In this document: positions 1 to 64,000 of the stretch, piece after piece | How the letters are laid out: each line of letters starts with the position of its first letter | Numbering within the stretch: the stretch's first letter is position 1 | Origin: Planococcus sp. SK3692 | GTDB lineage: Bacteria > Bacillota > Bacilli > Bacillales_A > Planococcaceae | DNA length: 64,000 nt | Assembly (NCBI RefSeq): GCF_028890485.2 | Contig: NZ_JARCHV010000001.1 | Span: 1,154,698-1,218,697 of the forward strand | Direction of reading: 5' to 3' | Made by a program: the position numbers and the translations under genes | The notes under the pieces: model-generated | What the model was told of the DNA's origin: nothing | Seen by the model: the letters and a program-made list of their open reading frames with translations, nothing else | Databases searched by the model: none

Positions 1-1685
1 GACACGTAATAACGGTAGCGATCGTCGATGAGCTCCGTTTCGCCCCGTTCAATTTCTTCGAGCAATGCTTCCGGCAATCGGTCTTGCGGGATATGCGCTT
101 CGCCTCCTGCCTGGCGCATCAAGCTGGCCTCCGTAACGTCCGGCAAGTTTGCGTATTGTGCGAGACTGTCTTCGTTCAATTCGCCGCCATACAATTGGAT
201 ATCGTAGCGCAGCTCGCTTTGCGTCATTTCGAGCGAAGTTTTCAAGTTATTGGTGAAATAAGTCACCGACAAGAACAAGACGATTGAAATGACCAGTGAG
301 AACACCGTGGCCAAATAACGTTTGCGATTGCGCTTCAAGTTTTTCAAGCCGATTTCCGCTTCCAAACCGAACAGCTTACGCACCCATTTCGAGGTCTTCA
401 CGGCTTTCCCCGTCAGTTTGATGTCTTGCGTTTGGCGGATGGCGTCAATCGCGGAAATCTTCGATGCTTTTTGCGCCGGGATGTACGTTGAGATCAAAAT
501 CGTCAGTGCCGAGACGCCAATCGCCACGACGAGCATCATCGGCGTGACAACGACTTCGAGCTGCTGTTCGACATTGAGCGCGCCTTGCAAGAAAGTGTTG
601 ACGAACTGGAAGGTCACCCAAATGCCCGCGAGCCCTGCGAGTATGCCGAGTGGGATGCTGATGGCGCCGATGATGGCCCCTTCGAAAAATACCGAGTTGC
701 GTTTCTGGCGTTTCGTCGCCCCGACGCTTGCGAGCATGCCAAGATGACGCGCGCGTTCAGAGACGCTGATGGCGAACGCGTTGTAGATAAGTGCCACCGA
801 ACCGATGACGACGATGCCCATCATGATGCCGGCGAGCGAGAACAAGGTCGTCCGCAAATTATCGTTTTGTGTCGCGCCGTAAAAGCGCAGAAGATCCGAA
901 TTGAAATCAACCGACGGAATGCCTTGTGCTTCGGCAAACGCCTTGGCGTCATCAAATAATTCGTTATTGATTTTTGAAGCGACGACGTAGCCGTCAAACG
1001 TCTCACCTGCTGCGGCAGTGCCCGTATCGGTAAACCCGACGACGCTCACTACCGGAAGCCAAGACACTTCCCAGCCCGGCTGCTCGATAATGCCGACGAT
1101 ATCGAAGGTTTGCTCTTCTACATTAACCAGCTCTTCATTGAACGTATCGCCTTCACCGAACTGCATTGGGTCGAACTCTGAGAGCTTGCGGTTTTCCAAG
1201 TTGTGCATGCGTTCGCCAATGCCGGCGGTCAAGGTGTCGCCGATTTGGTACGTTTCATCGGAATTGGTATTCAAAGTTTCCGAGATAACGACTTCATTGG
1301 CGTTTTCAGGCAAGCGCCCTTCTGTGAGCGCAAGCGGGAAATGATCCATGCCTTGTGCTTCGAAGTTACGAAAATAAAGATAGCGTTTGTTTTCGGTTTT
1401 GGCGCTATCGAATGCGGCAAAACCATCGCTCGTGACAATAAGCTGTTCGGTGTTCTCGTCTTTGGCGACCGCTTCGAGCTGTTCGACGTTTGCGTCTTGA
1501 TACTGCACATGCCATTCGCCGTTTTCTTCGATGTCCCCGCGAATCAACAAGTCGAGAAACGACACACCGAGCGTTGCGACTGCAGTGATCATGGCGACAG
1601 AGATGATGGCGCCGATAATGGTGACAAGCGAGCGCCGTTTGTTTTCCTTCAAGTGGCGGACGGTGACTTTATTGACGATGTTCAT
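1..1685 (-). CDS. ABC transporter permease, FtsX/MacB type (partial)
   Basis: The reading frame starts at 1685 and runs off the left edge of the window, so only about the first 561 residues are visible. A short basic N-terminus is followed by a membrane segment at about residues 19-45, a large extracytoplasmic region to about 275, three FtsX-type membrane segments near 278-300, 333-358 and 375-398, and the start of a second half with a membrane segment near 455-477. This is the layout of MacB/FtsX permeases that export peptides or lipids or sense antimicrobials. Its ATG overlaps the stop of the upstream ATPase gene (ATGA), which indicates translational coupling. The substrate cannot be read from the sequence; a link with cell-envelope stress is inferred from the adjacent two-component genes. 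Confidence 0.9.
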   Translation of the reverse strand, partial: MNIVNKVTVRHLKENKRRSLVTIIGAIISVAMITAVATLGVSFLDLLIRGDIEENGEWHVQYQDANVEQLEAVAKDENTEQLIVTSDGFAAFDSAKTENKRYLYFRNFEAQGMDHFPLALTEGRLPENANEVVISETLNTNSDETYQIGDTLTAGIGERMHNLENRKLSEFDPMQFGEGDTFNEELVNVEEQTFDIVGIIEQPGWEVSWLPVVSVVGFTDTGTAAAGETFDGYVVASKINNELFDDAKAFAEAQGIPSVDFNSDLLRFYGATQNDNLRTTLFSLAGIMMGIVVIGSVALIYNAFAISVSERARHLGMLASVGATKRQKRNSVFFEGAIIGAISIPLGILAGLAGIWVTFQFVNTFLQGALNVEQQLEVVVTPMMLVVAIGVSALTILISTYIPAQKASKISAIDAIRQTQDIKLTGKAVKTSKWVRKLFGLEAEIGLKNLKRNRKRYLATVFSLVISIVLFLSVTYFTNNLKTSLEMTQSELRYDIQLYGGELNEDSLAQYANLPDVTEASLMRQAGGEAHIPQDRLPEALLEEIERGETELIDDRYRYYV

Positions 1686-2365
1686 GAGCGGATGACCTCG
1701 TCTTTGGCGATTTTGCCGTCTTCGATCGAAATGACGCGGTCGGCTTGCAAGGCAATGCGCTCATCGTGCGTGATGACGATCAAAGTCTGTTTGAAGGTTT
1801 TATTGAACATCTTCAGGAGCTCCATGATTTCTTCGCTGTTTTTGCTGTCCAAGTTTCCGGTCGGTTCGTCCGCCAGCATAATTGCCGGGTTGCTGACGAG
1901 CGCGCGGCCAATCGATACACGCTGTTGCTGACCGCCCGATAATTGGTTCGGCAGATGGTCCAGGCGTTGGTCGAGCCCGAGTGTATCAGTGATTTTGCGG
2001 AATTGGTGTTTGTCGACGCGTTGTTCATCAAGCAGCATCGGCAAGGTGATGTTTTCTTCGACCGTCAAGATCGGGATCAAGTTGTAGAACTGATAGATTA
2101 ATCCAATTTGTCGGCGGCGGAAAATCGCCAATTGCGTTTCGTCCAACTGGTAGATGTCGGTGCCATCGATCGACACATTGCCGCTGGACGGTCGGTCGAC
2201 GCCTCCGAGCAAGTGGAGCAAAGTCGATTTGCCGGAACCGGATGGCCCGATGATGCAGATGAATTCGCCTTTGTTGACGCTGAATGATACGTCGTCGAGT
2301 GCGGTGACCGCCATTTCGTCCTTGCCGTATACTTTTGATAAGTTTTTTACTTCCATGATTGTCAT
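1682..2365 (-). CDS. ABC transporter ATP-binding protein, LolD/MacB-BceA type
   Basis: This 227-residue ATPase powers the FtsX-type permease encoded just downstream. The Walker A motif GPSGSGKST is at residues 40-48, followed by the signature LSGGQQQR, the Walker B/D-loop LADEPTGNLDS and the switch His in ITHDE. The NLDS D-loop and the length are typical of the LolD/MacB/BceA branch. The gene has a long leader of about 270 nt containing a family A repeat. A plausible sigma-A -10 (TATACT, complement of 2632-2637) with a poor -35 and an upstream inverted repeat suggests activation by the neighbouring response regulator; that link is inference. Confidence 0.93.
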   Translation of the reverse strand: MTIMEVKNLSKVYGKDEMAVTALDDVSFSVNKGEFICIIGPSGSGKSTLLHLLGGVDRPSSGNVSIDGTDIYQLDETQLAIFRRRQIGLIYQFYNLIPILTVEENITLPMLLDEQRVDKHQFRKITDTLGLDQRLDHLPNQLSGGQQQRVSIGRALVSNPAIMLADEPTGNLDSKNSEEIMELLKMFNKTFKQTLIVITHDERIALQADRVISIEDGKIAKDEVIRS

Positions 2366-2394
2366 GAGTGTACCCTCCGTTTGGTTACTGTTTA

Positions 2395-2545
2395 TAGTGA
2401 AATCGAGTAGTTTTGATGCATTCCGTAAAGCTGCTGCGCTTGCCGCGGGCGAGCGCCAAGCCTCCTCAGTCGCTATGCTCCTTGCGGGGTCTCGGCTGTC
2501 TCGCTTTCCCGCATGCGTCTTCGCAGTTTACTTCATTTTTCTGCC
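2395..2545 (-). repeat. Family A foldback repeat, copy a
   Basis: GC-rich element in the otherwise AT-rich gap 2366-2814. On the minus strand it shows the family A core: GGGAAAGCGAGACAGCCGAG, then ACCCCGC and GAGGAGGCTTGG, closed by arms around 2433-2446 and 2524-2533 (GTAAA and CTGCG against their complements). It lies inside the probable 5' leader of the ABC ATPase mRNA. The rest of this gap holds the inverted repeat at 2665-2690 and the promoter region of the ABC genes. Confidence 0.75.
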
Positions 2546-2631
2546 TTAAAATTGATAGAAAATTTCGCTAAGCACAAAGTTAGTGGAATACGTTCACCAG
2601 ATTATGAACTCTTGATTTACCTGATAGCTTT

Positions 2632-2660
2632 AGTATAGAGAGGGTTAATGACTGCCCGGT
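2632..2660 (-). promoter_or_regulatory. Probable promoter of the ABC exporter operon
   Basis: On the minus strand a -10-like TATACT (2637-2632) is separated by 17 nt from a poor -35 hexamer ACCGGG (2660-2655). A weak -35 with a palindrome immediately upstream is the usual arrangement of promoters that need a response regulator. Start site and activity are inferred. Confidence 0.45.
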
Positions 2661-2664
2661 GACT

Positions 2665-2690
2665 TTTAAGTGACAGTCTAGTCACTTAAA
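2665..2690. promoter_or_regulatory. Inverted repeat, candidate response-regulator operator
   Basis: TTTAAGTGAC at 2665-2674 and GTCACTTAAA at 2681-2690 are perfect 10-bp inverted arms separated by six bases. The site ends four bases upstream of the -35 of the ABC exporter promoter. Such a position fits an OmpR-family activator, and the nearest candidate is the regulator at 4136-4819. Confidence 0.55.
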
Positions 2691-2814
2691 GTGGAAGGTA
2701 ATTTCCAGATGTTGATTTCATGTTACAATTTAATTATCGAAACTCTTATTGAGCTCAGTTTGTTTGCCCAAGTTTAACTTGAAACAACTCACCTATATAG
2801 AGGAGGGGTAAAAC

Positions 2815-3045
2815 GTGGATTTCTTATTTTGGTTTATGATCGGTTTCATCCTTATCGGATTGCTTATATTCCTTTTGATGAAAAGAAGAATGGAGACGAA
2901 GCTTGCGCATGTGAAAGCGAACCCGGATAGCGAGTATGTTTCAAAAGATACCAAGCACTTGGTTTGGTGGGTATGGAGCGTCACGGCTTGGGGCGTTGCC
3001 AGTATTGCACTGGTCGTCTGGTGGTTTAATAGCACTTCGGGATAA
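2815..3045 (+). CDS. Small two-TM membrane protein
   Basis: A 76-residue protein starting with GTG, chosen because AGGAGGGG lies six bases upstream. It has an N-terminal hydrophobic helix (about residues 3-22), a basic loop (KRRMETK), and a second Trp-rich hydrophobic helix (about 50-70). I do not recognise a family. The gene runs opposite to its neighbours, between the ABC exporter and the sensor kinase, and has its own terminator. A part in the envelope-stress module is possible from position only. Confidence 0.75.
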   Translation: MDFLFWFMIGFILIGLLIFLLMKRRMETKLAHVKANPDSEYVSKDTKHLVWWVWSVTAWGVASIALVVWWFNSTSG

Positions 3046-3071
3046 GCGTTGATTCTAGTTAACAATACTGA

Positions 3072-3107
3072 ACAGGAATTCCGTTGAGGCGGAGTTTCTG
3101 TTTTTTA
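3072..3107 (+). terminator. Intrinsic terminator of the small membrane protein gene
   Basis: Stem 3072-3083 pairs with 3090-3101, with two wobble positions, and is followed by a run of T. Confidence 0.75.
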
Positions 3108-3114
3108 TTCCACG

Positions 3115-3142
3115 AAAAAAAGCAGGCGCTAGATCACCTGCT
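3115..3142 (-). terminator. Intrinsic terminator of the kinase gene
   Basis: On the minus strand AGCAGG and CCTGCT form a hairpin that contains the kinase stop codon, followed by seven T. Confidence 0.7.
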
Positions 3143-4133
3143 TGTAGAATTTGATATGGAAGCGGGTGCCTTCATTTGGTGTGCTCGCGACTTCGATGTC
3201 GCCGCTTTGGCTCGTGATGATGCTATAGGCCATGGCGAGGCCGATGCCGACCGAGTCGTCGCCGGCGTTTTCGCCTTTATAGAAGCGCTTGAAAATATAT
3301 GGCAAATCTTTTCTGGAGATGCCACTGCCGTTGTCTTCGATGTGGATGTCTGTGTACAGCGCGTTTTCGCCGTAGCGGATGGCGAGCTTGCCGCCTTCCC
3401 CAGTATGTTCAACGCAATTCTTCAAGATATTGATGAGCGCTTCCGTCGTCCAGTTGAGGTCGCCGGTAAACGCCGCTTCTCTATCTCCTTCGATCTGCAA
3501 TTCCTGCATTTTGATGTCCATCGGGATGAGCAGCGGTTCGACCGCTTTTTCAATCAGCGTGGACACCGGGATGCGGTCTTGTTTGAATGAAATCGTGCCA
3601 GCGTCAATCTTCGACAATTTGAGTAGCGACGCCACGAGCCAGTCCATGCGCTCGAGCTGCGTGTGGAGATTGCGGATGAATTCGCTGCGCTTTGCGTCAT
3701 CCAAGTCACTGTCGCGAAGTAGATCTGCCATGACCATCATCGACGTGAGTGGCGTTTTTAATTGGTGGGAAATATCCGAAATGGCGTTCGTCAGCTTGCC
3801 TTTATCTTCAGTGAGCAGTGCGCCGTGTTCCGACAACATTTTCGTCACTTTGTAGATCTGGGTTTTGAGTAAGCTCAGCTCGCCTTCGCGGTTATCGCGC
3901 ACGTCGAGCTGAAAATCGCCGCTGCTGATTTGTTGCAGGAAACCGGACAAGCGCTCAATCTCCCGGTAGCGCCACCAGGTGAAGATGATCACTGTTGCAC
4001 TCAGCAATAGCGATACGCCGAGCACGAACCACGTGGCCGTATAGGAAACAAAGATGGCGGAGAGAATCGTACCAAGTGCGCTGATTGCGATGAGCGTGGC
4101 GAATAGCCAGCGGATTTCACGGTTGCGCAGCAT
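3129..4133 (-). CDS. Sensor histidine kinase with short extracytoplasmic loop
   Basis: A 334-residue membrane kinase. Two hydrophobic helices (about 10-30 and 35-53) are separated by only a few residues, so there is almost no external sensor domain. A HAMP-like linker follows, then the HisKA box DISHQLKTPL with the phospho-acceptor H123, and an HATPase domain with N-box (NILKNCVEHT) and G-boxes (DNGSGI, GIGLAM). Kinases with this topology often receive their signal through a partner ABC transporter, and here a MacB-like exporter lies close by; the partnership is inferred. It starts two bases after the response regulator stop, in one operon. Confidence 0.93.
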   Translation of the reverse strand: MLRNREIRWLFATLIAISALGTILSAIFVSYTATWFVLGVSLLLSATVIIFTWWRYREIERLSGFLQQISSGDFQLDVRDNREGELSLLKTQIYKVTKMLSEHGALLTEDKGKLTNAISDISHQLKTPLTSMMVMADLLRDSDLDDAKRSEFIRNLHTQLERMDWLVASLLKLSKIDAGTISFKQDRIPVSTLIEKAVEPLLIPMDIKMQELQIEGDREAAFTGDLNWTTEALINILKNCVEHTGEGGKLAIRYGENALYTDIHIEDNGSGISRKDLPYIFKRFYKGENAGDDSVGIGLAMAYSIITSQSGDIEVASTPNEGTRFHIKFYKQVI

Positions 4134-4135
4134 CC

Positions 4136-4819
4136 TTACTCACCCGCCTTATAGCCCATGCCGCGGACGGTTTTGATAAGCATTGGTTGTTGAGGATCGT
4201 CTTCCAGTTTTTCACGCAGCCGTTTAATGTAGACCGTCAGTGTGTTGTCGTTGACGAAATCGCCGCCGACGTCCCAAATGCGGTCGAGCAATTGCGCTCT
4301 CGTCAGCACTTGTCCGAGGTGGTTCGCGAAAATGAGCAGCAAGCGGTATTCGAGTGCGGTGAGGAGAACTTCATTGCCCGATTTATGGACTTTGCCGTCC
4401 GAGGTGTTGATCTGCACGTCGCCGAGTTCGACGACCGTTTTCGGCTGCGCATGACGCTGGTAGCGGCGCAGTACGGAATTGATGCGCGACAGGAGTTCAC
4501 GCACGCGGAACGGTTTGGTGATGTAATCGTCCGCGCCCATATCAAGCCCCATGACGACATTCACTTCATCGTCGAATGCCGTCAGGAAAATGACCGGGAT
4601 GTCGCGTTTCTTTTTGACAAGTGCGCATAGGTCATAGCCGCTGCCGTCGGGTAAGGACAGATCGAAGAGGCATAAATCGATGGCGGACAGCTGCTCTTCG
4701 ATCGTCGCAATGGCATCTTTTGCCGTGTGACGCAGCACCGTGGTGAATCCTTCTTGCTCAAGAGAATATGTCAGGCCGGAAGCGATCGTCCGGTCGTCTT
4801 CGACTACGAGTATGTTCAT
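4136..4819 (-). CDS. Response regulator, OmpR/PhoB family
   Basis: A 227-residue regulator. The receiver domain (about 1-115) has the acidic pair ED at residues 7-8, phospho-acceptor D53 in LFDLSLPDGSG, and a conserved Lys in ITKPF. A winged-helix DNA-binding domain occupies about 130-227 (LLTALEYRLL ... TVRGMGYKAG). It is the first gene of the two-gene regulator-kinase operon. Its likely target is the inverted repeat at 2665-2690 ahead of the ABC exporter, on grounds of position and symmetry. Confidence 0.94.
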   Translation of the reverse strand: MNILVVEDDRTIASGLTYSLEQEGFTTVLRHTAKDAIATIEEQLSAIDLCLFDLSLPDGSGYDLCALVKKKRDIPVIFLTAFDDEVNVVMGLDMGADDYITKPFRVRELLSRINSVLRRYQRHAQPKTVVELGDVQINTSDGKVHKSGNEVLLTALEYRLLLIFANHLGQVLTRAQLLDRIWDVGGDFVNDNTLTVYIKRLREKLEDDPQQPMLIKTVRGMGYKAGE

Positions 4820-4845
4820 CAGTATTCCCCTATCCTTGTTGAAAT

Positions 4846-4895
4846 GAAAAAAGCCGGTACCGGTAGATTTATTATCATCTACGATACAGGCTTTC
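4846..4895 (-). terminator. Terminator between the 56-residue gene and the response regulator
   Basis: On the minus strand AAAGCC and GTAGAT pair with ATCTAC and GGCTTT around an AT loop, followed by T. It separates the small gene at 4937-5107 from the two-component operon. Confidence 0.7.
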
Positions 4896-4936
4896 GCTGA
4901 AAGTGACTAGCTATTGAATGGAAATAGTGGAAAATC

Positions 4937-5107
4937 TTAAGAATTGCTTTCGTCCTTGTCGTCTTGTTCGTCCTCGTCTTCCATAAAGAAATAGGTGATG
5001 CCGACTGATATGAAAATGAGGCCGAGTGCTGGCGACTGATCACTTGTGAAGGTGAGGATAGAGAACACGAGGCCAAGCATCAGAAACGTATATCCGATTG
5101 TCTTCAT
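4937..5107 (-). CDS. 56-residue membrane protein with acidic tail
   Basis: An unbroken 57-codon frame with start ATG at 5107, preceded by AAAGGG, and stop TAA at 4937. The product has two hydrophobic stretches (about residues 4-20 and 26-42) and ends in a highly acidic tail (EDEDEQDDKDES). It is followed by a clear terminator, which supports a real transcription unit. I do not recognise a family; no function is proposed. Confidence 0.65.
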   Translation of the reverse strand: MKTIGYTFLMLGLVFSILTFTSDQSPALGLIFISVGITYFFMEDEDEQDDKDESNS

Positions 5108-5273
5108 CGACTCATCCCTTTCGTGTAGACCGATTTTGTTGCGGTAGTATATTCTACGGTCGAACGGGAATTAAGTTTCATTTCTTCATAAGAGGTCTGA
5201 CGTCCAGTGTATATTCTCTTGCATAAACCTTATTTATATAGTAAGCTGTTCAAAGTAAATACCCCATAACCTA

Positions 5274-5338
5274 TCTGTATAACCTTAAGAATACGGCTTA
5301 AGGGTCTCTACCAGGAACCGAAAAATCCTGATTACAGA
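5274..5338 (+). ncRNA. Purine riboswitch aptamer, adenine type
   Basis: P1 is TCTGTA (5274-5279) with TACAGA (5333-5338); P2 is CCTTAAG with CTTAAGG (5283-5289, 5297-5303); the J2/3 core GTCTCTACC follows, then P3. The base at the specificity position (xpt residue 74) is U5332, in GAUUAC, which in known purine riboswitches selects adenine rather than guanine. It precedes pbuE, the same gene as the B. subtilis adenine riboswitch. Confidence 0.9.
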
Positions 5339-5377
5339 AAGCGATCACTCGTTTTCTGTAATCAGGATTTTTTTATT
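5321..5377 (+). terminator. Riboswitch-controlled terminator of pbuE
   Basis: Bases 5321-5340 pair with 5352-5371, followed by T. The left arm contains the 3' strands of aptamer P3 and P1, so aptamer folding and termination exclude each other. Adenine binding should prevent termination (ON switch), as known for pbuE. Confidence 0.88.
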
Positions 5378-5447
5378 TTCTGACGATACTTCTACAAGTT
5401 GAACTTACAATGCCTATAAATGAGAAGAACGCTTAGTTTACAAGCAA

Positions 5448-5571
5448 AGATATGGAGCAAAACAGCGCAGACTCCTGGGGGACCAGCGAAGTGCTGAAAT
5501 CCATTCGGGCGCATAGCCCGAATTAGTTCAGCTCGAGCCCCCCGGAAAGCCAGCTGTTTTGCGGAATATCT
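5448..5571 (+). repeat. Family A foldback repeat, copy b
   Basis: Outer arms AGATAT and ATATCT, then GGA facing GGA, then perfect 10-bp arms GCAAAACAGC (5457-5466) and GCTGTTTTGC (5553-5562). Inside are a 6-bp stem (5493-5498 with 5527-5532) and a hairpin ATTCGGGC/GCCCGAAT (5504-5524). It lies in the pbuE leader between the riboswitch terminator and the start codon. The rest of the gap 5108-5652 holds the riboswitch and no other gene. Confidence 0.8.
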
Positions 5572-5652
5572 GATGAATGTACTAGCAATGTAACTTATCC
5601 ATTAAAAGGCGCTAACCCGTAAAACTTGTATATTTGAAAGGAAGCGTATGTT

Positions 5653-6837
5653 ATGAATTTGAAAGTTTATATTTTAGCCTTGGCCACGATTGCTGTTGGG
5701 CTTGTCGAACTGATTGTCGGCGGCATCTTGCCGACCATTGCCGAAGAGTTCGATGTGTCGGTGAGCGCTGCCGGCCAATTGATCACCTTATTCGCCTTGA
5801 TTTACGCCATCGCTGGTCCTGTGCTATTGATTGCGACGAGTCGCTTTGAGCGCAAGAAAGTGTATTTGATTTCCATGTTCATCTTTTTCCTAGGGAACAT
5901 CATGACTTTCTTCAGCCCGGACTTCACGTGGATGGTCATCGCGCGCGTCATTACTGCGGCGAGTACGGCACTCATTGTCGTGTTGTCACTCACAATTGCT
6001 GCGAAAATCGTCGAGCCGCCTTACCGCGCGAAAGCGATCGGTCTTATCTTTATGGGGATCAGCTCGTCGCTCGTGCTCGGCGTTCCGCTTGGCATTTTGA
6101 TTGCCGATGCATTCGGCTGGCGCGTCATTTTCCTTGCGATTGCAGCCCTGTCACTCGGTTCGATGGCTTTGATCGCACTCTATATCCAACCGATTCCTGG
6201 AGGCACGGCGATTCCGCTTAAGCAGCAATTAAAAGCGGTCGCGAGTGCGAAAATCGGAACTGCCCACCTCGCGACGCTGTTCATGCTTGCTGGGCATTAC
6301 ACCGTTTATGCCTACTTCACGCCGTTTTTGGAAACAACGATGCAACTCAGCCCGTTCTGGGTCAGCGCTTGTTATTTGATTTTCGGCATCGCGGCAGTGA
6401 GCGGCGGCGCAATCGGCGGTACCATGTCCGATTCGATCGGCTCGAAAAAAAGCATTTTGATCGTCATTTCGGCGTTTGCCGTCAGCCTGTTCGTGCTTCC
6501 GTTCACGACGTTCTCGCTCGTCATCTTCTTGCCGGTGATGGTCATTTGGGCAGCGCTCAGCTGGGCACTTGCCCCGCCGCAGCAAAGCTATTTGATCGAA
6601 ACCGACCCGGCCACATCCGACATCCAGCAGAGCTTCAATAACTCGGCACTGCAAGTCGGCATCGCGCTCGGATCTGCAGTCGGCGGTCTCACCTTGACGC
6701 AAACCGGCTCCGTCACCAGCACTGCTTGGGTCGGCGCCGTTATCGTACTGGTTGCGCTTGGCTGTGCGGTGTTCTCGATTACGCGCCCAGCGATTGAACG
6801 CAGCATACGCAACTACCAAAAATCGCAAAGTCTATAA
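5653..6837 (+). CDS. pbuE: PbuE-type purine base/nucleoside efflux pump (MFS)
   Basis: A 394-residue, 12-TM major facilitator protein. From memory it is closely similar to B. subtilis PbuE (YdhL, about 388 residues) along its whole length, for example in [25 protein letters not shown]-like and [20 protein letters not shown]. PbuE exports adenine, hypoxanthine and some ribonucleosides. The upstream adenine riboswitch supports the assignment: the pump is made when adenine is high. The start ATG has AAAGGAAG upstream. It ends before a strong terminator shared with the convergent Abi_2 gene. Confidence 0.95.
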
Positions 6838-6842
6838 TATGC

Positions 6843-6871
6843 AAAGGCCTGGTCCGCGGACCAGGCCTTTT
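6843..6871. terminator. Bidirectional terminator between pbuE and the Abi_2 gene
   Basis: Perfect 13-bp stem AAAGGCCTGGTCC/GGACCAGGCCTTT with A and T runs on either side; it can serve both convergent genes. Confidence 0.85.
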
Positions 6872-6872
6872 G

Positions 6873-7817
6873 TTATTCGCGGAATCCCGCATCTTTCATA
6901 ATCCACATATACGGCCTCTCCGACAAAGCTTCTTCCAAGCTCCGGATCAATTCCAGCAATTCCCGAGTGAATGCTTCATACTCATCTGTCGGCGACACGG
7001 CTTTCAGCACCTTAACGAGTGATACCGTCGTGCCGCGGGTAATCTGTCCTTTTTCCTGATGCAATTGCGCTTCGAGTTTCCCCAGTTCAAGCGGAGACCT
7101 TAACCTGAACGAATACAGCACTTCTTCGTGCGCCGCCTTGTTGCGGAACGGAAACGCAATCGACAGGATTTCGTCGAGTTCCGCTGCGCTCAACTTGAGG
7201 CCGTGTTCTCCTGCGTCGTCTGCAAAATCCTGCGCGATGCGTGTGCGCAAACTTGGATCGATGACCGTATAGAAATTGCTGATCTGGCCAAGCGACAAGA
7301 AATTGACGAGCACCCACAGCGGCAAGTTCTTGTGCTTTTCGTAAAACTCGCGAAGCTCCGGATAGCGCACGCGGTGGCGCTTCCGGTGGCTTTCGATCAG
7401 GTTGTTGAGCGTTGCAGTGATGCGGTCGCGCTCGTGGAAATGGATTTCATCCGGACTGTAGTTCTCGTTTTCTAGAAAGCTATCGACTTCCGGGAAGCGT
7501 TCGGAAAACCGGTACGCGAGCTTGGATTTGATGCTGCGTTCGAATTTCAATAATTCCCCGAGCACTAGCAAGCGCAATTTGCGGTCGAATTGGTACAGCG
7601 CGAGAATATGATTGAAGGTCGTGCCAGCTTCGTACAGCTCTTCGCCGTACGGGTTTTTCGTTTCATCGCGCTCAAGAAACGGTTCCTTGTAGCCGTCAAT
7701 GAGCGCATAATAATTATCGCGCGACAGCACGCGTCTTGCGGCCGCTTCGTCTTCGATAATGAGTCCGCGGCTTTTTAAAATCGCGAGCTGTTCGTCGTGT
7801 GTCGCAAAGCTTTTCAT
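6873..7817 (-). CDS. Abi_2 (AbiD/AbiF-type) HEPN-domain protein
   Basis: A 314-residue protein with the Abi_2 pattern: an N-terminal SRDNYYALIDGYKEPF, the segment YQFDRKLRLLVLGELLKFE, PLWVLVNFLSLGQISNFY, and a C-terminal RNKAAHE in which R225 and H230 form the R-x4-H HEPN ribonuclease motif. Known relatives act in abortive phage infection or as RNA-toxin modules. The start at 7817 is chosen because GGAGAGG lies five bases upstream; an upstream ATG at 7841 is inside the preceding gene. It begins 16 bases after the stop of the degenerate PBP gene, so the two are probably co-transcribed. There is no room upstream for the separate non-coding RNA partner described for some AbiF proteins. Confidence 0.85.
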   Translation of the reverse strand: MKSFATHDEQLAILKSRGLIIEDEAAARRVLSRDNYYALIDGYKEPFLERDETKNPYGEELYEAGTTFNHILALYQFDRKLRLLVLGELLKFERSIKSKLAYRFSERFPEVDSFLENENYSPDEIHFHERDRITATLNNLIESHRKRHRVRYPELREFYEKHKNLPLWVLVNFLSLGQISNFYTVIDPSLRTRIAQDFADDAGEHGLKLSAAELDEILSIAFPFRNKAAHEEVLYSFRLRSPLELGKLEAQLHQEKGQITRGTTVSLVKVLKAVSPTDEYEAFTRELLELIRSLEEALSERPYMWIMKDAGFRE

Positions 7818-7833
7818 GTCCACCTCTCCCTGT

Positions 7834-9822
7834 CTAGTCATCGCTGAACAATGCGCCCGCGATAGCCGCTGCGTCTTCTTCGTCTTCCATCATGATCGCA
7901 GCGGACAGATTGCCGACATTCGGGTCGTAGCCGGCGAACCAGCCCATATCACCGTCATCGGTGTTAATGACAGCTGTCTTGCCGGCAAGATCGTGGCCAT
8001 CTTCTTCACCAGCTTCAACAAGCGCCGCGCGGACCTTTTCTGCTTGTTCGGCGCTGAGGAGATCTTGTTTCAAGTTTTCTTCTTCAGCGTCACCGAACAA
8101 GATTGGTTTTTTCATTTCGCCGTCTGCTAAAAAGGTCCCGTACATAGTCGCTGCGTGGAGAATGTTCACGCGCACTTGGCTCTCGCCGGATGCGGAACTG
8201 GCGAGTTGGCCTTCTGAGCCGAACGTTCCGCTTTCTGAGATTTCAGAGGCCGCAAGCGGTAGCGGATAATCAAAAGCCTGACCGAATCCAAATTCGTTCA
8301 ATCCTTCTATGAAGCTATCGTCCGGCATATTGGTCGCCTGGATCGCGAAGTAAATGCTGTCGGACTGGACGAGCGCTTTTTCCAAATCGATCGGATTTTT
8401 GACGCCCGGATTCGGACGGGTAATGCGGAAATCATTCCATGACGGGAATTTCTGCCACGTCTCTCCCTCAATCTCGATGGCTTCCGCCGGATCCAGTGTC
8501 CCTTCTTTCATGGCAACGGCCGCAGTAATTGGCTGCATCACATAAGATGGCGGGTAAGATGCAGCTGCCCGGTTGAAGAACGGCTGGTCCGGATCATTGG
8601 TGAGTTGGCGGAAGCGGGTTTCCTTGATTCCTGGAATAAAATCATTTGGATCGTAAGCCGGCGAACTGACCAGCACATGCGTCTCGCCCGTGTACGGATC
8701 GACCGCAGCTGCAGTGCCCGGCTTTCCGCCCATTTCCTGATAGACGTCCCGCTGCAGATCGGCGTCAATCGTCAGTGTGACCGTCTCGCCAGCTGTCGAA
8801 GAGTTGTCGACGGCGGTGATCGTTTCGTTTTGTGCGGTCTTTTCAATCAAGATCTTGCCGCCGCGTTTTCCGCGCAGTTCGGTTTCGAAGATTTCTTCCA
8901 ATCCTTCGCGGCCGACGATATCGCCTTGCCCGTACCCTTGCCCGCTGCGCTCTTCCAGTTGTTCAGCGGTGATCGGCGCGATATAGCCGGTCAAGTGTGC
9001 CATCGATTTACCGTACGGATAATCGCGCATCGTCACTTTCGTGCGTTTCGTTCCGGGAATCGCAAACAGCCGGTTCAATTTCTCGCGGTCCGGCCCGACG
9101 GTTCCGAGCGGCACGTAATGATGCGGCTCGACCCACGGCTTTTCGAGTTCTGCGTCAATGTCTTCGACGGACAAATCCAAAAGCCCGGCGAGCCGCTCGG
9201 TGTAATCGTCGCGGTCGAAATTCCCCGGCACGACGCCGATTTCGTACGCATCCGTATTGCCGGCGATGACCTTGCCGTTGCGGTCGACGATTTCGCCGCG
9301 CGCGGTCTCGCTGATCTGCACGAATACGTTATCATCTTCAGACAGATTCGGCAAAATGAACGAAGGATCCCATTCTGCGAACCATTCGCTCGCTTCGTTT
9401 TCTTCTGTCTCCTCGTATACAAAGCTCAGCGTCTTATCGAACTCAATCTCGCCGATGACGCTGTCCATCGAAATCGTCAACGGAATATCCGCCGGCACGT
9501 TTTGCAGCCACGGCTCTTCGCCCAGCTGCCAATCGATTTGGCGCTCTGATAAAGACAATTGCTCTTCAAGTTCCACTTGCCAGTCGATGAAGGTTTCTTC
9601 CCCGAATGCTTCTTTGGCCCGCTCCGTCAAAAATTCCTCGTACAGCGTGTCGTATTCGCCCGCTTGCCACAATTCCATAAACTGCTCTGCACGCGGTTCT
9701 GGCGATGCGACCGTCTCCGGTTCCGCCTCTTCCGGCGCCGGCACTTGCGCTTCCTCGTCGGAACACGCCGCAAGCGTCAGCACAGCGCCCATTCCGATCA
9801 TCCACAGCTTCCCTCTGCTCAT
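7834..9822 (-). CDS. PBP3/MecA-like lipoprotein with altered active-site motifs
   Basis: A 662-residue lipoprotein: signal peptide with lipobox LAAC, a MecA_N/NTF2-like domain (about 40-160), a dimerisation domain, and a transpeptidase-fold domain (about 360-662). The fold is well kept (QPITAAVAM, ALVQSDSIYFA, GWFAGYD) and the length matches B. subtilis PbpC (668). However, the catalytic STFK site reads YVMQ (Ser replaced by Tyr427, Lys by Gln430), SxN reads SDS (487-489), and KTG reads KTA (615-617). It is therefore probably not an acyl-serine transpeptidase but a binding, sensing or scaffold protein. The frame is intact, so it is not a decaying pseudogene by that criterion. A good RBS (GGAGGGG) precedes the ATG. 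The Abi_2 gene follows 16 bases downstream. Confidence 0.9.
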   Translation of the reverse strand: MSRGKLWMIGMGAVLTLAACSDEEAQVPAPEEAEPETVASPEPRAEQFMELWQAGEYDTLYEEFLTERAKEAFGEETFIDWQVELEEQLSLSERQIDWQLGEEPWLQNVPADIPLTISMDSVIGEIEFDKTLSFVYEETEENEASEWFAEWDPSFILPNLSEDDNVFVQISETARGEIVDRNGKVIAGNTDAYEIGVVPGNFDRDDYTERLAGLLDLSVEDIDAELEKPWVEPHHYVPLGTVGPDREKLNRLFAIPGTKRTKVTMRDYPYGKSMAHLTGYIAPITAEQLEERSGQGYGQGDIVGREGLEEIFETELRGKRGGKILIEKTAQNETITAVDNSSTAGETVTLTIDADLQRDVYQEMGGKPGTAAAVDPYTGETHVLVSSPAYDPNDFIPGIKETRFRQLTNDPDQPFFNRAAASYPPSYVMQPITAAVAMKEGTLDPAEAIEIEGETWQKFPSWNDFRITRPNPGVKNPIDLEKALVQSDSIYFAIQATNMPDDSFIEGLNEFGFGQAFDYPLPLAASEISESGTFGSEGQLASSASGESQVRVNILHAATMYGTFLADGEMKKPILFGDAEEENLKQDLLSAEQAEKVRAALVEAGEEDGHDLAGKTAVINTDDGDMGWFAGYDPNVGNLSAAIMMEDEEDAAAIAGALFSDD

Positions 9823-10008
9823 TTCTACCCCTCCGTCTCCTTAGCCCTTTTTACCATCTTACCCTGAAACCGCTTGCTTCAATACGGAAATTTTTGGATG
9901 AGAGACACGATAGTGTGAAATTGACGCCTTTAATTATGAGGAATCTCATTCATAATGAAACAAACCGCCCCATCTTCCGTATAATTAAGGAAGAAAAGGA
10001 GGCCATTT

Positions 10009-10863
10009 ATGTTCGCTGAAATGAAATCGCGTTATTTAATTCTCTTTACCATCCTCGGCGTCATTGCGACCTTGATCATTTTCATGTTGATCGGCGCAGA
10101 TCCCGTCACGACCGAAATCGCGGTGCAGATTGCCTTTTATATTGTTGTCCCGTACTTTTTCTTTCATTATTATTGGAGTAAAAACCCCGATTGGTCATTT
10201 TGTGAAGTTTTAACCACGAAAGGCGTTAAGCCTTGGCTTCCTGGCATTACAGGCATGGTCATTGTGTCGATCGCATTCTCACTCACGATGTTCTGGCTGC
10301 AGCTCGCCATTCTTTACCCCGCATTCCCGTGGCTTGCAGAATTATTGCTCGAGCCAGTTGAGATGCCGGGTGGTATTGGCTATGAGTATTTCATGCTGAT
10401 GACGCTCGTGATCTTGGCGCCGATTGTGGAGGAATTCGTCTTTCGCGGCGTGTTCTTGACACGGATTGCGGCGAAAACTTCGATGTGGGGCGGCATTTTG
10501 ATTTCGAGTTTGATGTTCGGTGTACTGCATCTCGATTTTGTTGGCTCGTTCTTGTTCGGCATTATCGCATCTCTCTTGTATTTGCGCACCGGCAATTTGT
10601 TGCTGCCGATTTTCTTCCACATGCTCAATAATGCGCTTGCCGCTTTATCGATGTATGTGCCGATCGATCAATTTTTCGCGATCGACTGGTTTATCGTGAA
10701 CACAGCTGCTGATATCGAAGCGAAAGCGCTCGCCAATATCATCGTCTTGATCATCAGCACGCTGCTCACCGCATGGATCATCTACCGCCTCGCAAAAGGC
10801 TTGAAGGATAAAACCGATACACGCGAAATCGCTGAACCCTTGACCGAAAGCGACACGCTGTAA
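10009..10863 (+). CDS. CPBP-family intramembrane metalloprotease
   Basis: A 284-residue polytopic membrane protein with the CPBP (Rce1/Abi) motifs: EEFVFRG with the glutamate pair at 141-142 and Arg146, a following HLDFVGS segment, and FFHMLNNALA, whose His and Asn complete the putative zinc site. Members process peptides or protect against bacteriocins; the substrate here is unknown. The ATG follows AAAGGAGG, and a TATAAT sequence about 20 bases upstream may be its -10. A charged tail (KDKTDTREIAE) ends the protein. Confidence 0.88.
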   Translation: MFAEMKSRYLILFTILGVIATLIIFMLIGADPVTTEIAVQIAFYIVVPYFFFHYYWSKNPDWSFCEVLTTKGVKPWLPGITGMVIVSIAFSLTMFWLQLAILYPAFPWLAELLLEPVEMPGGIGYEYFMLMTLVILAPIVEEFVFRGVFLTRIAAKTSMWGGILISSLMFGVLHLDFVGSFLFGIIASLLYLRTGNLLLPIFFHMLNNALAALSMYVPIDQFFAIDWFIVNTAADIEAKALANIIVLIISTLLTAWIIYRLAKGLKDKTDTREIAEPLTESDTL

Positions 10864-11001
10864 AGCAAATTGTCGATGATCTGTCACGCCCCGTTCATAT
10901 AGCGTTTATATTCGTGCGGTATGATACAGTCATACGAACTCAGGGACTTTTCAGCGGCCGCCTTTGCTCGCCGCTGTACCCAAAGCTATAGGAGGATTTT
11001 C

Positions 11002-11424
11002 ATGAACAACACAGCTACACCGCGCAATAATTCTTTGGAGAAAAAATGGAGCTTGCGCTTGATCCAGTTCTCCGCCATCTTCGGATTTATTGGGACCTAT
11101 CTCGGGTCACATATGGCAGGCCAGATGGATTACGCGCTGCGCCCAATCCACGCCCACATCCTACTCGTCGGCTGGCTCTCAGTTTTTGCCTGGGGCGTGT
11201 TCTACCGCTTGTACACGGTCAAATACAAAAAGCTCGTCACCATCCACGGCTTTCTTGCGATGATCGGCGCCATCGGACTCACCGCCGGCATGTGGTTTTA
11301 TAATTTAAACCCGTTCAATATGAACGATACGTTCGTTTTGATCTTCTTTATCGCAGGCGGCACGCTATTGCTGCTCGCATTCTTATTGTTTGCGGTCATC
11401 ACGTTCTTGACGGAAAAAGACTGA
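11002..11424 (+). CDS. Four-TM membrane protein resembling a haem-copper oxidase fragment
   Basis: A 140-residue protein with four predicted helices (about 18-38, 50-72, 83-103, 113-135). The segment RPIHAHILLVGWLSVFAWG recalls the His-bearing helices of cytochrome oxidase subunit I/NorB proteins, with two His in the second helix. It is far too short to be a full oxidase. The start at 11002 is chosen for GGAGGA seven bases upstream. It is a single gene with its own terminator. The haem link is by resemblance only. Confidence 0.75.
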   Translation: MNNTATPRNNSLEKKWSLRLIQFSAIFGFIGTYLGSHMAGQMDYALRPIHAHILLVGWLSVFAWGVFYRLYTVKYKKLVTIHGFLAMIGAIGLTAGMWFYNLNPFNMNDTFVLIFFIAGGTLLLLAFLLFAVITFLTEKD

Positions 11425-11426
11425 CA

Positions 11427-11456
11427 AAAACGCCCGGGCGCATCCGGGCGTTTTTT
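11427..11456 (+). terminator. Intrinsic terminator
   Basis: Stem AACGCCCGG/CCGGGCGTT followed by six T. Confidence 0.85.
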
Positions 11457-11522
11457 CATTTCCCTCTAATCAATGAAATACCGTATAATGGAAGCATCGT
11501 GAAACGGAAGGGGAAATGGTGA

Positions 11523-12080
11523 ATGACCCTGAATAATTTGATCCAAAAACGCATGCTTGTGCTGATCGGGCTTGTGCTCGCCGCAGCGTTAATCATTGCG
11601 CTCGTATGGAGTTCGGATACCGCCGATACCGCAGAACAGGCCGTGCGCGATGGCGACGATGACCTTGTCTTGACGCCGGTCTATGAATTAAACGGCCGCG
11701 CCTTGTTTTTCTTTATCCGCGGCGATGATAATTTCGGAGCAGCGACGGCCACGGAATCCTGGTTCGGCTGGCGACTCGACACCCGAAGCGAAGCGACCAT
11801 CCCCTCACTCGACGACCCGGATCGCATCGACAGCTATATGAGCAGCGACGGCTTGGTCTATGGGCTGTTTGACCCCGCTGACGGACGCCACGTGCAGATC
11901 GGCGAGGTACCAACTGATCAACTATTGCTCGGCGAGCGCTTCCCTATTGAATTAATAGAAGAAACCGGCCTTGCCGGAAAAGCGGTCTGGTTTATCGAAA
12001 ACGCACCTGAAGAACGCCCGATCCCGCTGCAATTGCTCGATGCAGACGGACAGGAATTGCAGCGTCTGGAAATGTATTAA
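11523..12080 (+). CDS. Membrane-anchored extracytoplasmic protein, unknown function
   Basis: A 185-residue protein with a single N-terminal membrane helix (about 12-30) and an acidic soluble domain that should face outward. I see no catalytic motif or known family. The soluble part has several short beta-like segments (VLTPVYELNGRALFFFIRG). It is a single gene between two strong terminators. The ATG has AAGGGGAAATGG upstream. Confidence 0.75.
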   Translation: MTLNNLIQKRMLVLIGLVLAAALIIALVWSSDTADTAEQAVRDGDDDLVLTPVYELNGRALFFFIRGDDNFGAATATESWFGWRLDTRSEATIPSLDDPDRIDSYMSSDGLVYGLFDPADGRHVQIGEVPTDQLLLGERFPIELIEETGLAGKAVWFIENAPEERPIPLQLLDADGQELQRLEMY

Positions 12081-12083
12081 AAG

Positions 12084-12112
12084 AACCGCCCAGATCCGTC
12101 TGGGCGGTTTTG
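12084..12112 (+). terminator. Intrinsic terminator
   Basis: Perfect 11-bp stem AACCGCCCAGA/TCTGGGCGGTT followed by T-rich sequence. Confidence 0.85.
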
Positions 12113-12214
12113 TTATGTATTAGTGTTTCTACTATATTGAGTAAATAAAGTAGATTGTGAGGGTTTTAGATTGGAAGTGTGTTGTTGTTCAGTTTTTCTT
12201 CTTAAATATGAGTC

Positions 12215-12300
12215 GCTGCCTTGCTTTGGGTTGGCCTTTGGCAGCAAGCCAGGAAGAACGCCTGTCTTACTGCGTCAGCTCACCCTTGACGCTAGGCAGC
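12215..12300 (-). repeat. Family B rod element B1
   Basis: An 86-nt element read on the minus strand, beginning GCTGCC and ending GGCAGC. The inner stem is GCAGTAAG with CTTGCTGC (one G-T), the apical stem CAGG with CCTG, and the loop CGTTCTT. The apical pair differs from B2/B3 (CAAG/CTTG) by a compensatory change. It is joined by a linker to the long family A copy c; together they fill most of the gap 12113-12763, where I see no gene. Confidence 0.8.
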
Positions 12301-12514
12301 TGAGAGATTTCACTGCATGCTGACTGTTTAGGTAGATCTGCTTCTATAATCAGTTACCGACTAGCGGGGGAATCGCTTTCCGAGACTAGCATCAAGTACA
12401 TTGGATCTAGCGTTGAAAAGCTTCGAAGTGGACCCGAACTTTTTGACTTCCATATTATATTCAAAATGACTAAGCTACAATGTTTGATGCATTTCTAAAT
12501 TCTCTATCGTGTGT

Positions 12515-12700
12515 ACAGAAGAAATTTCCTTCCTCTCTAAAACTAGAGACGGAGTGGAAGAGGGCTGACGCCTGTGGGACCGCGCGGGCTGGCGAGACAA
12601 ACGTGCCACGCTCTTTGGCACGTTGGCTCAACACCCGCCCCACGGCAAGCAGCCCTCTGCAACGCAGTCGAAAAGCGAAAGCTTTTCCTATCACTTCTTT
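12515..12700 (+). repeat. Family A repeat, long copy c
   Basis: The long form of family A, flanked by a segment shared with copies d and e (AAATTTCCTTCC ... CTAGAGACGGAGTGGAAG) and ending with CAACGCAGTCGAAAAGCG. Perfect arms AGAGGGCTG (12560-12568) and CAGCCCTCT (12650-12658) close it. The variable interior carries hairpin AACGTGCCA/TGGCACGTT. Short open frames across it are by-products of the repeat. Confidence 0.8.
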
Positions 12701-12763
12701 TTCTATAATGCCTCTACTATTCATACGAACTAAAATCTTCACTCTTCATTTAAAATCACAACT

Positions 12764-13504
12764 TCAAAGCTTTTCGGGCTTTCTTTCAGCTTCCGCTTTC
12801 CCGATTGAGAACCCGTCGAACAAGCGGCCGCCGTAAGGCTCGAGGACACTTTCGACAAATTCGATGATATGCGCCGTTTCGTCGGTCCGGTAAAAATGTT
12901 CGAATGCCTCGACAAAACGGACCGCCAGTTCATGGTCATGTGCTTCGAGTGAGCGAATGACCCATTTGGACGAGCCGATCCATTTTTGTTCTGTACGCAA
13001 AATGAATTCGCTCACCAAATCCGAAAGCGTGTTGACGCAAAATAGCCGTTCTTTGCGGTCTTCGCTGCCACGCAAATCGTCCAGCACATCGGTGATGAAA
13101 TAGCGTTTCGTGCGGATCGTATCCGTGCTCCACGCTTCCGGGCCTGCTTCAAGCAAGGCTTTTGCTTCTTGCTGGATGCCTTCCATGATGCCCGAATCTT
13201 TCAAGATAATCCCTTCACTGACCATACGCGGCATGCTTGGCTTCGCGGCTTTTCGGTCTTTCTCAAAAAAGTCCTTATAGGAACTCAGGTTATAGACAAA
13301 TACTTCGATCGGCCAGCCATAAAAAATCATCGATTCACGATATGAACTCATCAAAGTTTCATCGAATACGACAATATCTAAATCCGACGTCGCTGTCTCT
13401 TGCCCGCGTACCACGCTCCCAGCTAGCAGCGCCCCGCGGCAATGGCGGAAATTCGTTTCGACAAATACTTTCGCTGTGTGAATCGGTTCCCAACGCTGTC
13501 TCAT
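12764..13504 (-). CDS. Nucleotidyltransferase-domain protein
   Basis: A 246-residue protein with an N-terminal nucleotidyltransferase core: GSVVRGQETATSDLDIVV gives the GSx(10)DxD motif that binds metal and NTP. The C-terminal half is helical and shows no motif that I recognise. It resembles stand-alone nucleotidyltransferases related to aminoglycoside nucleotidyltransferases; the substrate is unknown. The start at 13504 (ATG) is preferred over a GTG at 13519 because GGGAGAAAG lies just upstream of it. Confidence 0.82.
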   Translation of the reverse strand: MRQRWEPIHTAKVFVETNFRHCRGALLAGSVVRGQETATSDLDIVVFDETLMSSYRESMIFYGWPIEVFVYNLSSYKDFFEKDRKAAKPSMPRMVSEGIILKDSGIMEGIQQEAKALLEAGPEAWSTDTIRTKRYFITDVLDDLRGSEDRKERLFCVNTLSDLVSEFILRTEQKWIGSSKWVIRSLEAHDHELAVRFVEAFEHFYRTDETAHIIEFVESVLEPYGGRLFDGFSIGKAEAERKPEKL

Positions 13505-13571
13505 TACTTTCTCCCACACTCTCTTTTATTGATCTTCCCCTAGCATACCCTACATAGTGCACTATTGCGCA

Positions 13572-13601
13572 TAAAAATACAGACATTCTTTTGAATGCCT
13601 G
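13572..13601 (-). terminator. Intrinsic terminator of the epimerase gene
   Basis: On the minus strand CAGGCATTC and GAATGTCTG form a stem with loop AAAA, followed by TATTTTTAT. Confidence 0.75.
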
Positions 13602-13609
13602 CAAGTCCT

Positions 13610-14494
13610 TTAGTTATTTAAGTCAGCCAATGCATTTTTGAGCGCCGGATAGCGGAATCGGAAGCCTTCCCGTACGAGCCGCTCCGGTACGACCCAGCGG
13701 CTTTTCAAGATCAATTCGGTTTCGGTCCGAAGCGCAGCTGCCCCAGTTTCAAGCATCCATTTCGTTGCCGGAAGACCAGCCCGGCGATTCATCGATTGCC
13801 GAAGTTCGTTCATCCATTGTTTATTCGCCAGGGGATTCGGTGCAGAAGCGTTAAACACACCTGACAGCTCATCGCGGTGCTGCATGAAACGAATGGTCCG
13901 GTACAGATCTTCGATATGGATCCAACTGAACATTTGCCGGCCATTGCCTTGCTTGCCGCCGAGCCCATATTTCACAAGTTTGCGGTACGGCTCCATGACG
14001 CCGCCGTCTCCGAGGACAATCGCGATGCGCAATGCCACTTGGCGCGTATCCGGCAATTGGAATGAAAAGAAGCTATCTTCCCAGGCTTTTGCGACGGCTA
14101 CGGAAAATCCGCGTCCAATCTCTCCGCCGTCTTCAGTCATCGGGCGGTCTTGTGCATGGCGGTAAATCGTTGCAGTGCTGGCGTTGATCCATAGTTCCGG
14201 GGCGGTGCTGCACGCTTCGATCGCCCGCCCAAGCGCTTCGGTTGTCTCAGTGCGAGAATTAAAAATCTCGCGTTTATTTGCTTCCGTATAACGGCAGTTG
14301 ACCGATCTTCCCGCCAGGTTAATCACCAACTTCGCTCCATCGAGCGCATCTTTCATGCTATATGTGTCGTCCCATTGAATATGCTCTGATTGACGTGAAA
14401 TGATGTAAACGCGGTAGCCAAGACGCTCGTATTTTTCTTTTAAATACGTTCCGATAAACCCTGTACCGCCTGCGATGACTGCTTTTTTCACCAT
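13610..14494 (-). CDS. TIGR01777-family NAD(P)-dependent epimerase (SDR39U1/YfhF-like)
   Basis: A 294-residue extended SDR. The cofactor motif GGTGFIG is at residues 9-15 and VINLAGRSV near 58, followed by INASTATIYRH. The C-terminal domain (about 240-294: PERLVREGFRFRYPALKNAL) is the DUF1731 tail typical of the TIGR01777 family, whose substrate is not established. The usual Tyr-x3-Lys of SDRs is altered in this family. It is a single gene with its own terminator. Confidence 0.9.
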   Translation of the reverse strand: MVKKAVIAGGTGFIGTYLKEKYERLGYRVYIISRQSEHIQWDDTYSMKDALDGAKLVINLAGRSVNCRYTEANKREIFNSRTETTEALGRAIEACSTAPELWINASTATIYRHAQDRPMTEDGGEIGRGFSVAVAKAWEDSFFSFQLPDTRQVALRIAIVLGDGGVMEPYRKLVKYGLGGKQGNGRQMFSWIHIEDLYRTIRFMQHRDELSGVFNASAPNPLANKQWMNELRQSMNRRAGLPATKWMLETGAAALRTETELILKSRWVVPERLVREGFRFRYPALKNALADLNN

Positions 14495-14672
14495 ATTTTT
14501 ACCTCTTTTCGCCGTAATTCTACCATGTTTGACGACAGACCTATGGTAATAGTTGCGGTTTTCAGGAAATCACTTTCCAAGCAAAGCGGTCTGTTGAAAC
14601 TGTTGCTTTTGTTCCGCTTCGGTTACACTTATTTTTATGCGTTTCCTTAAATAAAGAAAGTTGGTGGATGAA

Positions 14673-15932
14673 TTGAAGAAAAAGAGAGGCTTAACATTTA
14701 AAGTTATCAGTGCTTTGATCTTAGGTGCGATCACAGGGCTGCTTTTAAATCTTTTTGCGCCGGAAGTTTTCGCAATACTCAATCCTTACGTCTTCGTGCC
14801 GGTCGGGCAGATTTTCCTCGCCCTCATCAGCATGCTCGTCGTACCGCTTGTGTTCTTATCAATTGTCCTCGGTACCGCAGGGCTCGGCGATCCGTCGAAG
14901 CTCGGACGCATCGGCATCAAGACGATTTCGTATTTCCTTATTACGACCACCATCGCCATTGTCATCGGTCTTGGGCTTGCAACAATCGTCCAGCCGGGCA
15001 CAGCTGGTGATTTCGATATCGACGCGGCCACATACAGCCCGGAAGATGCGCCGTCAATCGCTGACACATTGCTTAACATCATTCCGAAAAACCCGCTTGA
15101 AGCCATGACTGAAGGCAATATGCTCCAGATCATCGTCTTCGCAGTCTTCGTCGGACTTGCCCTTACAGCGCTTGGCGACAAGACAAAAGGCATTTTAAGT
15201 CTCGTCGAACAAGGCAATGACGTGATGATGTATCTGGTTGGCATCGTTATGCGTTTTGCTCCGTACGGCACGTTCGGATTGATTGCGACAGCGATCGGTT
15301 CGCAAGGCCTCGCTGCTATTCAAGCGATGGGCTCGTATATGCTCGTCGTTATCGGTGCTTTGTTAATTCATGCAGCCTTTACCTACGGCGGCACTGTCTA
15401 TTTCCTGGCAAAGAAAAGCCCAATCTGGTTTTTCAAAACCTTTATGCCGGCCATGACGGTCGCCTTCAGTACATCAAGCAGCACAGGCACGCTTCCGGTT
15501 TCGATGGAAGTGGCGCAGCGTGACTTGAAAGTGCCGAAGTCAATCAGTTCGTTCGTCCAGCCGCTGGGTGCGACAATCAATATGGATGGTACGGCGATTA
15601 TGCAAGGGGCCGCGACGATGTTCATCGCGCAAGCCTTCATGGTCGACCTGACGATTGGCCAATTATTGACGGTCGTCTTGACGGCTGTTCTTGCAAGTAT
15701 CGGGACCGCTGGAGTTCCAGGCGTCGGCTTAATCATGCTCGCGATGGTCTTATCGAGCGTCGGGCTCCCTGTCGAAGGCATCGGCCTTGTACTCGGAATC
15801 GACCGCTTGCTTGATATGTCCCGCACAGCAATCAACATCTCCGGTGACGCAGCTTGCGCATTGATGGTCGCAGAATCCGAGAAAAAGCATGGCTTGGAAA
15901 CAGAAGAAGCCTTGAACCCACAAGAAGCATAA
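14673..15932 (+). CDS. Dicarboxylate/amino acid:cation symporter (DAACS family)
   Basis: A protein of about 419 residues with the SSSTGTLPVSMEVA hairpin (HP1) and NMDGTAIMQG of the GltP/DctA/GltPh family, which imports glutamate, aspartate or C4-dicarboxylates with protons or sodium. Two re-entrant hairpins and eight TM helices are expected. The start is uncertain: TTG at 14673 has GGTGG five bases upstream and gives an MKKKRGLTF start, while TTG 14661 and GTG 14664 in the same frame lack an RBS. The exact substrate cannot be read. Confidence 0.92.
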   Translation: MKKKRGLTFKVISALILGAITGLLLNLFAPEVFAILNPYVFVPVGQIFLALISMLVVPLVFLSIVLGTAGLGDPSKLGRIGIKTISYFLITTTIAIVIGLGLATIVQPGTAGDFDIDAATYSPEDAPSIADTLLNIIPKNPLEAMTEGNMLQIIVFAVFVGLALTALGDKTKGILSLVEQGNDVMMYLVGIVMRFAPYGTFGLIATAIGSQGLAAIQAMGSYMLVVIGALLIHAAFTYGGTVYFLAKKSPIWFFKTFMPAMTVAFSTSSSTGTLPVSMEVAQRDLKVPKSISSFVQPLGATINMDGTAIMQGAATMFIAQAFMVDLTIGQLLTVVLTAVLASIGTAGVPGVGLIMLAMVLSSVGLPVEGIGLVLGIDRLLDMSRTAINISGDAACALMVAESEKKHGLETEEALNPQEA

Positions 15933-15936
15933 TCAA

Positions 15937-15969
15937 CAAAAGCCTCCCGGCGATGTCGGGAGGCTTTTT
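15937..15969 (+). terminator. Intrinsic terminator of the symporter gene
   Basis: Stem AAAAGCCTCCCG with CGGGAGGCTTTT, followed by T. Confidence 0.85.
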
Positions 15970-16017
15970 CTGTGGAGTTAAGATAAATTATCAGACTCTG
16001 CAACACTATGCAGGCAT

Positions 16018-16212
16018 GTGAAATGAAGTGATAGGAAAAGCTTCCGCTTTTCGACTGCGTTTCAGGGGCACGCTTTCCGGAGGGCTCGCATTGAGCCGCT
16101 TCGTCGCTGCGCTCCTGCAGGGTCTCAATTGTCTCGCTGATCCTCCCGGAGTCGGCCCCTTCCACTCCGTCCTTAGTTTTAGAGAGGAAGGAAATTTCTT
16201 CTGTCCAATCGA
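16018..16212 (-). repeat. Family A repeat, long copy d
   Basis: Reads on the minus strand like copy c: GAAATTTCCTTCCTCTC, CTAAGGACGGAGTGGAAG, a GC-rich centre, then CGCAGTCGAAAAGCGGAAGC. The centre contains GGAGGGCTCGCATTGAG and its partner. It is the left part of a composite element that continues through a linker into B2 and B3. The gap 15970-16854 contains only this composite. Confidence 0.8.
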
Positions 16213-16420
16213 TAAAAAAAGGTGATAATTCATCAGGTATTGTAGCTTAAGTCATCTTGGCCATAGTACAGAAGGTGAAAAATCCCAATCCATTCCCAAG
16301 GTTTTCGACTCAAGTTCCAATGTACTTGATACTAGTCTCGGGAAGCGATTCCCCCACTAGCCGACAACTGATTACAGAAGCACAACAATTTAAACAGTCT
16401 ATATGCAATGAAATGTCTCA

Positions 16421-16506
16421 GCTGCCTGGCGTCAAGGGTGAAGCGAAGCCGTAAGACAAGTGTTCTTCTTGGCTTACGGCGGGAGCTCAACCCAGAGCAA
16501 GGCAGC
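16421..16506 (+). repeat. Family B rod element B2
   Basis: An 86-nt element. Nested arms: GCTGCC with GGCAGC; GGGT and AGC with GCT and ACCC; GCCGTAAG with CTTACGGC (perfect); CAAG with CTTG; 7-nt loop TGTTCTT. Single A and G bulges face each other between the two upper stems. Confidence 0.85.
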
Positions 16507-16666
16507 GACTACCATCATGTCACCCAAATCGAATGCCAAAGTAGTTTGACATGCAAACTCTCACTATCTACTTCAAGCTTGTACCAGGAAGCGACTCCCC
16601 CGCTAGCCGGCAACTGATTTCAGATGCAAAACAATTTAAACAGCCTCCATGCAATGAAATGTCTCA

Positions 16667-16752
16667 GCTGCCTAGCGTCAAGGGTGAAGCGAAGTAGTAA
16701 GACAAGTGCTCTTCTTGGCTTACGGCGGGAGCTCAACCCAAAGCAAGGCAGC
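16667..16752 (+). repeat. Family B rod element B3
   Basis: A second copy 246 bases after B2, with part of the linker (CTAGCCG.CAACTGATT) repeated as well, so the unit was duplicated in tandem. The left upper arm has drifted (GTAGTAAG against CTTACGGC), while the outer and apical stems are intact. Confidence 0.82.
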
Positions 16753-16854
16753 GACTACCATCAGCATGCTCAATTAGCACATCGTAATCTCTCCACACCC
16801 AAACCCTAGCTACCTTCATCTACACGCCACCCAATAAGCAAGAAACCACTTTTC

Positions 16855-17619
16855 TTAAATCGCTGTCCAGCCACCGTCGACTTTGATCGTTTCGCCGGTT
16901 ACAAAATTCGATAAGTTAGACGCCAAATACAACACTGCGCCGGATGTGTCTTTCGGTTGCGACAGGCCATCGAGCAGGATGCGGCGATTGACGTCTTCTT
17001 TGAATGCCGCGTCTTCGAATTGCTTCTCCGTGAATTCCGTCTCGACAAATGTCGGCGCAACAGCGTTAACACGGATGCCATGCTTGGCCCATTCAACAGC
17101 CAGCGCTTTCGTCATCTGCACCATGCCGCCTTTACTCGAGCAATACGCGGCGCGCTTGATGTAGCCGACAAATGCCATTTGTGACGCAATATTGATGATG
17201 CGCCCGCTATTTTGGGCGAGCATGTATTTCGCTGCTGCTTGGCTCGCGAAAAAGGCGGATTTCAAGTTCAAATCGAGCACCGTATCCCAATCTTCTTCCG
17301 TCACCTCCATCACCGGCTTCGCGATATTGACGCCAGCGTTATTGACGAGCACGTCGATCGTGCCGAACTCCTCGGCCGCAGTATCGATTAACTTTCTCAC
17401 TTCACCAATATCGCTCAAATCCCCGGCGACCGCGATGCAGTTCGGGTTATGGGCGCGCAGTTCTTTGAGCGTGGCATCGAGCGCTTGCTGGTTTCTTCCG
17501 GAAATCGCGACGTTTGCGCCGAGTTCCGCGAATGTCAGCGCGATGTCTTTGCCGAGGCCTTTGCTGCCGCCGGTGACGACGACCGTCTGCCCTTTCAGTT
17601 CCGAGAAATAATTGTTCAT
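16855..17619 (-). CDS. SDR-family oxidoreductase (gluconate 5-dehydrogenase/FabG-like)
   Basis: A 254-residue classical SDR: TGGSKGLG at about 16-23, NNAG at about 91-94, catalytic Ser in NIASQMAF, and YCSSK giving the Tyr-x3-Lys pair. It is the last gene of the catabolic operon, starting one base after the stop of the preceding dehydrogenase gene. It probably oxidises or reduces a hydroxyl of the hydroxy-acid or sulfonate substrate; the substrate is inferred from context only. Confidence 0.9.
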   Translation of the reverse strand: MNNYFSELKGQTVVVTGGSKGLGKDIALTFAELGANVAISGRNQQALDATLKELRAHNPNCIAVAGDLSDIGEVRKLIDTAAEEFGTIDVLVNNAGVNIAKPVMEVTEEDWDTVLDLNLKSAFFASQAAAKYMLAQNSGRIINIASQMAFVGYIKRAAYCSSKGGMVQMTKALAVEWAKHGIRVNAVAPTFVETEFTEKQFEDAAFKEDVNRRILLDGLSQPKDTSGAVLYLASNLSNFVTGETIKVDGGWTAI

Positions 17620-17620
17620 C

Positions 17621-18559
17621 CTAGCCCTCCTGTTCCAAATCGTTTTTCAAAAACTGGATCAAGGTCTGCTCGCGTTTGCGGTTGATTTCTTCCGACACTT
17701 CGGGTTCCCAATTATAGAAGCCTTCACCGGTTTTATCGCCGAGCTTTTGCTGCTCGACCAACTCCGACAAAATCTTTCCGGAACGTTGATCGTCCGATAA
17801 CTCTTCGAATAAATAATTCGAGATGGCTGAGAACACGTCCAGTCCGCCCATGTCCGCTGTCATCAACGGCCCCGTCACCGGAAGCCTGCGCCCGATGCTG
17901 TAGGTGACCGCGGCATCAATGTCTTCCTTACTGGCAGCGCCCGCATCCAACAGCGCTTGTGCTTCACGGAACAATGCGTATTGCAGGCGGTTGCCGATGA
18001 ATCCCGGCAGTTCTTTATTCAACAAGATCGGCTTTTTATTCATCAATGTCAATAACGCCATCGCGCGCTCGGTCGTCTCCGCTTCCGTGCGTTCTCCGTT
18101 AACCACTTCGACAAGCGGAATCAAATGGCCTGGATTCCAGAAATGGGCGACGACGAAGCGGCCTGGATGCGCCATCTCCTCAGCGAGCAGCGAAGGCTTG
18201 AAACCGGATGTGTTGCTCGCGATGATGACGGACGGATCCACAAGGCTTTCCAATTGCTTGTATAAGCCTCTTTTTAATAGCAGATTTTCAGGGACGACTT
18301 CCAAAATGAAAGTTGCCTCTCCTACCGCTTCTTCAAGCGATGTCGTAAAGCGGATTCTCTCGCGGATTGCCTGTGCTTCATTTTCATCAAACAAGCCATT
18401 GTCTGCCATGACGGCCAGTTTTTGCGCCAAGCCTTTGTCTGCATTCGCCACGTCTTGGCCGTTGATGCCGTAGACAATCGGCGTGTGGCCGGACCAGGCG
18501 GCAGACAGGGCAATCGAATGCCCCATCGTTCCCGCTCCGAGTATTGTCAATTTCTCCAT
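17621..18559 (-). CDS. 3-hydroxyacyl-CoA dehydrogenase-family protein
   Basis: A 312-residue two-domain NAD-dependent dehydrogenase: GAGTMGHSIA at about 8-17, ILEVVPENLLLK, SNTSGF, and HFWNPGHLIPLVEVV with the catalytic His. The C-terminal domain includes FIGNRLQYALFREA and GEGFYNW. Besides beta-oxidation enzymes this family includes carnitine and gulonate dehydrogenases, so in this operon a role on a hydroxy acid is at least as likely as fatty-acid oxidation. It lies between the permease and SDR genes. Confidence 0.88.
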   Translation of the reverse strand: MEKLTILGAGTMGHSIALSAAWSGHTPIVYGINGQDVANADKGLAQKLAVMADNGLFDENEAQAIRERIRFTTSLEEAVGEATFILEVVPENLLLKRGLYKQLESLVDPSVIIASNTSGFKPSLLAEEMAHPGRFVVAHFWNPGHLIPLVEVVNGERTEAETTERAMALLTLMNKKPILLNKELPGFIGNRLQYALFREAQALLDAGAASKEDIDAAVTYSIGRRLPVTGPLMTADMGGLDVFSAISNYLFEELSDDQRSGKILSELVEQQKLGDKTGEGFYNWEPEVSEEINRKREQTLIQFLKNDLEQEG

Positions 18560-18640
18560 ATGAGTTCACCTCTTTTTAGAATGGTTGATACAAGGAAACC
18601 CAACAACTTCCGGTCGGGACAGCTGTTGGGCATGTAAATC

Positions 18641-19957
18641 TTATAGACCGATTGAGAATAAAATCACAGCGAGTACAGCTCCAAGCAGCGGCACGACCAC
18701 AGACAATGCGCCGAATGCCGGATAGGCGTCGCGGTGGGTTTCCCCTGCGATCGAGCGGATTGTCGTGACGACATAGCCGCCTTGAGGCAAGGAATCAAGC
18801 GAACCGGACGAAATCGACACGGTCCGGTGCAAAGCTTCCGGGTCCACGCCCATATCGAGATAATGAGGCGCAAGCAAAGGAAGCGCAATCGCCTGGCCGC
18901 CGGAAGACGATCCAGTGAGACCCGCGATGACCGCTACAGCAAGCGCCCCGCCAATCAATGGGCTGCCCGGGATGCCGGTCATGACATCGACGGCTGCTTC
19001 AAAAGACGGCGTCGCTTTGACGACTCCGCCGAAACCGACTACTGCTGCCGTGTTGGCAATCGCAATGACCGCTCCCATCGCGCCGTCGCCGAGCGCTTTG
19101 CTCAAGTTGCGGATGAATTTGATATTGATCAGGCAGGTCGAGATGATTCCGCCGGTCAAGGCGATGATCAATGCAGAAGTGCCAAGCGAATCATGGAAGA
19201 GATACGAGAAGATCAGCACAATCAGAAGCGGAACCATACTAAGGAGCGGGTTCGGCAATTCCTTGCGCGTTTCGTTGTTCGGGTCAGTTGGGCGCGACTC
19301 GAACTGTTCACCCTTCGCTTTTGCTTTATTGACCATTTTTGTCAGCCACCAATAGCCGAAAACCATCATGAAGACAGCGACGATTGCGCTGACTTCCCAG
19401 CCGGCATATGGCGAAGTGCCAAGAAATTCAATCGGGATCCAGTTTTGGATTTCCGGAGACCCGGCAGACGTCATCGTGAATGTCGTCGAGCCAAAAGCGA
19501 GTGCCGCCGGAATGAAACGGCGTGGCAAATTCGCTTGCTTAAAGAGGCTGAGTGCCATCGGATACACCGAGAAGGCAACGACGAACAAGCTGACGCCGCC
19601 GTATGTAAGGACGGCACAGGCGAGAACGACTGCAAGCGCTGCGCGTTTCATGCCCATTTTGCCGACAATCCAACGTGATACACTGTCGGCAGCGCCCGTG
19701 TCTTCCATCACTTTCCCGAAAATCGCCCCGGTCAGGAACATCAAATACCAAGACGCGATAAAGCCGGTGAAGCCATCCATATAATTCGTCAAATAATTGG
19801 CCGCTCCTTCTCCCGCAAGCTGCGGGAATAAAGGCAACCCATTCAATACTGCCACAAGCAATGCCGTCAGCGGCGCTGCAATCAATAAATTCATGCCGCG
19901 CATCGTCAAGACAATGAGTAAAATCAATCCACCAAACATGCCGATTAAACCGAGCAT
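18641..19957 (-). CDS. GntP-family permease
   Basis: A 438-residue polytopic protein of the gluconate:proton symporter type: GGVSLFVVAFSVYPMAL, SAGSPEIQNWIP, GLTGSSSGGQAIALPLL and the C-terminal SSGSLDSLPQGGYV match the GntP/citrate-like group. It should import the acidic substrate of the operon. GGAGGAATAACA lies before the ATG. It sits 31 bases downstream of the HisD-like gene. Confidence 0.87.
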   Translation of the reverse strand: MLGLIGMFGGLILLIVLTMRGMNLLIAAPLTALLVAVLNGLPLFPQLAGEGAANYLTNYMDGFTGFIASWYLMFLTGAIFGKVMEDTGAADSVSRWIVGKMGMKRAALAVVLACAVLTYGGVSLFVVAFSVYPMALSLFKQANLPRRFIPAALAFGSTTFTMTSAGSPEIQNWIPIEFLGTSPYAGWEVSAIVAVFMMVFGYWWLTKMVNKAKAKGEQFESRPTDPNNETRKELPNPLLSMVPLLIVLIFSYLFHDSLGTSALIIALTGGIISTCLINIKFIRNLSKALGDGAMGAVIAIANTAAVVGFGGVVKATPSFEAAVDVMTGIPGSPLIGGALAVAVIAGLTGSSSGGQAIALPLLAPHYLDMGVDPEALHRTVSISSGSLDSLPQGGYVVTTIRSIAGETHRDAYPAFGALSVVVPLLGAVLAVILFSIGL

Positions 19958-19988
19958 TTGTTATTCCTCCCATACCACCCAAATAATA

Positions 19989-21269
19989 TTAGTTCTTGCC
20001 GTATCTTCTAACGCGCAGGAGTGCCTGCTCGGCATGCCCTGCGAAATTCTCCAGCTGGCATAAGCGCGCCGCATATTCCCCAATATACGCACTCGCTTCC
20101 GGTGTCGTCACTTTCTGATAGGTAACAGTCTTGATGAATTTCCCTACCCACAAGCCGCCAGTGTAGCGGGCTGCCCCTTTTGTCGGCAAGGTGTGGTTCG
20201 TGCCGATGACTTTGTCGCCATATGCAACATTCGTTTCCGGTCCAAGGAACAAGCAGCCGTAATTGGTCATGTGCTCAAGGAAATAATCCGGGTCTTCTGT
20301 CAGAATCTCGACGTGCTCAAATGCCAAACGGTCCGCTTCAATGCGTGCTTCTTCGATGGAATCGACAAGCAGGATCTGGCCGTAATCGTCCCACGACACA
20401 CGCGCGACGTCTGCGGTCGGCAAAGTCTCCAATTGGCGTTCGATTTCTTTGACCGTTTCATTCGCCAATTCTTCAGAAGTCGTGATCAATGCACCTGGTG
20501 AGGTCGGTCCGTGCTCGCCTTGGCCGAGAATATCAGTTGCGACCATTTCCGCATCTGCCGTGTGATCGGCAACGACCAATGTTTCAGTCGGCCCTGCAAA
20601 CAAGTCAATGCCAACGCGTCCGTATAGCTGGCGCTTCGCTTCAGCGACAAACGCATTACCTGGCCCGACAATCATATCGACTGCTTCGATTGTTTCCGTG
20701 CCAATTGCCATTGCCCCCATCGCCTGGATGCCGCCGAGCAAGTAAATTTCATCCGCCCCAGCAAGAGACATCGCCGCGATCGTCGCGTGCGGAATCTCGC
20801 CGTTAATTGGCGGTGTGCAGGCGATGACGCGTTTAACACCAGCGACTTTCGCCGTCAACACACTCATATGGGCAGAAGCGACCATTGGGTAGCGGCCTCC
20901 TGGAATATAGCATCCGACGCTGTTGACCGGAATGTTTTTATGCCCCAAAATGACGCCCGGGATCTGTTCCACTTCGATATCGTTCAAGGAATCCAGCTGC
21001 GCTTCTGCGAAGGCTTTAATATTCTTCTGTGCGAATTTGATGTCTTCGATGACGCTGTCTGGAACTTTGGAAACGATTTCATTTATTTCCGCGTCTGATA
21101 AGCGGAACGATTCAGGCGCCCATTTATCGAATTTCTCGGACAGTTCACGGACCGCCGCATCGCCGCGCGTTTCCACGTCTTTTAACGCCTCTGCAACAAT
21201 CTGCGAAACTTTCGAATCGTTTGCGCTCACTTCTTCTGCTGATTTACCTGCTTTCAATACTTTGACCAT
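19989..21269 (-). CDS. HisD-family dehydrogenase (HpsN-like), first gene of catabolic operon
   Basis: A protein of about 426 residues of the histidinol dehydrogenase fold: [42 protein letters not shown] (Zn ligands), EHVEI and GTNHTLPT. After this His motif the sequence reads [19 protein letters not shown], which to my memory matches HpsN (sulfopropanediol 3-dehydrogenase) rather than biosynthetic HisD (SGLG...). No other his gene is nearby, and the next genes are a permease and two dehydrogenases, so a catabolic double oxidation of an alcohol to an acid is likely. The start at 21269 is chosen for GGAGG eight bases upstream. Confidence 0.85.
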
Positions 21270-21295
21270 TATGAAAACCTCCATCTCAGATTTAC

Positions 21296-21310
21296 TGCAT
21301 ACGTATTCAA
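21296..21310. promoter_or_regulatory. LacI-type operator 1
   Basis: TGCATACGTATTCAA, centred on the palindrome ATACGTAT. It is a perfect inverted copy of the site at 21331-21345. A CG-centred palindrome is typical of LacI-family operators; the LacI gene lies immediately upstream. Confidence 0.75.
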
Positions 21311-21316
21311 AAATAA

Positions 21317-21332
21317 ATAAAAGCGCTTACTT
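21317..21332. promoter_or_regulatory. cre-like site (CcpA)
   Basis: ATAAAAGCGCTTACTT fits the cre consensus WTGNAANCGNWNNCWW with one mismatch. It lies exactly between the two operators, so glucose repression of the operon is likely. Confidence 0.6.
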
Positions 21333-21345
21333 GAATACGTATGCA
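21331..21345. promoter_or_regulatory. LacI-type operator 2
   Basis: TTGAATACGTATGCA, the inverted partner of operator 1, 35 bp centre to centre. Confidence 0.75.
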
Positions 21346-21399
21346 AATACGTTGTTAAGAACAAGAATATTTTAATTATTGCAGAAAGTCAACCACTGA

Positions 21400-22386
21400 T
21401 TATGTGGTTGTCCTCTCCACAAAGCTTCCTTCCACTTCGACAGCCCGCGCCTGGCCTGTGTATTCACTGATTTCCCCCAGCAAATAATTAACCGTTTCAT
21501 CGACCATTTTTTCGATCGGCTGTTCCCACGTCGTCAGTTCATACGCCGGCCAGGAAGCCATGTCGATATTGTCGAAGCCGATCACTTTCACTTGGTCCGG
21601 AATCTTCACGCCTTGCTTGCGAAACGCATCCATGACGCCGAGTGCCATGATATCGTTCGCCGCAAACACGGCAGACGGGATTTCGTCTTCTGATAGGATG
21701 TTCTGCGCGGTTTCGTAGCCTCCGGTGTAGCTGAAATCCGAACTGTATTTTTTGTATGCGATGCCTCGCTTCTCAAGCACTTCCGCAAATCCCTGTTCGC
21801 GCTCGCGGCTCGTCGAGGTGTCTTCGTTTCCGGAAATATAGACCATCGGCCCTGCCTCGCGTTCCGCTAAGTATTCCGCAATTTTGCGGCTGGCGTTCAA
21901 GTTATTGCAGCACACCGAGTGAAATTGGCTGCTTGTTAGTTTGCGGTTGAAAAAAACGAGCGGAATGTGGTTTGCCTGGAATGCTTCTGCGACGTTCATC
22001 GACATCGACGCATCGGTGATGATGACCCCCGCTACGTTGTAATTGAGCAAGGTGTCGATGTCTTCGCTTTGGATTTCGTCATTGTTTGTATGGACGAACA
22101 ACACGCTATAGCCATGCTTTTTGAATGACGTGGTGAATTGCTTGAGGACTTGCGGATAGAAGGGATTTTGGACGCCTTTCATGACCAGCCCAATGATTTT
22201 TGAGCTATTGGTGATCAGGCTTCTGGCGTATTCGTTCGGCCGGTAGCCAAGCTCTTCGGCCGCAGCCAGAACTTTTTGGCGCGTTTTTTCTGTAACTTTC
22301 GCTCCGTCGAAAAACACACGGGACACTGAGGACTGCGAGACCCCTGCGAGCTTTGCGACATCCTTGGCATTGACAGTCGATTTCAT
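21400..22386 (-). CDS. LacI-family transcriptional regulator
   Basis: A 328-residue repressor. The N-terminal helix-turn-helix (AKDVAKLAGVSQSSVSRVF) and hinge (YRPNEYARSL) are followed by a periplasmic-binding-protein-like effector domain (about 60-328, with FAANDIMALGVMDAF and VIGFDNIDMA). It lies directly upstream of, and in the same direction as, the HisD-like operon, with paired operators in the 130-bp gap. The effector is presumably the operon substrate. AAAAGGATG precedes the start. Confidence 0.93.
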   Translation of the reverse strand: MKSTVNAKDVAKLAGVSQSSVSRVFFDGAKVTEKTRQKVLAAAEELGYRPNEYARSLITNSSKIIGLVMKGVQNPFYPQVLKQFTTSFKKHGYSVLFVHTNNDEIQSEDIDTLLNYNVAGVIITDASMSMNVAEAFQANHIPLVFFNRKLTSSQFHSVCCNNLNASRKIAEYLAEREAGPMVYISGNEDTSTSREREQGFAEVLEKRGIAYKKYSSDFSYTGGYETAQNILSEDEIPSAVFAANDIMALGVMDAFRKQGVKIPDQVKVIGFDNIDMASWPAYELTTWEQPIEKMVDETVNYLLGEISEYTGQARAVEVEGSFVERTTT

Positions 22387-22486
22387 ACAAATTCATCCTT
22401 TTCCGTTGATCTGCTTGGCTTTCAGATTACACCATCCCTAGCGATTTTGCATCTGTTTGTTGGGGAATGAATATTTGGGGGATGGA

Positions 22487-22755
22487 AAATGATAGCAAAA
22501 CAAGTAATTGAAAAAGCTTCCGCTTTTCGACTGCGTTGCAGGTGGATGCTTGAGGCTCGCAGGATGCGAGTCATGCAGCTGATGCGACAGGACGTCGCGC
22601 TTTCAGCTGCCCGTGGATGGGCGGGAATCGAGCCTCCTCTTCGCGCAAAGTACGCGCTCATGCGGGGTCTCTCAAACCCGCTGATCCCTCAGGCGTCACC
22701 ACCTTCCACTCCGTCTCTAGTTTTAGAAGGAAAGGGAATTTCTTCTGTCCACTAG
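22487..22755 (-). repeat. Family A repeat, long copy e
   Basis: Shares its ends with copies c and d (AAGCTTCCGCTTTTCGACTG at the left, the TCCACTCCGTCTCTAG segment at the right). The interior carries hairpins CTCGCA/TGCGAG and a larger stem around GATGCGAC/GTCGCG bounded by CAGCTGA and TTTCAGCTG. The same interior module occurs inverted in copy h. The gap 22387-23405 holds only this composite with B4 and B5. Confidence 0.8.
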
Positions 22756-22960
22756 TTAAAAAATGTGAAATTGCGTCATGTTTTGTCGCGTAAGTCATTT
22801 TTGGTGTAGAGAGACTAATTAGTTCTGATTCACCAATTAGAATCTCGACTTAAGCGTCAGTTTACCAGACCCTATGTCTCGGGAAGCGATTCCCCACTAG
22901 ACGGCAACTTGTTACAGAAGCAGATCCAGCAAATCACACTTCTCTCAGTGAAATCTCTCA

Positions 22961-23046
22961 GCCGCCCGGCGCCAAGGGTGAGCCGACGCAGTAAGACAGG
23001 CGTTCTTCCTGGCTTAGTGCCAAAGGCCAACCCAAAGCACGGCGGC
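22961..23046 (+). repeat. Family B rod element B4
   Basis: An 86-nt copy with outer arms GCCGCC/GGCGGC where other copies have GCTGCC/GGCAGC (T-A replaced by C-G), and apical CAGG/CCTG. The middle stem has GCC/GGC where B2 has AGC/GCT. One mismatch is present in the upper stem. Confidence 0.82.
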
Positions 23047-23254
23047 GGCTATTCCGATGACACTTTAATTGAATACCGGAACAATTCCACTGTTAAACTC
23101 TCACTATCTACTCAAAGATTGCCTCAAAAAGCGGCTTCTCCATTATTCTCATCTACACACCACCGAAAAAGCAGGAAGCGATTCCCCCTCCACCCGACGA
23201 AAAGTATAAATGCACAAACAGATGCGGCAATTTTCATCGCAATGAAATCATTAA

Positions 23255-23340
23255 GCTGCCTAGCGCCAAGGGTGAAGCGAAGCAGTAAGACAAGTGCTCT
23301 TCTTAGCTTACTGCGAAAGCTCAACCCCAAGCAAGGCCGC
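23255..23340 (+). repeat. Family B rod element B5
   Basis: An 86-nt copy with upper stem GCAGTAAG/CTTACTGC, a compensatory change compared with GCCGTAAG/CTTACGGC of B2. The outer arm has one mismatch (GCTGCC/GGCCGC). It lies 294 bases after B4. Confidence 0.8.
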
Positions 23341-23405
23341 GACGACCAATTCGACAAAGCATCTTGATTCCACAAAAAAACCACACCCGCTTGGATGCAG
23401 CTTCG

Positions 23406-23765
23406 CTATTCTTGCTCCACACTTTTTCTGAACACGTCCCAGCTGCCGTCTTGCCGTTTGGCGAGGAGCACGTCAGGGTCTTCGTTGCTTCTGTAAATTT
23501 CAGCGCCTTCAGCGAGGAAATTGGAAGAAAAGTCAGCGCGCGGCATGACTTCCGGTGCAGTTGACTGGGTGATGACGCCGACTCTTGTCGACTCGCTGTA
23601 TTCGCTGCCTTCGAGTTCGCCTTCCCATAGATACTCTTCGCCTTCAACAATTAAAATGCCGGCATAAGACCCGGACTGTTCGCTATTGCTGAACGTCTGG
23701 CCATTGCAGGCCCCGAGCAACAGCAGAACAGCGAGCAAGCCAATCGTTTTCCAAAACCGATTCAT
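23406..23765 (-). CDS. Small lipoprotein, unknown function
   Basis: A 119-residue protein with a signal peptide and lipobox LLGAC (Cys20). The mature part is polar, with an acidic beta-rich look (GILIVEGEEYLWEGELEGSEY). I do not recognise a family. It ends next to the B5 repeat region. Confidence 0.75.
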   Translation of the reverse strand: MNRFWKTIGLLAVLLLLGACNGQTFSNSEQSGSYAGILIVEGEEYLWEGELEGSEYSESTRVGVITQSTAPEVMPRADFSSNFLAEGAEIYRSNEDPDVLLAKRQDGSWDVFRKSVEQE

Positions 23766-23835
23766 TCACATGCTCCTCCTTTCATCTCGTTTATTCGACG
23801 TTTAATGAGCGCCGCTGTTTCACGCACGAACCGCT

Positions 23836-24282
23836 TCAGCCATATTTTTTCTGATGTTCTTTTTTGCGGCGCAAATAATCTTCGTCTTCTCGGATTTCGT
23901 CCCAACGCTTTTTGAAGATGGCGGCGGATTCGGCTTTTTCCTCATTAATCTCGCGGTCCTTGATGGAGCCGTCTTCGTTGTATTTACGGCCGCCTTTGTA
24001 ATTGGTATAGCGACGTGCTCGGGTGTAGCCCATTTGGATAAATTTGCGGGCCATATCCATGCCGACGAAATCATCCTTTTCGCGATATTCTTCGAACAGC
24101 TCGGAAATTTTGTCGCATGATTCCTGGGCGATGTCCGGTGTCTTGAATCGCCAATGCGGCAGGATTTCGCCTTTATACGGTTCCACCATCAACACGCCTT
24201 GCTCGCCTTTGCCGACGCGGTACAGTTCGGGGTTTTTCCGCAAGTCCAAATTTTTATAGTCCAGATCGTAATCGAATGCCAT
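23836..24282 (-). CDS. DUF4385-type protein
   Basis: A 148-residue soluble, charged protein. The pattern DYKNLDLRKNPELYRVGKGEQGVL ... ILPHWRFKTPDIA ... FVGMDMARKFIQMGYTRARRYT matches, from memory, the DUF4385 family of small bacterial and phage-associated proteins of unknown function. Its C-terminus is rich in Lys/Glu and likely helical. AAAAGGAGGG precedes the ATG. Confidence 0.82.
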   Translation of the reverse strand: MAFDYDLDYKNLDLRKNPELYRVGKGEQGVLMVEPYKGEILPHWRFKTPDIAQESCDKISELFEEYREKDDFVGMDMARKFIQMGYTRARRYTNYKGGRKYNEDGSIKDREINEEKAESAAIFKKRWDEIREDEDYLRRKKEHQKKYG

Positions 24283-24339
24283 ACTGCACCCTCCTTTTGC
24301 AGAAACTATACCCCTTCGCGCTGCTTGAAAAACGGCATG

Positions 24340-24363
24340 AAAAAAACCGCCTCATTGGGCGGC
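24340..24363 (-). terminator. Intrinsic terminator of the hydrolase gene
   Basis: On the minus strand CCGCC and GGCGG form a short stem followed by seven T. Confidence 0.7.
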
Positions 24364-24369
24364 AGGGTG

Positions 24370-25035
24370 TTACGCGTGTTCAATGCTCTTTTTCGAGAAG
24401 GCGTGGATGTCTGTGATGACGTCTTTTAAGACATCGATCGATTTCAACGGTTCGCCAATGAAATCCATGCCGTGGTTTACATCTTTTAACACATGCGAAT
24501 CAAGCTGGCTGTTGGCTTGGAGTTGTTCCATCCGGGTGCGGTCGTAATAATGGTCTTTGTCGCCGATAAAGCTCAGCGCCGGATTCTCGCAGTCTTTCAT
24601 TGCTTCGAAGATATCCTCATGCTTGATGAGCGGCGTCAGCCAGACGGTTTTCGCGCCTTTGAATTTCTTGCGCTCGAGTTCACTAGCAAGCGCGATGGTA
24701 CCGAGCGACTTCGCGACGAGGAAGAATTTTTCGTAAATGCTGCCTTTCAACACTTGGTCGATTACTTGCTTGGCGTCTTGTTTGACCGCTTCTTCGATTT
24801 CCGCCATCGTGTAATCGTCGTAAAGCGGCTGGTTGTAATCGTAGTTGATGCGCAGGATATCGTATTCCTGTTCTGCAAGCAACCGCTCCGTGTAATGGAA
24901 TAACGGGCTTTTTGCTGTATAGCCGATGCCCGGCAGGAAAATCGCGAGTTTTCTCGTTTGGTCTTGGTTCAGGACGAGGCTATAGTTGATCGCTTGGCCT
25001 TGATCCGTTTTGATGGTTCGGTTGATCGTTTTCAT
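24370..25035 (-). CDS. Alpha/beta hydrolase-fold protein
   Basis: A 221-residue protein. AIFLPGIGYTAKSPLFHY near the N-terminus and VAKSLGTIALASEL with the nucleophile Ser in KSLG indicate an alpha/beta hydrolase; GDKDHYYDR and VNHGMDF supply candidate Asp and His. The nucleophile elbow is not the standard GxSxG (it reads AKSLG). The substrate is unknown. The ATG at 25035 is chosen over GTG 25044 because GGAG is eight bases upstream of it. Confidence 0.8.
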   Translation of the reverse strand: MKTINRTIKTDQGQAINYSLVLNQDQTRKLAIFLPGIGYTAKSPLFHYTERLLAEQEYDILRINYDYNQPLYDDYTMAEIEEAVKQDAKQVIDQVLKGSIYEKFFLVAKSLGTIALASELERKKFKGAKTVWLTPLIKHEDIFEAMKDCENPALSFIGDKDHYYDRTRMEQLQANSQLDSHVLKDVNHGMDFIGEPLKSIDVLKDVITDIHAFSKKSIEHA

Positions 25036-25173
25036 TGGTTCCACTCCTTTCCTATATTATAAAGTCTTTCCTGTTAATTGCATGTAAATATTTTAAAGAA
25101 TTCGAAAACTTCATGACGGCTCCTTTTTCTATTCTGTTATAATATCCATATCATGAACAGTGGAGGCGGTTCT

Positions 25174-25428
25174 ATGTGGAAAGGCATTCGCTGGACCGCG
25201 TTTTCGGTCCTGTTGGCCATCAGCATCCTGTTTGCCGTTAAAGGTGGCCAAGTGTGGCTCATGCGCCATGCCACAGAACCGGTCGCGATCCATTTTTATT
25301 TTTTTGAAATCGCTGAATCGGTTCTGCCGGGCAATCTCGTGTCCTATGCCGTGGCGTTTTTCGTAGCAGCGTTCATTACCGCAGTTGCAGCATTCGCCTT
25401 TATCGCGAGGCGGTTATTCGGCTTTTAA
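25174..25428 (+). CDS. Small two-TM membrane protein
   Basis: An 84-residue protein. The start ATG at 25174 is chosen because GGAGG lies seven bases upstream; an ATG at 25153 lies before that RBS. Two hydrophobic helices (about 6-24 and 47-78) surround a short loop. No family is recognised. It is followed after 24 bases by the acetyltransferase gene and may be co-transcribed with it. Confidence 0.72.
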   Translation: MWKGIRWTAFSVLLAISILFAVKGGQVWLMRHATEPVAIHFYFFEIAESVLPGNLVSYAVAFFVAAFITAVAAFAFIARRLFGF

Positions 25429-25452
25429 TTTGAACGGGAAAGAGGGATTTGG

Positions 25453-26013
25453 ATGCATACAGAAAAAGACAAAATGCTGGCCGGTGCGCTTTACCGGGCG
25501 GACGACCCGGTACTTGTGCGCGAGCGCGTCAACGCGAAGCGGCTTTTGCGCTTGTTCAATAAATCGATGGAAACCGACGGCCAGGAGCGCAAGCGCTTCA
25601 TGAGCCAATTGCTCGGGTCGAGCGGCGATCAATTGTATATCGAGCCGAACTTCCGCTGTGATTACGGCTATAATATCCACGTCGGGCATCAGTTCTTCGC
25701 CAATTTCGACTGCGTGTTCCTCGATGTTTGCGACATCCGCATCGGCGATAATTGCCTGGTCGGCCCTGGCGTCCACATCTACACGGCGACACATCCACTC
25801 GATATCGAACAGCGGCTCGCCGGCGTTGAGTACGGCAAGGCGGTGCGGATCGGCAATAATGTGTGGATCGGCGGGCGCGCCGTCATCAACCCAGGCGTCA
25901 CAATCGGCGACAATGCCGTTATCGCATCCGGCTCAGTCGTCGTGAAAGATGTGCCGGCGAATACCGTCGTCGGCGGCAATCCGGCTGTCGTCATTAAAAC
26001 ACTCGACAGTTAA
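25453..26013 (+). CDS. maa: Maltose/sugar O-acetyltransferase (hexapeptide-repeat)
   Basis: A 186-residue acetyl-CoA-dependent acetyltransferase. The N-terminal maltose acetyltransferase region ([18 protein letters not shown]) precedes left-handed beta-helix repeats ([13 protein letters not shown] ... [31 protein letters not shown]), with the catalytic His in YTATHPLD. The length is typical of Maa/LacA enzymes. The exact sugar acceptor is not deducible. Confidence 0.92.
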
Positions 26014-26028
26014 TCCGATGACAATAGG

Positions 26029-26066
26029 AAAGGGAAGCAAATCGATTAGATTTGCTTCCCTTTTTT
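26029..26066. terminator. Bidirectional terminator
   Basis: Perfect 15-bp stem AAAGGGAAGCAAATC/GATTTGCTTCCCTTT followed by T on the plus strand; it separates maa from the convergent ogt gene. Confidence 0.85.
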
Positions 26067-26563
26067 CATGCCTCCATTGATTGGCCGTTCCGCACCGCTT
26101 GCTCGTGCTTCAACAGCCATTCCTTGCGCGTCAGGCTGCCGGCGTATCCCGTCAATTTGCCGTTCGACCCGATGATGCGGTGGCACGGGATGATGATGCT
26201 GATCTTGTTTTTGCTATTGGCATTCCCCACTGCCCGGACGGATTTCTCGTTGCCGACAGCTGCCGCGATATCGCGGTACGAAGCCGTTTTGCCGTAAGGG
26301 ATGTCAGGCAACGCCGCCCATACTTTTTGCTGGAATTCGGTTCCGGAAGAAATGCAGGGCACGGTGAATTCCGTTCGTTGCCCTTTGAAATATTCATCCA
26401 ATTGCTGTAAACAGTCTTTCAGCACTTGAGGCGTGTCCGGTTGCACGATGTGAATCGGCTGCTCCCGCTCGCTGAAATAAAGCGACACGATGGCTTGTTC
26501 GGTGCCGGTGATTTCAACGATCCCAATCGGCGATGGGTAATCTACTTGATACAGCTCATTCAT
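26066..26563 (-). CDS. ogt: Methylated-DNA-protein cysteine methyltransferase
   Basis: A 165-residue enzyme that moves the alkyl group from O6-alkylguanine to its own Cys127 in IPCHRI. The conserved FQQKVWAALPDIPYGKTASY and RAVGNANSKN segments bind flipped-out DNA. The start at 26563 follows GGAGGG and overlaps the alkA stop as ATGA; frames extending further upstream are inside alkA. It is the third gene of the adaA-alkA-ogt operon. Confidence 0.95.
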   Translation of the reverse strand: MNELYQVDYPSPIGIVEITGTEQAIVSLYFSEREQPIHIVQPDTPQVLKDCLQQLDEYFKGQRTEFTVPCISSGTEFQQKVWAALPDIPYGKTASYRDIAAAVGNEKSVRAVGNANSKNKISIIIPCHRIIGSNGKLTGYAGSLTRKEWLLKHEQAVRNGQSMEA

Positions 26564-27462
26564 AATAATACCCTCCATAAATAAAATGTTGCGTACGCTT
26601 GCCAGCCTGCCCAGTTTTCCGCCAAAGTTTCGATCTCCGCAATGGTCGGTTTTTGCTCCCTCCTCAATTGATGCTTCAAGGCATTGTGCAATCCGACATC
26701 GGATACCGGAAACGCAGAATTGAAGCGCAGGCATTTCATCATGACGTAATGTGCGGACCACGGCCCGACACCTCTGATCGCCACCAATTGTTTTTCCACT
26801 TGCTGCTCGGTTTTGCCGATGAGTTCATCTTTTACGAGATGCCCATCAGCGATTTGCTCGGCGATGTGGATGATGTATTCCGCTTTTCTTCCCGAAAATT
26901 GCAGCTCTCTTAATTGCTCCACTTGCAAGGATGCGATGGTGTCAGCTGATGGAAATGCCCAATACTCAACTTCGCTTACTGTATACGAAGTGCCGAAGTT
27001 TTCGATCAAGCGCCTTTTCAAGGTATAGGCAAAAGTCAAATTGATTTGCTGGCCGGTGATGGCCCACACAAACGCTTCGAATAAATCCGGCATGCCCATT
27101 ATCCGGAGTCCTGCGTGTCGCTCCACGACTTCACGGAGGACCGGGTCACTTGCCGCCATTGCGTAAAAAGGCTGCAGATTTGTTTCCAGGTCGAACCAAT
27201 CCGTCACATATTGGACTACTGCCTGTTTCGCTTGTTCAGACGGTGAATGATGCGGAAATTCGATCAGCAACGCACTGCCGGAATGGCTCAACTCGAATAA
27301 GGCTATTTCTTCTTCAAGAGCTAACAGCTTGGTGATGCGTTCTTCTTTAATTGTGTGAAGCAGTTCTTGGTCGGAGCGGCCGAGAATGGCCAGGCATTCC
27401 GTGAAATTAAAATCAGCCGGCGTGGGAATTTCCAGGCGTTCTGTTGCCGTTCTGCTATCCAT
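26560..27462 (-). CDS. alkA: DNA-3-methyladenine glycosylase II
   Basis: A 300-residue HhH-GPD glycosylase that removes alkylated purines. The helix-hairpin-helix LVAIRGVGPWSAHYVMM and the catalytic Asp in FPVSDVGL are present, with FVWAITGQQINLTFA upstream of them. The length matches B. subtilis AlkA. The gene overlaps the end of adaA by 8 bases and the start of ogt by 4, so the three are tightly coupled. Confidence 0.93.
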   Translation of the reverse strand: MDSRTATERLEIPTPADFNFTECLAILGRSDQELLHTIKEERITKLLALEEEIALFELSHSGSALLIEFPHHSPSEQAKQAVVQYVTDWFDLETNLQPFYAMAASDPVLREVVERHAGLRIMGMPDLFEAFVWAITGQQINLTFAYTLKRRLIENFGTSYTVSEVEYWAFPSADTIASLQVEQLRELQFSGRKAEYIIHIAEQIADGHLVKDELIGKTEQQVEKQLVAIRGVGPWSAHYVMMKCLRFNSAFPVSDVGLHNALKHQLRREQKPTIAEIETLAENWAGWQAYATFYLWRVLL

Positions 27463-28036
27463 CCTGTCCCGCCCCTTTCTCTTTCCGGTATTGGCCCGGC
27501 GATTGCTGTTTCAGCTGCCGGAACACTTTATAAAAATGAGACGTGCTTTGAAAACCGGTCTCGAGGCAAATCTCCAAATTCGTTTTATCGGTGTTCGCAA
27601 GTAAATATGCTGCTTTGTCGATGCGGATTTTCTCCAAATAAGAACGAGGCGTTTCGTCCGTTTCCTGCTTGAACAGACGGTCTACATAGGAGGGGCTCAT
27701 GCCGACATGGGCGGCCACTTCTTCCAAGCCGATTTTTTGCTGGTAGTGATCCGTTAAAAAAGCGATAACTTGTTGGGTGAATTCCACATAGGGAGATTGT
27801 TCGATTTCTGGCTGGCATCTTTTGCATGCCCGAAATCCGCGGTTCTCTGCTTCTTCAATAGAGAAACAGAATTCCACATTGCGCTTTTTCGGTTTCCGCG
27901 ATCGGCAGGACGGCCGGCAATAGATTTTCGTCGTTTTCACGCACGTGAAAAACAAGCCGTCGTATTTCCTATCGCAATCCAGAATTTTCTCCCACATCTC
28001 ATCGAACGTGAATTTCGCTTCCATCTCCATTTCCAT
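27455..28036 (-). CDS. adaA: AdaA: methylphosphotriester-DNA methyltransferase/activator
   Basis: A 193-residue protein. The N-terminal Ada zinc domain (about 5-75) has four Cys in FFTCVKTTKIYCRPSC and ACKRCQP; the first accepts a methyl group from DNA phosphotriesters. The C-terminal AraC-type helix-turn-helix pair (about 90-190, with IGLEEVAAHVGMSPSYVDRLF) then activates transcription. The start at 28036 is chosen for GGAGG eight bases upstream. Methylated AdaA should induce its own adaA-alkA-ogt operon. Confidence 0.94.
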   Translation of the reverse strand: MEMEMEAKFTFDEMWEKILDCDRKYDGLFFTCVKTTKIYCRPSCRSRKPKKRNVEFCFSIEEAENRGFRACKRCQPEIEQSPYVEFTQQVIAFLTDHYQQKIGLEEVAAHVGMSPSYVDRLFKQETDETPRSYLEKIRIDKAAYLLANTDKTNLEICLETGFQSTSHFYKVFRQLKQQSPGQYRKEKGAGQDG

Positions 28037-28171
28037 AGCCGCCGCCTCCTCTCTTTTCTCTATCTTATCTCTTCTCATTTTATCATTACAGTTTCCAGCA
28101 TTCGTCCTCGTTTTTGCACTTATGGTCGCAAGCCGGAAGATTTGATCTGTCGTTGATTGTCGAAAAGCTTA

Positions 28172-28201
28172 TTGACACTTTGTGACATGTTCAGATATTA
28201 T
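28172..28201 (+). promoter_or_regulatory. bioY promoter
   Basis: TTGACA (28172-28177), 18 bp, TATTAT (28196-28201). The operator begins four bases after the -10, so bound BirA would block initiation. Confidence 0.8.
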
Positions 28202-28204
28202 TGA

Positions 28205-28231
28205 GTTAACTTAATTTATAAATTAGTTAAC
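28205..28231. promoter_or_regulatory. BirA operator
   Basis: GTTAAC at 28205-28210 and again at 28226-28231, exactly 15 bases apart, as in known Bacillus bio operators. BirA with biotinyl-AMP should repress bioY when biotin is plentiful. Confidence 0.88.
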
Positions 28232-28255
28232 ACAATTTCGAAGGGATGTTTTCGC

Positions 28256-28834
28256 ATGGCATACTCAAACAAAAAATTGCGGATGATGATCGTAACGGCT
28301 TTGTTCGCCGCCATTATCGGCATACTCGCTCAAGTCACCATTCCTTTGCCGCTCGTGCCGATTACCGGGCAGACTTTGGCAATCGGCCTTGCCGCCACGA
28401 TTCTAGGCGCACGCTATGGCACGCTGTCCATTTTGGTGTATCTCGCAATCGGCGCTGCCGGAATCCCGGTATTCGCACAACTATCAGGAGGCTTGGGCAG
28501 TTTGTTCGGGCCGACGGGCGGCTATTTATTCGGGTTCATCCCGACCGCTTTCGTCATCGGCTATTATCTCGAGAAGACGGGCTTTACGCTCATGAATGCC
28601 GTCATTGCCAACATCCTCGGCATGTTTGTCGCACTCGGCTTCGGAACGGTTTGGCTGAAGGTCTTCGCGGAACTTTCCTGGACTGGCGCCTTTATGGGCG
28701 GGTTCGCGCCGTTCATCCTCGTCGGCGTCATCAAAGCCGTGCTCGCTGCATGGATCGGCATATCGGTGCGAAGCCGATTGGCATCGGCGAAGCTATTGCA
28801 CGGTTTGGAAGCACGGAATCATTCTTCACTATAA
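28256..28834 (+). CDS. bioY: Biotin transporter BioY
   Basis: A 192-residue, six-TM S component of an ECF biotin importer. ITGQTLAIGLAATILG, AIGAAGIPVFAQ, LSGGLGSLFGPTGGYL and GFIPTAFVIGY are BioY hallmarks. No ECF A/T genes are adjacent, so it works alone or with a shared energy module. Control is by the BirA site at 28205-28231. Confidence 0.95.
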   Translation: MAYSNKKLRMMIVTALFAAIIGILAQVTIPLPLVPITGQTLAIGLAATILGARYGTLSILVYLAIGAAGIPVFAQLSGGLGSLFGPTGGYLFGFIPTAFVIGYYLEKTGFTLMNAVIANILGMFVALGFGTVWLKVFAELSWTGAFMGGFAPFILVGVIKAVLAAWIGISVRSRLASAKLLHGLEARNHSSL

Positions 28835-28850
28835 TTAAATTACAACTTTC

Positions 28851-28884
28851 AAAGAGATGAACCGGTAACGGTCCATCTCTTTTT
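28851..28884 (+). terminator. Intrinsic terminator of bioY
   Basis: AAAGAGATG pairs with CATCTCTTT, with an inner ACCG/CGGT stem, followed by T. Confidence 0.8.
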
Positions 28885-28983
28885 GAATTAGCCAATTTCC
28901 GTTTAAGTTGGGGTACATCCTGGGTATGCATTGGAAGTATAAGTAAAAACGACAGCAACAAACAACCCGAGGAGGAATTTAGA

Positions 28984-29835
28984 ATGGCAAACGAAAAAAT
29001 ACTAATCACAGGTGCTGGCACCGGATTCGGCAAAAATATTGCGTTCAGCTTGGCGGAAAAAGGCAAATCCGTCATTGCGGGTGTTGAAATCATTTCACAG
29101 GTTTCTGCTTTGGAACAGGAAGCGAAAGAGCGCGGCGTATCGATGCAAATCGAAAAATTGGACGTCACGAACCCGAAAGACCGCGAAAAAGCATGGGGCT
29201 GGGACATTGATGTCTTGGTAAACAATGCGGCAGTATCTGAAGGCGGATCGCTTGTCGACATCCCGGAAGAAAACCTGCGCCACCAATTTGAGGTCAATGT
29301 CTTCGGCCCGGTCCTATTGACGAAAGGCTTTGCGCGCCAGATGGTTGAAAAACGCTCTGGCCGCATCGTCTTCGTCTCTTCTGTTTCCGGCTTGATGGCA
29401 GATCCATTGATGGGGCCTTATTGCAGCACGAAACACGCAACGGAAGCTTTCGCAGATTCCTTGAGCAAAGAACTGCAGGAATTCAATGTGGAAGTGGCGA
29501 CGATCAACCCAGGACCGTACTTGACTGGCTTTAACGACCGCGAGTTTGAAACGTGGAAAAACTGGCAGTCTGATTCGGAAAACACGGTGTTCGACTACGA
29601 GAAAGCCGCTTTCCCTTACGAACAATTCGATCCGAAAGAAGTCACTGAGCCGTCGGTAAAAGTGATTCTCGGCGAAACGAATCAATACCGCAACGTCATT
29701 CCGGAAAAAATGATTCCACAAGTGAAAGAACGCATGGAAGCCATGTGGAGCAAAACGACTACTGAAGGCTTGGGCGAGCGCGATGAAACCGTCCAAAAAT
29801 CGTACGAGATCGAACCAGGCACGCCAGCTGAATAA
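28984..29835 (+). CDS. SDR-family oxidoreductase
   Basis: A 283-residue SDR with TGAGTGFG at about 9-16, NNAAVSEGG near 79, Ser in FVSSVSG, and YCSTKHA giving the Tyr-x3-Lys pair. A 40-residue C-terminal extension is charged. The substrate is not apparent and the gene stands alone between terminators. GAGGAG lies before the ATG. Confidence 0.9.
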   Translation: MANEKILITGAGTGFGKNIAFSLAEKGKSVIAGVEIISQVSALEQEAKERGVSMQIEKLDVTNPKDREKAWGWDIDVLVNNAAVSEGGSLVDIPEENLRHQFEVNVFGPVLLTKGFARQMVEKRSGRIVFVSSVSGLMADPLMGPYCSTKHATEAFADSLSKELQEFNVEVATINPGPYLTGFNDREFETWKNWQSDSENTVFDYEKAAFPYEQFDPKEVTEPSVKVILGETNQYRNVIPEKMIPQVKERMEAMWSKTTTEGLGERDETVQKSYEIEPGTPAE

Positions 29836-29846
29836 TATGTGAATAT

Positions 29847-29880
29847 GAAAAGCCCAGAGATTATGTCTCTGGGCTTTTTT
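29847..29880. terminator. Bidirectional terminator
   Basis: Perfect stem AAAAGCCCAGAGA/TCTCTGGGCTTTT with A and T runs; it serves the SDR gene and the convergent ABC permease gene. Confidence 0.85.
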
Positions 29881-29902
29881 CCTGACTACAGGCTTTCGCT
29901 GA

Positions 29903-31111
29903 TTAAGTTCGAACCCACTTCCAGATTTCTCCTGGTGTCGCATTTTTCCCGTACATCAAGATGCCGATCTTGAAAATCTTGCCGGCGAGTTTCATGAACA
30001 CCCATACGCTGATGGCGAGAATTGCGGTGGCGATCACGATTTCCACCCATGGCCACTCTTCCAATAGCGATAAGCGCATGATGAGCACGCCTGGTGCGGT
30101 GAATGGGATATAGCTTCCGATTTGCGCCCAAATGCCGCTTGGATCGCTGAAAACTGGACCGATGAACAGAAATGGGCTGAACGGAAGCATCATGACCATG
30201 CCCTGGAAATTCCCTGCAGTCGAGATGTCGGCCATCGTTGCGCCGATTCCGACAAATATCGCTGCGTACAATAAGTAGCCAAGAATGGCGATGAGCAAGA
30301 GCACTAGCAATTCAGGAACAAACAAATACTCGATGATTGGCACATCGATGCGCCAGATGAGCACCGGCAGCGCAATCAACACATAGACGACCACCTGGAT
30401 GAGGCCGAGCACGAAATAGCCGATGATTTTGCCTTGCATCAATTCTGCCGGCGTTAGTGACGACAGGATGATTTCGGCTATTTTGTCTTTCTTCTCTTGG
30501 GATGCGCTCTGGAAAATCGCCATGCCCGTGAAGACGATTGACAACATGACAACCGCCGCAAAGGCGCCTGGCACGACACGCTCGAGCATCGTTTCACTGA
30601 ACAAGCCACTTTGTTCCGGTTCATTCGAAACATCTTCGAAGACGATGCCTTGTGCGACCATTCCCGCTTCTTGCGTGGTCAATCCTAGCTGTTCGATCTG
30701 CACCATTTGCAAAGGCCCGCCAAGCAACTGAACTTCATCCATGAAGGCATCGCTCGTTTCTTCGCTTGTGTAGACAGGCACTGTGCCGCTTTCGACCGAT
30801 TGTTCACCGATGAAAATATAAGCGGCGTCCGTGTTTTCTTCAAGTGCCACTTCGGCTTCTTGTTGGGTGCTGTTGGTTGGTTCCATGTTCCATTCGGTGT
30901 TCGCTGCAGCTGCTTCTAATTGCTCGTAAACCCCGAGCTGGTCGTTGATGTACACCGTCGTCGTTGCCGGTTCATCGTCTGAACTGAACAATTCCGGCAG
31001 CAATAAGAAGGCCAGGAAAATAATTGGCGTCAGAAACAGGCCAATGATAAACGACTTGCTTTTCATATTGCGTTTGATTTCCCATTTTGCGACTTTCTTT
31101 GTATTATGCAT
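29903..31111 (-). CDS. ABC-2 permease, NatB-like
   Basis: A protein of about 402 residues. One N-terminal helix (about 24-42) precedes a large external domain, then five or six helices (about 185-390) containing SQEKKDKIAEIILSSLTPAELMQGKI, a hallmark of NatB/YhaP-type sodium or drug extruders. It overlaps the stop of the partner ATPase gene. The exported substrate is unknown. Confidence 0.9.
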   Translation of the reverse strand: MHNTKKVAKWEIKRNMKSKSFIIGLFLTPIIFLAFLLLPELFSSDDEPATTTVYINDQLGVYEQLEAAAANTEWNMEPTNSTQQEAEVALEENTDAAYIFIGEQSVESGTVPVYTSEETSDAFMDEVQLLGGPLQMVQIEQLGLTTQEAGMVAQGIVFEDVSNEPEQSGLFSETMLERVVPGAFAAVVMLSIVFTGMAIFQSASQEKKDKIAEIILSSLTPAELMQGKIIGYFVLGLIQVVVYVLIALPVLIWRIDVPIIEYLFVPELLVLLLIAILGYLLYAAIFVGIGATMADISTAGNFQGMVMMLPFSPFLFIGPVFSDPSGIWAQIGSYIPFTAPGVLIMRLSLLEEWPWVEIVIATAILAISVWVFMKLAGKIFKIGILMYGKNATPGEIWKWVRT

Positions 31112-32036
31112 GCACCTCACCCGCTTCCTTCAATAGGTTTTTGTCCGTTGCGATATCGATGAAGATTTCGTGGAGCGAAATCCGGTCGATCGACAATTCC
31201 TGGACATCGAGTTGTTCGGGCAGATTTCTCAACCAGTTAGCAGGCTGCACACGTTTCGACAAGAACAGCACTGCCGCTTCGTCGCTATGTTCGACCCGTT
31301 CGACTTCCGGCAAACTTTCCAGTACCTCGTGGCTATTGCTTCCATGGATGGTGCATTTAAAATTGGCGTATTCCTTTTTCACTTCGCTTAAGCTTCCCGA
31401 GATGACTTTGGTCCCGCGGTGAATCAAGAACAAACGGTCCGCCATTTCCTCAACGAGATTCATTTGGTGGGAAGACAATAAAATCGCCGTGCCGTTCCGG
31501 GCCAATGAGCGGATTTCGTCTTTGAATAATTCCTGGCTGACTGGATCAAGCCCTGAAAACGGTTCATCTAAAATGAGCAGTTCGGGCTCGTGGAGAATGG
31601 AAGCAATAAATTGCACTTTCTGCCCCATCCCTTTCGACAATTCCTCGACCGATACATTGTCTTTGCCTTCCAAGCCGAATTTCTTCAAATATTCGAGTGC
31701 ACGCTCTTTGGCACGGTTCAGCGGATAATCCTTGAGCTCCGCCAGGTACAGCAGGATGTCCATCACTTTAACGTTTTTGTACAAGCCCCGCTCTTCCGGC
31801 AAATAGCCGATTTTATTGCGGGGGATCTCGTTATTTGTGCTATTGCGGAATGTGATGGCCCCTTCATCCGGATACATAATACCCATGATATTGCGAATCG
31901 TTGTCGATTTTCCTGCCCCGTTCGGCCCGAGCAGCGCCATGATTTCCCCTTGTTTCACTTCAAACGAGATATTCGAGATGATTTGCTTGTCTTTAAAGGA
32001 TTTTCCCAATCCTTCTACGGTGAGCATCGTTTCCAT
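31104..32036 (-). CDS. ABC transporter ATP-binding protein, NatA-like
   Basis: A protein of about 310 residues. Walker A is GPNGAGKST, the signature ELSKGMGQKVQF, Walker B LLILDEPFSGLDP, and the switch SSHQM. The C-terminal accessory domain (about 215-310) follows the NatA/YhaQ pattern. The start near 32036 (METMLTVEG) follows GAGGATGAGG; longer starts lack support. It works with the permease encoded downstream. Confidence 0.9.
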   Translation of the reverse strand: METMLTVEGLGKSFKDKQIISNISFEVKQGEIMALLGPNGAGKSTTIRNIMGIMYPDEGAITFRNSTNNEIPRNKIGYLPEERGLYKNVKVMDILLYLAELKDYPLNRAKERALEYLKKFGLEGKDNVSVEELSKGMGQKVQFIASILHEPELLILDEPFSGLDPVSQELFKDEIRSLARNGTAILLSSHQMNLVEEMADRLFLIHRGTKVISGSLSEVKKEYANFKCTIHGSNSHEVLESLPEVERVEHSDEAAVLFLSKRVQPANWLRNLPEQLDVQELSIDRISLHEIFIDIATDKNLLKEAGEVHA

Positions 32037-32058
32037 TTCCCTCATCCTCTCTGTTGGT

Positions 32059-32904
32059 TCATGCCAATAACAGGCTAATGACTTCTTCCAGTTCCAGCGC
32101 TTTGTTGTCGACAATTCCGATTCGGTGTTCTGCCAAATAATTTTCTGTGGCCTCTAAATGATCGGATACAAGTTGCCGGCCGGAGCGAGACCGTTCGCCA
32201 GGCACTGCTTCAGCAGGCATTTCCGCCAGCCAGTAGCGTCGAAACCCGCTGATGAGCTGGTCTTTTTCGTAATGGCCGATTGCCTGCCCATCTTTCATCA
32301 AAAACAAGTAGTCCGCCAGCTTGCGGAGGCTTTCGGGCTGATGGGTTGTCAAAATGATCGCCCGGTCTTCCCGTTCCATCCAGTCGACCAATAAATCCAT
32401 CACCAAATTCTTAGAAGGAATGTCCAAGGAAGCGGTCGGTTCGTCCAGAATAAGAATATCCGTATGGCGCGGCAAGGCCAGCGACAAACTCAATTTTTGC
32501 TGTACGCCCGGTGATAATTTGCCGAAGCGCTTATCGAGCGGGATGTCCAAGAGCTTTATCATCCGTTCAAAAAGAGCGTCATCCCATTTGGCATAGAGCG
32601 GAGCAATCAAGTTTTTTAAGTCGTTTCCTGTATACGCATTCCAGCCAACAGGAGTTTGCGGCAGGAAAGTGACATGCCTTTTCCAACTTTCGTCTTCTCC
32701 ATCCACTGGTTTGCCGAAAACTTGGATGTCGCCTTCGTCCATATTGGCCAAGTTCATGATCAGCTTCAACAAGGAGCTTTTGCCCGAACCGTTATTCCCT
32801 ACAAGTGCGGTGATCGTGCCAGGTTCAATAGCCAGACTGACCGGGCCGAGCCGGAAGTCCTCGATTTGCTTGTTGACTTGCGTTAATTCAATCCATGGAA
32901 TCAT
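32059..32904 (-). CDS. ABC transporter ATP-binding protein, YtrB-like
   Basis: A 281-residue ATPase with Walker A GNNGSGKSS, a signature altered to KLSPGVQQKLSLSL (LSPGV in place of LSGGQ), Walker B ILILDEPTASLD and switch TTHQPE. This variant signature is common in the YtrB/BcrA-type group next to YtrA regulators. Its most likely partner is the membrane protein at 33313-34035. It starts 3 bases after the gntR stop. Confidence 0.88.
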   Translation of the reverse strand: MIPWIELTQVNKQIEDFRLGPVSLAIEPGTITALVGNNGSGKSSLLKLIMNLANMDEGDIQVFGKPVDGEDESWKRHVTFLPQTPVGWNAYTGNDLKNLIAPLYAKWDDALFERMIKLLDIPLDKRFGKLSPGVQQKLSLSLALPRHTDILILDEPTASLDIPSKNLVMDLLVDWMEREDRAIILTTHQPESLRKLADYLFLMKDGQAIGHYEKDQLISGFRRYWLAEMPAEAVPGERSRSGRQLVSDHLEATENYLAEHRIGIVDNKALELEEVISLLLA

Positions 32905-32907
32905 CCG

Positions 32908-33297
32908 TTATTTCCCCTCCTTCAGCTTGCTCAATGTCTCTTCAAAAACGCGCTTGATGTCATCAACTGTATAGTCATAATCCATCGCGTTGCGGATGGC
33001 CTGTTCAAATTCCTTTTCAACCGAAGCCGTCATCACTTGCTGCTTGGTCGTATGTTGTATTTCCGCTACAAAGGTCCCTTTGCCATGAAGCGTCTGGATA
33101 AAGCCTTGCGCTTCCAGATCCTGATACGCGCGCCGTATCGTGATGACGCTGATTTCCAGGTCTTTTGATAATGCACGGATTGACGGAAGCGGCGACCCTG
33201 CAAGCAAATGCCCCCCTGCAATCAAGGCTTTCAGCTGCTTTTCAATTTGATGATAAATCGGTTCGCGGGAATCTTTGGATAAACGTATTGGCAGCAA
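32908..33297 (-). CDS. GntR-family regulator, YtrA subfamily
   Basis: A 129-residue regulator with a winged helix (EPIYHQIEKQLKALI ... LPSIRALSKDLEISVITIRRAYQDLEAQGF) and a very short C-terminal dimerisation tail, the mark of the YtrA subfamily. These are repressors of ABC transporter operons that answer cell-envelope antibiotics. It is the second gene of the operon, and its target is probably the repeat sequence upstream of the first gene. Confidence 0.92.
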   Translation of the reverse strand: MLPIRLSKDSREPIYHQIEKQLKALIAGGHLLAGSPLPSIRALSKDLEISVITIRRAYQDLEAQGFIQTLHGKGTFVAEIQHTTKQQVMTASVEKEFEQAIRNAMDYDYTVDDIKRVFEETLSKLKEGK

Positions 33298-33312
33298 AAG
33301 CCAGCCCTCCTC

Positions 33313-34035
33313 TCACAGGTAATCCGTTTTCTTCATCGTCTTTCTCATATCCACTTGCCAGTATTTCCAACCGGCAATCATGAGGAGCACAGCTGCAACG
33401 CCCGTCAATAGTGGCCAATCCACTGCAATCGCCATGGTCCACTCGATAAAACCACCGCCCGATAGCATGGGGAACAGCCAATAGATGGCGGCGGCCGCGA
33501 TGACAATATAAACGAACGACAGCACCATTTCTTTCATCTTGAAATTTCCTCCCGCTTCACTGGCAGCCATCATAAAGCCGACCGCAATTGAAATGGCAAG
33601 CCACATCAACACGAACACAGCATAAGAAACCGGCGTCATCGCTTCCCGAAAATTGTCCGACATGAGTGGCATGGCAATCAACAAGATCAATTGGAACGGA
33701 AACGAGCAGAACGCGTGGATGAGAAAACGGCTTTTGACAATTGTGTTTCTGCTTATCGGCAATTGCTGAAGCATGATGATCGGCGGAGACGACCATAGAT
33801 TGCCATCCATTTTCTGCATTTGAAATTCTTTTCCTTTCATCCAGGCAGGAAACATGAAGAACACCAGCAAGAACATGATATCGAACCCTTTGAAGTCGCC
33901 TTCCAGATACACATCGAACGACATCATGAAGATGAGGCTCATGGCGATATAAAAAGCCAGGATCAACAATAAGTTACGCAGCGATGCTTTTATTTCGAAC
34001 GCTGCCAACCGGTACGCTTGATTCCAGTCATTCAT
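33313..34035 (-). CDS. ABC-2-like membrane protein, first gene of YtrA-type operon
   Basis: A 240-residue protein with six predicted helices (about 20-40, 50-65, 105-125, 135-155, 168-190, 205-225). It has the size and spacing of small ABC-2 permeases found with YtrB-type ATPases, but I do not recognise a named family. It lies 15 bases upstream of the gntR gene and is the promoter-proximal gene, whereas in B. subtilis the regulator ytrA comes first. Confidence 0.8.
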   Translation of the reverse strand: MNDWNQAYRLAAFEIKASLRNLLLILAFYIAMSLIFMMSFDVYLEGDFKGFDIMFLLVFFMFPAWMKGKEFQMQKMDGNLWSSPPIIMLQQLPISRNTIVKSRFLIHAFCSFPFQLILLIAMPLMSDNFREAMTPVSYAVFVLMWLAISIAVGFMMAASEAGGNFKMKEMVLSFVYIVIAAAAIYWLFPMLSGGGFIEWTMAIAVDWPLLTGVAAVLLMIAGWKYWQVDMRKTMKKTDYL

Positions 34036-34057
34036 TTATATACACTCCTTCTCAACT

Positions 34058-34083
34058 GTTATACTGTTTATACTCATATACAC
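34058..34083. promoter_or_regulatory. Candidate YtrA-type operator
   Basis: On the minus strand AGTATAA occurs twice, separated by AC, next to GTGTATAT. This lies 23-48 bp upstream of the first gene start of the operon, near a possible promoter (TTGAAA, 17 bp, TACTGT). Assignment to the GntR regulator is inference. Confidence 0.4.
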
Positions 34084-34136
34084 AGTAACATTTGTATATT
34101 ATTTTTTCAAGAGTATTTCTAAACTGAAGAATTTCT

Positions 34137-34176
34137 CAAAAAAAAACTGCCCAGAGGCCAAGCCTCTGGTCAGTTT
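34137..34176 (-). terminator. Intrinsic terminator of the cyclodeaminase-like gene
   Basis: On the minus strand AAACTGACCAGAGGC pairs with GCCTCTGGGCAGTTT, followed by T. Confidence 0.85.
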
Positions 34177-34187
34177 CGTGTTTTCAT

Positions 34188-35171
34188 TTATAGTTCAATA
34201 TCCGTTCCAAGCTTGCCGCCCTGCGCTTTTCGGTAAACGCCTTTCGCTACAGCTAAATCGAAATACGCCGCACCGACGCATTTGAAGAACGTGATTTCTT
34301 CATCCGCCTCTCGCCCTACACGCTGTCCGGTTGCGAGTTCGGTCAGTTCTGCATGGAGCCGGTCAAATGACCAATTGCCGGAATTCGCGGCGTGGATCAA
34401 TTCCCCTGCCTCGTCTTGGACACCGGCAAGATCATCTGCGACAATTTTATCCGCCCGCGCAATGGTCGTTTCATCCATTTCGCGCATATGCGGCAAATAT
34501 GAGCCGACACCGTTGATATGCGTGCCTGGTTTCAAATCATTGCCGTCAAATACTGGTTCAGTTGAGCGCGTGGCACAGGCGATGACGTCTGCTGCTTCGA
34601 CAGCTTGTTTGGCGCTTTGTGCGATTTCGATTCCAGCTTGGACACCGAACGCCTCCAGCTGTTCTTTAAAGCGTACGGCTTTTTCTTCTGTTCGGTTAAA
34701 CAGCAAAATCGTCTCGATGTCTCGGACTTCGAGCACGCCGAGTACTTGCTCGAACGCCATGGCCCCGGTGCCGATGACCGCGAGCACACGGCTATTTTTC
34801 CGTGCGAGATGATCGGTGGCGATTGCACTAAGAGCGCCTGTACGCAGCCGAGTCAAATAGGATGCGGTCATCATCGCGACATGTTCGCCGTTTGTCGCAT
34901 CCGATAATAAAATCACCCCTTGCGTCGTCGGATTGCCTTGTTTCGGATTGTCTGGAAAAATGGTCACTATTTTGACGCCTGCAAGCTCTTCTTGCTTATC
35001 GGCACTTGGCATGTACAAGGCAGACGCTTGCCGCTCCGGAAAATCTATGACGATGCGGTGCCGGTTGTCGATTTTTCCTTGCTGTTTGGCATAAAGCAAT
35101 GCGGTGACGTCTCCAATCGCGTCGCTCATTGTATAGCTCTGTTGGATTTGCTGTTCGCTGATGATTTTCAT
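34188..35171 (-). CDS. Ornithine cyclodeaminase/mu-crystallin-family protein
   Basis: A 327-residue NAD(P)-dependent enzyme. The N-terminal part includes ASALYMPSA and the conserved Lys in GVKIVTIFPDNP; the Rossmann motif is VIGTGAMA (about 132-139). Family members include ornithine cyclodeaminase, ketimine reductase, alanine dehydrogenase and amino acid synthases for siderophores. The upstream MHS transporter and the XRE-cupin regulator suggest amino acid or amine catabolism. Substrate unknown. Confidence 0.88.
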   Translation of the reverse strand: MKIISEQQIQQSYTMSDAIGDVTALLYAKQQGKIDNRHRIVIDFPERQASALYMPSADKQEELAGVKIVTIFPDNPKQGNPTTQGVILLSDATNGEHVAMMTASYLTRLRTGALSAIATDHLARKNSRVLAVIGTGAMAFEQVLGVLEVRDIETILLFNRTEEKAVRFKEQLEAFGVQAGIEIAQSAKQAVEAADVIACATRSTEPVFDGNDLKPGTHINGVGSYLPHMREMDETTIARADKIVADDLAGVQDEAGELIHAANSGNWSFDRLHAELTELATGQRVGREADEEITFFKCVGAAYFDLAVAKGVYRKAQGGKLGTDIEL

Positions 35172-35198
35172 GAGGCCCTCCTAAAGAAAAAGAGCCGC

Positions 35199-36509
35199 TT
35201 ATGCGCGGCTCTCTTTTGCAATTGTTGCGGCTGGATGCGCCGCTTGCTGTTGTTTCAAATCTTTGACTGCCCAGATGGATGCGAGCGAGATCAAAGCGGT
35301 GAAGATAATGTAAATGGCCACCGGCACATACGAATTGTCGAAGCGCGCAAGAAGCGCCGTCGCAACTAGAGGTGCGGTACCGCCTGCCAGCGCCGCACCG
35401 ATTTGGTAGCCGAGCGTGACGCCTGTATAGCGTACTTTGGCATCGAAAATCTCAGAGAACATCGTGCCCAGAACGGCGGTGATCGGTGCCCAAATGACGC
35501 CGAGGCCGATAATCGTCGCCAGCACAAGCATGAAGACGGAACCTTGGTGGATCATCCAGAAATACGGGAACGCGAATAGAGCCATCGCTGACGCTCCCGC
35601 AATATACAATTTTTTGCGGCCGACTCGGTCAGAGAGCGAGCCCATGATCGGAATCAAGATCGTCGTGATGATGGTCGCAATCATGACTGCGCCGAGTGTT
35701 GCCGTACGGGAAAACCCGAGATTGGTTGTCGCATAGGAAACGATGAACGTTCCGAAAATATAGAACGGCGCTGTTTCCACGACCTTCGCCCCGATGGCGA
35801 TCAATACTTCACGCCAGTGGTATTTCAAAGTTTCGACGATCGGCACTTTCGGGATATCTCCCGATGCCTGGACCGCTTTGAATTCCGGTGTTTCGTCAAC
35901 GCCTTTACGGATCCATAGGCCGAACACGACGAGCAAGGCGCTCAAGATAAACGGCACGCGCCAGCCCCAGGTCATGAAGGCCTCATTTGGAAGCAAAGTC
36001 ATGACCCACAAAGCGAGCGTTCCGAGAACAAGCCCGATGGTGACGCCCATCTGCGGGATGCTGCCGAACAAGCCGCGTTTTTCAGGCGGTGCATACTCGG
36101 TCGCAAGTAACAACGCGCCGCCCCATTCGCCGCCGATGCCAAGGCCCTGGACGAGGCGCAGCGTGATCAACAGGATCGGCGCCCAAATGCCGATTGCCTG
36201 GTAGGTCGGCAATAAGCCCATGCCGAACGTCGCGATCCCCATTAAGCTCAGCGTGATGACCAATGTTTTCTTGCGGCCGATGCGATCGCCGATATGGCTG
36301 AAGATAATGCCGCCGAACGGGCGGATGAAGAATGCTAAAGCAAATGAAGCATACGCCAGCATCAAGCCGACGGTTGGATCTTCATTGACGAAGAATAATT
36401 GGTTAAAGACCAGTGCAGCCATCGTCCCGTACAGGAAATAATCGAACCATTCGATCGAGCTCCCCACAAGACTCGCTGTCAGGACACGGCGCGTTGTTTT
36501 CTTATCCAA
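35199..36509 (-). CDS. MFS transporter, metabolite:H+ symporter (MHS) family
   Basis: A protein of about 436 residues with 12 TM helices. VGSSIEWFDYFLYGTMAALVF, FIRPFGGIIFSHIGDRIGRKK and QGLGIGGEWGGALLLATEYAP are MHS hallmarks; relatives import proline/betaine, citrate, alpha-ketoglutarate or shikimate. The start is taken as TTG at 36509 because AAAGGGGG lies seven bases upstream; an in-frame ATG at 36548 has no RBS. It is co-directional with the cyclodeaminase-like gene, 27 bases apart. Confidence 0.9.
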   Translation of the reverse strand: MDKKTTRRVLTASLVGSSIEWFDYFLYGTMAALVFNQLFFVNEDPTVGLMLAYASFALAFFIRPFGGIIFSHIGDRIGRKKTLVITLSLMGIATFGMGLLPTYQAIGIWAPILLITLRLVQGLGIGGEWGGALLLATEYAPPEKRGLFGSIPQMGVTIGLVLGTLALWVMTLLPNEAFMTWGWRVPFILSALLVVFGLWIRKGVDETPEFKAVQASGDIPKVPIVETLKYHWREVLIAIGAKVVETAPFYIFGTFIVSYATTNLGFSRTATLGAVMIATIITTILIPIMGSLSDRVGRKKLYIAGASAMALFAFPYFWMIHQGSVFMLVLATIIGLGVIWAPITAVLGTMFSEIFDAKVRYTGVTLGYQIGAALAGGTAPLVATALLARFDNSYVPVAIYIIFTALISLASIWAVKDLKQQQAAHPAATIAKESRA

Positions 36510-36605
36510 ACTGATTTCCCCCTTTGAGTTATAAAATTGAAGTGACACTTTAATTTCTCCCTGGGAATAGTTTAGATAACTATCAATTTTCTGTCAATAA
36601 GATAT

Positions 36606-36619
36606 TGAAATTAATTTCA
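36606..36619. promoter_or_regulatory. Perfect palindrome in divergent intergenic region
   Basis: TGAAATTAATTTCA, a 14-bp perfect palindrome between the MHS transporter gene and the divergent XRE-cupin regulator gene. It is a candidate operator for that regulator; this is inference. Confidence 0.45.
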
Positions 36620-36690
36620 GCGGCATTTGCTCCTCTTCTGGAGCCTCCTGTATGATAAAGGAAGCATCTAGAAAAAGTGAGGAATCTGTT

Positions 36691-37206
36691 ATGGCTGATC
36701 CATCCATCGGCACGACTTTAAAAAAACTGCGCAAAGAACGCAAGCTGACATTAAAACAATTGGCACAAGAAACGGGCGTCTCGATCAGTTTCTTGTCCCA
36801 AGTGGAGCGCGGCAAATCGAGCGTCACGTTGGAATCGCTCAGGAAAATCGCCGATGCGCTTCATGTCGACCCGAGCGTCTTTTTTGCTGAACAAGACACT
36901 CCCGACTGGACGTCACGGCTGGAACGTTTTTATTACAAAGATTTGACACATGGCGTACAAGAAGCGAATTTCGTCCCTGTGCTCGTCACCTTGCACCCTG
37001 GCGACAGCGAGGGAAATCCGTTCGCCCATAGCGGCTATGAATTCCTGTTCGTCGTCGAAGGCGAATTGACTGTCGAAGTTTCAGGTGAACGCTCGACGCT
37101 CGGCCCTGGCGATTCGACGATGTTCGATGCGAGTCAAAAGCATTATTGGTTCAATTTGACCGATCAGGCAGTGAAATTTTTATTGGTATCGTCAAAAACG
37201 GTTTGA
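36691..37206 (+). CDS. XRE-cupin transcriptional regulator
   Basis: A 171-residue regulator with an N-terminal XRE helix-turn-helix (LRKERKLTLKQLAQETGVSISFLSQVERGK) and a C-terminal cupin domain (about 95-170: HSGYEFLFVVEGELTVEVSGE ... LGPGDSTMFDASQKHYW) that should bind a small ligand. The start at 36691 is chosen for GAGG eight bases upstream. It is divergent from the MHS transporter/cyclodeaminase-like pair and probably controls it. Confidence 0.92.
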   Translation: MADPSIGTTLKKLRKERKLTLKQLAQETGVSISFLSQVERGKSSVTLESLRKIADALHVDPSVFFAEQDTPDWTSRLERFYYKDLTHGVQEANFVPVLVTLHPGDSEGNPFAHSGYEFLFVVEGELTVEVSGERSTLGPGDSTMFDASQKHYWFNLTDQAVKFLLVSSKTV

Positions 37207-37244
37207 TCGTATGTAAAATCTTTATGCCTGGAGGATAGAAAATC

Positions 37245-37664
37245 ATGGGAGATGCCAGTTCGTTATCACAAGAAAATTACTTTATAGCATTTGAAGGATT
37301 TGCGGAAACAAAGCTTCCCGGGGCAGCATTGCGTATTTCTATACGCGGCAGCGAGGATGAAACAGACTTGCTCTTAAACCTCCCTGACACAGTGGATAGA
37401 TGGCATATTGATTACCGTTCATATGCTTTCTATTGTGTGACTTCTGAAGATTTCACCAGCATGTCTGGCGGCAACCCAACTCCTGCTCTTCACATCTATC
37501 GCCAATCAGATCTTCTAATATATTTGGAGAGTCGGTCGAATTTGAAGAAACGTGAAATAGACGAACAAATCAATTACCGGCATTTTTCTTTTGCCTGCAT
37601 GGAACATCAAGTGGATATTATCTCTGCCGATCCCCCAGTTATTCAATTGCTGGACACGAAATAG
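37245..37664 (+). CDS. Hypothetical protein
   Basis: A 139-residue soluble protein with no family that I recognise. It has a mixed alpha/beta look and two Cys. GGAGG lies ten bases before the ATG. It follows the XRE-cupin gene after 38 bases and ends at a strong terminator; co-transcription is possible. Confidence 0.7.
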   Translation: MGDASSLSQENYFIAFEGFAETKLPGAALRISIRGSEDETDLLLNLPDTVDRWHIDYRSYAFYCVTSEDFTSMSGGNPTPALHIYRQSDLLIYLESRSNLKKREIDEQINYRHFSFACMEHQVDIISADPPVIQLLDTK

Positions 37665-37683
37665 AAGACCGCCCTAGCCCTAA

Positions 37684-37718
37684 AAAAACCACCTGGAGAT
37701 CTATCTCCGGGTGGTTTT
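37684..37718. terminator. Bidirectional terminator
   Basis: AAACCACC and GGAGA pair with TCTCC and GGTGGTTT; A and T runs flank it. It lies between convergent genes. Confidence 0.82.
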
Positions 37719-37744
37719 CGCTTTCGTCACTATTCCAATTTACT

Positions 37745-38233
37745 TCAGCCGGTATGCATGCCTTTCATTTTCTTACCCTTCTTCTCACAGCGTTTTCCGG
37801 CTTGCATGCGTTTCTTGTGCTTGCCGCCTTTGCTGTTGTTCTGGCTCGAAGCCATTAAAAACCCAAGGCCGGTCATCATGAGCGGCAGCATAACAATAAG
37901 CTCAATCGGGACGATCGGCCGGTAGACTGTTTTTTCGGCCGTCACGTCGTAGATGCCGACGGGTTTGACAGAGAACGATCCGCCTGCCCCTTCCCCGTGC
38001 CCGCCTTCGAACTCCTCGAAACCTGGCGATTCTGCATCTTTGTCTTCACGCTCGTAGCCGCCGCCTGCACCCGCACCGACACTATACCTGATGCGCGCGA
38101 CCGGAATGATGGTCCTGCCTTGCATCTCGATCGGGTCGCCGTAGACGAGCGACACATCACGCGCACTTGAAAACTTTTCGAAAATCGGACGTACCGGAGA
38201 CGATTGGAACGGAATCATTTCTTTTTCATCCAT
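37745..38233 (-). CDS. GerW/YtfJ-family protein
   Basis: A 162-residue protein. VYGDPIEMQGRTIIPVARIR, a Gly-rich stretch (about 50-85) and GGSFSVKPVGIYDVT are the GerW/YtfJ core; in Bacillus, GerW is a spore protein needed for germination with some nutrients, and homologues occur in non-sporulating bacteria. A hydrophobic helix (about 108-125) and a very basic Lys-rich tail follow, both outside the core family. Confidence 0.88.
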   Translation of the reverse strand: MDEKEMIPFQSSPVRPIFEKFSSARDVSLVYGDPIEMQGRTIIPVARIRYSVGAGAGGGYEREDKDAESPGFEEFEGGHGEGAGGSFSVKPVGIYDVTAEKTVYRPIVPIELIVMLPLMMTGLGFLMASSQNNSKGGKHKKRMQAGKRCEKKGKKMKGMHTG

Positions 38234-38389
38234 GTTCTAACACTCCTTTTTGACGATGAATTCTCATGACCAAGGCAGCAGTAATGGCAAGCGGCATAGA
38301 TCCGCACTGTCGATTGTTAGTATATACATTCGCCCCGCCCGTCGCTAACCCTCTAATTTTTATTAATGAATCCCCCAATTGAAAGCACA

Positions 38390-38423
38390 AAAAAAAACGC
38401 CTGGATTTATCTCCAGACGTTTT
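38390..38423 (-). terminator. Intrinsic terminator of corA
   Basis: On the minus strand AAAACGTCTGGAGA pairs with TCCAGGCGTTTT, followed by a long T run. Confidence 0.82.
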
Positions 38424-38426
38424 CGG

Positions 38427-39365
38427 CTAAAATATTCTTCTTTTCCATAAAGAGATGGCGATCACTAGCATCAAAATGCCCGAAAGGACAAGTGTCGTAA
38501 TCCATGAACCAGGCTCCTGCCCGGAAACAGGCAATGCCACGTTCATGCCGAAAAAGCTAAAGATCAAGGTCGGAAGGGTTAAGAAAACCGTAAAAAGAGT
38601 CAATGTTTTCATTGTATTGTTCAATTCATTCGATATGAGCGAAGAATACGATCCCGTGATGCTGTCCAAAATTCTTGTATACAACTCAGTTGTTTCAATT
38701 CCTTGGTTGTTTTCAATTTTCACATCTTCCAACAAGTCTTCGTCGTCTTCGTACAATTTAATGGAATGCGTGCGGAACAGCTTCGTGATCACATCCCCAT
38801 TCGCTTTTAAAGACGTCAGAAAGTACACCAAGCTCTTTTCGATCTCCATGATGTTATAAAGTTGCTTGTTCGTTAAAGAATCCTGCAAATTGCTTTCGAT
38901 TTTGAGGCGCTGTCTGTTCAGTTTTTTCAAATTCACTATGTATTGGGTGGAAATCGACAATAGTACTTCGAGCGCAAAGCGATTCTTCATCGACGTATTC
39001 ACATTTTTCTTGATGACGTTTTCCACAGAGTTCGTCGCTTGGCTGCAAATGGTGACGATAAAATCTCCCCCTAAAATGATGCCGATGGGGATCGTGATAT
39101 AAGAATCCAGCTGCCGGCTGCTGTCATTGATAATCGGAAGGTCATTAATAATCAAGGTACAATTGGTCTCTTCATCGTATTCAATCCGCGCGCTTTCTTC
39201 CAAATCCAATGGATCTTCTAAAAATTCAATCGGGATATTGCAGCGTTCCGCTATTTCCCTGATTTCCGCTTGTGAAGGTGCCACCATATTGATCCAGCAA
39301 TTCTTTTCGACTGCATCAATTGTTTGCAAAGCTCCATCAGCAGAGGTTTTATGTATTGTAATCAT
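38427..39365 (-). CDS. corA: CorA-family divalent cation transporter
   Basis: A 312-residue protein with a cytoplasmic alpha/beta domain and long helix, then two C-terminal helices. The pore motif GMN is in FSFFGMNVALP, and the protein ends with basic residues (KRRIF). It should import magnesium or related divalent ions. The upstream 200 bases (to the methyltransferase terminator) hold the leader; I could not fit them to an M-box riboswitch. AAAAGGGG precedes the ATG. Confidence 0.9.
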   Translation of the reverse strand: MITIHKTSADGALQTIDAVEKNCWINMVAPSQAEIREIAERCNIPIEFLEDPLDLEESARIEYDEETNCTLIINDLPIINDSSRQLDSYITIPIGIILGGDFIVTICSQATNSVENVIKKNVNTSMKNRFALEVLLSISTQYIVNLKKLNRQRLKIESNLQDSLTNKQLYNIMEIEKSLVYFLTSLKANGDVITKLFRTHSIKLYEDDEDLLEDVKIENNQGIETTELYTRILDSITGSYSSLISNELNNTMKTLTLFTVFLTLPTLIFSFFGMNVALPVSGQEPGSWITTLVLSGILMLVIAISLWKRRIF

Positions 39366-39570
39366 GCTGCTACCCCTTTTCGTTCTGCCCGACAGCCTCG
39401 CCTATATAGACACTTCCACTGACTCTAGCGATGTTACTTCCAGACCTTAACGAGTTTACCCGAATCGCCCCTAAATCTAACCCAGCATGCAGCTATTGTT
39501 TCGTTTCAGCTGCCCTTTTTTGTTCAATGAAATAATTTCAACCAGCTCTATATAGAATTTCGGGCATAGA

Positions 39571-39603
39571 AAAAGCTGTTTGGATTTTTTCTCCAAACAG
39601 CTG
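39571..39603 (-). terminator. Intrinsic terminator of the methyltransferase gene
   Basis: On the minus strand AGCTGTTTGGA pairs with TCCAAACAGCT, followed by T. Confidence 0.85.
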
Positions 39604-39609
39604 TTGTTT

Positions 39610-40368
39610 TCAACTATGTGCGATTGCTTCAAAGGTGACGGCATGCTGAGCGTTTTTCGGGTATTGCCCGTATTCGTAATTGGACGACACGATGATGTCC
39701 TCGAAACCTTGGCTGCCAAGGAGCAGCTTGAATTCCTCGACACCGTACCAGCGCATCGGGAAGCGTTCGAGTTCGGTCTGAATCAACTTGCCGCCTTGCC
39801 ATTTCTCGTAGCGATTATGCGACACGGAACATTGCTTGATCCAATCGACTTCGACGGTCTTGCTCTCGAGCGTGATCACTTCGCCGGCTTTCGTCTGCCA
39901 CGTCCGTGTTCTCGGCCGGGCGATCTCGAAGCCTTGCGGAACATACAAATCGACGAGCAGACGGCCGCCCGGTGCCAGGTGCTTGCGGAAATTCTTCAAG
40001 GCTTTGATTGCCTGTTCGCGCCCCGCAAGCAACTGGAACGTTCCCGCTGGTAAAATGATGGCGTCATATTCGACGTCAATGCGGAAAGTTTCCATATCCG
40101 CTTCGAATAATTTTGGATGCAAGCCGCGTTCTTTGCAATGCGCACGGCAAATATCGAGCATTTCAGACGAACTGTCGAAGCCGTCGATGTGAAGGCCGTC
40201 TTCTAGAAGCGGCACGAGCAAACGGCCGGTCCCGGTAGCGGGTTCTAAAATACGCCCTTCATTGCCGGCGAGCCGTTCCCTGTAAAACTCGACATCACCG
40301 AACGATTTGCCGATCGGCTTGTCGAGGTCGTACACTTCCGCGGACAAGGAACTGTAATAGCTGAGCAT
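39610..40368 (-). CDS. Class I SAM-dependent methyltransferase
   Basis: A 252-residue methyltransferase with SAM motif I EPATGTGRLLVPLL (about 42-55), the acidic residue in GFDSSSEMLDI and motif IV YDAIILPAGTFQLL. The C-terminal substrate-binding half has no specific signature. The target molecule is unknown. GAGGGGG precedes the ATG. Confidence 0.88.
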   Translation of the reverse strand: MLSYYSSLSAEVYDLDKPIGKSFGDVEFYRERLAGNEGRILEPATGTGRLLVPLLEDGLHIDGFDSSSEMLDICRAHCKERGLHPKLFEADMETFRIDVEYDAIILPAGTFQLLAGREQAIKALKNFRKHLAPGGRLLVDLYVPQGFEIARPRTRTWQTKAGEVITLESKTVEVDWIKQCSVSHNRYEKWQGGKLIQTELERFPMRWYGVEEFKLLLGSQGFEDIIVSSNYEYGQYPKNAQHAVTFEAIAHS

Positions 40369-40386
40369 GACATCCCCCTCTTTCGT

Positions 40387-40677
40387 TTAAGAAAGTATGA
40401 ACAATCCGTAGAGCGCCAATACCAGGTTCGGCAACGCGAACAGCACCAAGTTTTTCACTTTGGCGTTGCGCGCCTGCTGTGCCCGGCGGCGTTCTGAACT
40501 CGTGTTGAATGAAGATTTCACTTGCTTGCCTGCTGTAGCGGACGAGATGACTGCCCAGACAAGTGCGATGACGGCGACTGCGCCCGCGATTGGGAACAAG
40601 AGCGCCCAGTCATCTGCAAAAAAAGCGATAAGTGCGATAAGGCCTGATACGAGAAGGCCGAGTAGAAAGTGCTTCAT
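40387..40677 (-). CDS. Small three-TM membrane protein
   Basis: A 96-residue protein with helices at about 3-22, 27-47 and 76-94 and a basic cytoplasmic loop (SERRRAQQARNAKVKN). It may belong to the DUF5316-type small membrane proteins, but I cannot confirm this. AGGAGG precedes the ATG; it lies 18 bases upstream of the methyltransferase gene and is probably co-transcribed with it. Confidence 0.75.
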   Translation of the reverse strand: MKHFLLGLLVSGLIALIAFFADDWALLFPIAGAVAVIALVWAVISSATAGKQVKSSFNTSSERRRAQQARNAKVKNLVLFALPNLVLALYGLFILS

Positions 40678-40809
40678 AATAGTATTCCTCCTGTATTTCT
40701 AGTTTCCTTCTTATTTTACTAAATGAGGAAGGCTGTGGGAAACATTGCGCAAAAAAAGATGTGTGAACTTTTACGCGTCTTTTTGTGTGGTCGAGAAAAT
40801 CAGAAACCC

Positions 40810-40937
40810 GTATCTTCCGAATCTTACCGCTCGCTTTCCGTGGGCTCGCGCCCAAGCCTCCTCGCTCACTACGTTCACTGTGGGGTCTCGGTCGTCTCGC
40901 TAGTCCACTGGAGTCGAGCGGACGATTCTCCAAATAC
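40810..40937 (-). repeat. Family A foldback repeat, copy f
   Basis: Read on the minus strand: GTATTTGGAGAATC at one end and GATTCGGAAGATAC at the other, with GGA facing GGA inside the outer stem; inner arms CCGCTCG/CGAGCGG (40827-40833, 40915-40921). The core carries ACTCCAGTGG, GAGACCCCAC and GAGGAGGCTTGGGCGCGAGC. No gene is visible in the gap 40678-41035. Confidence 0.82.
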
Positions 40938-41035
40938 TCAGATATTTTATTGGTTTTTGGATATAGAGGGTAATATCATTTTTATTCGTAACGAATTATG
41001 ACCTTCTTCAACACTTTGAAAAAGGAAGCGTAAAT

Positions 41036-41590
41036 TCATGCGTCTTTTTCAGATGGCCATTCCGATTTCAGCATGCCGTAGACGGCGTGGTCGACGAAAT
41101 GGTTATAGAGCCATTCCGCTTGGCGGATCACGCCTTCTTCTGTAAAGCCGAGGCGAATCGGGATGTTGCGGCTTTTCTCGTTGCCGACAGCTGCGCGGAT
41201 CTCCACTTTATTGAGCCCGCGTTCGGTTAGCGCGTAATCCGTCAGCGCTCCCGCTACCCTTGTCATGATGCCTTTTCCCTGGTATTCCGTATCGAGCCAA
41301 TAGCCGATATAGGCCGTCTGTTTCGCTTCATTGATTTCATTGAAACCAGCGATTCCAGCCAGTTCACCTTGGTAGACGATCGCGCAATTCAAGCTTTTGC
41401 CGAGCGCGAAACTCTCTGCGCCTGACTGGATGAAGTTTGTCGTATCCTCGACGGTTTTCGTGTGATCGAGCCATGGCAGCCACTCTTTCAGTGCAGCACG
41501 CGAACGGTCCGTCAATTCAAAAATCCGTTCTGCGTCTTGCAGCTCGACCAATTTCAACGCCAACTCTTCATCAATCTTATGTGTAAACAT
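41036..41590 (-). CDS. GNAT N-acetyltransferase, RimL/YdaF-like
   Basis: A 184-residue acetyltransferase. AALKEWLPWLD, YIGYWLDTEYQGKGIMTRVAGAL (acetyl-CoA loop QGKGI) and NKVEIRAAVGNEKSRNIPIRLGF are typical of the RimL-type branch that acetylates ribosomal proteins or small amines. The start at 41590 is chosen for AGGGGG upstream; the frame extends further upstream without an RBS. Confidence 0.9.
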   Translation of the reverse strand: MFTHKIDEELALKLVELQDAERIFELTDRSRAALKEWLPWLDHTKTVEDTTNFIQSGAESFALGKSLNCAIVYQGELAGIAGFNEINEAKQTAYIGYWLDTEYQGKGIMTRVAGALTDYALTERGLNKVEIRAAVGNEKSRNIPIRLGFTEEGVIRQAEWLYNHFVDHAVYGMLKSEWPSEKDA

Positions 41591-41733
41591 TCCGCTTCCC
41601 CCTTTTTTTGAATTATCCATAAGCGTAGCATATCCAGCATCTGACAAGAACTTATTTTTTAGAATCAAAAAGGCGAAATTTTCAGTATTATAGCGTAAAC
41701 TGGAAGAAAAGAAAGCGAACGGAGTGAACCCTT

Positions 41734-41955
41734 ATGTTCCGGCTTTTTATTGTCCTCGTCGCTTTAATGGTCGTGCTCATCATCCTATGCCTCGTCCTAT
41801 TTTTCATTCGCCATAAACCGCATCAACTGCCAGCCCCCCACCACGAAGCGCAATTACTGAAGGAACGCTTTTCACGCGGAGAGCTATCAGAAGAGGAATT
41901 CCGTAAACGCATGAAAGAACTCGAACAAAAACTGACACTGCGCAAAAGCGGATAG
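41734..41955 (+). CDS. SHOCT-domain small membrane protein
   Basis: A 73-residue protein with one N-terminal helix (about 4-26) and a C-terminal SHOCT motif (LLKERFSRGELSEEEFRKR), a short two-helix module found at the end of many bacterial membrane proteins. GGAG is about eight bases before the ATG. Function unknown. Confidence 0.8.
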   Translation: MFRLFIVLVALMVVLIILCLVLFFIRHKPHQLPAPHHEAQLLKERFSRGELSEEEFRKRMKELEQKLTLRKSG

Positions 41956-42050
41956 AATCCCATCCGCTCCAGAGTGTAGAATAAGTTCGCAATCTGCTAT
42001 AAGTCAAAAAAGCTTAGCTTTCCGCATTTAATAATCAATGACCTATCTGA

Positions 42051-42176
42051 GTATTTGGAGAAGTGTTTGCTCGACTCCTGTGGGACTAGCGGGTTTGAGA
42101 GACCCCGCAGGAACACAGTGACGAGGAGGCTCGATTCCCGCCCCACGGAAAGCGAGCAATAAGCTTCGGAAAATAC
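42051..42176 (+). repeat. Family A foldback repeat, copy g
   Basis: Outer stem GTATTTGGAGAAG (42051-42063) with CTTCGGAAAATAC (42164-42176), with GGA opposite GGA; inner arms TTGCTCG with CGAGCAA. The core reads ACTCCTGTGGGACTAGCGGG, then GAGACCCCGCAGG and GAGGAGGCTCG. It lies in the gap 41956-42287, upstream of the Cys-rich protein gene; no other gene is visible there. Confidence 0.85.
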
Positions 42177-42287
42177 GGTTATCAAGAGTTTCTTGGCAGC
42201 CTGTACTGCTAGTTGTTTATTTTCCTGCCAGTCGGGAAATCCAAGGAATAAGCGAATGAACATAATTCTTATGGGAGGTTTTACGGA

Positions 42288-42617
42288 ATGGTAGAACATG
42301 CAAAACACGCAGAACTGTCCAAGACGCTCCATGATTGCATGGTGGCGTGCAATCATTGTTTCGATGCTTGCCTGAAAGAAGACGACGTGAAAATGATGGC
42401 TGAGTGCATCCGGCTCGACCGCGAATGCGCCGACATGTGCGCTTACTTGGCCCAAGCCATTGAACGCAACTCGCCGTTCGTGTCACAACTCGCGAAAGTA
42501 TGCGCGGAGATTTGTGAAGCATGCGGAAACGAATGCAAACAACATGACCATGACCATTGCCAAAAATGCGCGGAAGCTTGCCTGAAATGCGCAGAAGCTT
42601 GCAGACAAGTGGCATAA
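42288..42617 (+). CDS. Four-helix-bundle Cys-rich copper-binding protein (Csp-like, DUF326)
   Basis: A 109-residue protein with 16 Cys, most in CxxxC and CxxC spacings along helices (HDCMVACNHCFDAC, AECIRLDRECADMC, KVCAEICEACGNEC, HCQKCAEACLKCAEAC), plus a His-rich HDHDH segment. This is the pattern of cytosolic copper-storage proteins, which bind many Cu(I) ions inside a helical bundle. There is no signal peptide, so it should be cytoplasmic. GGGAGG is nine bases upstream of the ATG. Confidence 0.9.
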   Translation: MVEHAKHAELSKTLHDCMVACNHCFDACLKEDDVKMMAECIRLDRECADMCAYLAQAIERNSPFVSQLAKVCAEICEACGNECKQHDHDHCQKCAEACLKCAEACRQVA

Positions 42618-42622
42618 GAAAC

Positions 42623-42654
42623 AGGCGTCCGGCGGATCTGCCGGGCGTTTTTTC
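42623..42654 (+). terminator. Intrinsic terminator
   Basis: CGTCCGGC pairs with GCCGGGCG (one G-T) and is followed by six T. Confidence 0.78.
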
Positions 42655-42673
42655 ATGGGAGAAATGAGGGGAC

Positions 42674-44158
42674 ATGATGACAAAACGCATATTGGTCGTC
42701 GGCGCCGGCATCGGCGGATTGACGGCCGGATCTTTGCTGGCAAAAGAAGGCTATGAAGTGACCGTGCTCGAAGCCGCAACAGAGCTCGGCGGTTGCGCTG
42801 GAAAATACAAACGCCATCCGTATTTATTTCCGGTCGGCGCGACACTCGGCATGGGACTCGAACCCGGCGGCATTCATGAACGCGTCTTCCGCCACCTCGA
42901 AAAACCAATGGAACTCAAACCTCTCGAGCGAGTGATGGAAATGGTTCATCCGACTGGCACTTTCGTTTTCCATAAAGACCGCAGAAAGCATGTACGTGAA
43001 CTTGCCGACCATTTTCCAGAGCACAAAACCGCGATTCTGTCGTTCTATGCGGAATTGTACCGGACGGCGCGCATCACCCGCACCTTGATGGGGCCGCTGC
43101 CTGCGCTGCCGCCAGCCAATGCGCGGGAATGGGCGGCGCTCACGAAAGCCTTGCGCCCGGTTCATTTGCGCCTGCTGCCGAAATTCAAGCTGACGCTCGG
43201 CGAAGTGTTGAAAAAGCACGGCCTCCACGAACTCGATGCGTTCCGCCATGTGCTCGATGGGCTGTTGATCGACAGCATGCAGACGACGACGGAAGATGTC
43301 TCGTATTTGCTCGCGGCCGTGGCGCTTGATATCTATCACGAAGGTGCTTATTACGTCCCCGGCGGCTTGTACCGTTTCGCGGAATTGATGGCGGACAGCA
43401 TTAAAGAAAATGGCGGCAAAGTGAAAAAGCCGCGCACCGTCCAGACGCTCGAACATAAAGACGGCATCTGGCATGTCAGCGACCAGCGCGGCAACATGTA
43501 CGAAGCGGATGCCGTCGTTTTCAATGCGCCAATCCAGTTATTGACCGAGCTGTTGCCTGTCGATCATCATCACCGGTTAAAACGCCCGCTGCAAGAAGGC
43601 ATCGGCACCGAAACTTGGACGACTTTAACTTTGTACTTAGCGATCGATGCAGAGAAACTCCCAGAGCCGCTCCCTGAATTCCGCCAGCTTTCAAGCGGCG
43701 CTGCCATGGACGAAGGGCATCATTTTTTCATGTCGGCATCACGCATGGATGACCGGCTGCGTGCGCCCGAAGGCTTCCAGACTGTGACCATCTCAACGCA
43801 TTCGAAGCCGCAGCAGTGGCAGTCGCAGGAGGATTATGAAGCGATGCGCACCGGGCTTTCGGAGCGCATGCTCGACTTGATCGAGCAGCATATCCCGGGA
43901 TTCCGCTCGGCAATCGTCCATTTTGAAAGCGGCGCGCCGCTTGCTTGGCAGCATTATACCGGACGGCCGAACGGCTATGTCGGCGGCTTCGCGCAGACTT
44001 TGGATGCGGCATTGTTCAATTCCATTTCGCATCACAGCGGATTGCCTGGGCTGTATTTGACAGGCGACCACATCTTCCCGGGCGGCGGTACGATCGGCGT
44101 CGCCGCAAGCGGCATCCATTGCGCACGGTCGATTTCCGGAAAAGCCTTGCTCACATAA
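42674..44158 (+). CDS. FAD-dependent oxidoreductase, phytoene desaturase/isomerase-like
   Basis: A 494-residue flavoprotein. The N-terminal dinucleotide-binding motif VVGAGIGGLTAGSLLAKEG and LEAATELGGCAGKY are of the CrtI/CrtN/CrtISO group; YVPGGLYRFAELM and the C-terminal LYLTGDHIFPGGGTIGVAASG complete the FAD site. It may act on carotenoids or another lipid, but no other carotenoid gene is visible here, so the substrate is open. GAAATGAGGGG precedes the start. Confidence 0.85.
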   Translation: MMTKRILVVGAGIGGLTAGSLLAKEGYEVTVLEAATELGGCAGKYKRHPYLFPVGATLGMGLEPGGIHERVFRHLEKPMELKPLERVMEMVHPTGTFVFHKDRRKHVRELADHFPEHKTAILSFYAELYRTARITRTLMGPLPALPPANAREWAALTKALRPVHLRLLPKFKLTLGEVLKKHGLHELDAFRHVLDGLLIDSMQTTTEDVSYLLAAVALDIYHEGAYYVPGGLYRFAELMADSIKENGGKVKKPRTVQTLEHKDGIWHVSDQRGNMYEADAVVFNAPIQLLTELLPVDHHHRLKRPLQEGIGTETWTTLTLYLAIDAEKLPEPLPEFRQLSSGAAMDEGHHFFMSASRMDDRLRAPEGFQTVTISTHSKPQQWQSQEDYEAMRTGLSERMLDLIEQHIPGFRSAIVHFESGAPLAWQHYTGRPNGYVGGFAQTLDAALFNSISHHSGLPGLYLTGDHIFPGGGTIGVAASGIHCARSISGKALLT

Positions 44159-44194
44159 AAAACACCCGCACTCAAAGCTGAGTGCGGGTGTTCC
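44158..44194. terminator. Terminator between convergent genes
   Basis: Perfect 14-bp stem AACACCCGCACTCA/TGAGTGCGGGTGTT. The T run is clear only on the minus strand, so it mainly serves the lipoprotein gene. Confidence 0.78.
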
Positions 44195-44236
44195 TCATTT
44201 CCGATATGCTATGCGGTGATATCTCTAAATTCCCGT

Positions 44237-45208
44237 TTACTGCACTTGTCCTGCATTCAAAATTTGCGTCCAGTTTTCACCGGCGTCCTGCGTCTGCCAC
44301 GCATGGCCCTTGACGGTGTAAATCGCCAACTGCTCCGGATTTTCCGGATGCTGCGCAACGTAGACAACTCCGTCTTCTGTCATCTCCGGCAAGGAAATCT
44401 CCTGCTCCTCGCCTGACAGGTCGCGTTTCACAAGTTTTGCCTGTTCACTGTACGTGCCATAATAAAGCGCTTCTCCACTGAAGAACGCGGCCGTTCCGAG
44501 TTCGCCTTCCGTGATGCGCGTGAAGCTCTCGCCGCCATCTTCAGACAAGAAAATTCCTTGGTTCGACGCCGCTGCGATCATCATCGAATCATCGGGATGC
44601 ATCGCAAGATAGGTCACTTTTCCATCAAGCCCTTCTGCTGCTGTCTGCTGCCAAGACTCTCCGGCATCGTCGCTGCGGTGGAAGCCAGTTTCCATTTCGG
44701 AATTGGCTTGCGGATTGAAGACGAATAAATTATTCGTATTGTAGCCGACTGCCATTTCATGAAAATCCGTTTCTCCTTCAAATCCGAGATCGTCGAAGGT
44801 TTCTCCCCCATCATCGCTGCGTTTGATGCCGAGCGGATTTTGCATGCCGGATTGCATATCAGGATGCCCTGATGACACAAAACCGGTTGCTGTCGCATTA
44901 AAGCCCATGAAATCATGGTATTGGTCTTCGATTTCCGTCCACTTTCCGTCGCGGTGCACTTTCAATCCATGATGCGAAGCGAAATACAATCCGCCGTTTT
45001 CTTCGATATAACCCATGCCATGGACATGGTCCATCACGCCGTCAAACGGGACTTCAAGCTCCATGGCTGCACTATCCACAGCCGAAGCGGTTTCGGTTTC
45101 TTCAGCGGATTCAGTTGCCGTGTCGGTTGGATCTTCTGCCGTTTCTGCGCCGCATGCTGAGATGAACAGCCCGGCTGCCATCACCGGCCATAACCAGTTC
45201 TTTTTCAT
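44237..45208 (-). CDS. BNR/sortilin-like repeat lipoprotein (F510_1955-type)
   Basis: A 323-residue lipoprotein with lipobox ISAC (Cys20), an acidic Thr/Glu-rich linker (about 22-50), then a beta-propeller of BNR-like blades with Asp-box motifs (SDDGGETFDDL, SDDAGESWQQ, SEDGGESFTR, TQDAGENWTQ). The family is sometimes annotated as glycosyl hydrolase, but no catalytic residues are evident. The role at the cell surface is unknown. Confidence 0.85.
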   Translation of the reverse strand: MKKNWLWPVMAAGLFISACGAETAEDPTDTATESAEETETASAVDSAAMELEVPFDGVMDHVHGMGYIEENGGLYFASHHGLKVHRDGKWTEIEDQYHDFMGFNATATGFVSSGHPDMQSGMQNPLGIKRSDDGGETFDDLGFEGETDFHEMAVGYNTNNLFVFNPQANSEMETGFHRSDDAGESWQQTAAEGLDGKVTYLAMHPDDSMMIAAASNQGIFLSEDGGESFTRITEGELGTAAFFSGEALYYGTYSEQAKLVKRDLSGEEQEISLPEMTEDGVVYVAQHPENPEQLAIYTVKGHAWQTQDAGENWTQILNAGQVQ

Positions 45209-45463
45209 CGCTCGATCTTCCTCTCTGTTGTGCTGTTTCTATAGTTTCATGGTCCGAATCAAAGGTCAACTAATTGCGCAAAATGATGCATCTTTGTCAC
45301 AAATACATCTTTCCGCCTGTCGCTTGGCACGCTGGCGAATTTGTAAGTACTGCTTCCCACTCTCTATGAACAAGCAATTGAAAATGCGCAAAGTTTCAAG
45401 CTTGCCGTACAGGGAATAAAATTACGTAAACTTATAACATTTTCCAGAAGGAAGGCGCAAGTC

Positions 45464-46435
45464 ATGAAAGAATTTATCGGCTTACTGAAGTTTGGTACGA
45501 AATCGGCTTTGTGGGCAGCAATCGTCAATACAGTGGTCGCGATCATCAAAACAGCCGCTTACCTCATAACTGGCAACGTCGCGATGTTCGCAGAAATGAT
45601 GCATAGTTATGGCGACGCCGCGAACCAATTTTTTGTATTCATCGGCTCTGCACTTAGCAAAAAAGAGCCTACAGAACGGTTTCCCGGTGGATTCGGCCGT
45701 TTGGTAAATCTTGTTTTATTAGGTGCGGTCCTGGTCGTCGGGGTACTTGCCTACGAAACGATTGTTGAAGGAATCCATCACATTTCAGATGCCACCCATT
45801 CCGAGGACTGGTTCTGGCTGAACATCGGCGTCTTAGGAACAGCAGCCATGCTCGAAGCTGCAGTGCTTTACAAGGCCATGAAAGAAATCACCGAGCATTT
45901 GCCGAAAGACGAAGTGAGCGGATTCAAAATCATTCCGGCAAGTTACAAGCATGCCAAAGAAGCAAAACCAGCCACCAAACTGGTCTTTTTAGAAGACAAC
46001 GTAGCGGTCGGCGGAGCGTTATTAGCCTTATTGGCCATTGTCATCTCGACCTACACGCCATTTCACAGCGCTACCGGCTACGCTTCCATCATCATCGGGA
46101 TTTCCCTTATTATAGTCGTCGGTCGCATTTTCCTCGACAATGCAGCCGGGGTACTGGGCGTGGCAGACGTCGGATTACAGGCACGCATTGGCAGTAAAAT
46201 CATGGAGCACCCACAAATAATGGACATTCAAGATTTATATGCCATCAAAGAAGGAGACAGCCTGCATATCGAAATCAAAGTGGAAGTAGATCCATCGATG
46301 ACGATTGAAGAAGCAGACGATATACGGGATTATATCGAACAACAACTCAAAGAAAAGATAAAGAATGTCACAGACGTCATCATTGAATTTGATGAAGACG
46401 ATGGAAAAGTTACTTGGATTAAACCGCAGGAGTGA
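45464..46435 (+). CDS. Cation diffusion facilitator (CDF) family transporter
   Basis: A 323-residue protein with six predicted helices and a cytoplasmic domain (about 215-323). The first metal site is HSYGD in helix 2; the helix-5 site reads LEDNVAVGGALL, with Glu-Asp in place of the usual HxxxD. The C-terminal domain has the CDF fold (DIQDLYAIKEGDSLHIEIKVEVD). It should export Zn, Mn, Fe or a similar ion; the altered second site makes the metal hard to predict. GAAGGAAGG precedes the ATG. Confidence 0.88.
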   Translation: MKEFIGLLKFGTKSALWAAIVNTVVAIIKTAAYLITGNVAMFAEMMHSYGDAANQFFVFIGSALSKKEPTERFPGGFGRLVNLVLLGAVLVVGVLAYETIVEGIHHISDATHSEDWFWLNIGVLGTAAMLEAAVLYKAMKEITEHLPKDEVSGFKIIPASYKHAKEAKPATKLVFLEDNVAVGGALLALLAIVISTYTPFHSATGYASIIIGISLIIVVGRIFLDNAAGVLGVADVGLQARIGSKIMEHPQIMDIQDLYAIKEGDSLHIEIKVEVDPSMTIEEADDIRDYIEQQLKEKIKNVTDVIIEFDEDDGKVTWIKPQE

Positions 46436-46582
46436 GAAACAACCGCTTCCTGAGATGGCACGTCTGAAAAGCCGGCCGTTGAATGGGTTAAGTTTGTTGG
46501 TTTGTTTAACGGATCGAGATATCTGATACTTCATTCTTCGAGCTGTTTGAAGAAAACTATAGAATATGATGAACTTCCACAG

Positions 46583-46890
46583 TTCACTTTAAAACTGAAG
46601 AAACAATCTTACGCTCTAAAACTAAAGACGGAGTGGAGGGGCTGACGCCTGTGGGACTGCGCGAATGAATAAGTGAAGGGGAGCTGAGCTTATTCATTTG
46701 CGACATATCTGCTTGCAGATATGTCGCAGGCTTTTTTTCTTTGGCACGTTGGCCGGGCACCCGCCTCATCTTCGGGCAGCTGAAAGCGCGACGTCCTGTC
46801 GCATCAGCTGCATGACTCACATCCTGCGAGCCTCAAGCAGCCCCCTGCAACGCAGTCTAATAGCACAAGCTATTCTACTTACTTCTCTTA
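46583..46890 (+). repeat. Family A repeat, long copy h with extra hairpins
   Basis: Ends resemble copies c-e (CTAAAACTAAAGACGGAGTG; CTGCAACGCAGTC). The interior holds AATGAATAAG/CTTATTCATT, a perfect 14-bp hairpin TGCGACATATCTGC/GCAGATATGTCGCA followed by a T-rich stretch, and the CAGCTG-GCGAC module of copy e in inverted orientation. The gap 46436-46972 contains no gene. Confidence 0.8.
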
Positions 46891-46929
46891 AAAGATTTGA
46901 CACCATATCGCAGAGCATACAATCGAAGC

Positions 46930-46962
46930 AAAAAAACCGCCAGGAAAATTCCTGGCGGTTTC
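46930..46962 (-). terminator. Intrinsic terminator of the TRAP operon
   Basis: Perfect stem CCGCCAGGAA/TTCCTGGCGG with seven T on the minus strand. Confidence 0.85.
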
Positions 46963-46972
46963 ATTTTCTTCA

Positions 46973-49000
46973 TCAGGCCGTGTTTGTGGCTTGATTTTTC
47001 TTGCGTGCATTCATGTAATTCAAAGCGAAGATGCCGAGCACGATGATTAGGCCGATCGTGTCCGTCAAAGTTTCGGGAACAATTGTCATTAATGCCCCGG
47101 CACCAAGCAGGATACGCGTCACGACATTCATGCGTGTCTGGAAATAGCCTTCCACCGCAGCACTGAGTGCGATGATTCCGATAATCGCCGTCACCGTGAT
47201 CATGACGATCTCAATTATCGGCGGCAAGGCGAATTCTGTCGCGTTGACCGCCACATCCGTCGTATCGATCATCAGCATCGCTGGATTATAGACAAACAGG
47301 TACGGAATGATGAACCCGGCGATGGCAAGCTTCAAGGCATTGAAGCCGGTTCGCATCGGATCCCCTCCCGCCACACCAGCCCCCGCAAAGGCGGCCAGTG
47401 CAACAGGAGGCGTGATGTTTGCGAAAATCCCGAAGTAGAACACGAACAAATGCGCGACGAGAACCGGGATGCCGAACTCGGCAAGTGCCGGTGCTGTCAT
47501 GGTCGCTGTGATGATGTATGCCGGAATGGACGGCAAGCCCATGCCAAGCACAATCGATGCAAGCATCGTCAGGAACAAAGTCCAGAACAGCGATCCTGCA
47601 CCGAATGCCGTAATGGCAGACGTCATGACCGTTCCGAAGCTTGTCAGGCTGACGACGCCGATGATGATCCCAACGACCGCACAGGCGATCATGACGGAAA
47701 GTGATTGGCGCGCACCATTTTCAAGCGCTTCGAGGATATCGCGAACGCCCATGCGCGTCGATTTGCGGAACGCCGCGACGACGACTGTCAGGACGATTGT
47801 GTAGAAAGCGGCATAAGCGATCGGCATGCCAGTGTAGAGCATGAACACAAGCCCTACGATCGGCAATAGCAAATGCCCTTTTTCTTTCAATACTTCTTTC
47901 GTGCGCGGCAAGTCAGCTTTCGGAATACCGCGTAGGCTGTCTTTGCCGGCGCGGAAATGGACTTGCATGATGACGCCGAGGAAATACAGGACCGCTGGCA
48001 ACAGTGCAGCGAGCGCAATCGTGCCATAAGCGATGCCTGTCGTTTCTGCCATGATGAAGGCACTGGCGCCCATGATCGGCGGCAGGATTTGCCCGCCGAC
48101 CGAAGCACTCGCTTCGACGGCACCTGCAAAGTTCCGGTGGTAGCCGATTTTTTTCATTAAGGGAATCGTGAACGCACCGGTTCCGACAACGTTTGCGATC
48201 GCGGAGCCGTTGATACTGCCCATAAAGCCAGACGAGATGACCGCGACTTTCGCCGGGCCGCCCTGCTTGGATCCGGCAAGTGCCATCGCCAAGTCGTTAA
48301 ACAATTGGCCCATTCCCGATTTCGCAAGGAAGGCGCCAAACAAGATGAACAGGAAGATGAATTGCAAGGAGGCGGAAATCGCCGTCGAATACAAACCTTC
48401 CGTCTTCAAATACAGCTGGCCGAAAATATCGCCGAGGTCAAACGGCCGTGTCATGAGCATATCCGGCATCCACAAATTATGGCTGATAAACGGATAGACG
48501 AGGAACACGAGCGCGAGAATCGGCAAGATGATGCCCGTGACGCGGCGCGCCGCTTCGAGTACCAGGACGACGGTCGCGATGGCCATGATGATATCGAGCG
48601 TGTTCGGAATCCCGCCGCGCGTCGTCATGATTGCTTCGTATTCATAGATCAAATACCCGGCGGTCGCCAGGCTGAATAAAAACAAGAGCCAGTCGTAAAA
48701 CGGGATGCGTGTCTTGTCCTGCTTTTTAAATGCTGGATAGACCAAGAACACAAGCCCCATCCCGACGGCTACGTGAATCGAGCGCGCCTGAAGTGCAGGC
48801 AGCGGATTGAATGTCACCCAAAGGTGATACAAGGAGTACGCGATGGCGATTGCTGCAATGGCAAAGACGATATTACGGTTGCGCAATTTGCGGACTTTGG
48901 CGTCCGTATCATATTTCTCCAGCACTTCCTGGCTGACGTTTTTATCTTCTGTATGTGCTGAGACGCTCTCAACATCTAAATCCCGGTTGTCTTTGGTCAT
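46973..49000 (-). CDS. TRAP transporter fused permease (4TM/12TM, TAXI type)
   Basis: A protein of about 675 residues that joins the small and large TRAP permease subunits. FLAKSGMGQLFNDLAMALAG, GSINGSAIANVVGTGAFTIPLMKK and GMGLPSIPAYIITATM are hallmarks of the fused DctQM of TAXI systems. It imports an organic acid using an ion gradient, together with the binding protein encoded first in the operon. The start at 49000 follows GGAGGG and overlaps the DUF1850 gene stop. Confidence 0.94.
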   Translation of the reverse strand: MTKDNRDLDVESVSAHTEDKNVSQEVLEKYDTDAKVRKLRNRNIVFAIAAIAIAYSLYHLWVTFNPLPALQARSIHVAVGMGLVFLVYPAFKKQDKTRIPFYDWLLFLFSLATAGYLIYEYEAIMTTRGGIPNTLDIIMAIATVVLVLEAARRVTGIILPILALVFLVYPFISHNLWMPDMLMTRPFDLGDIFGQLYLKTEGLYSTAISASLQFIFLFILFGAFLAKSGMGQLFNDLAMALAGSKQGGPAKVAVISSGFMGSINGSAIANVVGTGAFTIPLMKKIGYHRNFAGAVEASASVGGQILPPIMGASAFIMAETTGIAYGTIALAALLPAVLYFLGVIMQVHFRAGKDSLRGIPKADLPRTKEVLKEKGHLLLPIVGLVFMLYTGMPIAYAAFYTIVLTVVVAAFRKSTRMGVRDILEALENGARQSLSVMIACAVVGIIIGVVSLTSFGTVMTSAITAFGAGSLFWTLFLTMLASIVLGMGLPSIPAYIITATMTAPALAEFGIPVLVAHLFVFYFGIFANITPPVALAAFAGAGVAGGDPMRTGFNALKLAIAGFIIPYLFVYNPAMLMIDTTDVAVNATEFALPPIIEIVMITVTAIIGIIALSAAVEGYFQTRMNVVTRILLGAGALMTIVPETLTDTIGLIIVLGIFALNYMNARKKNQATNTA

Positions 49001-49464
49001 AATATCTTCCCTCCTACATAATTCCATAAATGAATATACTCGACCGAAATGCGGAATGTTTCATAATCATCGGTTAAAGCGTAAAGCGGGATTTCCCGGC
49101 CGCCTGCACGTATTACGGTCTGGGCATTTTCCGAAACGGTCAAATTCAGTTCTTCAAATTCCCGGTCGATTTGCATATGGACGAATCCGTCATCGGATGG
49201 CAAAATTGTGCCATTTGACGGCACCCCTGCGCCGAATGTCTTGAAATGGGTTTCCGTCAACAACAGCGTCTGCCCGTTGCGTTCGTAGTATTCGCGCCAT
49301 TCTTCTTTTTCAACTGAATGAATCCACGACAATTCGAACGCCTCTTCCTTCAAATAAAACCGCTCGCCATCTGTTTCAAAGGCAATGACCGGCAGTTTTA
49401 TTAGCAGGAAAAAAAGGAGCACCGCAATGAATGCTCCTCCCCACAAAAGCTTTTTATTGTTCAC
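48997..49464 (-). CDS. DUF1850-domain protein
   Basis: A 155-residue protein with one N-terminal helix (about 7-25) and an external domain containing ELSWIHSVEKEEWREYYE, the DUF1850 signature. This family is regularly encoded between a TAXI binding protein and the fused TRAP permease, as here; it overlaps both neighbours. Its role in transport is not established. Confidence 0.9.
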   Translation of the reverse strand: MNNKKLLWGGAFIAVLLFFLLIKLPVIAFETDGERFYLKEEAFELSWIHSVEKEEWREYYERNGQTLLLTETHFKTFGAGVPSNGTILPSDDGFVHMQIDREFEELNLTVSENAQTVIRAGGREIPLYALTDDYETFRISVEYIHLWNYVGGKIL

Positions 49465-50431
49465 TATAGTAGCGTTCAGCGCCTGGATGCAATGGCGCCA
49501 CTAGCCCTTCTTGTGCAGCTTCAAGTGTGATATCCGTTGCTGCCTGGTGGGAATTTCCGAGTGTTTCCAAGTTGTCGAAGAAAGTCTGCGTCAATTTGTA
49601 AACATCGTCATCGCTCATATCCGAACGGACGACCAAGGCATTCATGATCGCTGCAGTCGGAACTGCTTCTTCATTTCCGTATGTGTCTGCAGGAATATCA
49701 AGCGCGACAAAATAGCTCTGGTCCTGGGCAATTTCCTCAACATCGGCAGGGTCAATCGACACCATACGGATATCAAGTGTTTCAGAAAGCTCCAGAAGTG
49801 ATGCGTTCGGCAAGCCGCTCGTCAAGAACGCTGCGTCCAATTGGCCAGCACGCAAACCGTCTGCTGCTTCCGCATAGCCGAGGTAATCGACTTCGATGTC
49901 GTCATATGTGATGCCATGTCCTTCGAGAAGTGTGCGGGCATTGACTTCAACGCCTGAGTTTTGGTCACCGACCGCGATGCGTTTGCCGACCAGGTCATCG
50001 AAAGTTTCGATGCCGGATTCAGCCGTCGTTACGATCTGCACATAGTTCGGATAAAGCGCTGCAATCTGGCTAATTTTATCAGTCGGCTCCGTGAAACTTT
50101 CTTGTCCTTCAACAGCTTGACTGACAACGTCACTCATCGTGAACGCCATTTCGATTTTATCTTCCTTCATTAAGTTAACGTTTTCAACGGACGCACCTGT
50201 CGTCTGTGTCCGTGAGTTAACGCCATACTCGTTGCTGTAGACATCGGCAAGTGTTGAACCGATGATGTTATAAGGGCCGGATGCACCGCCCGTTGCAATC
50301 GTTACGATGTTCGAGTCAAGGCTTTCGCCGCCGCCCTCGCCGCCGGCTTCTTCTTCACCGCCGCCGCAAGCAGCAAGCGTCATGGCGCCAGCGACTACAG
50401 CTGTGAAAGCGCTTAATTTATATTTGTTCAT
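49454..50431 (-). CDS. TAXI-family TRAP transporter solute-binding lipoprotein
   Basis: A protein of about 325 residues. The lipobox is LAAC (Cys21), followed by a Gly/Glu-rich linker. VTIATGGASGPYNIIGSTLADVY, DVVSQAVEG and VGDQNSGVEVNARTLLEGHG are TAXI hallmarks. It captures a carboxylate (glutamate in some relatives; not deducible here) outside the membrane. The start at 50431 is chosen for AGGAGG. First gene of the three-gene operon. Confidence 0.93.
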   Translation of the reverse strand: MNKYKLSAFTAVVAGAMTLAACGGGEEEAGGEGGGESLDSNIVTIATGGASGPYNIIGSTLADVYSNEYGVNSRTQTTGASVENVNLMKEDKIEMAFTMSDVVSQAVEGQESFTEPTDKISQIAALYPNYVQIVTTAESGIETFDDLVGKRIAVGDQNSGVEVNARTLLEGHGITYDDIEVDYLGYAEAADGLRAGQLDAAFLTSGLPNASLLELSETLDIRMVSIDPADVEEIAQDQSYFVALDIPADTYGNEEAVPTAAIMNALVVRSDMSDDDVYKLTQTFFDNLETLGNSHQAATDITLEAAQEGLVAPLHPGAERYYSEQ

Positions 50432-50560
50432 ATGTTCTCCTCCTAATAGCTTTTTCACTATTATAAAGGACAATTTCCTTAAATAAAAGGCAATATTGGA
50501 TATTCTCAGTTTTTATAGATATTTCTGAATAGTTGTTCACCTAAACTATTCCATTATCAG

Positions 50561-50600
50561 GAAAATACTAAGAAATCCTGACTTTTATTGGATTTCTTAA
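50561..50600 (-). terminator. Terminator overlapping the end of the monooxygenase gene
   Basis: AAGAAATCC pairs with GGATTTCTT and contains the stop codon region; T-rich sequence follows on the minus strand. Confidence 0.6.
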
Positions 50601-51607
50601 TCGTTTCCTTGCATATTGAATGCTCCTCCCAGCAACCGCACCGTATCCATGCGCGCTTGATGGCCAGCGATATTCGGTATGATGGTGATTTCGTCGGCAC
50701 CGAATTGTTCGATGACAGCTTCGATTTGCCGTTTGACTTGTTCAGCCGTGCCGACGAGCATGCGGCTTCGGTTGCGTTCGACACGCTCTTGCTCCGCTGC
50801 ACTAAGGCGCCGCTTTTCAGCCGTTTCAACAGACGGGTAGTAAGGCGGCTGGAAATCCGATTCGACGAACAATAGCCATAAATCAAATGCTTTGGCGAGT
50901 TGTTCCGCTTGTTCTTCCGTCTCGCCGACGATGGCGAAAACGGCGATCGCGACGTGCGGCTGTTCCCGCAATCCAGATGGGCTGAAGGTTTGCCGGTAGC
51001 GTTCAATCGCATCCATTCCCGCTTTTTCAGGGCGTGCAAAATGCGCATAAGCGTAGGCCATGCCCCGTTCAGCCGCAAGTTTCGCCGAGCCTTCGCCTGT
51101 ACCGAGCAGCCATAGTTCTGGCGCAGTTTCCGTGATGGGCGTCGCTTTCAGTTTCTGGAAGCGGTGCTCAGTATCACCATCATCGGTAAAATACTTCTCC
51201 AGATCGATCAATTGCTGGGCATAAGGAACGCGCTTGGATTTTGATTCATTGAGCGCTTGGTTGACAAGCCTAAAGCTAGGTGACCGGCCTATGCCAAGAT
51301 CGATGCGGTTCGGATGCAGCGCTTCGAGCAAACGGAAATTCTCTGCCACTTTATAGGCGCTGTAATGCGGCAGCATGACGCCGCCCGAGCCGATACGGAT
51401 GCGTTCGGTCAGTGTCGCGAGGTGCATCATGAGCATTTCCGGTGAACTGCCGGCAACTGAAAATACTTGATGATGTTCTGCAACCCAGTAGCGTTTATAG
51501 CCTAAACGATCCGCCAATTTTGCCAATTCCGCTGTCGAGCGAAGCGCGGAAGCTGCCGTTTCGCCTTCATCGATCGGCGAGTAATCCAAAATATTCAAGA
51601 CGGTCAT
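50597..51607 (-). CDS. LLM-class flavin-dependent oxidoreductase
   Basis: A 336-residue bacterial-luciferase-like monooxygenase. YWVAEHHQVFSVAGSSPEML, IRIGSGGVMLPHYSAYKVAE and RIDLGIGRSP are the LLM signatures for reduced-flavin binding. It is close to the YceB/MsnO8-type group. The substrate is unknown. AGGAGG precedes the ATG. Confidence 0.92.
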   Translation of the reverse strand: MTVLNILDYSPIDEGETAASALRSTAELAKLADRLGYKRYWVAEHHQVFSVAGSSPEMLMMHLATLTERIRIGSGGVMLPHYSAYKVAENFRLLEALHPNRIDLGIGRSPSFRLVNQALNESKSKRVPYAQQLIDLEKYFTDDGDTEHRFQKLKATPITETAPELWLLGTGEGSAKLAAERGMAYAYAHFARPEKAGMDAIERYRQTFSPSGLREQPHVAIAVFAIVGETEEQAEQLAKAFDLWLLFVESDFQPPYYPSVETAEKRRLSAAEQERVERNRSRMLVGTAEQVKRQIEAVIEQFGADEITIIPNIAGHQARMDTVRLLGGAFNMQGND

Positions 51608-51661
51608 CCGTCCCCACCTCCTGTAACTCTCTATCCTTCATCATACCACTTGAGTTCATAG

Positions 51662-51693
51662 AAAAAACGGACCGGGCTTCCCCGGTCCGTTTC
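51662..51693 (-). terminator. Intrinsic terminator of metH
   Basis: Perfect stem ACGGACCGGG/CCCGGTCCGT with a CTTC loop, followed by T on the minus strand. Confidence 0.85.
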
Positions 51694-51695
51694 CT

Positions 51696-54600
51696 TTATT
51701 CTACGTTGAAATAACGCGCATCCGGATGGGCGAAAACGATCGCTGATACCGATGCTTCCGGGTCCATCATGAATTCTTCAGTCAAATGGACACCGATGTC
51801 TTCTGGTTTGATAAGACCAAATAGTTTCGCCTGGTCCTCCAAATTCGGGCAAGCCGGGTAGCCGAACGAGAAACGCTGGCCCTGGTATTTGGCCGCGAAC
51901 CGGTCGCGCATCGAGAAATCCGTTGCGTCCGGGAAGCCCCATTGGTCGCGGATTTCCTGATGCATGCGTTCTGCGAAACCTTCCGCCAGTTCCAAAGCGG
52001 TCGCTTGCAGCGCATGGCTTTCCAGAAAACGGCCCGCCTCTTTCAAGCGTGTCGCTTCTGCACGGACGCCGTGTCCCGCCGTCACTTGCATGAACGCAAC
52101 ATAATCCATCTCGCCGCTTGCGGTTGATTTCAAATAATCGGCTAAACACAAGAACGGCGCTTTATCTTGGCGCGGGAAGGTGAAGCGCTCGATTTCGGTC
52201 TTAGCGTCTTTCGGGTCGTAGATGATGACATCGTCTCCGTCCGATTGCGCTGGGAAGAATTGATACATTCCTGCAGGCTTCAAGAATCCGGACTGGAGAA
52301 ACTTCGTTGCAAGTTCATGCAATTCCACCGCCCGCGTGTCGCCTTGCTGCAATAGTTTGTCGCTATAACCGCGCAGCCCCAAATGATGGCCGATCAATGT
52401 GCGCATATTGACGTACGGATACAGATGCGCCACTGAATACTCTTTCGATACATGCCTGCGCAAATCGTTCGGCACGTAAACTGGCGCATCTTCGCGAACG
52501 GTCTTGACCGGTTTTTCCAAAATGGCGACAGCGCCTTTTTCGGCACGTGCAGCATCTTGTGCTTGGCGCTTTTCTTTTTGTGCGCCAAGTTCTTCGAGCA
52601 ACATCGCTTTTCCGGCTCCGCTTTGCAGGCGGTTCGCAAGGTCCAGCCCTTGCATCGCGTCTTTGGCGTAAATGACCGGGCCGTTGTATTCGGCGGCGAT
52701 CTTCGTTTCAGTGAAGCGTCGGGACAAGGCCGCACCGCCGACTAAAATCGGCACATCGATATCCGCTTCACGGAAATCCTGTGCCGTCAGCACCATCTGC
52801 TTGGCGGATTTCACGAGCAGCCCCGACAAGCCAACGATATCCGGCTGTTCTTTGCGGATCACTTCGATGAGTGCGGCCGGCGTCACTTTGATGCCAATGT
52901 CGATCACTTTAAAGCCGTTGTTCGACAGGATGATGTCGACCAGGTTTTTGCCGATATCGTGGACATCGCCTTTGACGGTGGCGAGAATGACCTTGCCTTT
53001 TCCGCTATCGTCCGCTTTCTTTTCCATAAAGCCTTCGAGATACGACACGGCCGCTTTCATAACGCCGGCTGATTGCAACACTTCTGCGACAATCAGCTGG
53101 TTGTCGTTAAACAAGCGTCCGACTTCGGCCATCCCTTCCATGAGCGGCCCGTTGATAATATCGAGCGGATCTTCGTACATCTCCCGCGCTTTTTCAAGAT
53201 CGGGGATAAGCCCTTCTTTCGTGCCTTCTAGAATATAGTAAGCGAGGCGCTCCGGCACGGTGTCCGGAATATCGTCCTCGGTTTTTTCCTTTTTCTTATC
53301 GCGATAGAAATCCGTGAAGTCCGCCAAATTTTTATCGGTCGTCTCGAACAATAATTCTTCCGCCATCTTCACTTCTTCTTTCGGAATCGACGCAAAGCGC
53401 TCGAGCTTCTCGGTGTTGACGATCGCGTAATCAAGCCCTGCTTGCGTGCAATGGTACAGATAAACGGCGTTCAGTACTTCCCTGCCAACTGGCGGCAAGC
53501 CGAACGATACATTTGATACGCCAAGAATCGTCAAGGCGCGCGGCAGTTTTTCCTTAATCAGGCGGATGCCTTCGACCGTTTCGACAGCAGAGCCAATGTA
53601 TTGCTCGTCGCCTGTTCCGACCGGGAACACGAGAGGATCGAAAATGATGTCTTCCGGTGCGAGCCCCCATTTTTCCGTCAGCAAGTGATACGAGCGTTCC
53701 GCAATTTCGAGTTTGCGCTCACGCGTCACCGCCATGCCGATTTCGTCAATCGTGCCGACGACGACCGAAGCGCCGTATTTTTTCACGAGCGGCATGACCG
53801 CATCAAAACGTTCTTCCCCGTCTTCCAAATTGATCGAGTTGATGATCGCTTTGCCTTGGGAGAATTTCAGCGACGCTTCGATAACGTCTTCATCCGTGGA
53901 GTCGATGACGAGCGGCACTTTCACTTTTTTGACGACTTCTTGCATGAATGCCGCCATGTCTTCTAGTTCGTCGCGGTCCGGGTTCGCCAGACAAATATCA
54001 ATAACATGCGCCCCGTTCTTCACTTGGGCGCGGGCGATTTCCGCCGCTTCCTCGAACTTCCCTTCAATAATCAGCCGCTTGAATTTGCGCGAACCGATGA
54101 CGTTCGTGCGTTCGCCGACAAACAGCGGGCGCATCGACTCATCGTATTCGAGCACTTCGATGCCCGAAACCGCATGGCCATGGCTCTTTTCATTGCGCTC
54201 GCGCGGAGCCAGCCCGTCGACCGCTTCGCGCACCGCCGCGATATGGGCAGGCGTCGTTCCGCAGCAGCCGCCGACCACGTTAAGCCAGCCTTTCTCAGCA
54301 AAACCGCGCAATTTTTTCGATAACGATTCCGGCGTCTCGTGGTAATGCCCTTCCTCATCCGGCAGCCCGGCGTTCGGGTAGCAGCTGACATAGCCCGTCG
54401 ACAGTTCCGACAATGAACGCAAGTGATCGGTCATGAATTCCGGCCCTGTCGCACAGTTCAAGCCGACAGAAAGCGGCTTGATGTGTTCGATTGACACGTA
54501 AAAGGCTTCGATCGTTTGCCCAGCAAGCGTCGTGCCCATCGGTTCGATCGTCCCTGATATCATCACCGGCAATTCCACGCCGGTTTCTTCAAAGGCATCG

Positions 54601-55133
54601 CGTATCGCAATCGTCGCCGCTTTGACGTTGAGCATATCCTGGCTCGTCTCCAGGAGTAATAGATCTGCGCCGCCTTCGATCAAGGCTTTCGCCTGGACTT
54701 GGAAATCCTGCTTTAATTCATCGAACGTGATGCCTCCTGTTACCGACAAAGTTTTCGTCGTCGGCCCAAGAGCCCCCGCAACAAAACGCGGCCATTCCGG
54801 CGTCGAATATTTCGCTTTACTGATCTTGGCGATTTCGACCGCTTGTTGATTGATTTCCGCTGCGCGATGGCCAAGTCCGTACTCATCCAAAACGACTGGC
54901 GTGCCGCCAAATGTATTCGTACAGATGATGTCAGCACCTGCTTCGAGATAGGCATCATGCACTCCTTCGATTACATCGGGACGGACAATATTCAAGTATT
55001 CGTTGCAGCCGTCGTATTCCTCGCCGCCGAAATCCCCGGCAGACAAATCCGCGTTTTGGATCATCGTCCCCATCGCCCCGTCGATGATGAGAATGCGCTT
55101 TTCCAGCTGCTGTTCAATTAAATGTTTAGGCAT
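51696..55133 (-). CDS. metH: Cobalamin-dependent methionine synthase
   Basis: A protein of about 1145 residues that methylates homocysteine from methyltetrahydrofolate through B12. Order: homocysteine/zinc domain (about 1-320; GLNCATG and GGCCGTTP supply Cys ligands), pterin domain (about 340-610; FVGERTNVIGSRKFK), B12 domain (about 650-880; GDVHDIGKNLV with the lower-axial His, then GLSGLLVKSA), and SAM activation domain (about 920-1145; RAEATRLKEAG, GYPACPNLEDQAKLF). It overlaps the end of yitJ and shares its SAM-responsive leader. The ATG at 55133 follows an in-frame GTG at 55139. Confidence 0.97.
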   Translation of the reverse strand: MPKHLIEQQLEKRILIIDGAMGTMIQNADLSAGDFGGEEYDGCNEYLNIVRPDVIEGVHDAYLEAGADIICTNTFGGTPVVLDEYGLGHRAAEINQQAVEIAKISKAKYSTPEWPRFVAGALGPTTKTLSVTGGITFDELKQDFQVQAKALIEGGADLLLLETSQDMLNVKAATIAIRDAFEETGVELPVMISGTIEPMGTTLAGQTIEAFYVSIEHIKPLSVGLNCATGPEFMTDHLRSLSELSTGYVSCYPNAGLPDEEGHYHETPESLSKKLRGFAEKGWLNVVGGCCGTTPAHIAAVREAVDGLAPRERNEKSHGHAVSGIEVLEYDESMRPLFVGERTNVIGSRKFKRLIIEGKFEEAAEIARAQVKNGAHVIDICLANPDRDELEDMAAFMQEVVKKVKVPLVIDSTDEDVIEASLKFSQGKAIINSINLEDGEERFDAVMPLVKKYGASVVVGTIDEIGMAVTRERKLEIAERSYHLLTEKWGLAPEDIIFDPLVFPVGTGDEQYIGSAVETVEGIRLIKEKLPRALTILGVSNVSFGLPPVGREVLNAVYLYHCTQAGLDYAIVNTEKLERFASIPKEEVKMAEELLFETTDKNLADFTDFYRDKKKEKTEDDIPDTVPERLAYYILEGTKEGLIPDLEKAREMYEDPLDIINGPLMEGMAEVGRLFNDNQLIVAEVLQSAGVMKAAVSYLEGFMEKKADDSGKGKVILATVKGDVHDIGKNLVDIILSNNGFKVIDIGIKVTPAALIEVIRKEQPDIVGLSGLLVKSAKQMVLTAQDFREADIDVPILVGGAALSRRFTETKIAAEYNGPVIYAKDAMQGLDLANRLQSGAGKAMLLEELGAQKEKRQAQDAARAEKGAVAILEKPVKTVREDAPVYVPNDLRRHVSKEYSVAHLYPYVNMRTLIGHHLGLRGYSDKLLQQGDTRAVELHELATKFLQSGFLKPAGMYQFFPAQSDGDDVIIYDPKDAKTEIERFTFPRQDKAPFLCLADYLKSTASGEMDYVAFMQVTAGHGVRAEATRLKEAGRFLESHALQATALELAEGFAERMHQEIRDQWGFPDATDFSMRDRFAAKYQGQRFSFGYPACPNLEDQAKLFGLIKPEDIGVHLTEEFMMDPEASVSAIVFAHPDARYFNVE

Positions 55134-56970
55134 ATGCACGATCGCTCGCTTTCTTTAAATCTAGTTGTCGGATGTGGCGGATCAATTCCACCGTCATGTC
55201 GTAGCGCACAAATGGCGTGATTAAATAAATGCCGTTGAACAGTTCCGCTGCCGTGTCGATCAATTCTTTCGCGATCTGTATGCCTTCTGCGGTCGCTTTT
55301 TCCTTGTCTTCACCGCAAGCCCGCATGCGGTCAAGTGCCTCTTCGGACAATTTGATGCCTGGTACTTCGTTATGCAGGAAGTCGGCGCTGCGGATGCTCG
55401 TCAGCGGCATGACCCCGAGGAAAATCGGCGTATCCAGATGCTTCGTTGCTTCGTGGATTTCGATGATTTTCTCTTTTGTGTAGACCGGCTGCGAAATGAA
55501 ATAATCCGCCCCGGCTTCGATTTTCTTCTCGAGCCTTGCAACAGCTCGCTCCACCACGCGAACATTCGGGTTGAACGCGGCAGCGACAGAGAAATTCGCT
55601 TTTTTTCGCAACGGTTTCCCGGAAAATGAAATGCCTTCGTTGAGCTTTTTGATGAGCTGGATCAATTCCATGCTCGAGACGTCGTAAACGCTGGTCGCGC
55701 CTGGAAAATCGCCGACTTTGGTCGGGTCGCCCGTAACGGCGAGTATATCGTGGATGCCGAGCGCGTTCAGCCCCATGATATGCGATTGCAGGCCGATCAG
55801 GTTGCGGTCGCGGCACGTAATATGCGCTAGAGGTCTGACATCTTGTTTATGCTTGATAATCGAACCCATCGCCATATTGCTGATGCGCGGCGAAGCGAGT
55901 GAATTATCGGCCATCGTAATGGCATCAATTCCTTCTGCATCCAATGCTTTTGAACCTTCAAGGAATTTATCGATATCCAAATGGCGCGGCGTATCGAGTT
56001 CGACGATGATGGTCCGCTCGGTTTTCGCTTTTTCGTGCAAAGGCTTGTCCTTCAAGGCTTCCGCTTCACGGATAACGATCGGCTTTTTCTCTTCGACTTT
56101 CTTTTCGGTGATCGGCTGCAAATGGCCAATGCGTTTTTTCACCGCTTCGATATGCTTCGGCGTCGTGCCGCAACAGCCGCCGATGAGTCTCACGCCTTCT
56201 TCCCGCAGCAATAATGCCGCCCGGCCGAAATAATCGGCTTCCGATTCGTAGACGATGCGCCCGTCTTCAATATCCAATAGCGAAGCGTTCGGGTAAGCGG
56301 ACAAAAAGGCTTTTTCCGGCAGTTCCACGCCTTCGAACGCCTGGATTGTATGGTGCGGGCCAAGGCGGCAGTTGACGCCGACAATTTCTGCGCCGAGCGC
56401 ATCGAGCCGTTTCAATCCTTCGTTCAAGCTCATGCCGTTTTGCAAGATACCGGGCTCATGCATGGATAATTGCGCGATGAGCGGGGCGTCGGTCAGTTTT
56501 TTCAGATGGCTAACGGTCGCCGCCAGTTCCTCGAAATCGTAATACGTCTCAAGCAGCAAGCCATCCGGGTCGCCGGACAATAGATGCTGTGCTTGCTGGT
56601 CGACCATGGCGACGATTTCATCCAAAGTCGCATCGCTTTTGCGGATGCCGCGGATGCCGCCGATTGTGCCGAGCACGAATTGCCCGCCGTCTTTTGCGGC
56701 TTTATTGGCGATCGCAATCGCCGCTTTATTGATCGCTTCGGTCTGTTCTTCGAGTCCATAGCGCGCCAGTTTATGGGCATTCGCCCCGTATGTGTTCGTT
56801 TGGATGATGTCCGCCCCGGCCGCAATATAGTCGCGGTGGATCTTCTCAATCACTTCCGGGCGCTGGATGTTCAATTCCTCGTTGCAGTATTCGATGCCGT
56901 ACGAGTACAACAGCGTTCCCATGGCGCCGTCCGCCGTCAGCATCCGTTTCTTCAGTTCATCTAATAGCAT
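55126..56970 (-). CDS. yitJ: Bifunctional homocysteine S-methyltransferase/methylenetetrahydrofolate reductase
   Basis: A 614-residue fusion. The N-terminal homocysteine methyltransferase domain (about 1-290) has DGAMGTLLYSYG, GVNCRLGP and GGCCGTTPKH for zinc and homocysteine. The C-terminal MTHFR domain (about 330-614) includes HITCRDRNLIGLQSH and DILAVTGDPTKVGDFPGA. It supplies methyl-THF for MetH and may methylate homocysteine itself. The start at 56970 follows GGAGGACG. It heads the yitJ-metH operon behind a SAM-I riboswitch. Confidence 0.96.
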   Translation of the reverse strand: MLLDELKKRMLTADGAMGTLLYSYGIEYCNEELNIQRPEVIEKIHRDYIAAGADIIQTNTYGANAHKLARYGLEEQTEAINKAAIAIANKAAKDGGQFVLGTIGGIRGIRKSDATLDEIVAMVDQQAQHLLSGDPDGLLLETYYDFEELAATVSHLKKLTDAPLIAQLSMHEPGILQNGMSLNEGLKRLDALGAEIVGVNCRLGPHHTIQAFEGVELPEKAFLSAYPNASLLDIEDGRIVYESEADYFGRAALLLREEGVRLIGGCCGTTPKHIEAVKKRIGHLQPITEKKVEEKKPIVIREAEALKDKPLHEKAKTERTIIVELDTPRHLDIDKFLEGSKALDAEGIDAITMADNSLASPRISNMAMGSIIKHKQDVRPLAHITCRDRNLIGLQSHIMGLNALGIHDILAVTGDPTKVGDFPGATSVYDVSSMELIQLIKKLNEGISFSGKPLRKKANFSVAAAFNPNVRVVERAVARLEKKIEAGADYFISQPVYTKEKIIEIHEATKHLDTPIFLGVMPLTSIRSADFLHNEVPGIKLSEEALDRMRACGEDKEKATAEGIQIAKELIDTAAELFNGIYLITPFVRYDMTVELIRHIRQLDLKKASDRAYA

Positions 56971-57028
56971 GATTCGTCCTCCTCTGTCTGTTTTGCCGTG
57001 CAGCTGCGGACGCATCGATATAAACAAA

Positions 57029-57058
57029 AAAAGCCTTCCATGAAAAAGAAGGCTTTAC
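57029..57058 (-). terminator. Riboswitch-controlled terminator of yitJ-metH
   Basis: On the minus strand AAAGCCTTC pairs with GAAGGCTTT, followed by seven T. It lies directly after the SAM-I aptamer, so high SAM should favour termination. Confidence 0.88.
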
Positions 57059-57074
57059 GATATCGGACTCGTTC

Positions 57075-57176
57075 CTTTTCATCTGCCAGGCGTGTGCCTG
57101 CTGGAATTAGCACCTGACCTAACGGCTGGTTGCTGAAGCGTCATCGGGCCAGTCCCTCGACTTCTCTAGATAAGAA
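57075..57176 (-). ncRNA. SAM-I riboswitch (S box)
   Basis: On the minus strand the conserved S-box segments appear in order: CTTATC, AGAGAAGTCGAGGGACTGGC, CCGATGACGC, CAGCAACC, AGGTGCTAATTCC, and a closing GATGAAAAGG that pairs with the first. Followed by a terminator and yitJ, as in Bacillus yitJ. Confidence 0.95.
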
Positions 57177-57204
57177 TTCACTATGCAGTTTTTAGTATTC
57201 CCAC

Positions 57205-57233
57205 ATGATACCCCCTGTGGTGATTTGGGTCAA
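57205..57233 (-). promoter_or_regulatory. Promoter of yitJ-metH
   Basis: On the minus strand TTGACC (57233-57228), 17 bp, TATCAT (57210-57205), upstream of the S box. Confidence 0.8.
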
Positions 57234-57279
57234 GGTGATTTATCAAAAAACAAAGAACTTTCTGTTACATTTCTGCTGC

Positions 57280-58113
57280 CTACCAGGCATCCGGGACACG
57301 TGGGTTGAATTTGGCGGCTTCGACGGTAAATTTGTACCAAGTGAAGGCTTGGCCGTCGATCATCCAGGTGATGTCGATGCGCCGCGGGATTTCGATGCCG
57401 TCGACTGTTTGCCATTCATGCACTTCTGCGATGCACGGCAAGCGCTTGGCATCTTCGCCGACCTCTTTATAGCGCATCGCACGCGCCCGCTTCATGCGCC
57501 CTGTTTCATCAAACTCGAACGTTACATTGGCGGTCGACCCGTTATAGGTCATTTCCGCTTCCACTGAACGTTCGTTGCTGTTCAAAAACCGCACATACGG
57601 GCTGAACACCAGCCCCGGCAGCCAGGCCATTTCCATTAAAAAGCGCTGCAATGCCGATTCGTCAAGCTTGCCGTCGGGAATTGCCCGGTTGATCGGCACG
57701 AGCCCCGCAAAGCGGATGCGCATGCCCGCGCGGCCGTCCCGAAAACTGTCGGAGCCTGTGACGAACAAGCCGTCCACTTTCATGCGCGCTTTCCAATAAA
57801 ACGACGGCGGGTCGACAAAACTGTATTGCTCGGCGGTCGATTCGCTCCATTCTTCCTGGTCGGGTTTGGTTTTCATCCAGCCCTCTTGCTTTACATAAAC
57901 GCCCATCACCTGTTCACGGCCGACCGCGCCGCTGACTTCCAGCCATTTGGCGATCGGTTTCGGGAGATTGTCCGTTCTTGCCTGTTCCACTTCCCCGGCG
58001 TGCCGGACTTCCGGCCACGTCGGCTTGACGAGCCGCGTCATGTCTTTGTACTTTCGGTAAGCTCCGTATGCCCCAAGCGTTGTCAATGCTAAAACCGGCC
58101 ATCTGCGTTTCAT
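57280..58113 (-). CDS. DUF6544-like protein
   Basis: A 277-residue protein with a short hydrophobic N-terminus (about 5-20). The middle part includes WSESTAEQYSFVDPPSFYWKA, MAWLPGLVFSPYVRF and GIEIPRRIDITWMIDGQAFTWYKF, resembling DUF6544 proteins of Bacillales; this is from memory and the function is unknown. The start at 58113 is chosen for GAGGGG eight bases upstream. Confidence 0.8.
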   Translation of the reverse strand: MKRRWPVLALTTLGAYGAYRKYKDMTRLVKPTWPEVRHAGEVEQARTDNLPKPIAKWLEVSGAVGREQVMGVYVKQEGWMKTKPDQEEWSESTAEQYSFVDPPSFYWKARMKVDGLFVTGSDSFRDGRAGMRIRFAGLVPINRAIPDGKLDESALQRFLMEMAWLPGLVFSPYVRFLNSNERSVEAEMTYNGSTANVTFEFDETGRMKRARAMRYKEVGEDAKRLPCIAEVHEWQTVDGIEIPRRIDITWMIDGQAFTWYKFTVEAAKFNPRVPDAW

Positions 58114-58215
58114 GCCACATACCCCTCTCCGATTTTGCTGCGCGTTCTCCGTAAACGGTTTCCTTTGTAACTCTTTCGACGCAGCACTTATTTTCCCTGC
58201 TCGGCGCCGCAATAG

Positions 58216-58252
58216 AAAACGCCTCCGGAAGATAGTCCTTCCGGAGGCGTTC
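58216..58252 (-). terminator. Intrinsic terminator of the acyltransferase gene
   Basis: AACGCCTCCGGAAG pairs with CTTCCGGAGGCGTT; TTTTC follows on the minus strand. Confidence 0.8.
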
Positions 58253-58260
58253 GGTATTCA

Positions 58261-60249
58261 TCAGTTTAAATTTTCAAGAGCCGGTTCAAGATGTTCTTTC
58301 AACGCCGGCCCCATCGTTTGTGAATAAAGCGTCGTCAAATGATGTTTATCCCGGTAGACGAGTACGTTGCCGACCACAGGCGGGCACGTATCGTCCGTAC
58401 AGAAATATTCGGACATATCGGCAAACGTCACATTGTCCGGGATGCCTTCCGTATTTTCCCACGGCACGACATCCGCCAAAGCTTTGTCGCGTTCGACCGA
58501 ACAATTGTCGACGCTCAATTCATCGAGACAGAGCGTCGGGTCGACTTTCATGCGCGGGTTGTCGCGCACCGCGAAAATCTCCGCGACCCCTTCGAACTCT
58601 TTCCATTTATTGATATACCCTTTTGGCACCGTATCGCCAGAATTCACCGTCGCTGTCGTGAAGATCAAATCAGGCGGTTCTGCCATCAAACGCTCTTGCA
58701 AATTATCGTTCCACGTCATGCATGCTTCATCCAGCTGGCCATCGAAATCGCCACTTGAGAATCGGCAGGCATCTTTGTTATAGACATCGATGCGCATGTT
58801 CATTTCTTCTGCGACTGCTTCAAGCGCCGGGAACCAATGCCCCGAATGCGAGCCGCCGACCAAGGCCACGACATGCTCAGGGTTTTCCGTTACGCCGAAC
58901 GAACATTCCTTGAGTTTCGAGCTGACACTGCCTGTCAAGAAGCAGTCTTTATCGCTATAGAATGTCGGCAAGTCTTCTTTCGCCGATAAAAAGTCTGGCT
59001 GCAGTTCCGCATCTTCTGCCGGCTGGATATTTTCCAATACGGCGCGTGCTCCGGGGTTATCTTCTACCGTCGCCGTGCCGCCACTACTCGCTTGGACGAA
59101 AACGCCCCACGAAAGGCCGACCAGAATTGCCGGTGTCATCAACGCGACCAATACTTTCGACAAGCGCTTTTTCGAATGCTTGACCGGCATCTCGCGCACC
59201 GGTTTTTCGACGAGTCGGATGGTCATGATGGACAAAACGAGCGTAATGGCCAAAATGCCGATGCCGCCGAGTGTTGTGACCGTTTCCGTATTGAAATAGG
59301 CATAGTAAAACACCAGCAGCGGCCAATGCCATAAATAAAAACCATAGGAAATGCTGCCGAAATACTGGAACGGCTTCGAACCAAGCAATTTCTGAACACC
59401 GAATGCCTGGCCATTTTCACTGGCGATAATAACCAAGATCACGCCACCGGTCGGCAGCAATGCCGCAAATCCAGGAAACACCGTCGATACAGGAAGCACC
59501 ATACCGGTGAATGAGATAATCGCAAGCCCTACCCAACCCATGATGAGATGCGCACGGTCCGAAAATTTCAGATAAGGCAGCAATAATGCGAGCATCCCGC
59601 CGAGCGAGAATTCCCAAGCGCGGGCGAATGTATCAAAATACGCCCACGGCTGATTGACTGCGGTAATATAAACCGAATAGCTAAGTGAAGCGAGAAAAAT
59701 CACCGATAGCACCGCCAGCAAAGTTTTGCGCACCGGCGTTTTCAGGATTTTTGTCGCCAACAGGTACACGAGCGTGATGACGATCGGCCACGTTACATAA
59801 AACTGGCCCTGGATCGACAATGCCCAGAAATGCTGGAACGGGCTTGCGGTATTGTTCTGCGCCAAATAATCGACGGCGCTATTGGCAAGCTGCCAGTTCT
59901 GGAAATAGAACATCGATGAAAACAATTCGGCGATTGTCTGGCGCCATGTGCTGAGCGGCAGCAGGAAAATCGACAGCACGGCGCTTACGGCAAGTACCGT
60001 AAATGCCAGCGGAAACAACCGTTTCGCGAGCCCCAATAGATTTTCCAGATAATTGATGCGGCCTTCGCGCACCATCCGTGACAAAAGAGACGTCGTGATC
60101 AAATATCCCGAGACGATGAAAAAGACATCGACCCCGCCGGAAACCGACCCGATCCAAATATGATAGACTGCCACCAAAAGCGCTGCCACCGCGCGAATTC
60201 CTTCCAGCTCAGGCCGGAAGCGCTTTTCAGGCACCCGTAAATCTGCCAT
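58261..60249 (-). CDS. Acyltransferase 3 family protein with C-terminal SGNH domain
   Basis: A 662-residue membrane protein. The N-terminal acyltransferase-3 domain (about 10-370) has FRPELEGIRAVAALLVAVYH with the catalytic His, GGVDVFFIVSGYLI and FQHFWALSIQGQFYVTWP. After the last helix (about 370-392) an external SGNH domain (about 430-655) shows GGSHSGHW and YRDKHHLT for the nucleophile and His-Asp pair. This is the architecture of OatA-type enzymes that O-acetylate peptidoglycan or surface polysaccharide. It is a single gene with a 200-base AT-rich leader. Confidence 0.92.
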   Translation of the reverse strand: MADLRVPEKRFRPELEGIRAVAALLVAVYHIWIGSVSGGVDVFFIVSGYLITTSLLSRMVREGRINYLENLLGLAKRLFPLAFTVLAVSAVLSIFLLPLSTWRQTIAELFSSMFYFQNWQLANSAVDYLAQNNTASPFQHFWALSIQGQFYVTWPIVITLVYLLATKILKTPVRKTLLAVLSVIFLASLSYSVYITAVNQPWAYFDTFARAWEFSLGGMLALLLPYLKFSDRAHLIMGWVGLAIISFTGMVLPVSTVFPGFAALLPTGGVILVIIASENGQAFGVQKLLGSKPFQYFGSISYGFYLWHWPLLVFYYAYFNTETVTTLGGIGILAITLVLSIMTIRLVEKPVREMPVKHSKKRLSKVLVALMTPAILVGLSWGVFVQASSGGTATVEDNPGARAVLENIQPAEDAELQPDFLSAKEDLPTFYSDKDCFLTGSVSSKLKECSFGVTENPEHVVALVGGSHSGHWFPALEAVAEEMNMRIDVYNKDACRFSSGDFDGQLDEACMTWNDNLQERLMAEPPDLIFTTATVNSGDTVPKGYINKWKEFEGVAEIFAVRDNPRMKVDPTLCLDELSVDNCSVERDKALADVVPWENTEGIPDNVTFADMSEYFCTDDTCPPVVGNVLVYRDKHHLTTLYSQTMGPALKEHLEPALENLN

Positions 60250-60439
60250 TATATGTACCTCGCCATTCTGTGATTTTGTGGGAAAGGAATAGCTGAATAC
60301 AAAAATACTTCTAGTTGTCTAATTATTGTTAAAGTGTAAATTTTTGAATAATTAAAATCCATTCCTTGCCAATTTAAGTGTAACTTAATCCCCTGCAACT
60401 CACAACAACTTATCCGATAGTCGAAATATTCTTTGCAAG

Positions 60440-60468
60440 AAAAAAACCTCGCCATTTTCGGCGAGGCT
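60440..60468 (-). terminator. Intrinsic terminator of copD
   Basis: CCTCGCC pairs with GGCGAGG, with seven T on the minus strand. Confidence 0.82.
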
Positions 60469-60473
60469 CTTCA

Positions 60474-61535
60474 TTAAAATAAGAAACTGAACATCAATCC
60501 GGTATAAGTAGCGGCGACAAACCCGAGGCCAAAGATAAACGACAGCCATTCCGGCAGCTGTTTGCGGTAGCTTAACCATTGGAAGCCCAGGAGTATCAGG
60601 CCGATTGCCATCATCAGGAAAGCATCGATATTCGGCGTCCACACTGCGTGCACTGGCAAATACTGCGGGCCGGCGAACCACTCGACAAACGGCGCGCTGC
60701 CTTCCATCCGGAACGTTTCGTTAATATTATGCGGCGGGGCAAGCTTGCTCATGAAAGCGGTAATCAATAATACCAACATCAATAACCAGCTCTCGACTTT
60801 GAGCCAGGAGCGGTTCGGGACGTCGCTTCGGGACAAGGCGGCATTGATGAACGCTGCAAGCAGCAGTGGCACGATGCCCAAATGCTTCAGCAGCAAAAGC
60901 TGCCCATAAGGCAAAATCCACGAGCTCGCGTAATCTTCCGGCGCCACAAAAAACAGCATGAGCCAGATGCCGCTGCCGATCAAAATGACCATCATGGCAA
61001 CAGAAAACGGCGTAAACCATTTGAGAAACGCACGCCAATTGCGCCCGTCCCGCAAAAACCAGGCGATGTGGATCAAGACGCCTGCCCATAGCACTAGCGC
61101 CAGAAAGTGAAGCGCGTGCCCGGCAAATCCTTGCCAGTCCGCAATCGATGCTGCGTGGCTCGCATATGCCACATTGAGCACACTGAGGGCGAGCCAAAAC
61201 GCGCGAAACCCCCACGATCCATCGCGCCACACCACGACCAGCCATGCCACAGCCATCAAGACGCCGAACACATAGCTTTGGCCGGCACGAAATTCCGTTG
61301 CCACATCAACCACTGCTTGCATCAGACCGAAGCTTTCCGACAGCAATAACACCAGCTGGATGACGGGCGGGGCAAGCAAGAGCGGAATCAGCGCCAGCGC
61401 ACTCAAGACGAGTTTTTTCGGAACCTCAACAAGCGGCTTTTTCTCGGGTGTGACGCAGCGCAAGACGACATCTCCTGCCAGAAACGCCAGTACCACATAA
61501 AGAAAAAAATCCGACAGGGCGATCAACCAACTCAT
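60474..61535 (-). CDS. copD: CopD-family copper transport membrane protein
   Basis: A 353-residue polytopic protein with about nine helices. SHAASIADWQGFAGHALHFLALVLWAG carries the His residues typical of the CopD domain, and LLLKHLGIVPLLLAAFINA follows. It probably takes up copper delivered by the CopC-like protein encoded just upstream, with which it overlaps by 4 bases (ATGA). In B. subtilis the two domains are fused in YcnJ; here they are separate. Confidence 0.9.
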   Translation of the reverse strand: MSWLIALSDFFLYVVLAFLAGDVVLRCVTPEKKPLVEVPKKLVLSALALIPLLLAPPVIQLVLLLSESFGLMQAVVDVATEFRAGQSYVFGVLMAVAWLVVVWRDGSWGFRAFWLALSVLNVAYASHAASIADWQGFAGHALHFLALVLWAGVLIHIAWFLRDGRNWRAFLKWFTPFSVAMMVILIGSGIWLMLFFVAPEDYASSWILPYGQLLLLKHLGIVPLLLAAFINAALSRSDVPNRSWLKVESWLLMLVLLITAFMSKLAPPHNINETFRMEGSAPFVEWFAGPQYLPVHAVWTPNIDAFLMMAIGLILLGFQWLSYRKQLPEWLSFIFGLGFVAATYTGLMFSFLF

Positions 61536-62104
61536 CGTTTTCTACGCATTAAAACAACGGCAGCGATCAACAAGATAATAGCAATGCCTGCGATGATCAA
61601 GGTCATGCTGGAGCCGCTATTTTCTGCTGGAGCTTCCGGATCATTCGCTGCTGCTTGGTCCATATCGGAAGCTTCAGTTTGTTCAGCTTCCTCGGCTTCG
61701 GCCTCATCGGCCTCCGGTTCAGCTGTTTCTGCCGCTTCTTCTGTCACCTCTTCTTCCTCACCTGCCTGCAACTCAAAAGCAAGCGAGCCTTGGATCGGAT
61801 GGCCGTCTTCACTCAATACATCGTATTCCACGACATAAGAACCATCTTCAAGATCCTCGGCCGGCGTACCGACCAATTGGTCTTCCATCACGGTCACTTC
61901 ACTGAAATCCACAGCGGTTCCGTCCATCGTCATCGTCATGGCACTGCCCTGTTCGATACCGGCACTAAAATCGAGCACCACTTGTTCAATCGGCTCAGCC
62001 ACAACCGCGCCTTCCGCTGGAGTCGACGATTCAAGCACTGAATGGGCATGTGCTGTCATCGGCAAAAGCAGTAATGCACTTAATAAAATCAAGGTCTTCT
62101 TCAT
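61532..62104 (-). CDS. copC: CopC-domain copper-binding protein, membrane anchored
   Basis: A 190-residue protein. The signal peptide ends in AHA, leaving His21 as the mature N-terminus (HSVLESSTPAEG), which is the copper ligand in CopC proteins; the second ligand region DGHPIQGSLAF is present. An acidic Glu/Ala-rich spacer (about 115-160) and a C-terminal helix with basic end (RRKR) anchor it on the outer face of the membrane. Operon with copD. Confidence 0.92.
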   Translation of the reverse strand: MKKTLILLSALLLLPMTAHAHSVLESSTPAEGAVVAEPIEQVVLDFSAGIEQGSAMTMTMDGTAVDFSEVTVMEDQLVGTPAEDLEDGSYVVEYDVLSEDGHPIQGSLAFELQAGEEEEVTEEAAETAEPEADEAEAEEAEQTEASDMDQAAANDPEAPAENSGSSMTLIIAGIAIILLIAAVVLMRRKR

Positions 62105-62238
62105 AGGTATGATTCCTTCTTTCTTTTAGATGAACTCAATTATTGCATCCACTCCTTTCAGCCTATTTCATTTGCACGGAAGAAACAAGAACGAGACGCT
62201 TGGATTTATGAACTTTCCCCGAAGATTGGCAGGATCAG

Positions 62239-62268
62239 AAAAAGCCCCGAATGATTTCGGGGCTTTTC
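62239..62268 (-). terminator. Intrinsic terminator of the symporter gene
   Basis: AAAAGCCCCGAA pairs with TTTCGGGGCTTTT and has T on the minus strand; it lies at the symporter stop codon. Confidence 0.8.
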
Positions 62269-62269
62269 T

Positions 62270-63784
62270 TTACAATCCACGAACCGCTTCCTGCGAAGTC
62301 TTTTCGCGCTTTCTCAAGGTTTCGGCAAGCAGGCTCACCGTGATCATCGACGTGAAGCCGAGAATCGAACTGAAAAACATCGCCTGGAAAACGTGTTCGA
62401 TGATGCCGGTGCCGGTCAAAGTCATATAGCAGCCGGCACCGCTGACGACGGAGGCGATGGCGCCGGATTTATTGGCGTGCTTCCAGAAATAGCCGAGGCT
62501 GATCGGTGCTGCAATTCCGCTGATGATCGCCGAGGTCCCGAAGTTCGTCAATAGCGCCAAGGATTCCGGCCGGTTGATCGACATATAGAGTGACGCAAGC
62601 CCGATGAAGACCAGCGACACTTTCGACGCTTTCAGCACTTTGGCATCAAGTTCCTGCTCCGTCAGATTCTTGTTTTTATAGAGAACCGGCACTGCCAGCA
62701 CTTTGAACAAATCGTTGCCGATGCTATTGGTGATGCCGAGATACAGGCTGTCGGTCGTTGACAGGATCGCGGAGATCAATCCCATGACGAGCAGCGCGAC
62801 GATGACAACCGGGAAAGCTTCCATGATATACGCCGGAATGGCGCTATCAGCCGATGCGAGCCCCGGCAAGATGATGCGCGCCGCGAGCCCAGCGAATACC
62901 GAGAAGATCGACAAGGTGAACAAAGAGACGCCTGCGGATAAAGTGAAGGTCCGCAAGTCTTCCTCTTTTTCGACCGTCAGCACTTTATTCATCAAATGCG
63001 GCAGCAGCACGAATGAAAACAGCAGCCACTGGATGCTCAAGATAGCGAAGCCGCTATAGAACGGCCCGCCTGTCGACAGCGGCGAAACAAGTGCCGGGTC
63101 GATCGCGCGAAGTTCCGCTTGCAGCGTGCCGAACACATTCCATCCGCCGCCGATTGTCCACAATAACGAAACGAATAACAATAGCGACACGACCGCCATC
63201 GTCGCTCCTTGGATGCCGTCGCTGACAATCTGTGCGAATGCGCCGCCGAGGCTGACGTAAACGACCGTGATGATGACGCCGATCGCAATGCCCCATAAAT
63301 ATGGAATGCCGATGACCGTTTCGAACATCGTAGCTAAGCCGACGTTCTGCCCGACGATGTAATAGATATTGAACAGCACTAGTAATGCGACGAGCACGCG
63401 CAAGGCTTTGCTGTTATAACGGTTGCCAAGCCACTGGGGAATCGTCAAGCTGCCGCCATTTTTCTGCCCATAGCGCCAGAAGGTTTTCGTGAACAGCAAC
63501 AGGCCGAGCCACGTAACCCCGAAGCAGCCGATCGTGTACCATAAAGTCGATAAGCCGTATGTATACGCCCAGCCTGGCACCCCAAGAAACAAGTTCGCAC
63601 TGGCGTATGAGGCGCCAAAACTCATGCCGACGACCGCTGGATTGACTTTGCCTTTCGCGATGGCAAAGCCTTTCATCGATCCGCTATGGGCTTTGCCTTT
63701 TTTCCCGAGCCATGTCGTCAAGGCGAAATAGCCGACGAGCATCGCACCAATCAGCGGCAATAGCCAAGTTGTTTCATCACCCAT
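62270..63784 (-). CDS. Sodium:solute symporter family protein
   Basis: A 504-residue protein with 13 predicted helices of the SSS family. GMSFGASYASANLFLGVPGWAYTYG, GGAFAQIVSDGIQG and AILSTTDSLYLGITNSIGNDL match the pattern of pantothenate/proline/monocarboxylate symporters and contain candidate sodium-site Ser/Thr residues. The substrate is unknown. AAAGGAGG precedes the ATG, inside the end of the small accessory gene. Confidence 0.92.
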   Translation of the reverse strand: MGDETTWLLPLIGAMLVGYFALTTWLGKKGKAHSGSMKGFAIAKGKVNPAVVGMSFGASYASANLFLGVPGWAYTYGLSTLWYTIGCFGVTWLGLLLFTKTFWRYGQKNGGSLTIPQWLGNRYNSKALRVLVALLVLFNIYYIVGQNVGLATMFETVIGIPYLWGIAIGVIITVVYVSLGGAFAQIVSDGIQGATMAVVSLLLFVSLLWTIGGGWNVFGTLQAELRAIDPALVSPLSTGGPFYSGFAILSIQWLLFSFVLLPHLMNKVLTVEKEEDLRTFTLSAGVSLFTLSIFSVFAGLAARIILPGLASADSAIPAYIMEAFPVVIVALLVMGLISAILSTTDSLYLGITNSIGNDLFKVLAVPVLYKNKNLTEQELDAKVLKASKVSLVFIGLASLYMSINRPESLALLTNFGTSAIISGIAAPISLGYFWKHANKSGAIASVVSGAGCYMTLTGTGIIEHVFQAMFFSSILGFTSMITVSLLAETLRKREKTSQEAVRGL

Positions 63785-63887
63785 TGCGTTCGCCTCCTTT
63801 CGGTTTCGGTTTTGGGTATAGTTTATTCCATAAGGTCAGCCCGACGATCCAAAAGACGGCGACGGCGATCCAGTAAGCTGTCAGCAT
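63777..63887 (-). CDS. Symporter small accessory protein (36 residues)
   Basis: A short frame starting at ATG 63887 with GAGGGGG seven bases upstream and ending TGA at 63777, overlapping the symporter start by 8 bases. The product has one hydrophobic helix (about 5-21) followed by WNKLYPKPKPKGGE. Single-helix proteins of this kind are known to precede SSS-family symporter genes. Its position, RBS and overlap argue for translation coupled to the symporter. Confidence 0.75.
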   Translation of the reverse strand: MLTAYWIAVAVFWIVGLTLWNKLYPKPKPKGGERNG

Positions 63888-63900
63888 CCTCATTCCCCCT

Positions 63901-64000
63901 CTAGTTGTTAACTGTTTCGTGCAAGTGCTTGAACGTTTTACCCGGATGATTGTCTTTCAGTTGCGCTTGGCCTTTGCCGTAGATTTTCTCGCGGTATGTG
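63901..64000 (-). CDS. C-terminal end of an unidentified protein (partial)
   Basis: An open frame enters from the right edge and stops at TAG 63901. The visible tail includes YREKIYGKGQAQLKDNHPG and ends HLHETVNN. It is too short for identification. It lies 13 bases upstream of the small accessory gene and is probably in the same operon as the symporter, so it may be an enzyme acting on the transported substrate. Confidence 0.6.
   Translation of the reverse strand, partial: TYREKIYGKGQAQLKDNHPGKTFKHLHETVNN

Follow-up and report, generated by a model that had tools for sequence, protein, structure and literature searches.

The 86-nt rod-shaped hairpin that recurs in a 64,000-nt stretch of Planococcus sp. 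SK3692 DNA (hereafter the window) is probably the structural core of a modular interspersed repeat of the BOX/BIME kind, which spread early, is now immobile and has maintained its fold. A preliminary description had left open whether the hairpin acts as RNA or as foldback mobile DNA; the evidence favors a dispersed element of the BOX/BIME type, with sites that no longer change and a fold that prefers one strand. That description was right about the hairpin, which is real, but it had missed the larger architecture of units, upstream module and arrays and the limit to Planococcaceae. It had not recognized the family, and the rod indeed had no match in Rfam, either with the window searched at gathering score or with the five loci searched at E<=5. 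A literature search found no repeat family described from Planococcus or Planococcaceae. The rod repeat is thus a structured family absent from Rfam and from the literature searched. Elsewhere in the window, a purine riboswitch (5255-5354, plus strand) and a SAM riboswitch (57076-57176, minus strand) scored above the gathering score.

All five copies first reported in the window are present, each 86 nt long. B1 (12215-12300, minus strand) is a single unit, identified by its fold and by a covariance-model match at G000:C4:1166908-1167013. Sequence, covariance model and fold together identify the other four, all on the plus strand and forming two 2-unit arrays: B2 (16421-16506) is followed by B3 (16667-16752) 246 nt further on, and B4 (22961-23046) is followed by B5 (23255-23340) 294 nt further on. 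Each of the five folds into a rod with a 7-nt loop, B5 with one apical pair fewer, and the four sets of compensatory base changes named at the outset are correct on inspection. Fold energies ranged from -35.7 to -45.1 kcal/mol, with z scores of -2.8 to -5.3 against dinucleotide shuffles. Copy-to-copy similarity exceeds 86 nt by far: the 12-, 16- and 22-kb loci are connected by 250-nt direct repeats and by inverted matches as long as 261 nt. The reason is that the rod belongs to a longer unit and to a composite element.

The rod forms the end of a unit of ~215 or ~246 nt, and units stand head to tail. In alignment A1, a conserved 5' flank with the consensus CAATGAAATCTC precedes the rods of this genome (16405-16420, plus strand, in front of B2). 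In 246-class units the rod is also preceded by the 5' part of the unit, GGAAGCGATTCCCCC.CTAGCCG..., found at 16341-16404 (plus strand) in unit 1 of the 16-kb array, with further copies at 16587-16650, at ~23174-23238 and, on the minus strand, at ~12317-12386. Alignments delimit a leader (16226-16340, plus strand) that runs from the upstream module to the first unit and contains TTGTAGCTTAAGTCAT. The module itself is a hairpin structure resembling Bacillaceae-1, located at 16021-16225 (plus strand) in the 16-kb array and at 22489-22770 (plus strand) in the 22-kb array, where it holds a match to Rfam RF01690 at 22556-22618 on the minus strand. In the 12-kb array it occupies 12466-12712 (minus strand), as judged from repeat matches and a genome-wide module search.

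Genome-wide, 34 of the 45 arrays have a related module ahead of their first unit. Its orientation never varies, whereas its inner part does, and it usually ends ~150 nt before the start of the covariance-model match, a near-fixed distance. The typical order at a site is upstream hairpin module, leader, and one to five head-to-tail units, each ending in a rod. Twelve of the 16 genome matches to Bacillaceae-1 (RF01690) adjoin an array. A second match in the window, at 46765-46830, has no rod unit nearby. Three relatives (G151, G136 and G135) carry the upstream module at the 12-kb site without any rod unit, which shows that module and units need not be found together. Genus g3 has mixed arrays as well as rods in inverted pairs. 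The inverted pairs consist of two sequence variants, some with one arm tandemly extended, and are like BIME heterodimers (L287, L288, L289, L049).

A BLAST search with B2 found 40 places in the genome. The covariance model R1 (106 positions, 27 pairs), built from 30 own-genome copies, gave 75 matches, 67 of them above 85 bits. With one opposite-strand match left out, the remaining 74 copies fell into 45 arrays of one to four units (25 single, 14 double, 3 triple and 3 quadruple), at unit spacings of mostly 214-219 or 232-249 nt. All 46 Planococcus genomes searched contained matches, with 2 to at least 85 copies per genome. The broader model R2 found matches in 101 of 261 genomes in a sample of the order, from six genera, Planococcus and five more, all of them Planococcaceae. 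Outside Planococcaceae a class-wide sample gave no match, its 20 positive genomes among 399 all belonging to that family. Phages and viral contigs gave no match either, and a plasmid collection yielded only a 7-kb linear record from Planococcus sp. MB-3u-03 (NZ_CP025126.1; L368). Besides rod units, this record has only ordinary metabolic genes, and it resembles a contig of the chromosome that was misassigned. We therefore rejected a phage or plasmid element.

Two-sided changes affected 11 of the 27 pairs among the 30 own-genome copies (51 cells, against 13.4 in shuffles) and 21 of the 27 among cross-genus copies (163 against 42.7); the larger alignment A3 contained 400 such cells, against 130. 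Sliding one strand by one to three columns abolished the signal every time. As a phylogeny-aware null, we simulated 100 alignments on a maximum-likelihood tree of 97 non-redundant copies (A4) and compared APC-corrected G statistics. In A4, 12 of the 27 pairs reached E<0.05 as a set and 6 survived correction for all 5,356 column pairs; no other pair survived it, and the top 11 of the 5,356 column pairs were all proposed base pairs, in alignments that, being fitted to the covariance model, lean towards the proposed structure. In A3, which is less diverse than the de-duplicated A4, one pair was significant at the all-pairs level. The preliminary description had proposed such a significance test, and had made its reading depend on covariation beyond phylogeny and on the absence of any Rfam or protein-family match. 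The covariation does exceed phylogeny, and neither Rfam nor protein families gave a match.

The fold belongs to the strand as drawn, since the inner helices show an excess of G-T over A-C cells (22:7, 15:3, 60:19 and 39:13 in four overlapping alignments), with the reservation that these cells are not independent and that single-stranded DNA could give the same excess. Strong conservation across genera extends to unpaired positions, among them CGA, the A.G mismatch in AAGAC/GGCTT, and GCG.gAG. Among 44 reciprocal-best orthologous unit pairs, pairing was kept in 34 of 39 two-sided and 53 of 113 one-sided changes, and divergence was 0.082 in paired versus 0.157 in unpaired columns; at fourfold sites of the flanking genes (automatic frames) it was 0.25. 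Together with the covariation, the lower divergence of paired columns in orthologous copies bears out the selection on structure invoked in the preliminary description. For only 28 of 67 units was the best match the one at the orthologous site; some of this conservation is therefore probably due to exchange among copies.

Sites are stable among near relatives. Of the 45 arrays of this genome (G000), 41 have the same flanks and orientation in the sister species G136; at 22 of these shared sites the two genomes differ in the number of units detected. The SDF/SDR site has one, two or three units among eight species. In G118, 16 of 18 array regions, drawn from its best-scoring matches, have both flanks of a G000 array. 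In one more G118 region (L338:1218-3771), a single 2-unit array joins the SDF gene to the orthologue of the gene at window position 23836, beyond the LacI array. The genes from SDR to LacI (~6.5 kb) are absent there, the outcome expected of a deletion by recombination between two direct arrays. In G044, G127 and G139, only 1 of 19 array regions has both G000 flanks, and a few have one. From sites that are common to near relatives and mostly different in distant clades, we infer dispersal early in each clade, after which sites became fixed.

Of the marks of a MITE, neither a target-site duplication nor terminal inverted repeats were recognized, and no clean empty site came to light at the two loci examined, so it is only from the distribution of the arrays that we infer transposition. 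At the 12-kb site, the three relatives with a solitary upstream module have other sequence in the unit's place, and the LacI site of G135 and G131 holds a rod-free array remnant; no clean junction was found at either. After the LacI-site remnant (L254 ~1232-1950 in G135, L257 ~3150-3704 in G131) come short, AT-rich, TTCCACAAATAAACT-like tandem repeats that resemble an expanded unit spacer. In G136, whose dnaA lies at 3.188 Mb, 0.8 Mb of the 3.5-Mb chromosome (G136:C1:1316399-2133148) is without an array, and the point opposite the origin (~1.44 Mb) falls inside this stretch; from G136 alone, array depletion at the terminus is possible. Counting revealed no clear bias of array orientation relative to the replication strand in G136.

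On the BOX/BIME-like reading, a trans-acting enzyme would have spread the element in bursts at an early stage of each clade, and the element would now be stationary. Arrays would grow and shrink through unequal recombination or slippage between units, and the fold may be kept because it acts when transcribed or single-stranded, or because copies correct one another. Decay would be expected of a parasite that no longer moves, yet nearly all copies are intact, most scoring above 85 bits, and their paired columns are under constraint even at fixed sites. This hints at a function for the host. A bolder reading, which we consider rather doubtful, is that the arrays are a lineage-specific structural system and not dormant parasites at all, with rods selected at fixed sites as binding platforms in RNA or single-stranded DNA, unit number tuning dosage, and possibly a rule of chromosome position.

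Much of the same evidence bears on a functional RNA family, in which arrays would be transcribed and rods would bind protein or RNA, the tandem units tuning dosage in a sponge-like manner or affecting the stability of neighboring transcripts. The strand-biased fold, the cross-genus conservation of unpaired positions, and the excess of pair-keeping two-sided changes with low divergence in orthologous units all agree with this, but gene conversion could mimic such in-place selection, given how few units best match their orthologous site. A consensus scan of one array, that at 16 kb, found nothing resembling a promoter, nor, on the plus strand, a terminator. All arrays are intergenic, and the flanking genes are oriented ++ at 14, -- at 13, convergently at 15 and divergently at 3 (simple ORF calling, approximate), which means that neither the partner gene nor its orientation is constant; moreover, copy number varies widely between genomes, and the inverted pairs of g3 would make half the units antisense. 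We regard an RNA family as possible, at rather less than even chances. A protein-coding repeat, or a chance hairpin repeat, has next to no probability. A 152-aa reading frame does span the 22-kb array, but it has no Pfam match, most unit spacings are not divisible by three, copies carry single-base indels, and the covariation speaks against coding and chance alike; on the spacings and the missing Pfam match we rejected a coding repeat.

It is improbable that the RAYT of this genome (TnpA_REP, a Y1 transposase) mobilizes the rods as a REP/REPIN family. In favor of this, the genome contains exactly one Y1 transposase gene, which is RAYT-like, the inverted heterodimer-like pairs of g3 resemble BIMEs, and a relative of the RAYT occurs in 18 of 22 element-bearing versus 35 of 99 other genomes of Planococcaceae (fragments included, kinship uncorrected). 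However, no rod lay within the RAYT flanks retrieved from four Planococcus genomes, and the element-bearing G007, G112, G103 and G116 have no match to this RAYT. Neither a GTAG nor a CGTC tag is conserved: of 156 copies, 32 are followed by CTAC, the reverse complement of GTAG, and just one has a 5' tag. Here the RAYT has flanking repeats of its own, 22-28 nt long and unlike the rod. With so weak a case, we did not adopt the RAYT as mobilizer. The repeats beside it, inverted and direct copies of TGTCCCTGTGCATGACACAATT (L260:1123-1281 and 2075-2096; G000:C5 near 794 kb), are a separate small REP-like family.

These results add a large, well-defined structured repeat family to Planococcaceae, from which none had been found described. 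Static sites with changing units, usually confounded, allow the forces acting on copy number to be studied without transposition, and compensatory change at fixed orthologous sites makes the question of parasite or function testable for bacterial repeats. The Bacillaceae-1 motif gains a context as one component of a composite repeat.

In design, the family is closest to BOX elements and BIMEs, a likeness that does not establish membership in either. With structured noncoding RNAs it shares covariation beyond phylogeny. The Bacillaceae-1 RNA (RF01690) lies physically within some upstream modules, on the opposite strand, but spans only their optional inner part, and the rod has no covariance match to RF01690. 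Like Bcr1 and other Bacillus stem-loop families (PMC2267715), the rods are Gram-positive intergenic repeats with conserved secondary structure; they differ from Bcr1, which is given as 147-167 bp with a few dozen copies, and the sections consulted name no family from Planococcaceae. REP, BIME and REPIN sequences, which are GTAG- and CGTC-tagged palindromes (PMC3733652), are likewise extragenic, palindromic and present in many copies, and the inverted dimers and clusters of g3 recall them. Unlike these 20-40-nt palindromes, the rod is two to four times longer and has no conserved tag, Planococcus arrays are mostly head to tail, and the RAYT is not adjacent.

BOX of Streptococcus pneumoniae is modular, with tandem boxB, and underwent a burst followed by dormancy (PMC3049150). 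The rod repeat differs in its ~215- or ~246-nt unit with an 86-nt rod, as opposed to short boxB modules, and in its limitation to Planococcaceae; the likeness to BOX is one of design, and in alignments we recognized no boxC-like 3' end module or terminal inverted repeats. Like BOX (PMC3049150), it is an intergenic, structured composite of an end module and variable tandem internal modules, with a constant 5' end module at most arrays and one to five tandem units at fixed sites, and it probably combines a past burst of dispersal with near immobility today.

Follow-up and report, generated by a model that had tools for sequence, protein, structure and literature searches.

A composite intergenic element, in which a head module A of about 175 bp is followed, after a spacer, by one or several tail units that each join linker k to hairpin B, occurs at three loci of the window, a stretch of 64,000 nucleotides (C4:1154698-1218697) in the 3.54-Mb genome of Planococcus sp. 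SK3692. The element is folded, is present throughout the genus, gains and loses whole units at sites that are mostly vertically inherited, and has inserted at one locus where relatives outside a clade retain the empty site. We consider it probable that it is a BOX-like, non-autonomous modular interspersed repeat, old and resident, whose fold is still maintained. The three loci of the original prediction were all borne out with small coordinate corrections; at the third the composite stood, and A was found to start near 22506, not 22487. The tandem duplication of linker plus B claimed for two loci was found again with periods of 246 (locus 2) and 294 (locus 3), the second unit of locus 3 having its k reduced to a remnant only. 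The features in the window are:

12516-12692, minus strand: A module of locus 1 (nhmmer profile, 148.8 bits; alignment A2)
12308-12384, minus strand: linker k of locus 1, with the GGAAAGCGATTCCCCC hairpin and CTAG (nhmmer)
12213-12301, minus strand: B hairpin of locus 1 (nhmmer; model R1)
16030-16203, plus strand: A module of locus 2 (nhmmer, 173.2 bits)
16337-16412, plus strand: linker k, unit 1 of locus 2 (nhmmer)
16420-16508, plus strand: B hairpin, unit 1 of locus 2 (nhmmer; R1)
16585-16659, plus strand: linker k, unit 2 of locus 2 (nhmmer; tandem period 246)
16666-16754, plus strand: B hairpin, unit 2 of locus 2 (nhmmer; R1)
22506-22747, plus strand: A module of locus 3 with an alternative inner core (two nhmmer pieces around the Bacillaceae-1 match)
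22556-22618, minus strand: Bacillaceae-1 RNA (RF01690) inside A of locus 3 (Rfam, 43.4 bits, gathering threshold 35)
22878-22953, plus strand: linker k, unit 1 of locus 3 (nhmmer)
22960-23047, plus strand: B hairpin, unit 1 of locus 3 (nhmmer; R1)
23172-23187, plus strand: remnant k hairpin (GGAAGCGATTCC, near 23174), unit 2 of locus 3 (read from the sequence)
23254-23342, plus strand: B hairpin, unit 2 of locus 3 (nhmmer; R1; period 294)
46595-46879, minus strand: A module without B (two nhmmer pieces; Bacillaceae-1 at 46765-46830)

Elsewhere in the window, Rfam matched a SAM riboswitch (57076-57176) and a purine riboswitch (5255-5354). Two inverted A-like copies (40803-40958 and 42030-42183), about 1.1 kb apart, enclose two small genes (ORFs 41036-41668 on the minus and 41734-41955 on the plus strand), which we take to be an acetyltransferase-like gene and a further small gene. 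The arrangement could be a cassette bounded by A cores; as an autonomous version of the element it was rejected, since on our reading neither enclosed ORF is a transposase.

One composite used to query the genome found 67 matches. To follow the modules, we built iterated profiles of A, k and B on 36 fetched loci together with the window, which between them scored 45 hits for A, 47 for k and 66 for B. With a covariance model of B (R1), the genome-wide count that had been proposed as a check came to 75 copies clustered into 45 loci. A genome in which A and B lie independently, at random distances and with no shared linker, is not what we found: the modules are on the same strand in all 30 fetched clusters holding both and are regularly spaced. 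A is clearly upstream of B in 29 of these clusters, the two modules abutting or overlapping in the remaining one (L003; one antisense B self-hit in L010 is left out of the layout counts). Spacing between A and the first B has two peaks: 211-217 bp in the subfamily with k, and 162 bp in another, whose linker is unmatched by the k profile. A was not detected in eight of the B clusters, and B is missing from seven A clusters, so A may be an independent repeat that often partners B. Arrays hold one to five B copies in units of about 217-249 bp, and their right ends are ragged, often with a truncated k; flank inspection met no distinct 3' end module. Judged by mechanical ORFs, the gene contexts are 12 convergent, 25 codirectional and 1 divergent, indicating that promoter regions are avoided.

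B is a branched hairpin of about 90 nt, consisting of an outer stem, internal loops and an inner hairpin. In an alignment of 53 sequences (A1), 97.5% of the cells at paired positions were paired, and 90 cells had changed on both sides in comparison with a mean of 23.1 in shuffled alignments, none of the 500 shuffles reaching as high a number, and with 2-12 in versions of the alignment slid out of place. Across all measures the covariation exceeded nearly all shuffles and every slid version which, with the compensatory changes between orthologous hairpins described below, upholds the earlier description of the element as structured. We then pooled 273 units from all loci then in hand, some of them overlapping, and reduced them below 93% identity to 126 sequences, in which 3136 of 3402 cells were Watson–Crick pairs. 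The non-Watson–Crick cells included 103 G–T and 42 A–C, so the folded strand leans to the one reading from A to B, although a good part of this difference comes from two or three pairs. The k hairpin GGGAAGCGATTCCC, with a GCGA loop, had its core matched in 37 of the 47 k copies, and CTAGC was found in 41 of the 47. A forms a long hairpin that shows covariation and whose inner cores can be exchanged; some of these cores match the Rfam family Bacillaceae-1 on the strand opposite to the A-to-B reading. For B, Rfam gave no match at the gathering threshold in the window or 15 loci of the same genome, and none at E ≤ 0.05 in 15 loci of other genomes.

Model R1 matched all 36 Planococcus genomes, with 2 to at least 66 copies each, and none of 24 genomes taken from elsewhere in the class; among 200 genomes drawn from the family, 46 matched, 18 of them in four other genera, where the sequence has diverged while the order of the stems is apparently the same. 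A 26-base pattern of the linker, searched in 84,980 species genomes, matched 82 stretches, and the 80 listed were all from records titled Planococcus. Carriage by plasmids or phages was rejected: only 2 of 72,556 plasmid records matched, both of Planococcus sp. MB-3u-03, and none of 50,697 phage records did. One record of that strain, NZ_CP025126.1 (7,049 bp), is listed as a plasmid and has linker-B units at 3239-3666; it could be a genuine plasmid or a piece of chromosome. Within the one-contig genomes G019 and G009, no B locus among the matches listed (70 of 82 and 80 of 91) lies at 1.32-2.14 Mb and at 1.57-2.33 Mb of contig C1, respectively; these middle stretches are possibly the terminus side, but we do not claim a placement related to replication.

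To see how the sites have been inherited, we located the flanks of 14 loci in five relatives and compared 40 orthologous stretches. At the 12 loci bearing B, 29 of 30 comparisons showed the hairpin at the corresponding position and with its orientation unchanged, the sole exception being L019 in G026, where B has been lost between CTAGCCG and GCGGCG; at the two A-only loci, A was present in 9 of 10. The sites are thus mostly vertically inherited, and what often differs between orthologs is the number of units, which at L008, for example, is 3/2/2/3/2/4. A clean empty-site comparison was obtained at one locus only. L018 is filled in all six genomes of the clade, whereas the 15 assessable genomes outside it (10 of 25 were left out as having only one flank in the locus) have none of the modules and a spacer 138-322 bp shorter, which we interpret as an insertion that preceded the clade's radiation. 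The suggestion that the element is a non-autonomous mobile one is therefore supported for the past alone, as seen at L018; elsewhere the copies stay at conserved positions and change is mostly in unit number. Neither terminal inverted repeats nor a target-site duplication could be demonstrated, and the search for a partner transposase found none. The spacers of the empty sites have diverged too far to be aligned, so no target-site duplication or exact insertion boundary can be read from them. The 12.2-kb locus (window 12080-12764; L069-L078) is a variable spot whose small genes vary from species to species: some relatives have A beside other small genes, e.g. a lipoprotein-like one, some lack both modules, and the type of A core differs between species.

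Dispersed copies within a genome have not been evolving in concert. Among 72 near-full-length units, which provided 31 ortholog pairs matched in array size and index, similarity was 91.8% for tandem units within a locus (n = 44 pairs), 79.9% for paralogs sharing a genome (n = 453) and 80.2% for units from different loci of different genomes (n = 1847). These figures indicate exchange within arrays and none detectable between dispersed loci, and genome-wide gene conversion was rejected, as sharing a genome does not make paralogs resemble each other more closely than copies from separate genomes do. Together with the pairing kept between orthologs, they imply that arrays homogenise internally while dispersed copies evolve independently, the fold being kept at each site.

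The repeat that we favor would thus have a head A, a spacer and tail units made of the small tetraloop hairpin k and the branched hairpin B. Its past spread may have relied on a supplied transposase or recombinase recognising the folded strand, and new insertion would now be rare. Unit number would shift by unequal exchange or slippage within the array, and the fold would be maintained for recognition and occasional spread, or by host use. The strength of the conservation is an argument against this reading. Orthologous copies of B are 85-96% identical and hardly ever differ by indels, considering the near-full-length first B only (the offsets for k are out of register in the subfamily lacking it), in comparison with 90-94% for the flanking gene ends and 56-67% for the 50 nt upstream of k. 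The evolution of B is about as slow as that of the gene ends beside it, and slower than expected of a dead repeat. Among double changes at paired positions of orthologs, 32 kept Watson–Crick pairing and 3 did not, while slid controls kept pairing in 0-2 cases; four comparisons at L008, in which G026 is set against G011 and G019, supply half of the 32, and 16 remain without these.

The slow evolution of B relative to the sequence upstream of k, the pairing kept in orthologs and the excess of G–T over A–C cells on the A-to-B strand would all be expected if the units were host-adapted structured elements, either an RNA or a site on DNA or RNA to which a host protein binds, derived from a repeat and fixed near gene 3' ends. 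We regard this as a serious alternative but an unlikely one. Unit number changes freely and whole B units can be lost, as at L019 in G026; flank inspection revealed no conserved promoter upstream of A; the orientation relative to codirectional genes (17 same, 8 opposite) is not significant (P = 0.11); and some genomes of the genus have just 2-5 copies. It is possible, and we propose it tentatively, that B is a functional structured element of Planococcaceae that was spread as a repeat and then selected for its fold at dozens of gene-end sites, with array length serving as an adjustable dose. If so, B would be an undescribed class of RNA or single-strand binding site with tens of copies per genome.

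As a source of the past mobility, we considered REP-associated tyrosine transposases (RAYTs), under which the copies would be REP- or BIME-type repeats mobilised by the RAYTs of these genomes. The SK3692 genome has one RAYT-type gene (Y1 transposase, NF047646; 80.3 bits against a cut-off of 80), a single-copy gene at L224 4965-5300 (C5:794464-794799). In ten genomes chosen by B copy number, the presence of RAYT split perfectly, and across the 36 Planococcus genomes those with an intact RAYT had a median of 40.5 B copies (n = 20) against 23 in the others (n = 16; P = 0.023, phylogeny ignored), all five genomes with at most five B copies being among the latter. However, the gene is bordered on both sides by a different repeat, the 22-nt TGTCCCTGTGCACCACACAATT, in SK3692, G009, G019 and G026, and the stretch fetched around it contained no A, k or B. 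A GTAG tag on the reverse strand is present at only 14 of 53 B copies and is thus not conserved, and G004 and G024 have at least 66 B copies each with no Y1_Tnp match. As the repeat flanking the gene is another one and the split among the 36 genomes only moderate, we rejected RAYT as the partner and consider this origin very improbable. The search found no other autonomous partner.

The pairing itself could have another cause than selection, namely templated mutation (quasipalindrome correction) in DNA hairpins, which alters both arms at once. Pair 39-49 behaves as this would predict, being A–T in 63 and G–C in 62 of the 126 sequences with one intermediate. Such correction could add to the retention of the fold, but it leaves unexplained why indels are so few and why the unpaired positions of B diverge so little (0.144 per site, against 0.096 for the paired), and the same internal loops and an A–G mismatch are apparently kept in other genera; as the explanation of the pattern we find it very improbable. 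Most improbable of all is that the copies are classical MITEs, on whose terminal inverted repeats a DDE transposase would have acted: they are short, intergenic, numerous and free of ORFs, and L018 is a past insertion, but inspection of the flanks showed neither terminal inverted repeats nor a target duplication at the conserved ends, modular tandem units are not MITE-like and orthologous persistence is high.

Among known systems, the element shares features with several. Full-text searches naming Planococcus or Planococcaceae together with repeat terms turned up no description of the composite. Bacillaceae-1 RNA (RF01690) is found at the gathering threshold inside some A copies, but it spans only about 65 nt in a single A variant and lies on the strand opposite to the A-to-B reading, with k and B outside it. 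The bcr1-bcr18 families of the Bacillus cereus group, as described in the consulted parts of PMC3446304, are intergenic repeats, some of them MITE-like and some structured and transcribed; set beside them by description alone, our element is likewise an intergenic repeat of Bacillales, whereas those parts describe no composite A-(unit)n build. With BIMEs and REPs and their RAYTs it shares palindromic intergenic arrays (PMC3733652, consulted sections). In a sister-genus genome (G177, C3:43197-44747), neighbouring B-like hairpins of an array switch strand, as BIMEs do, whereas the arrays of SK3692 run head to tail. The sparse GTAG tag and the other repeat around the RAYT gene set our element apart from those systems, and B, at 90 nt and branched, differs from the 20-40 bp given for REPs in those sections. 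The closest parallel is the BOX element of Streptococcus pneumoniae, boxA-(boxB)n-boxC, which the portions of PMC3049150 that we used present as a widespread composite intergenic repeat of ordered modules, folded if transcribed, with slow transposition and a tandem module whose number varies between strains. Our element has the same ordered modules, one of them (k-B) in variable tandem number from one to five, and by analogy would work as a BOX-type composite repeat; the likeness is one of architecture alone and we claim no homology. Its modules are larger (A about 175 bp, unit about 217-249 bp), and a separate end module like boxC was not found. Compensatory changes are seen here between species in orthologous hairpins, a test that does not appear in those portions of PMC3049150. 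BOX-like composite repeats are usually taken as parasites, with their structure assessed inside a single species. In the present element, compensatory changes can be traced across species at the same sites, along with orthologous copies and dated insertions, allowing a direct test of whether a fold is kept for the spread of the repeat or for its host.
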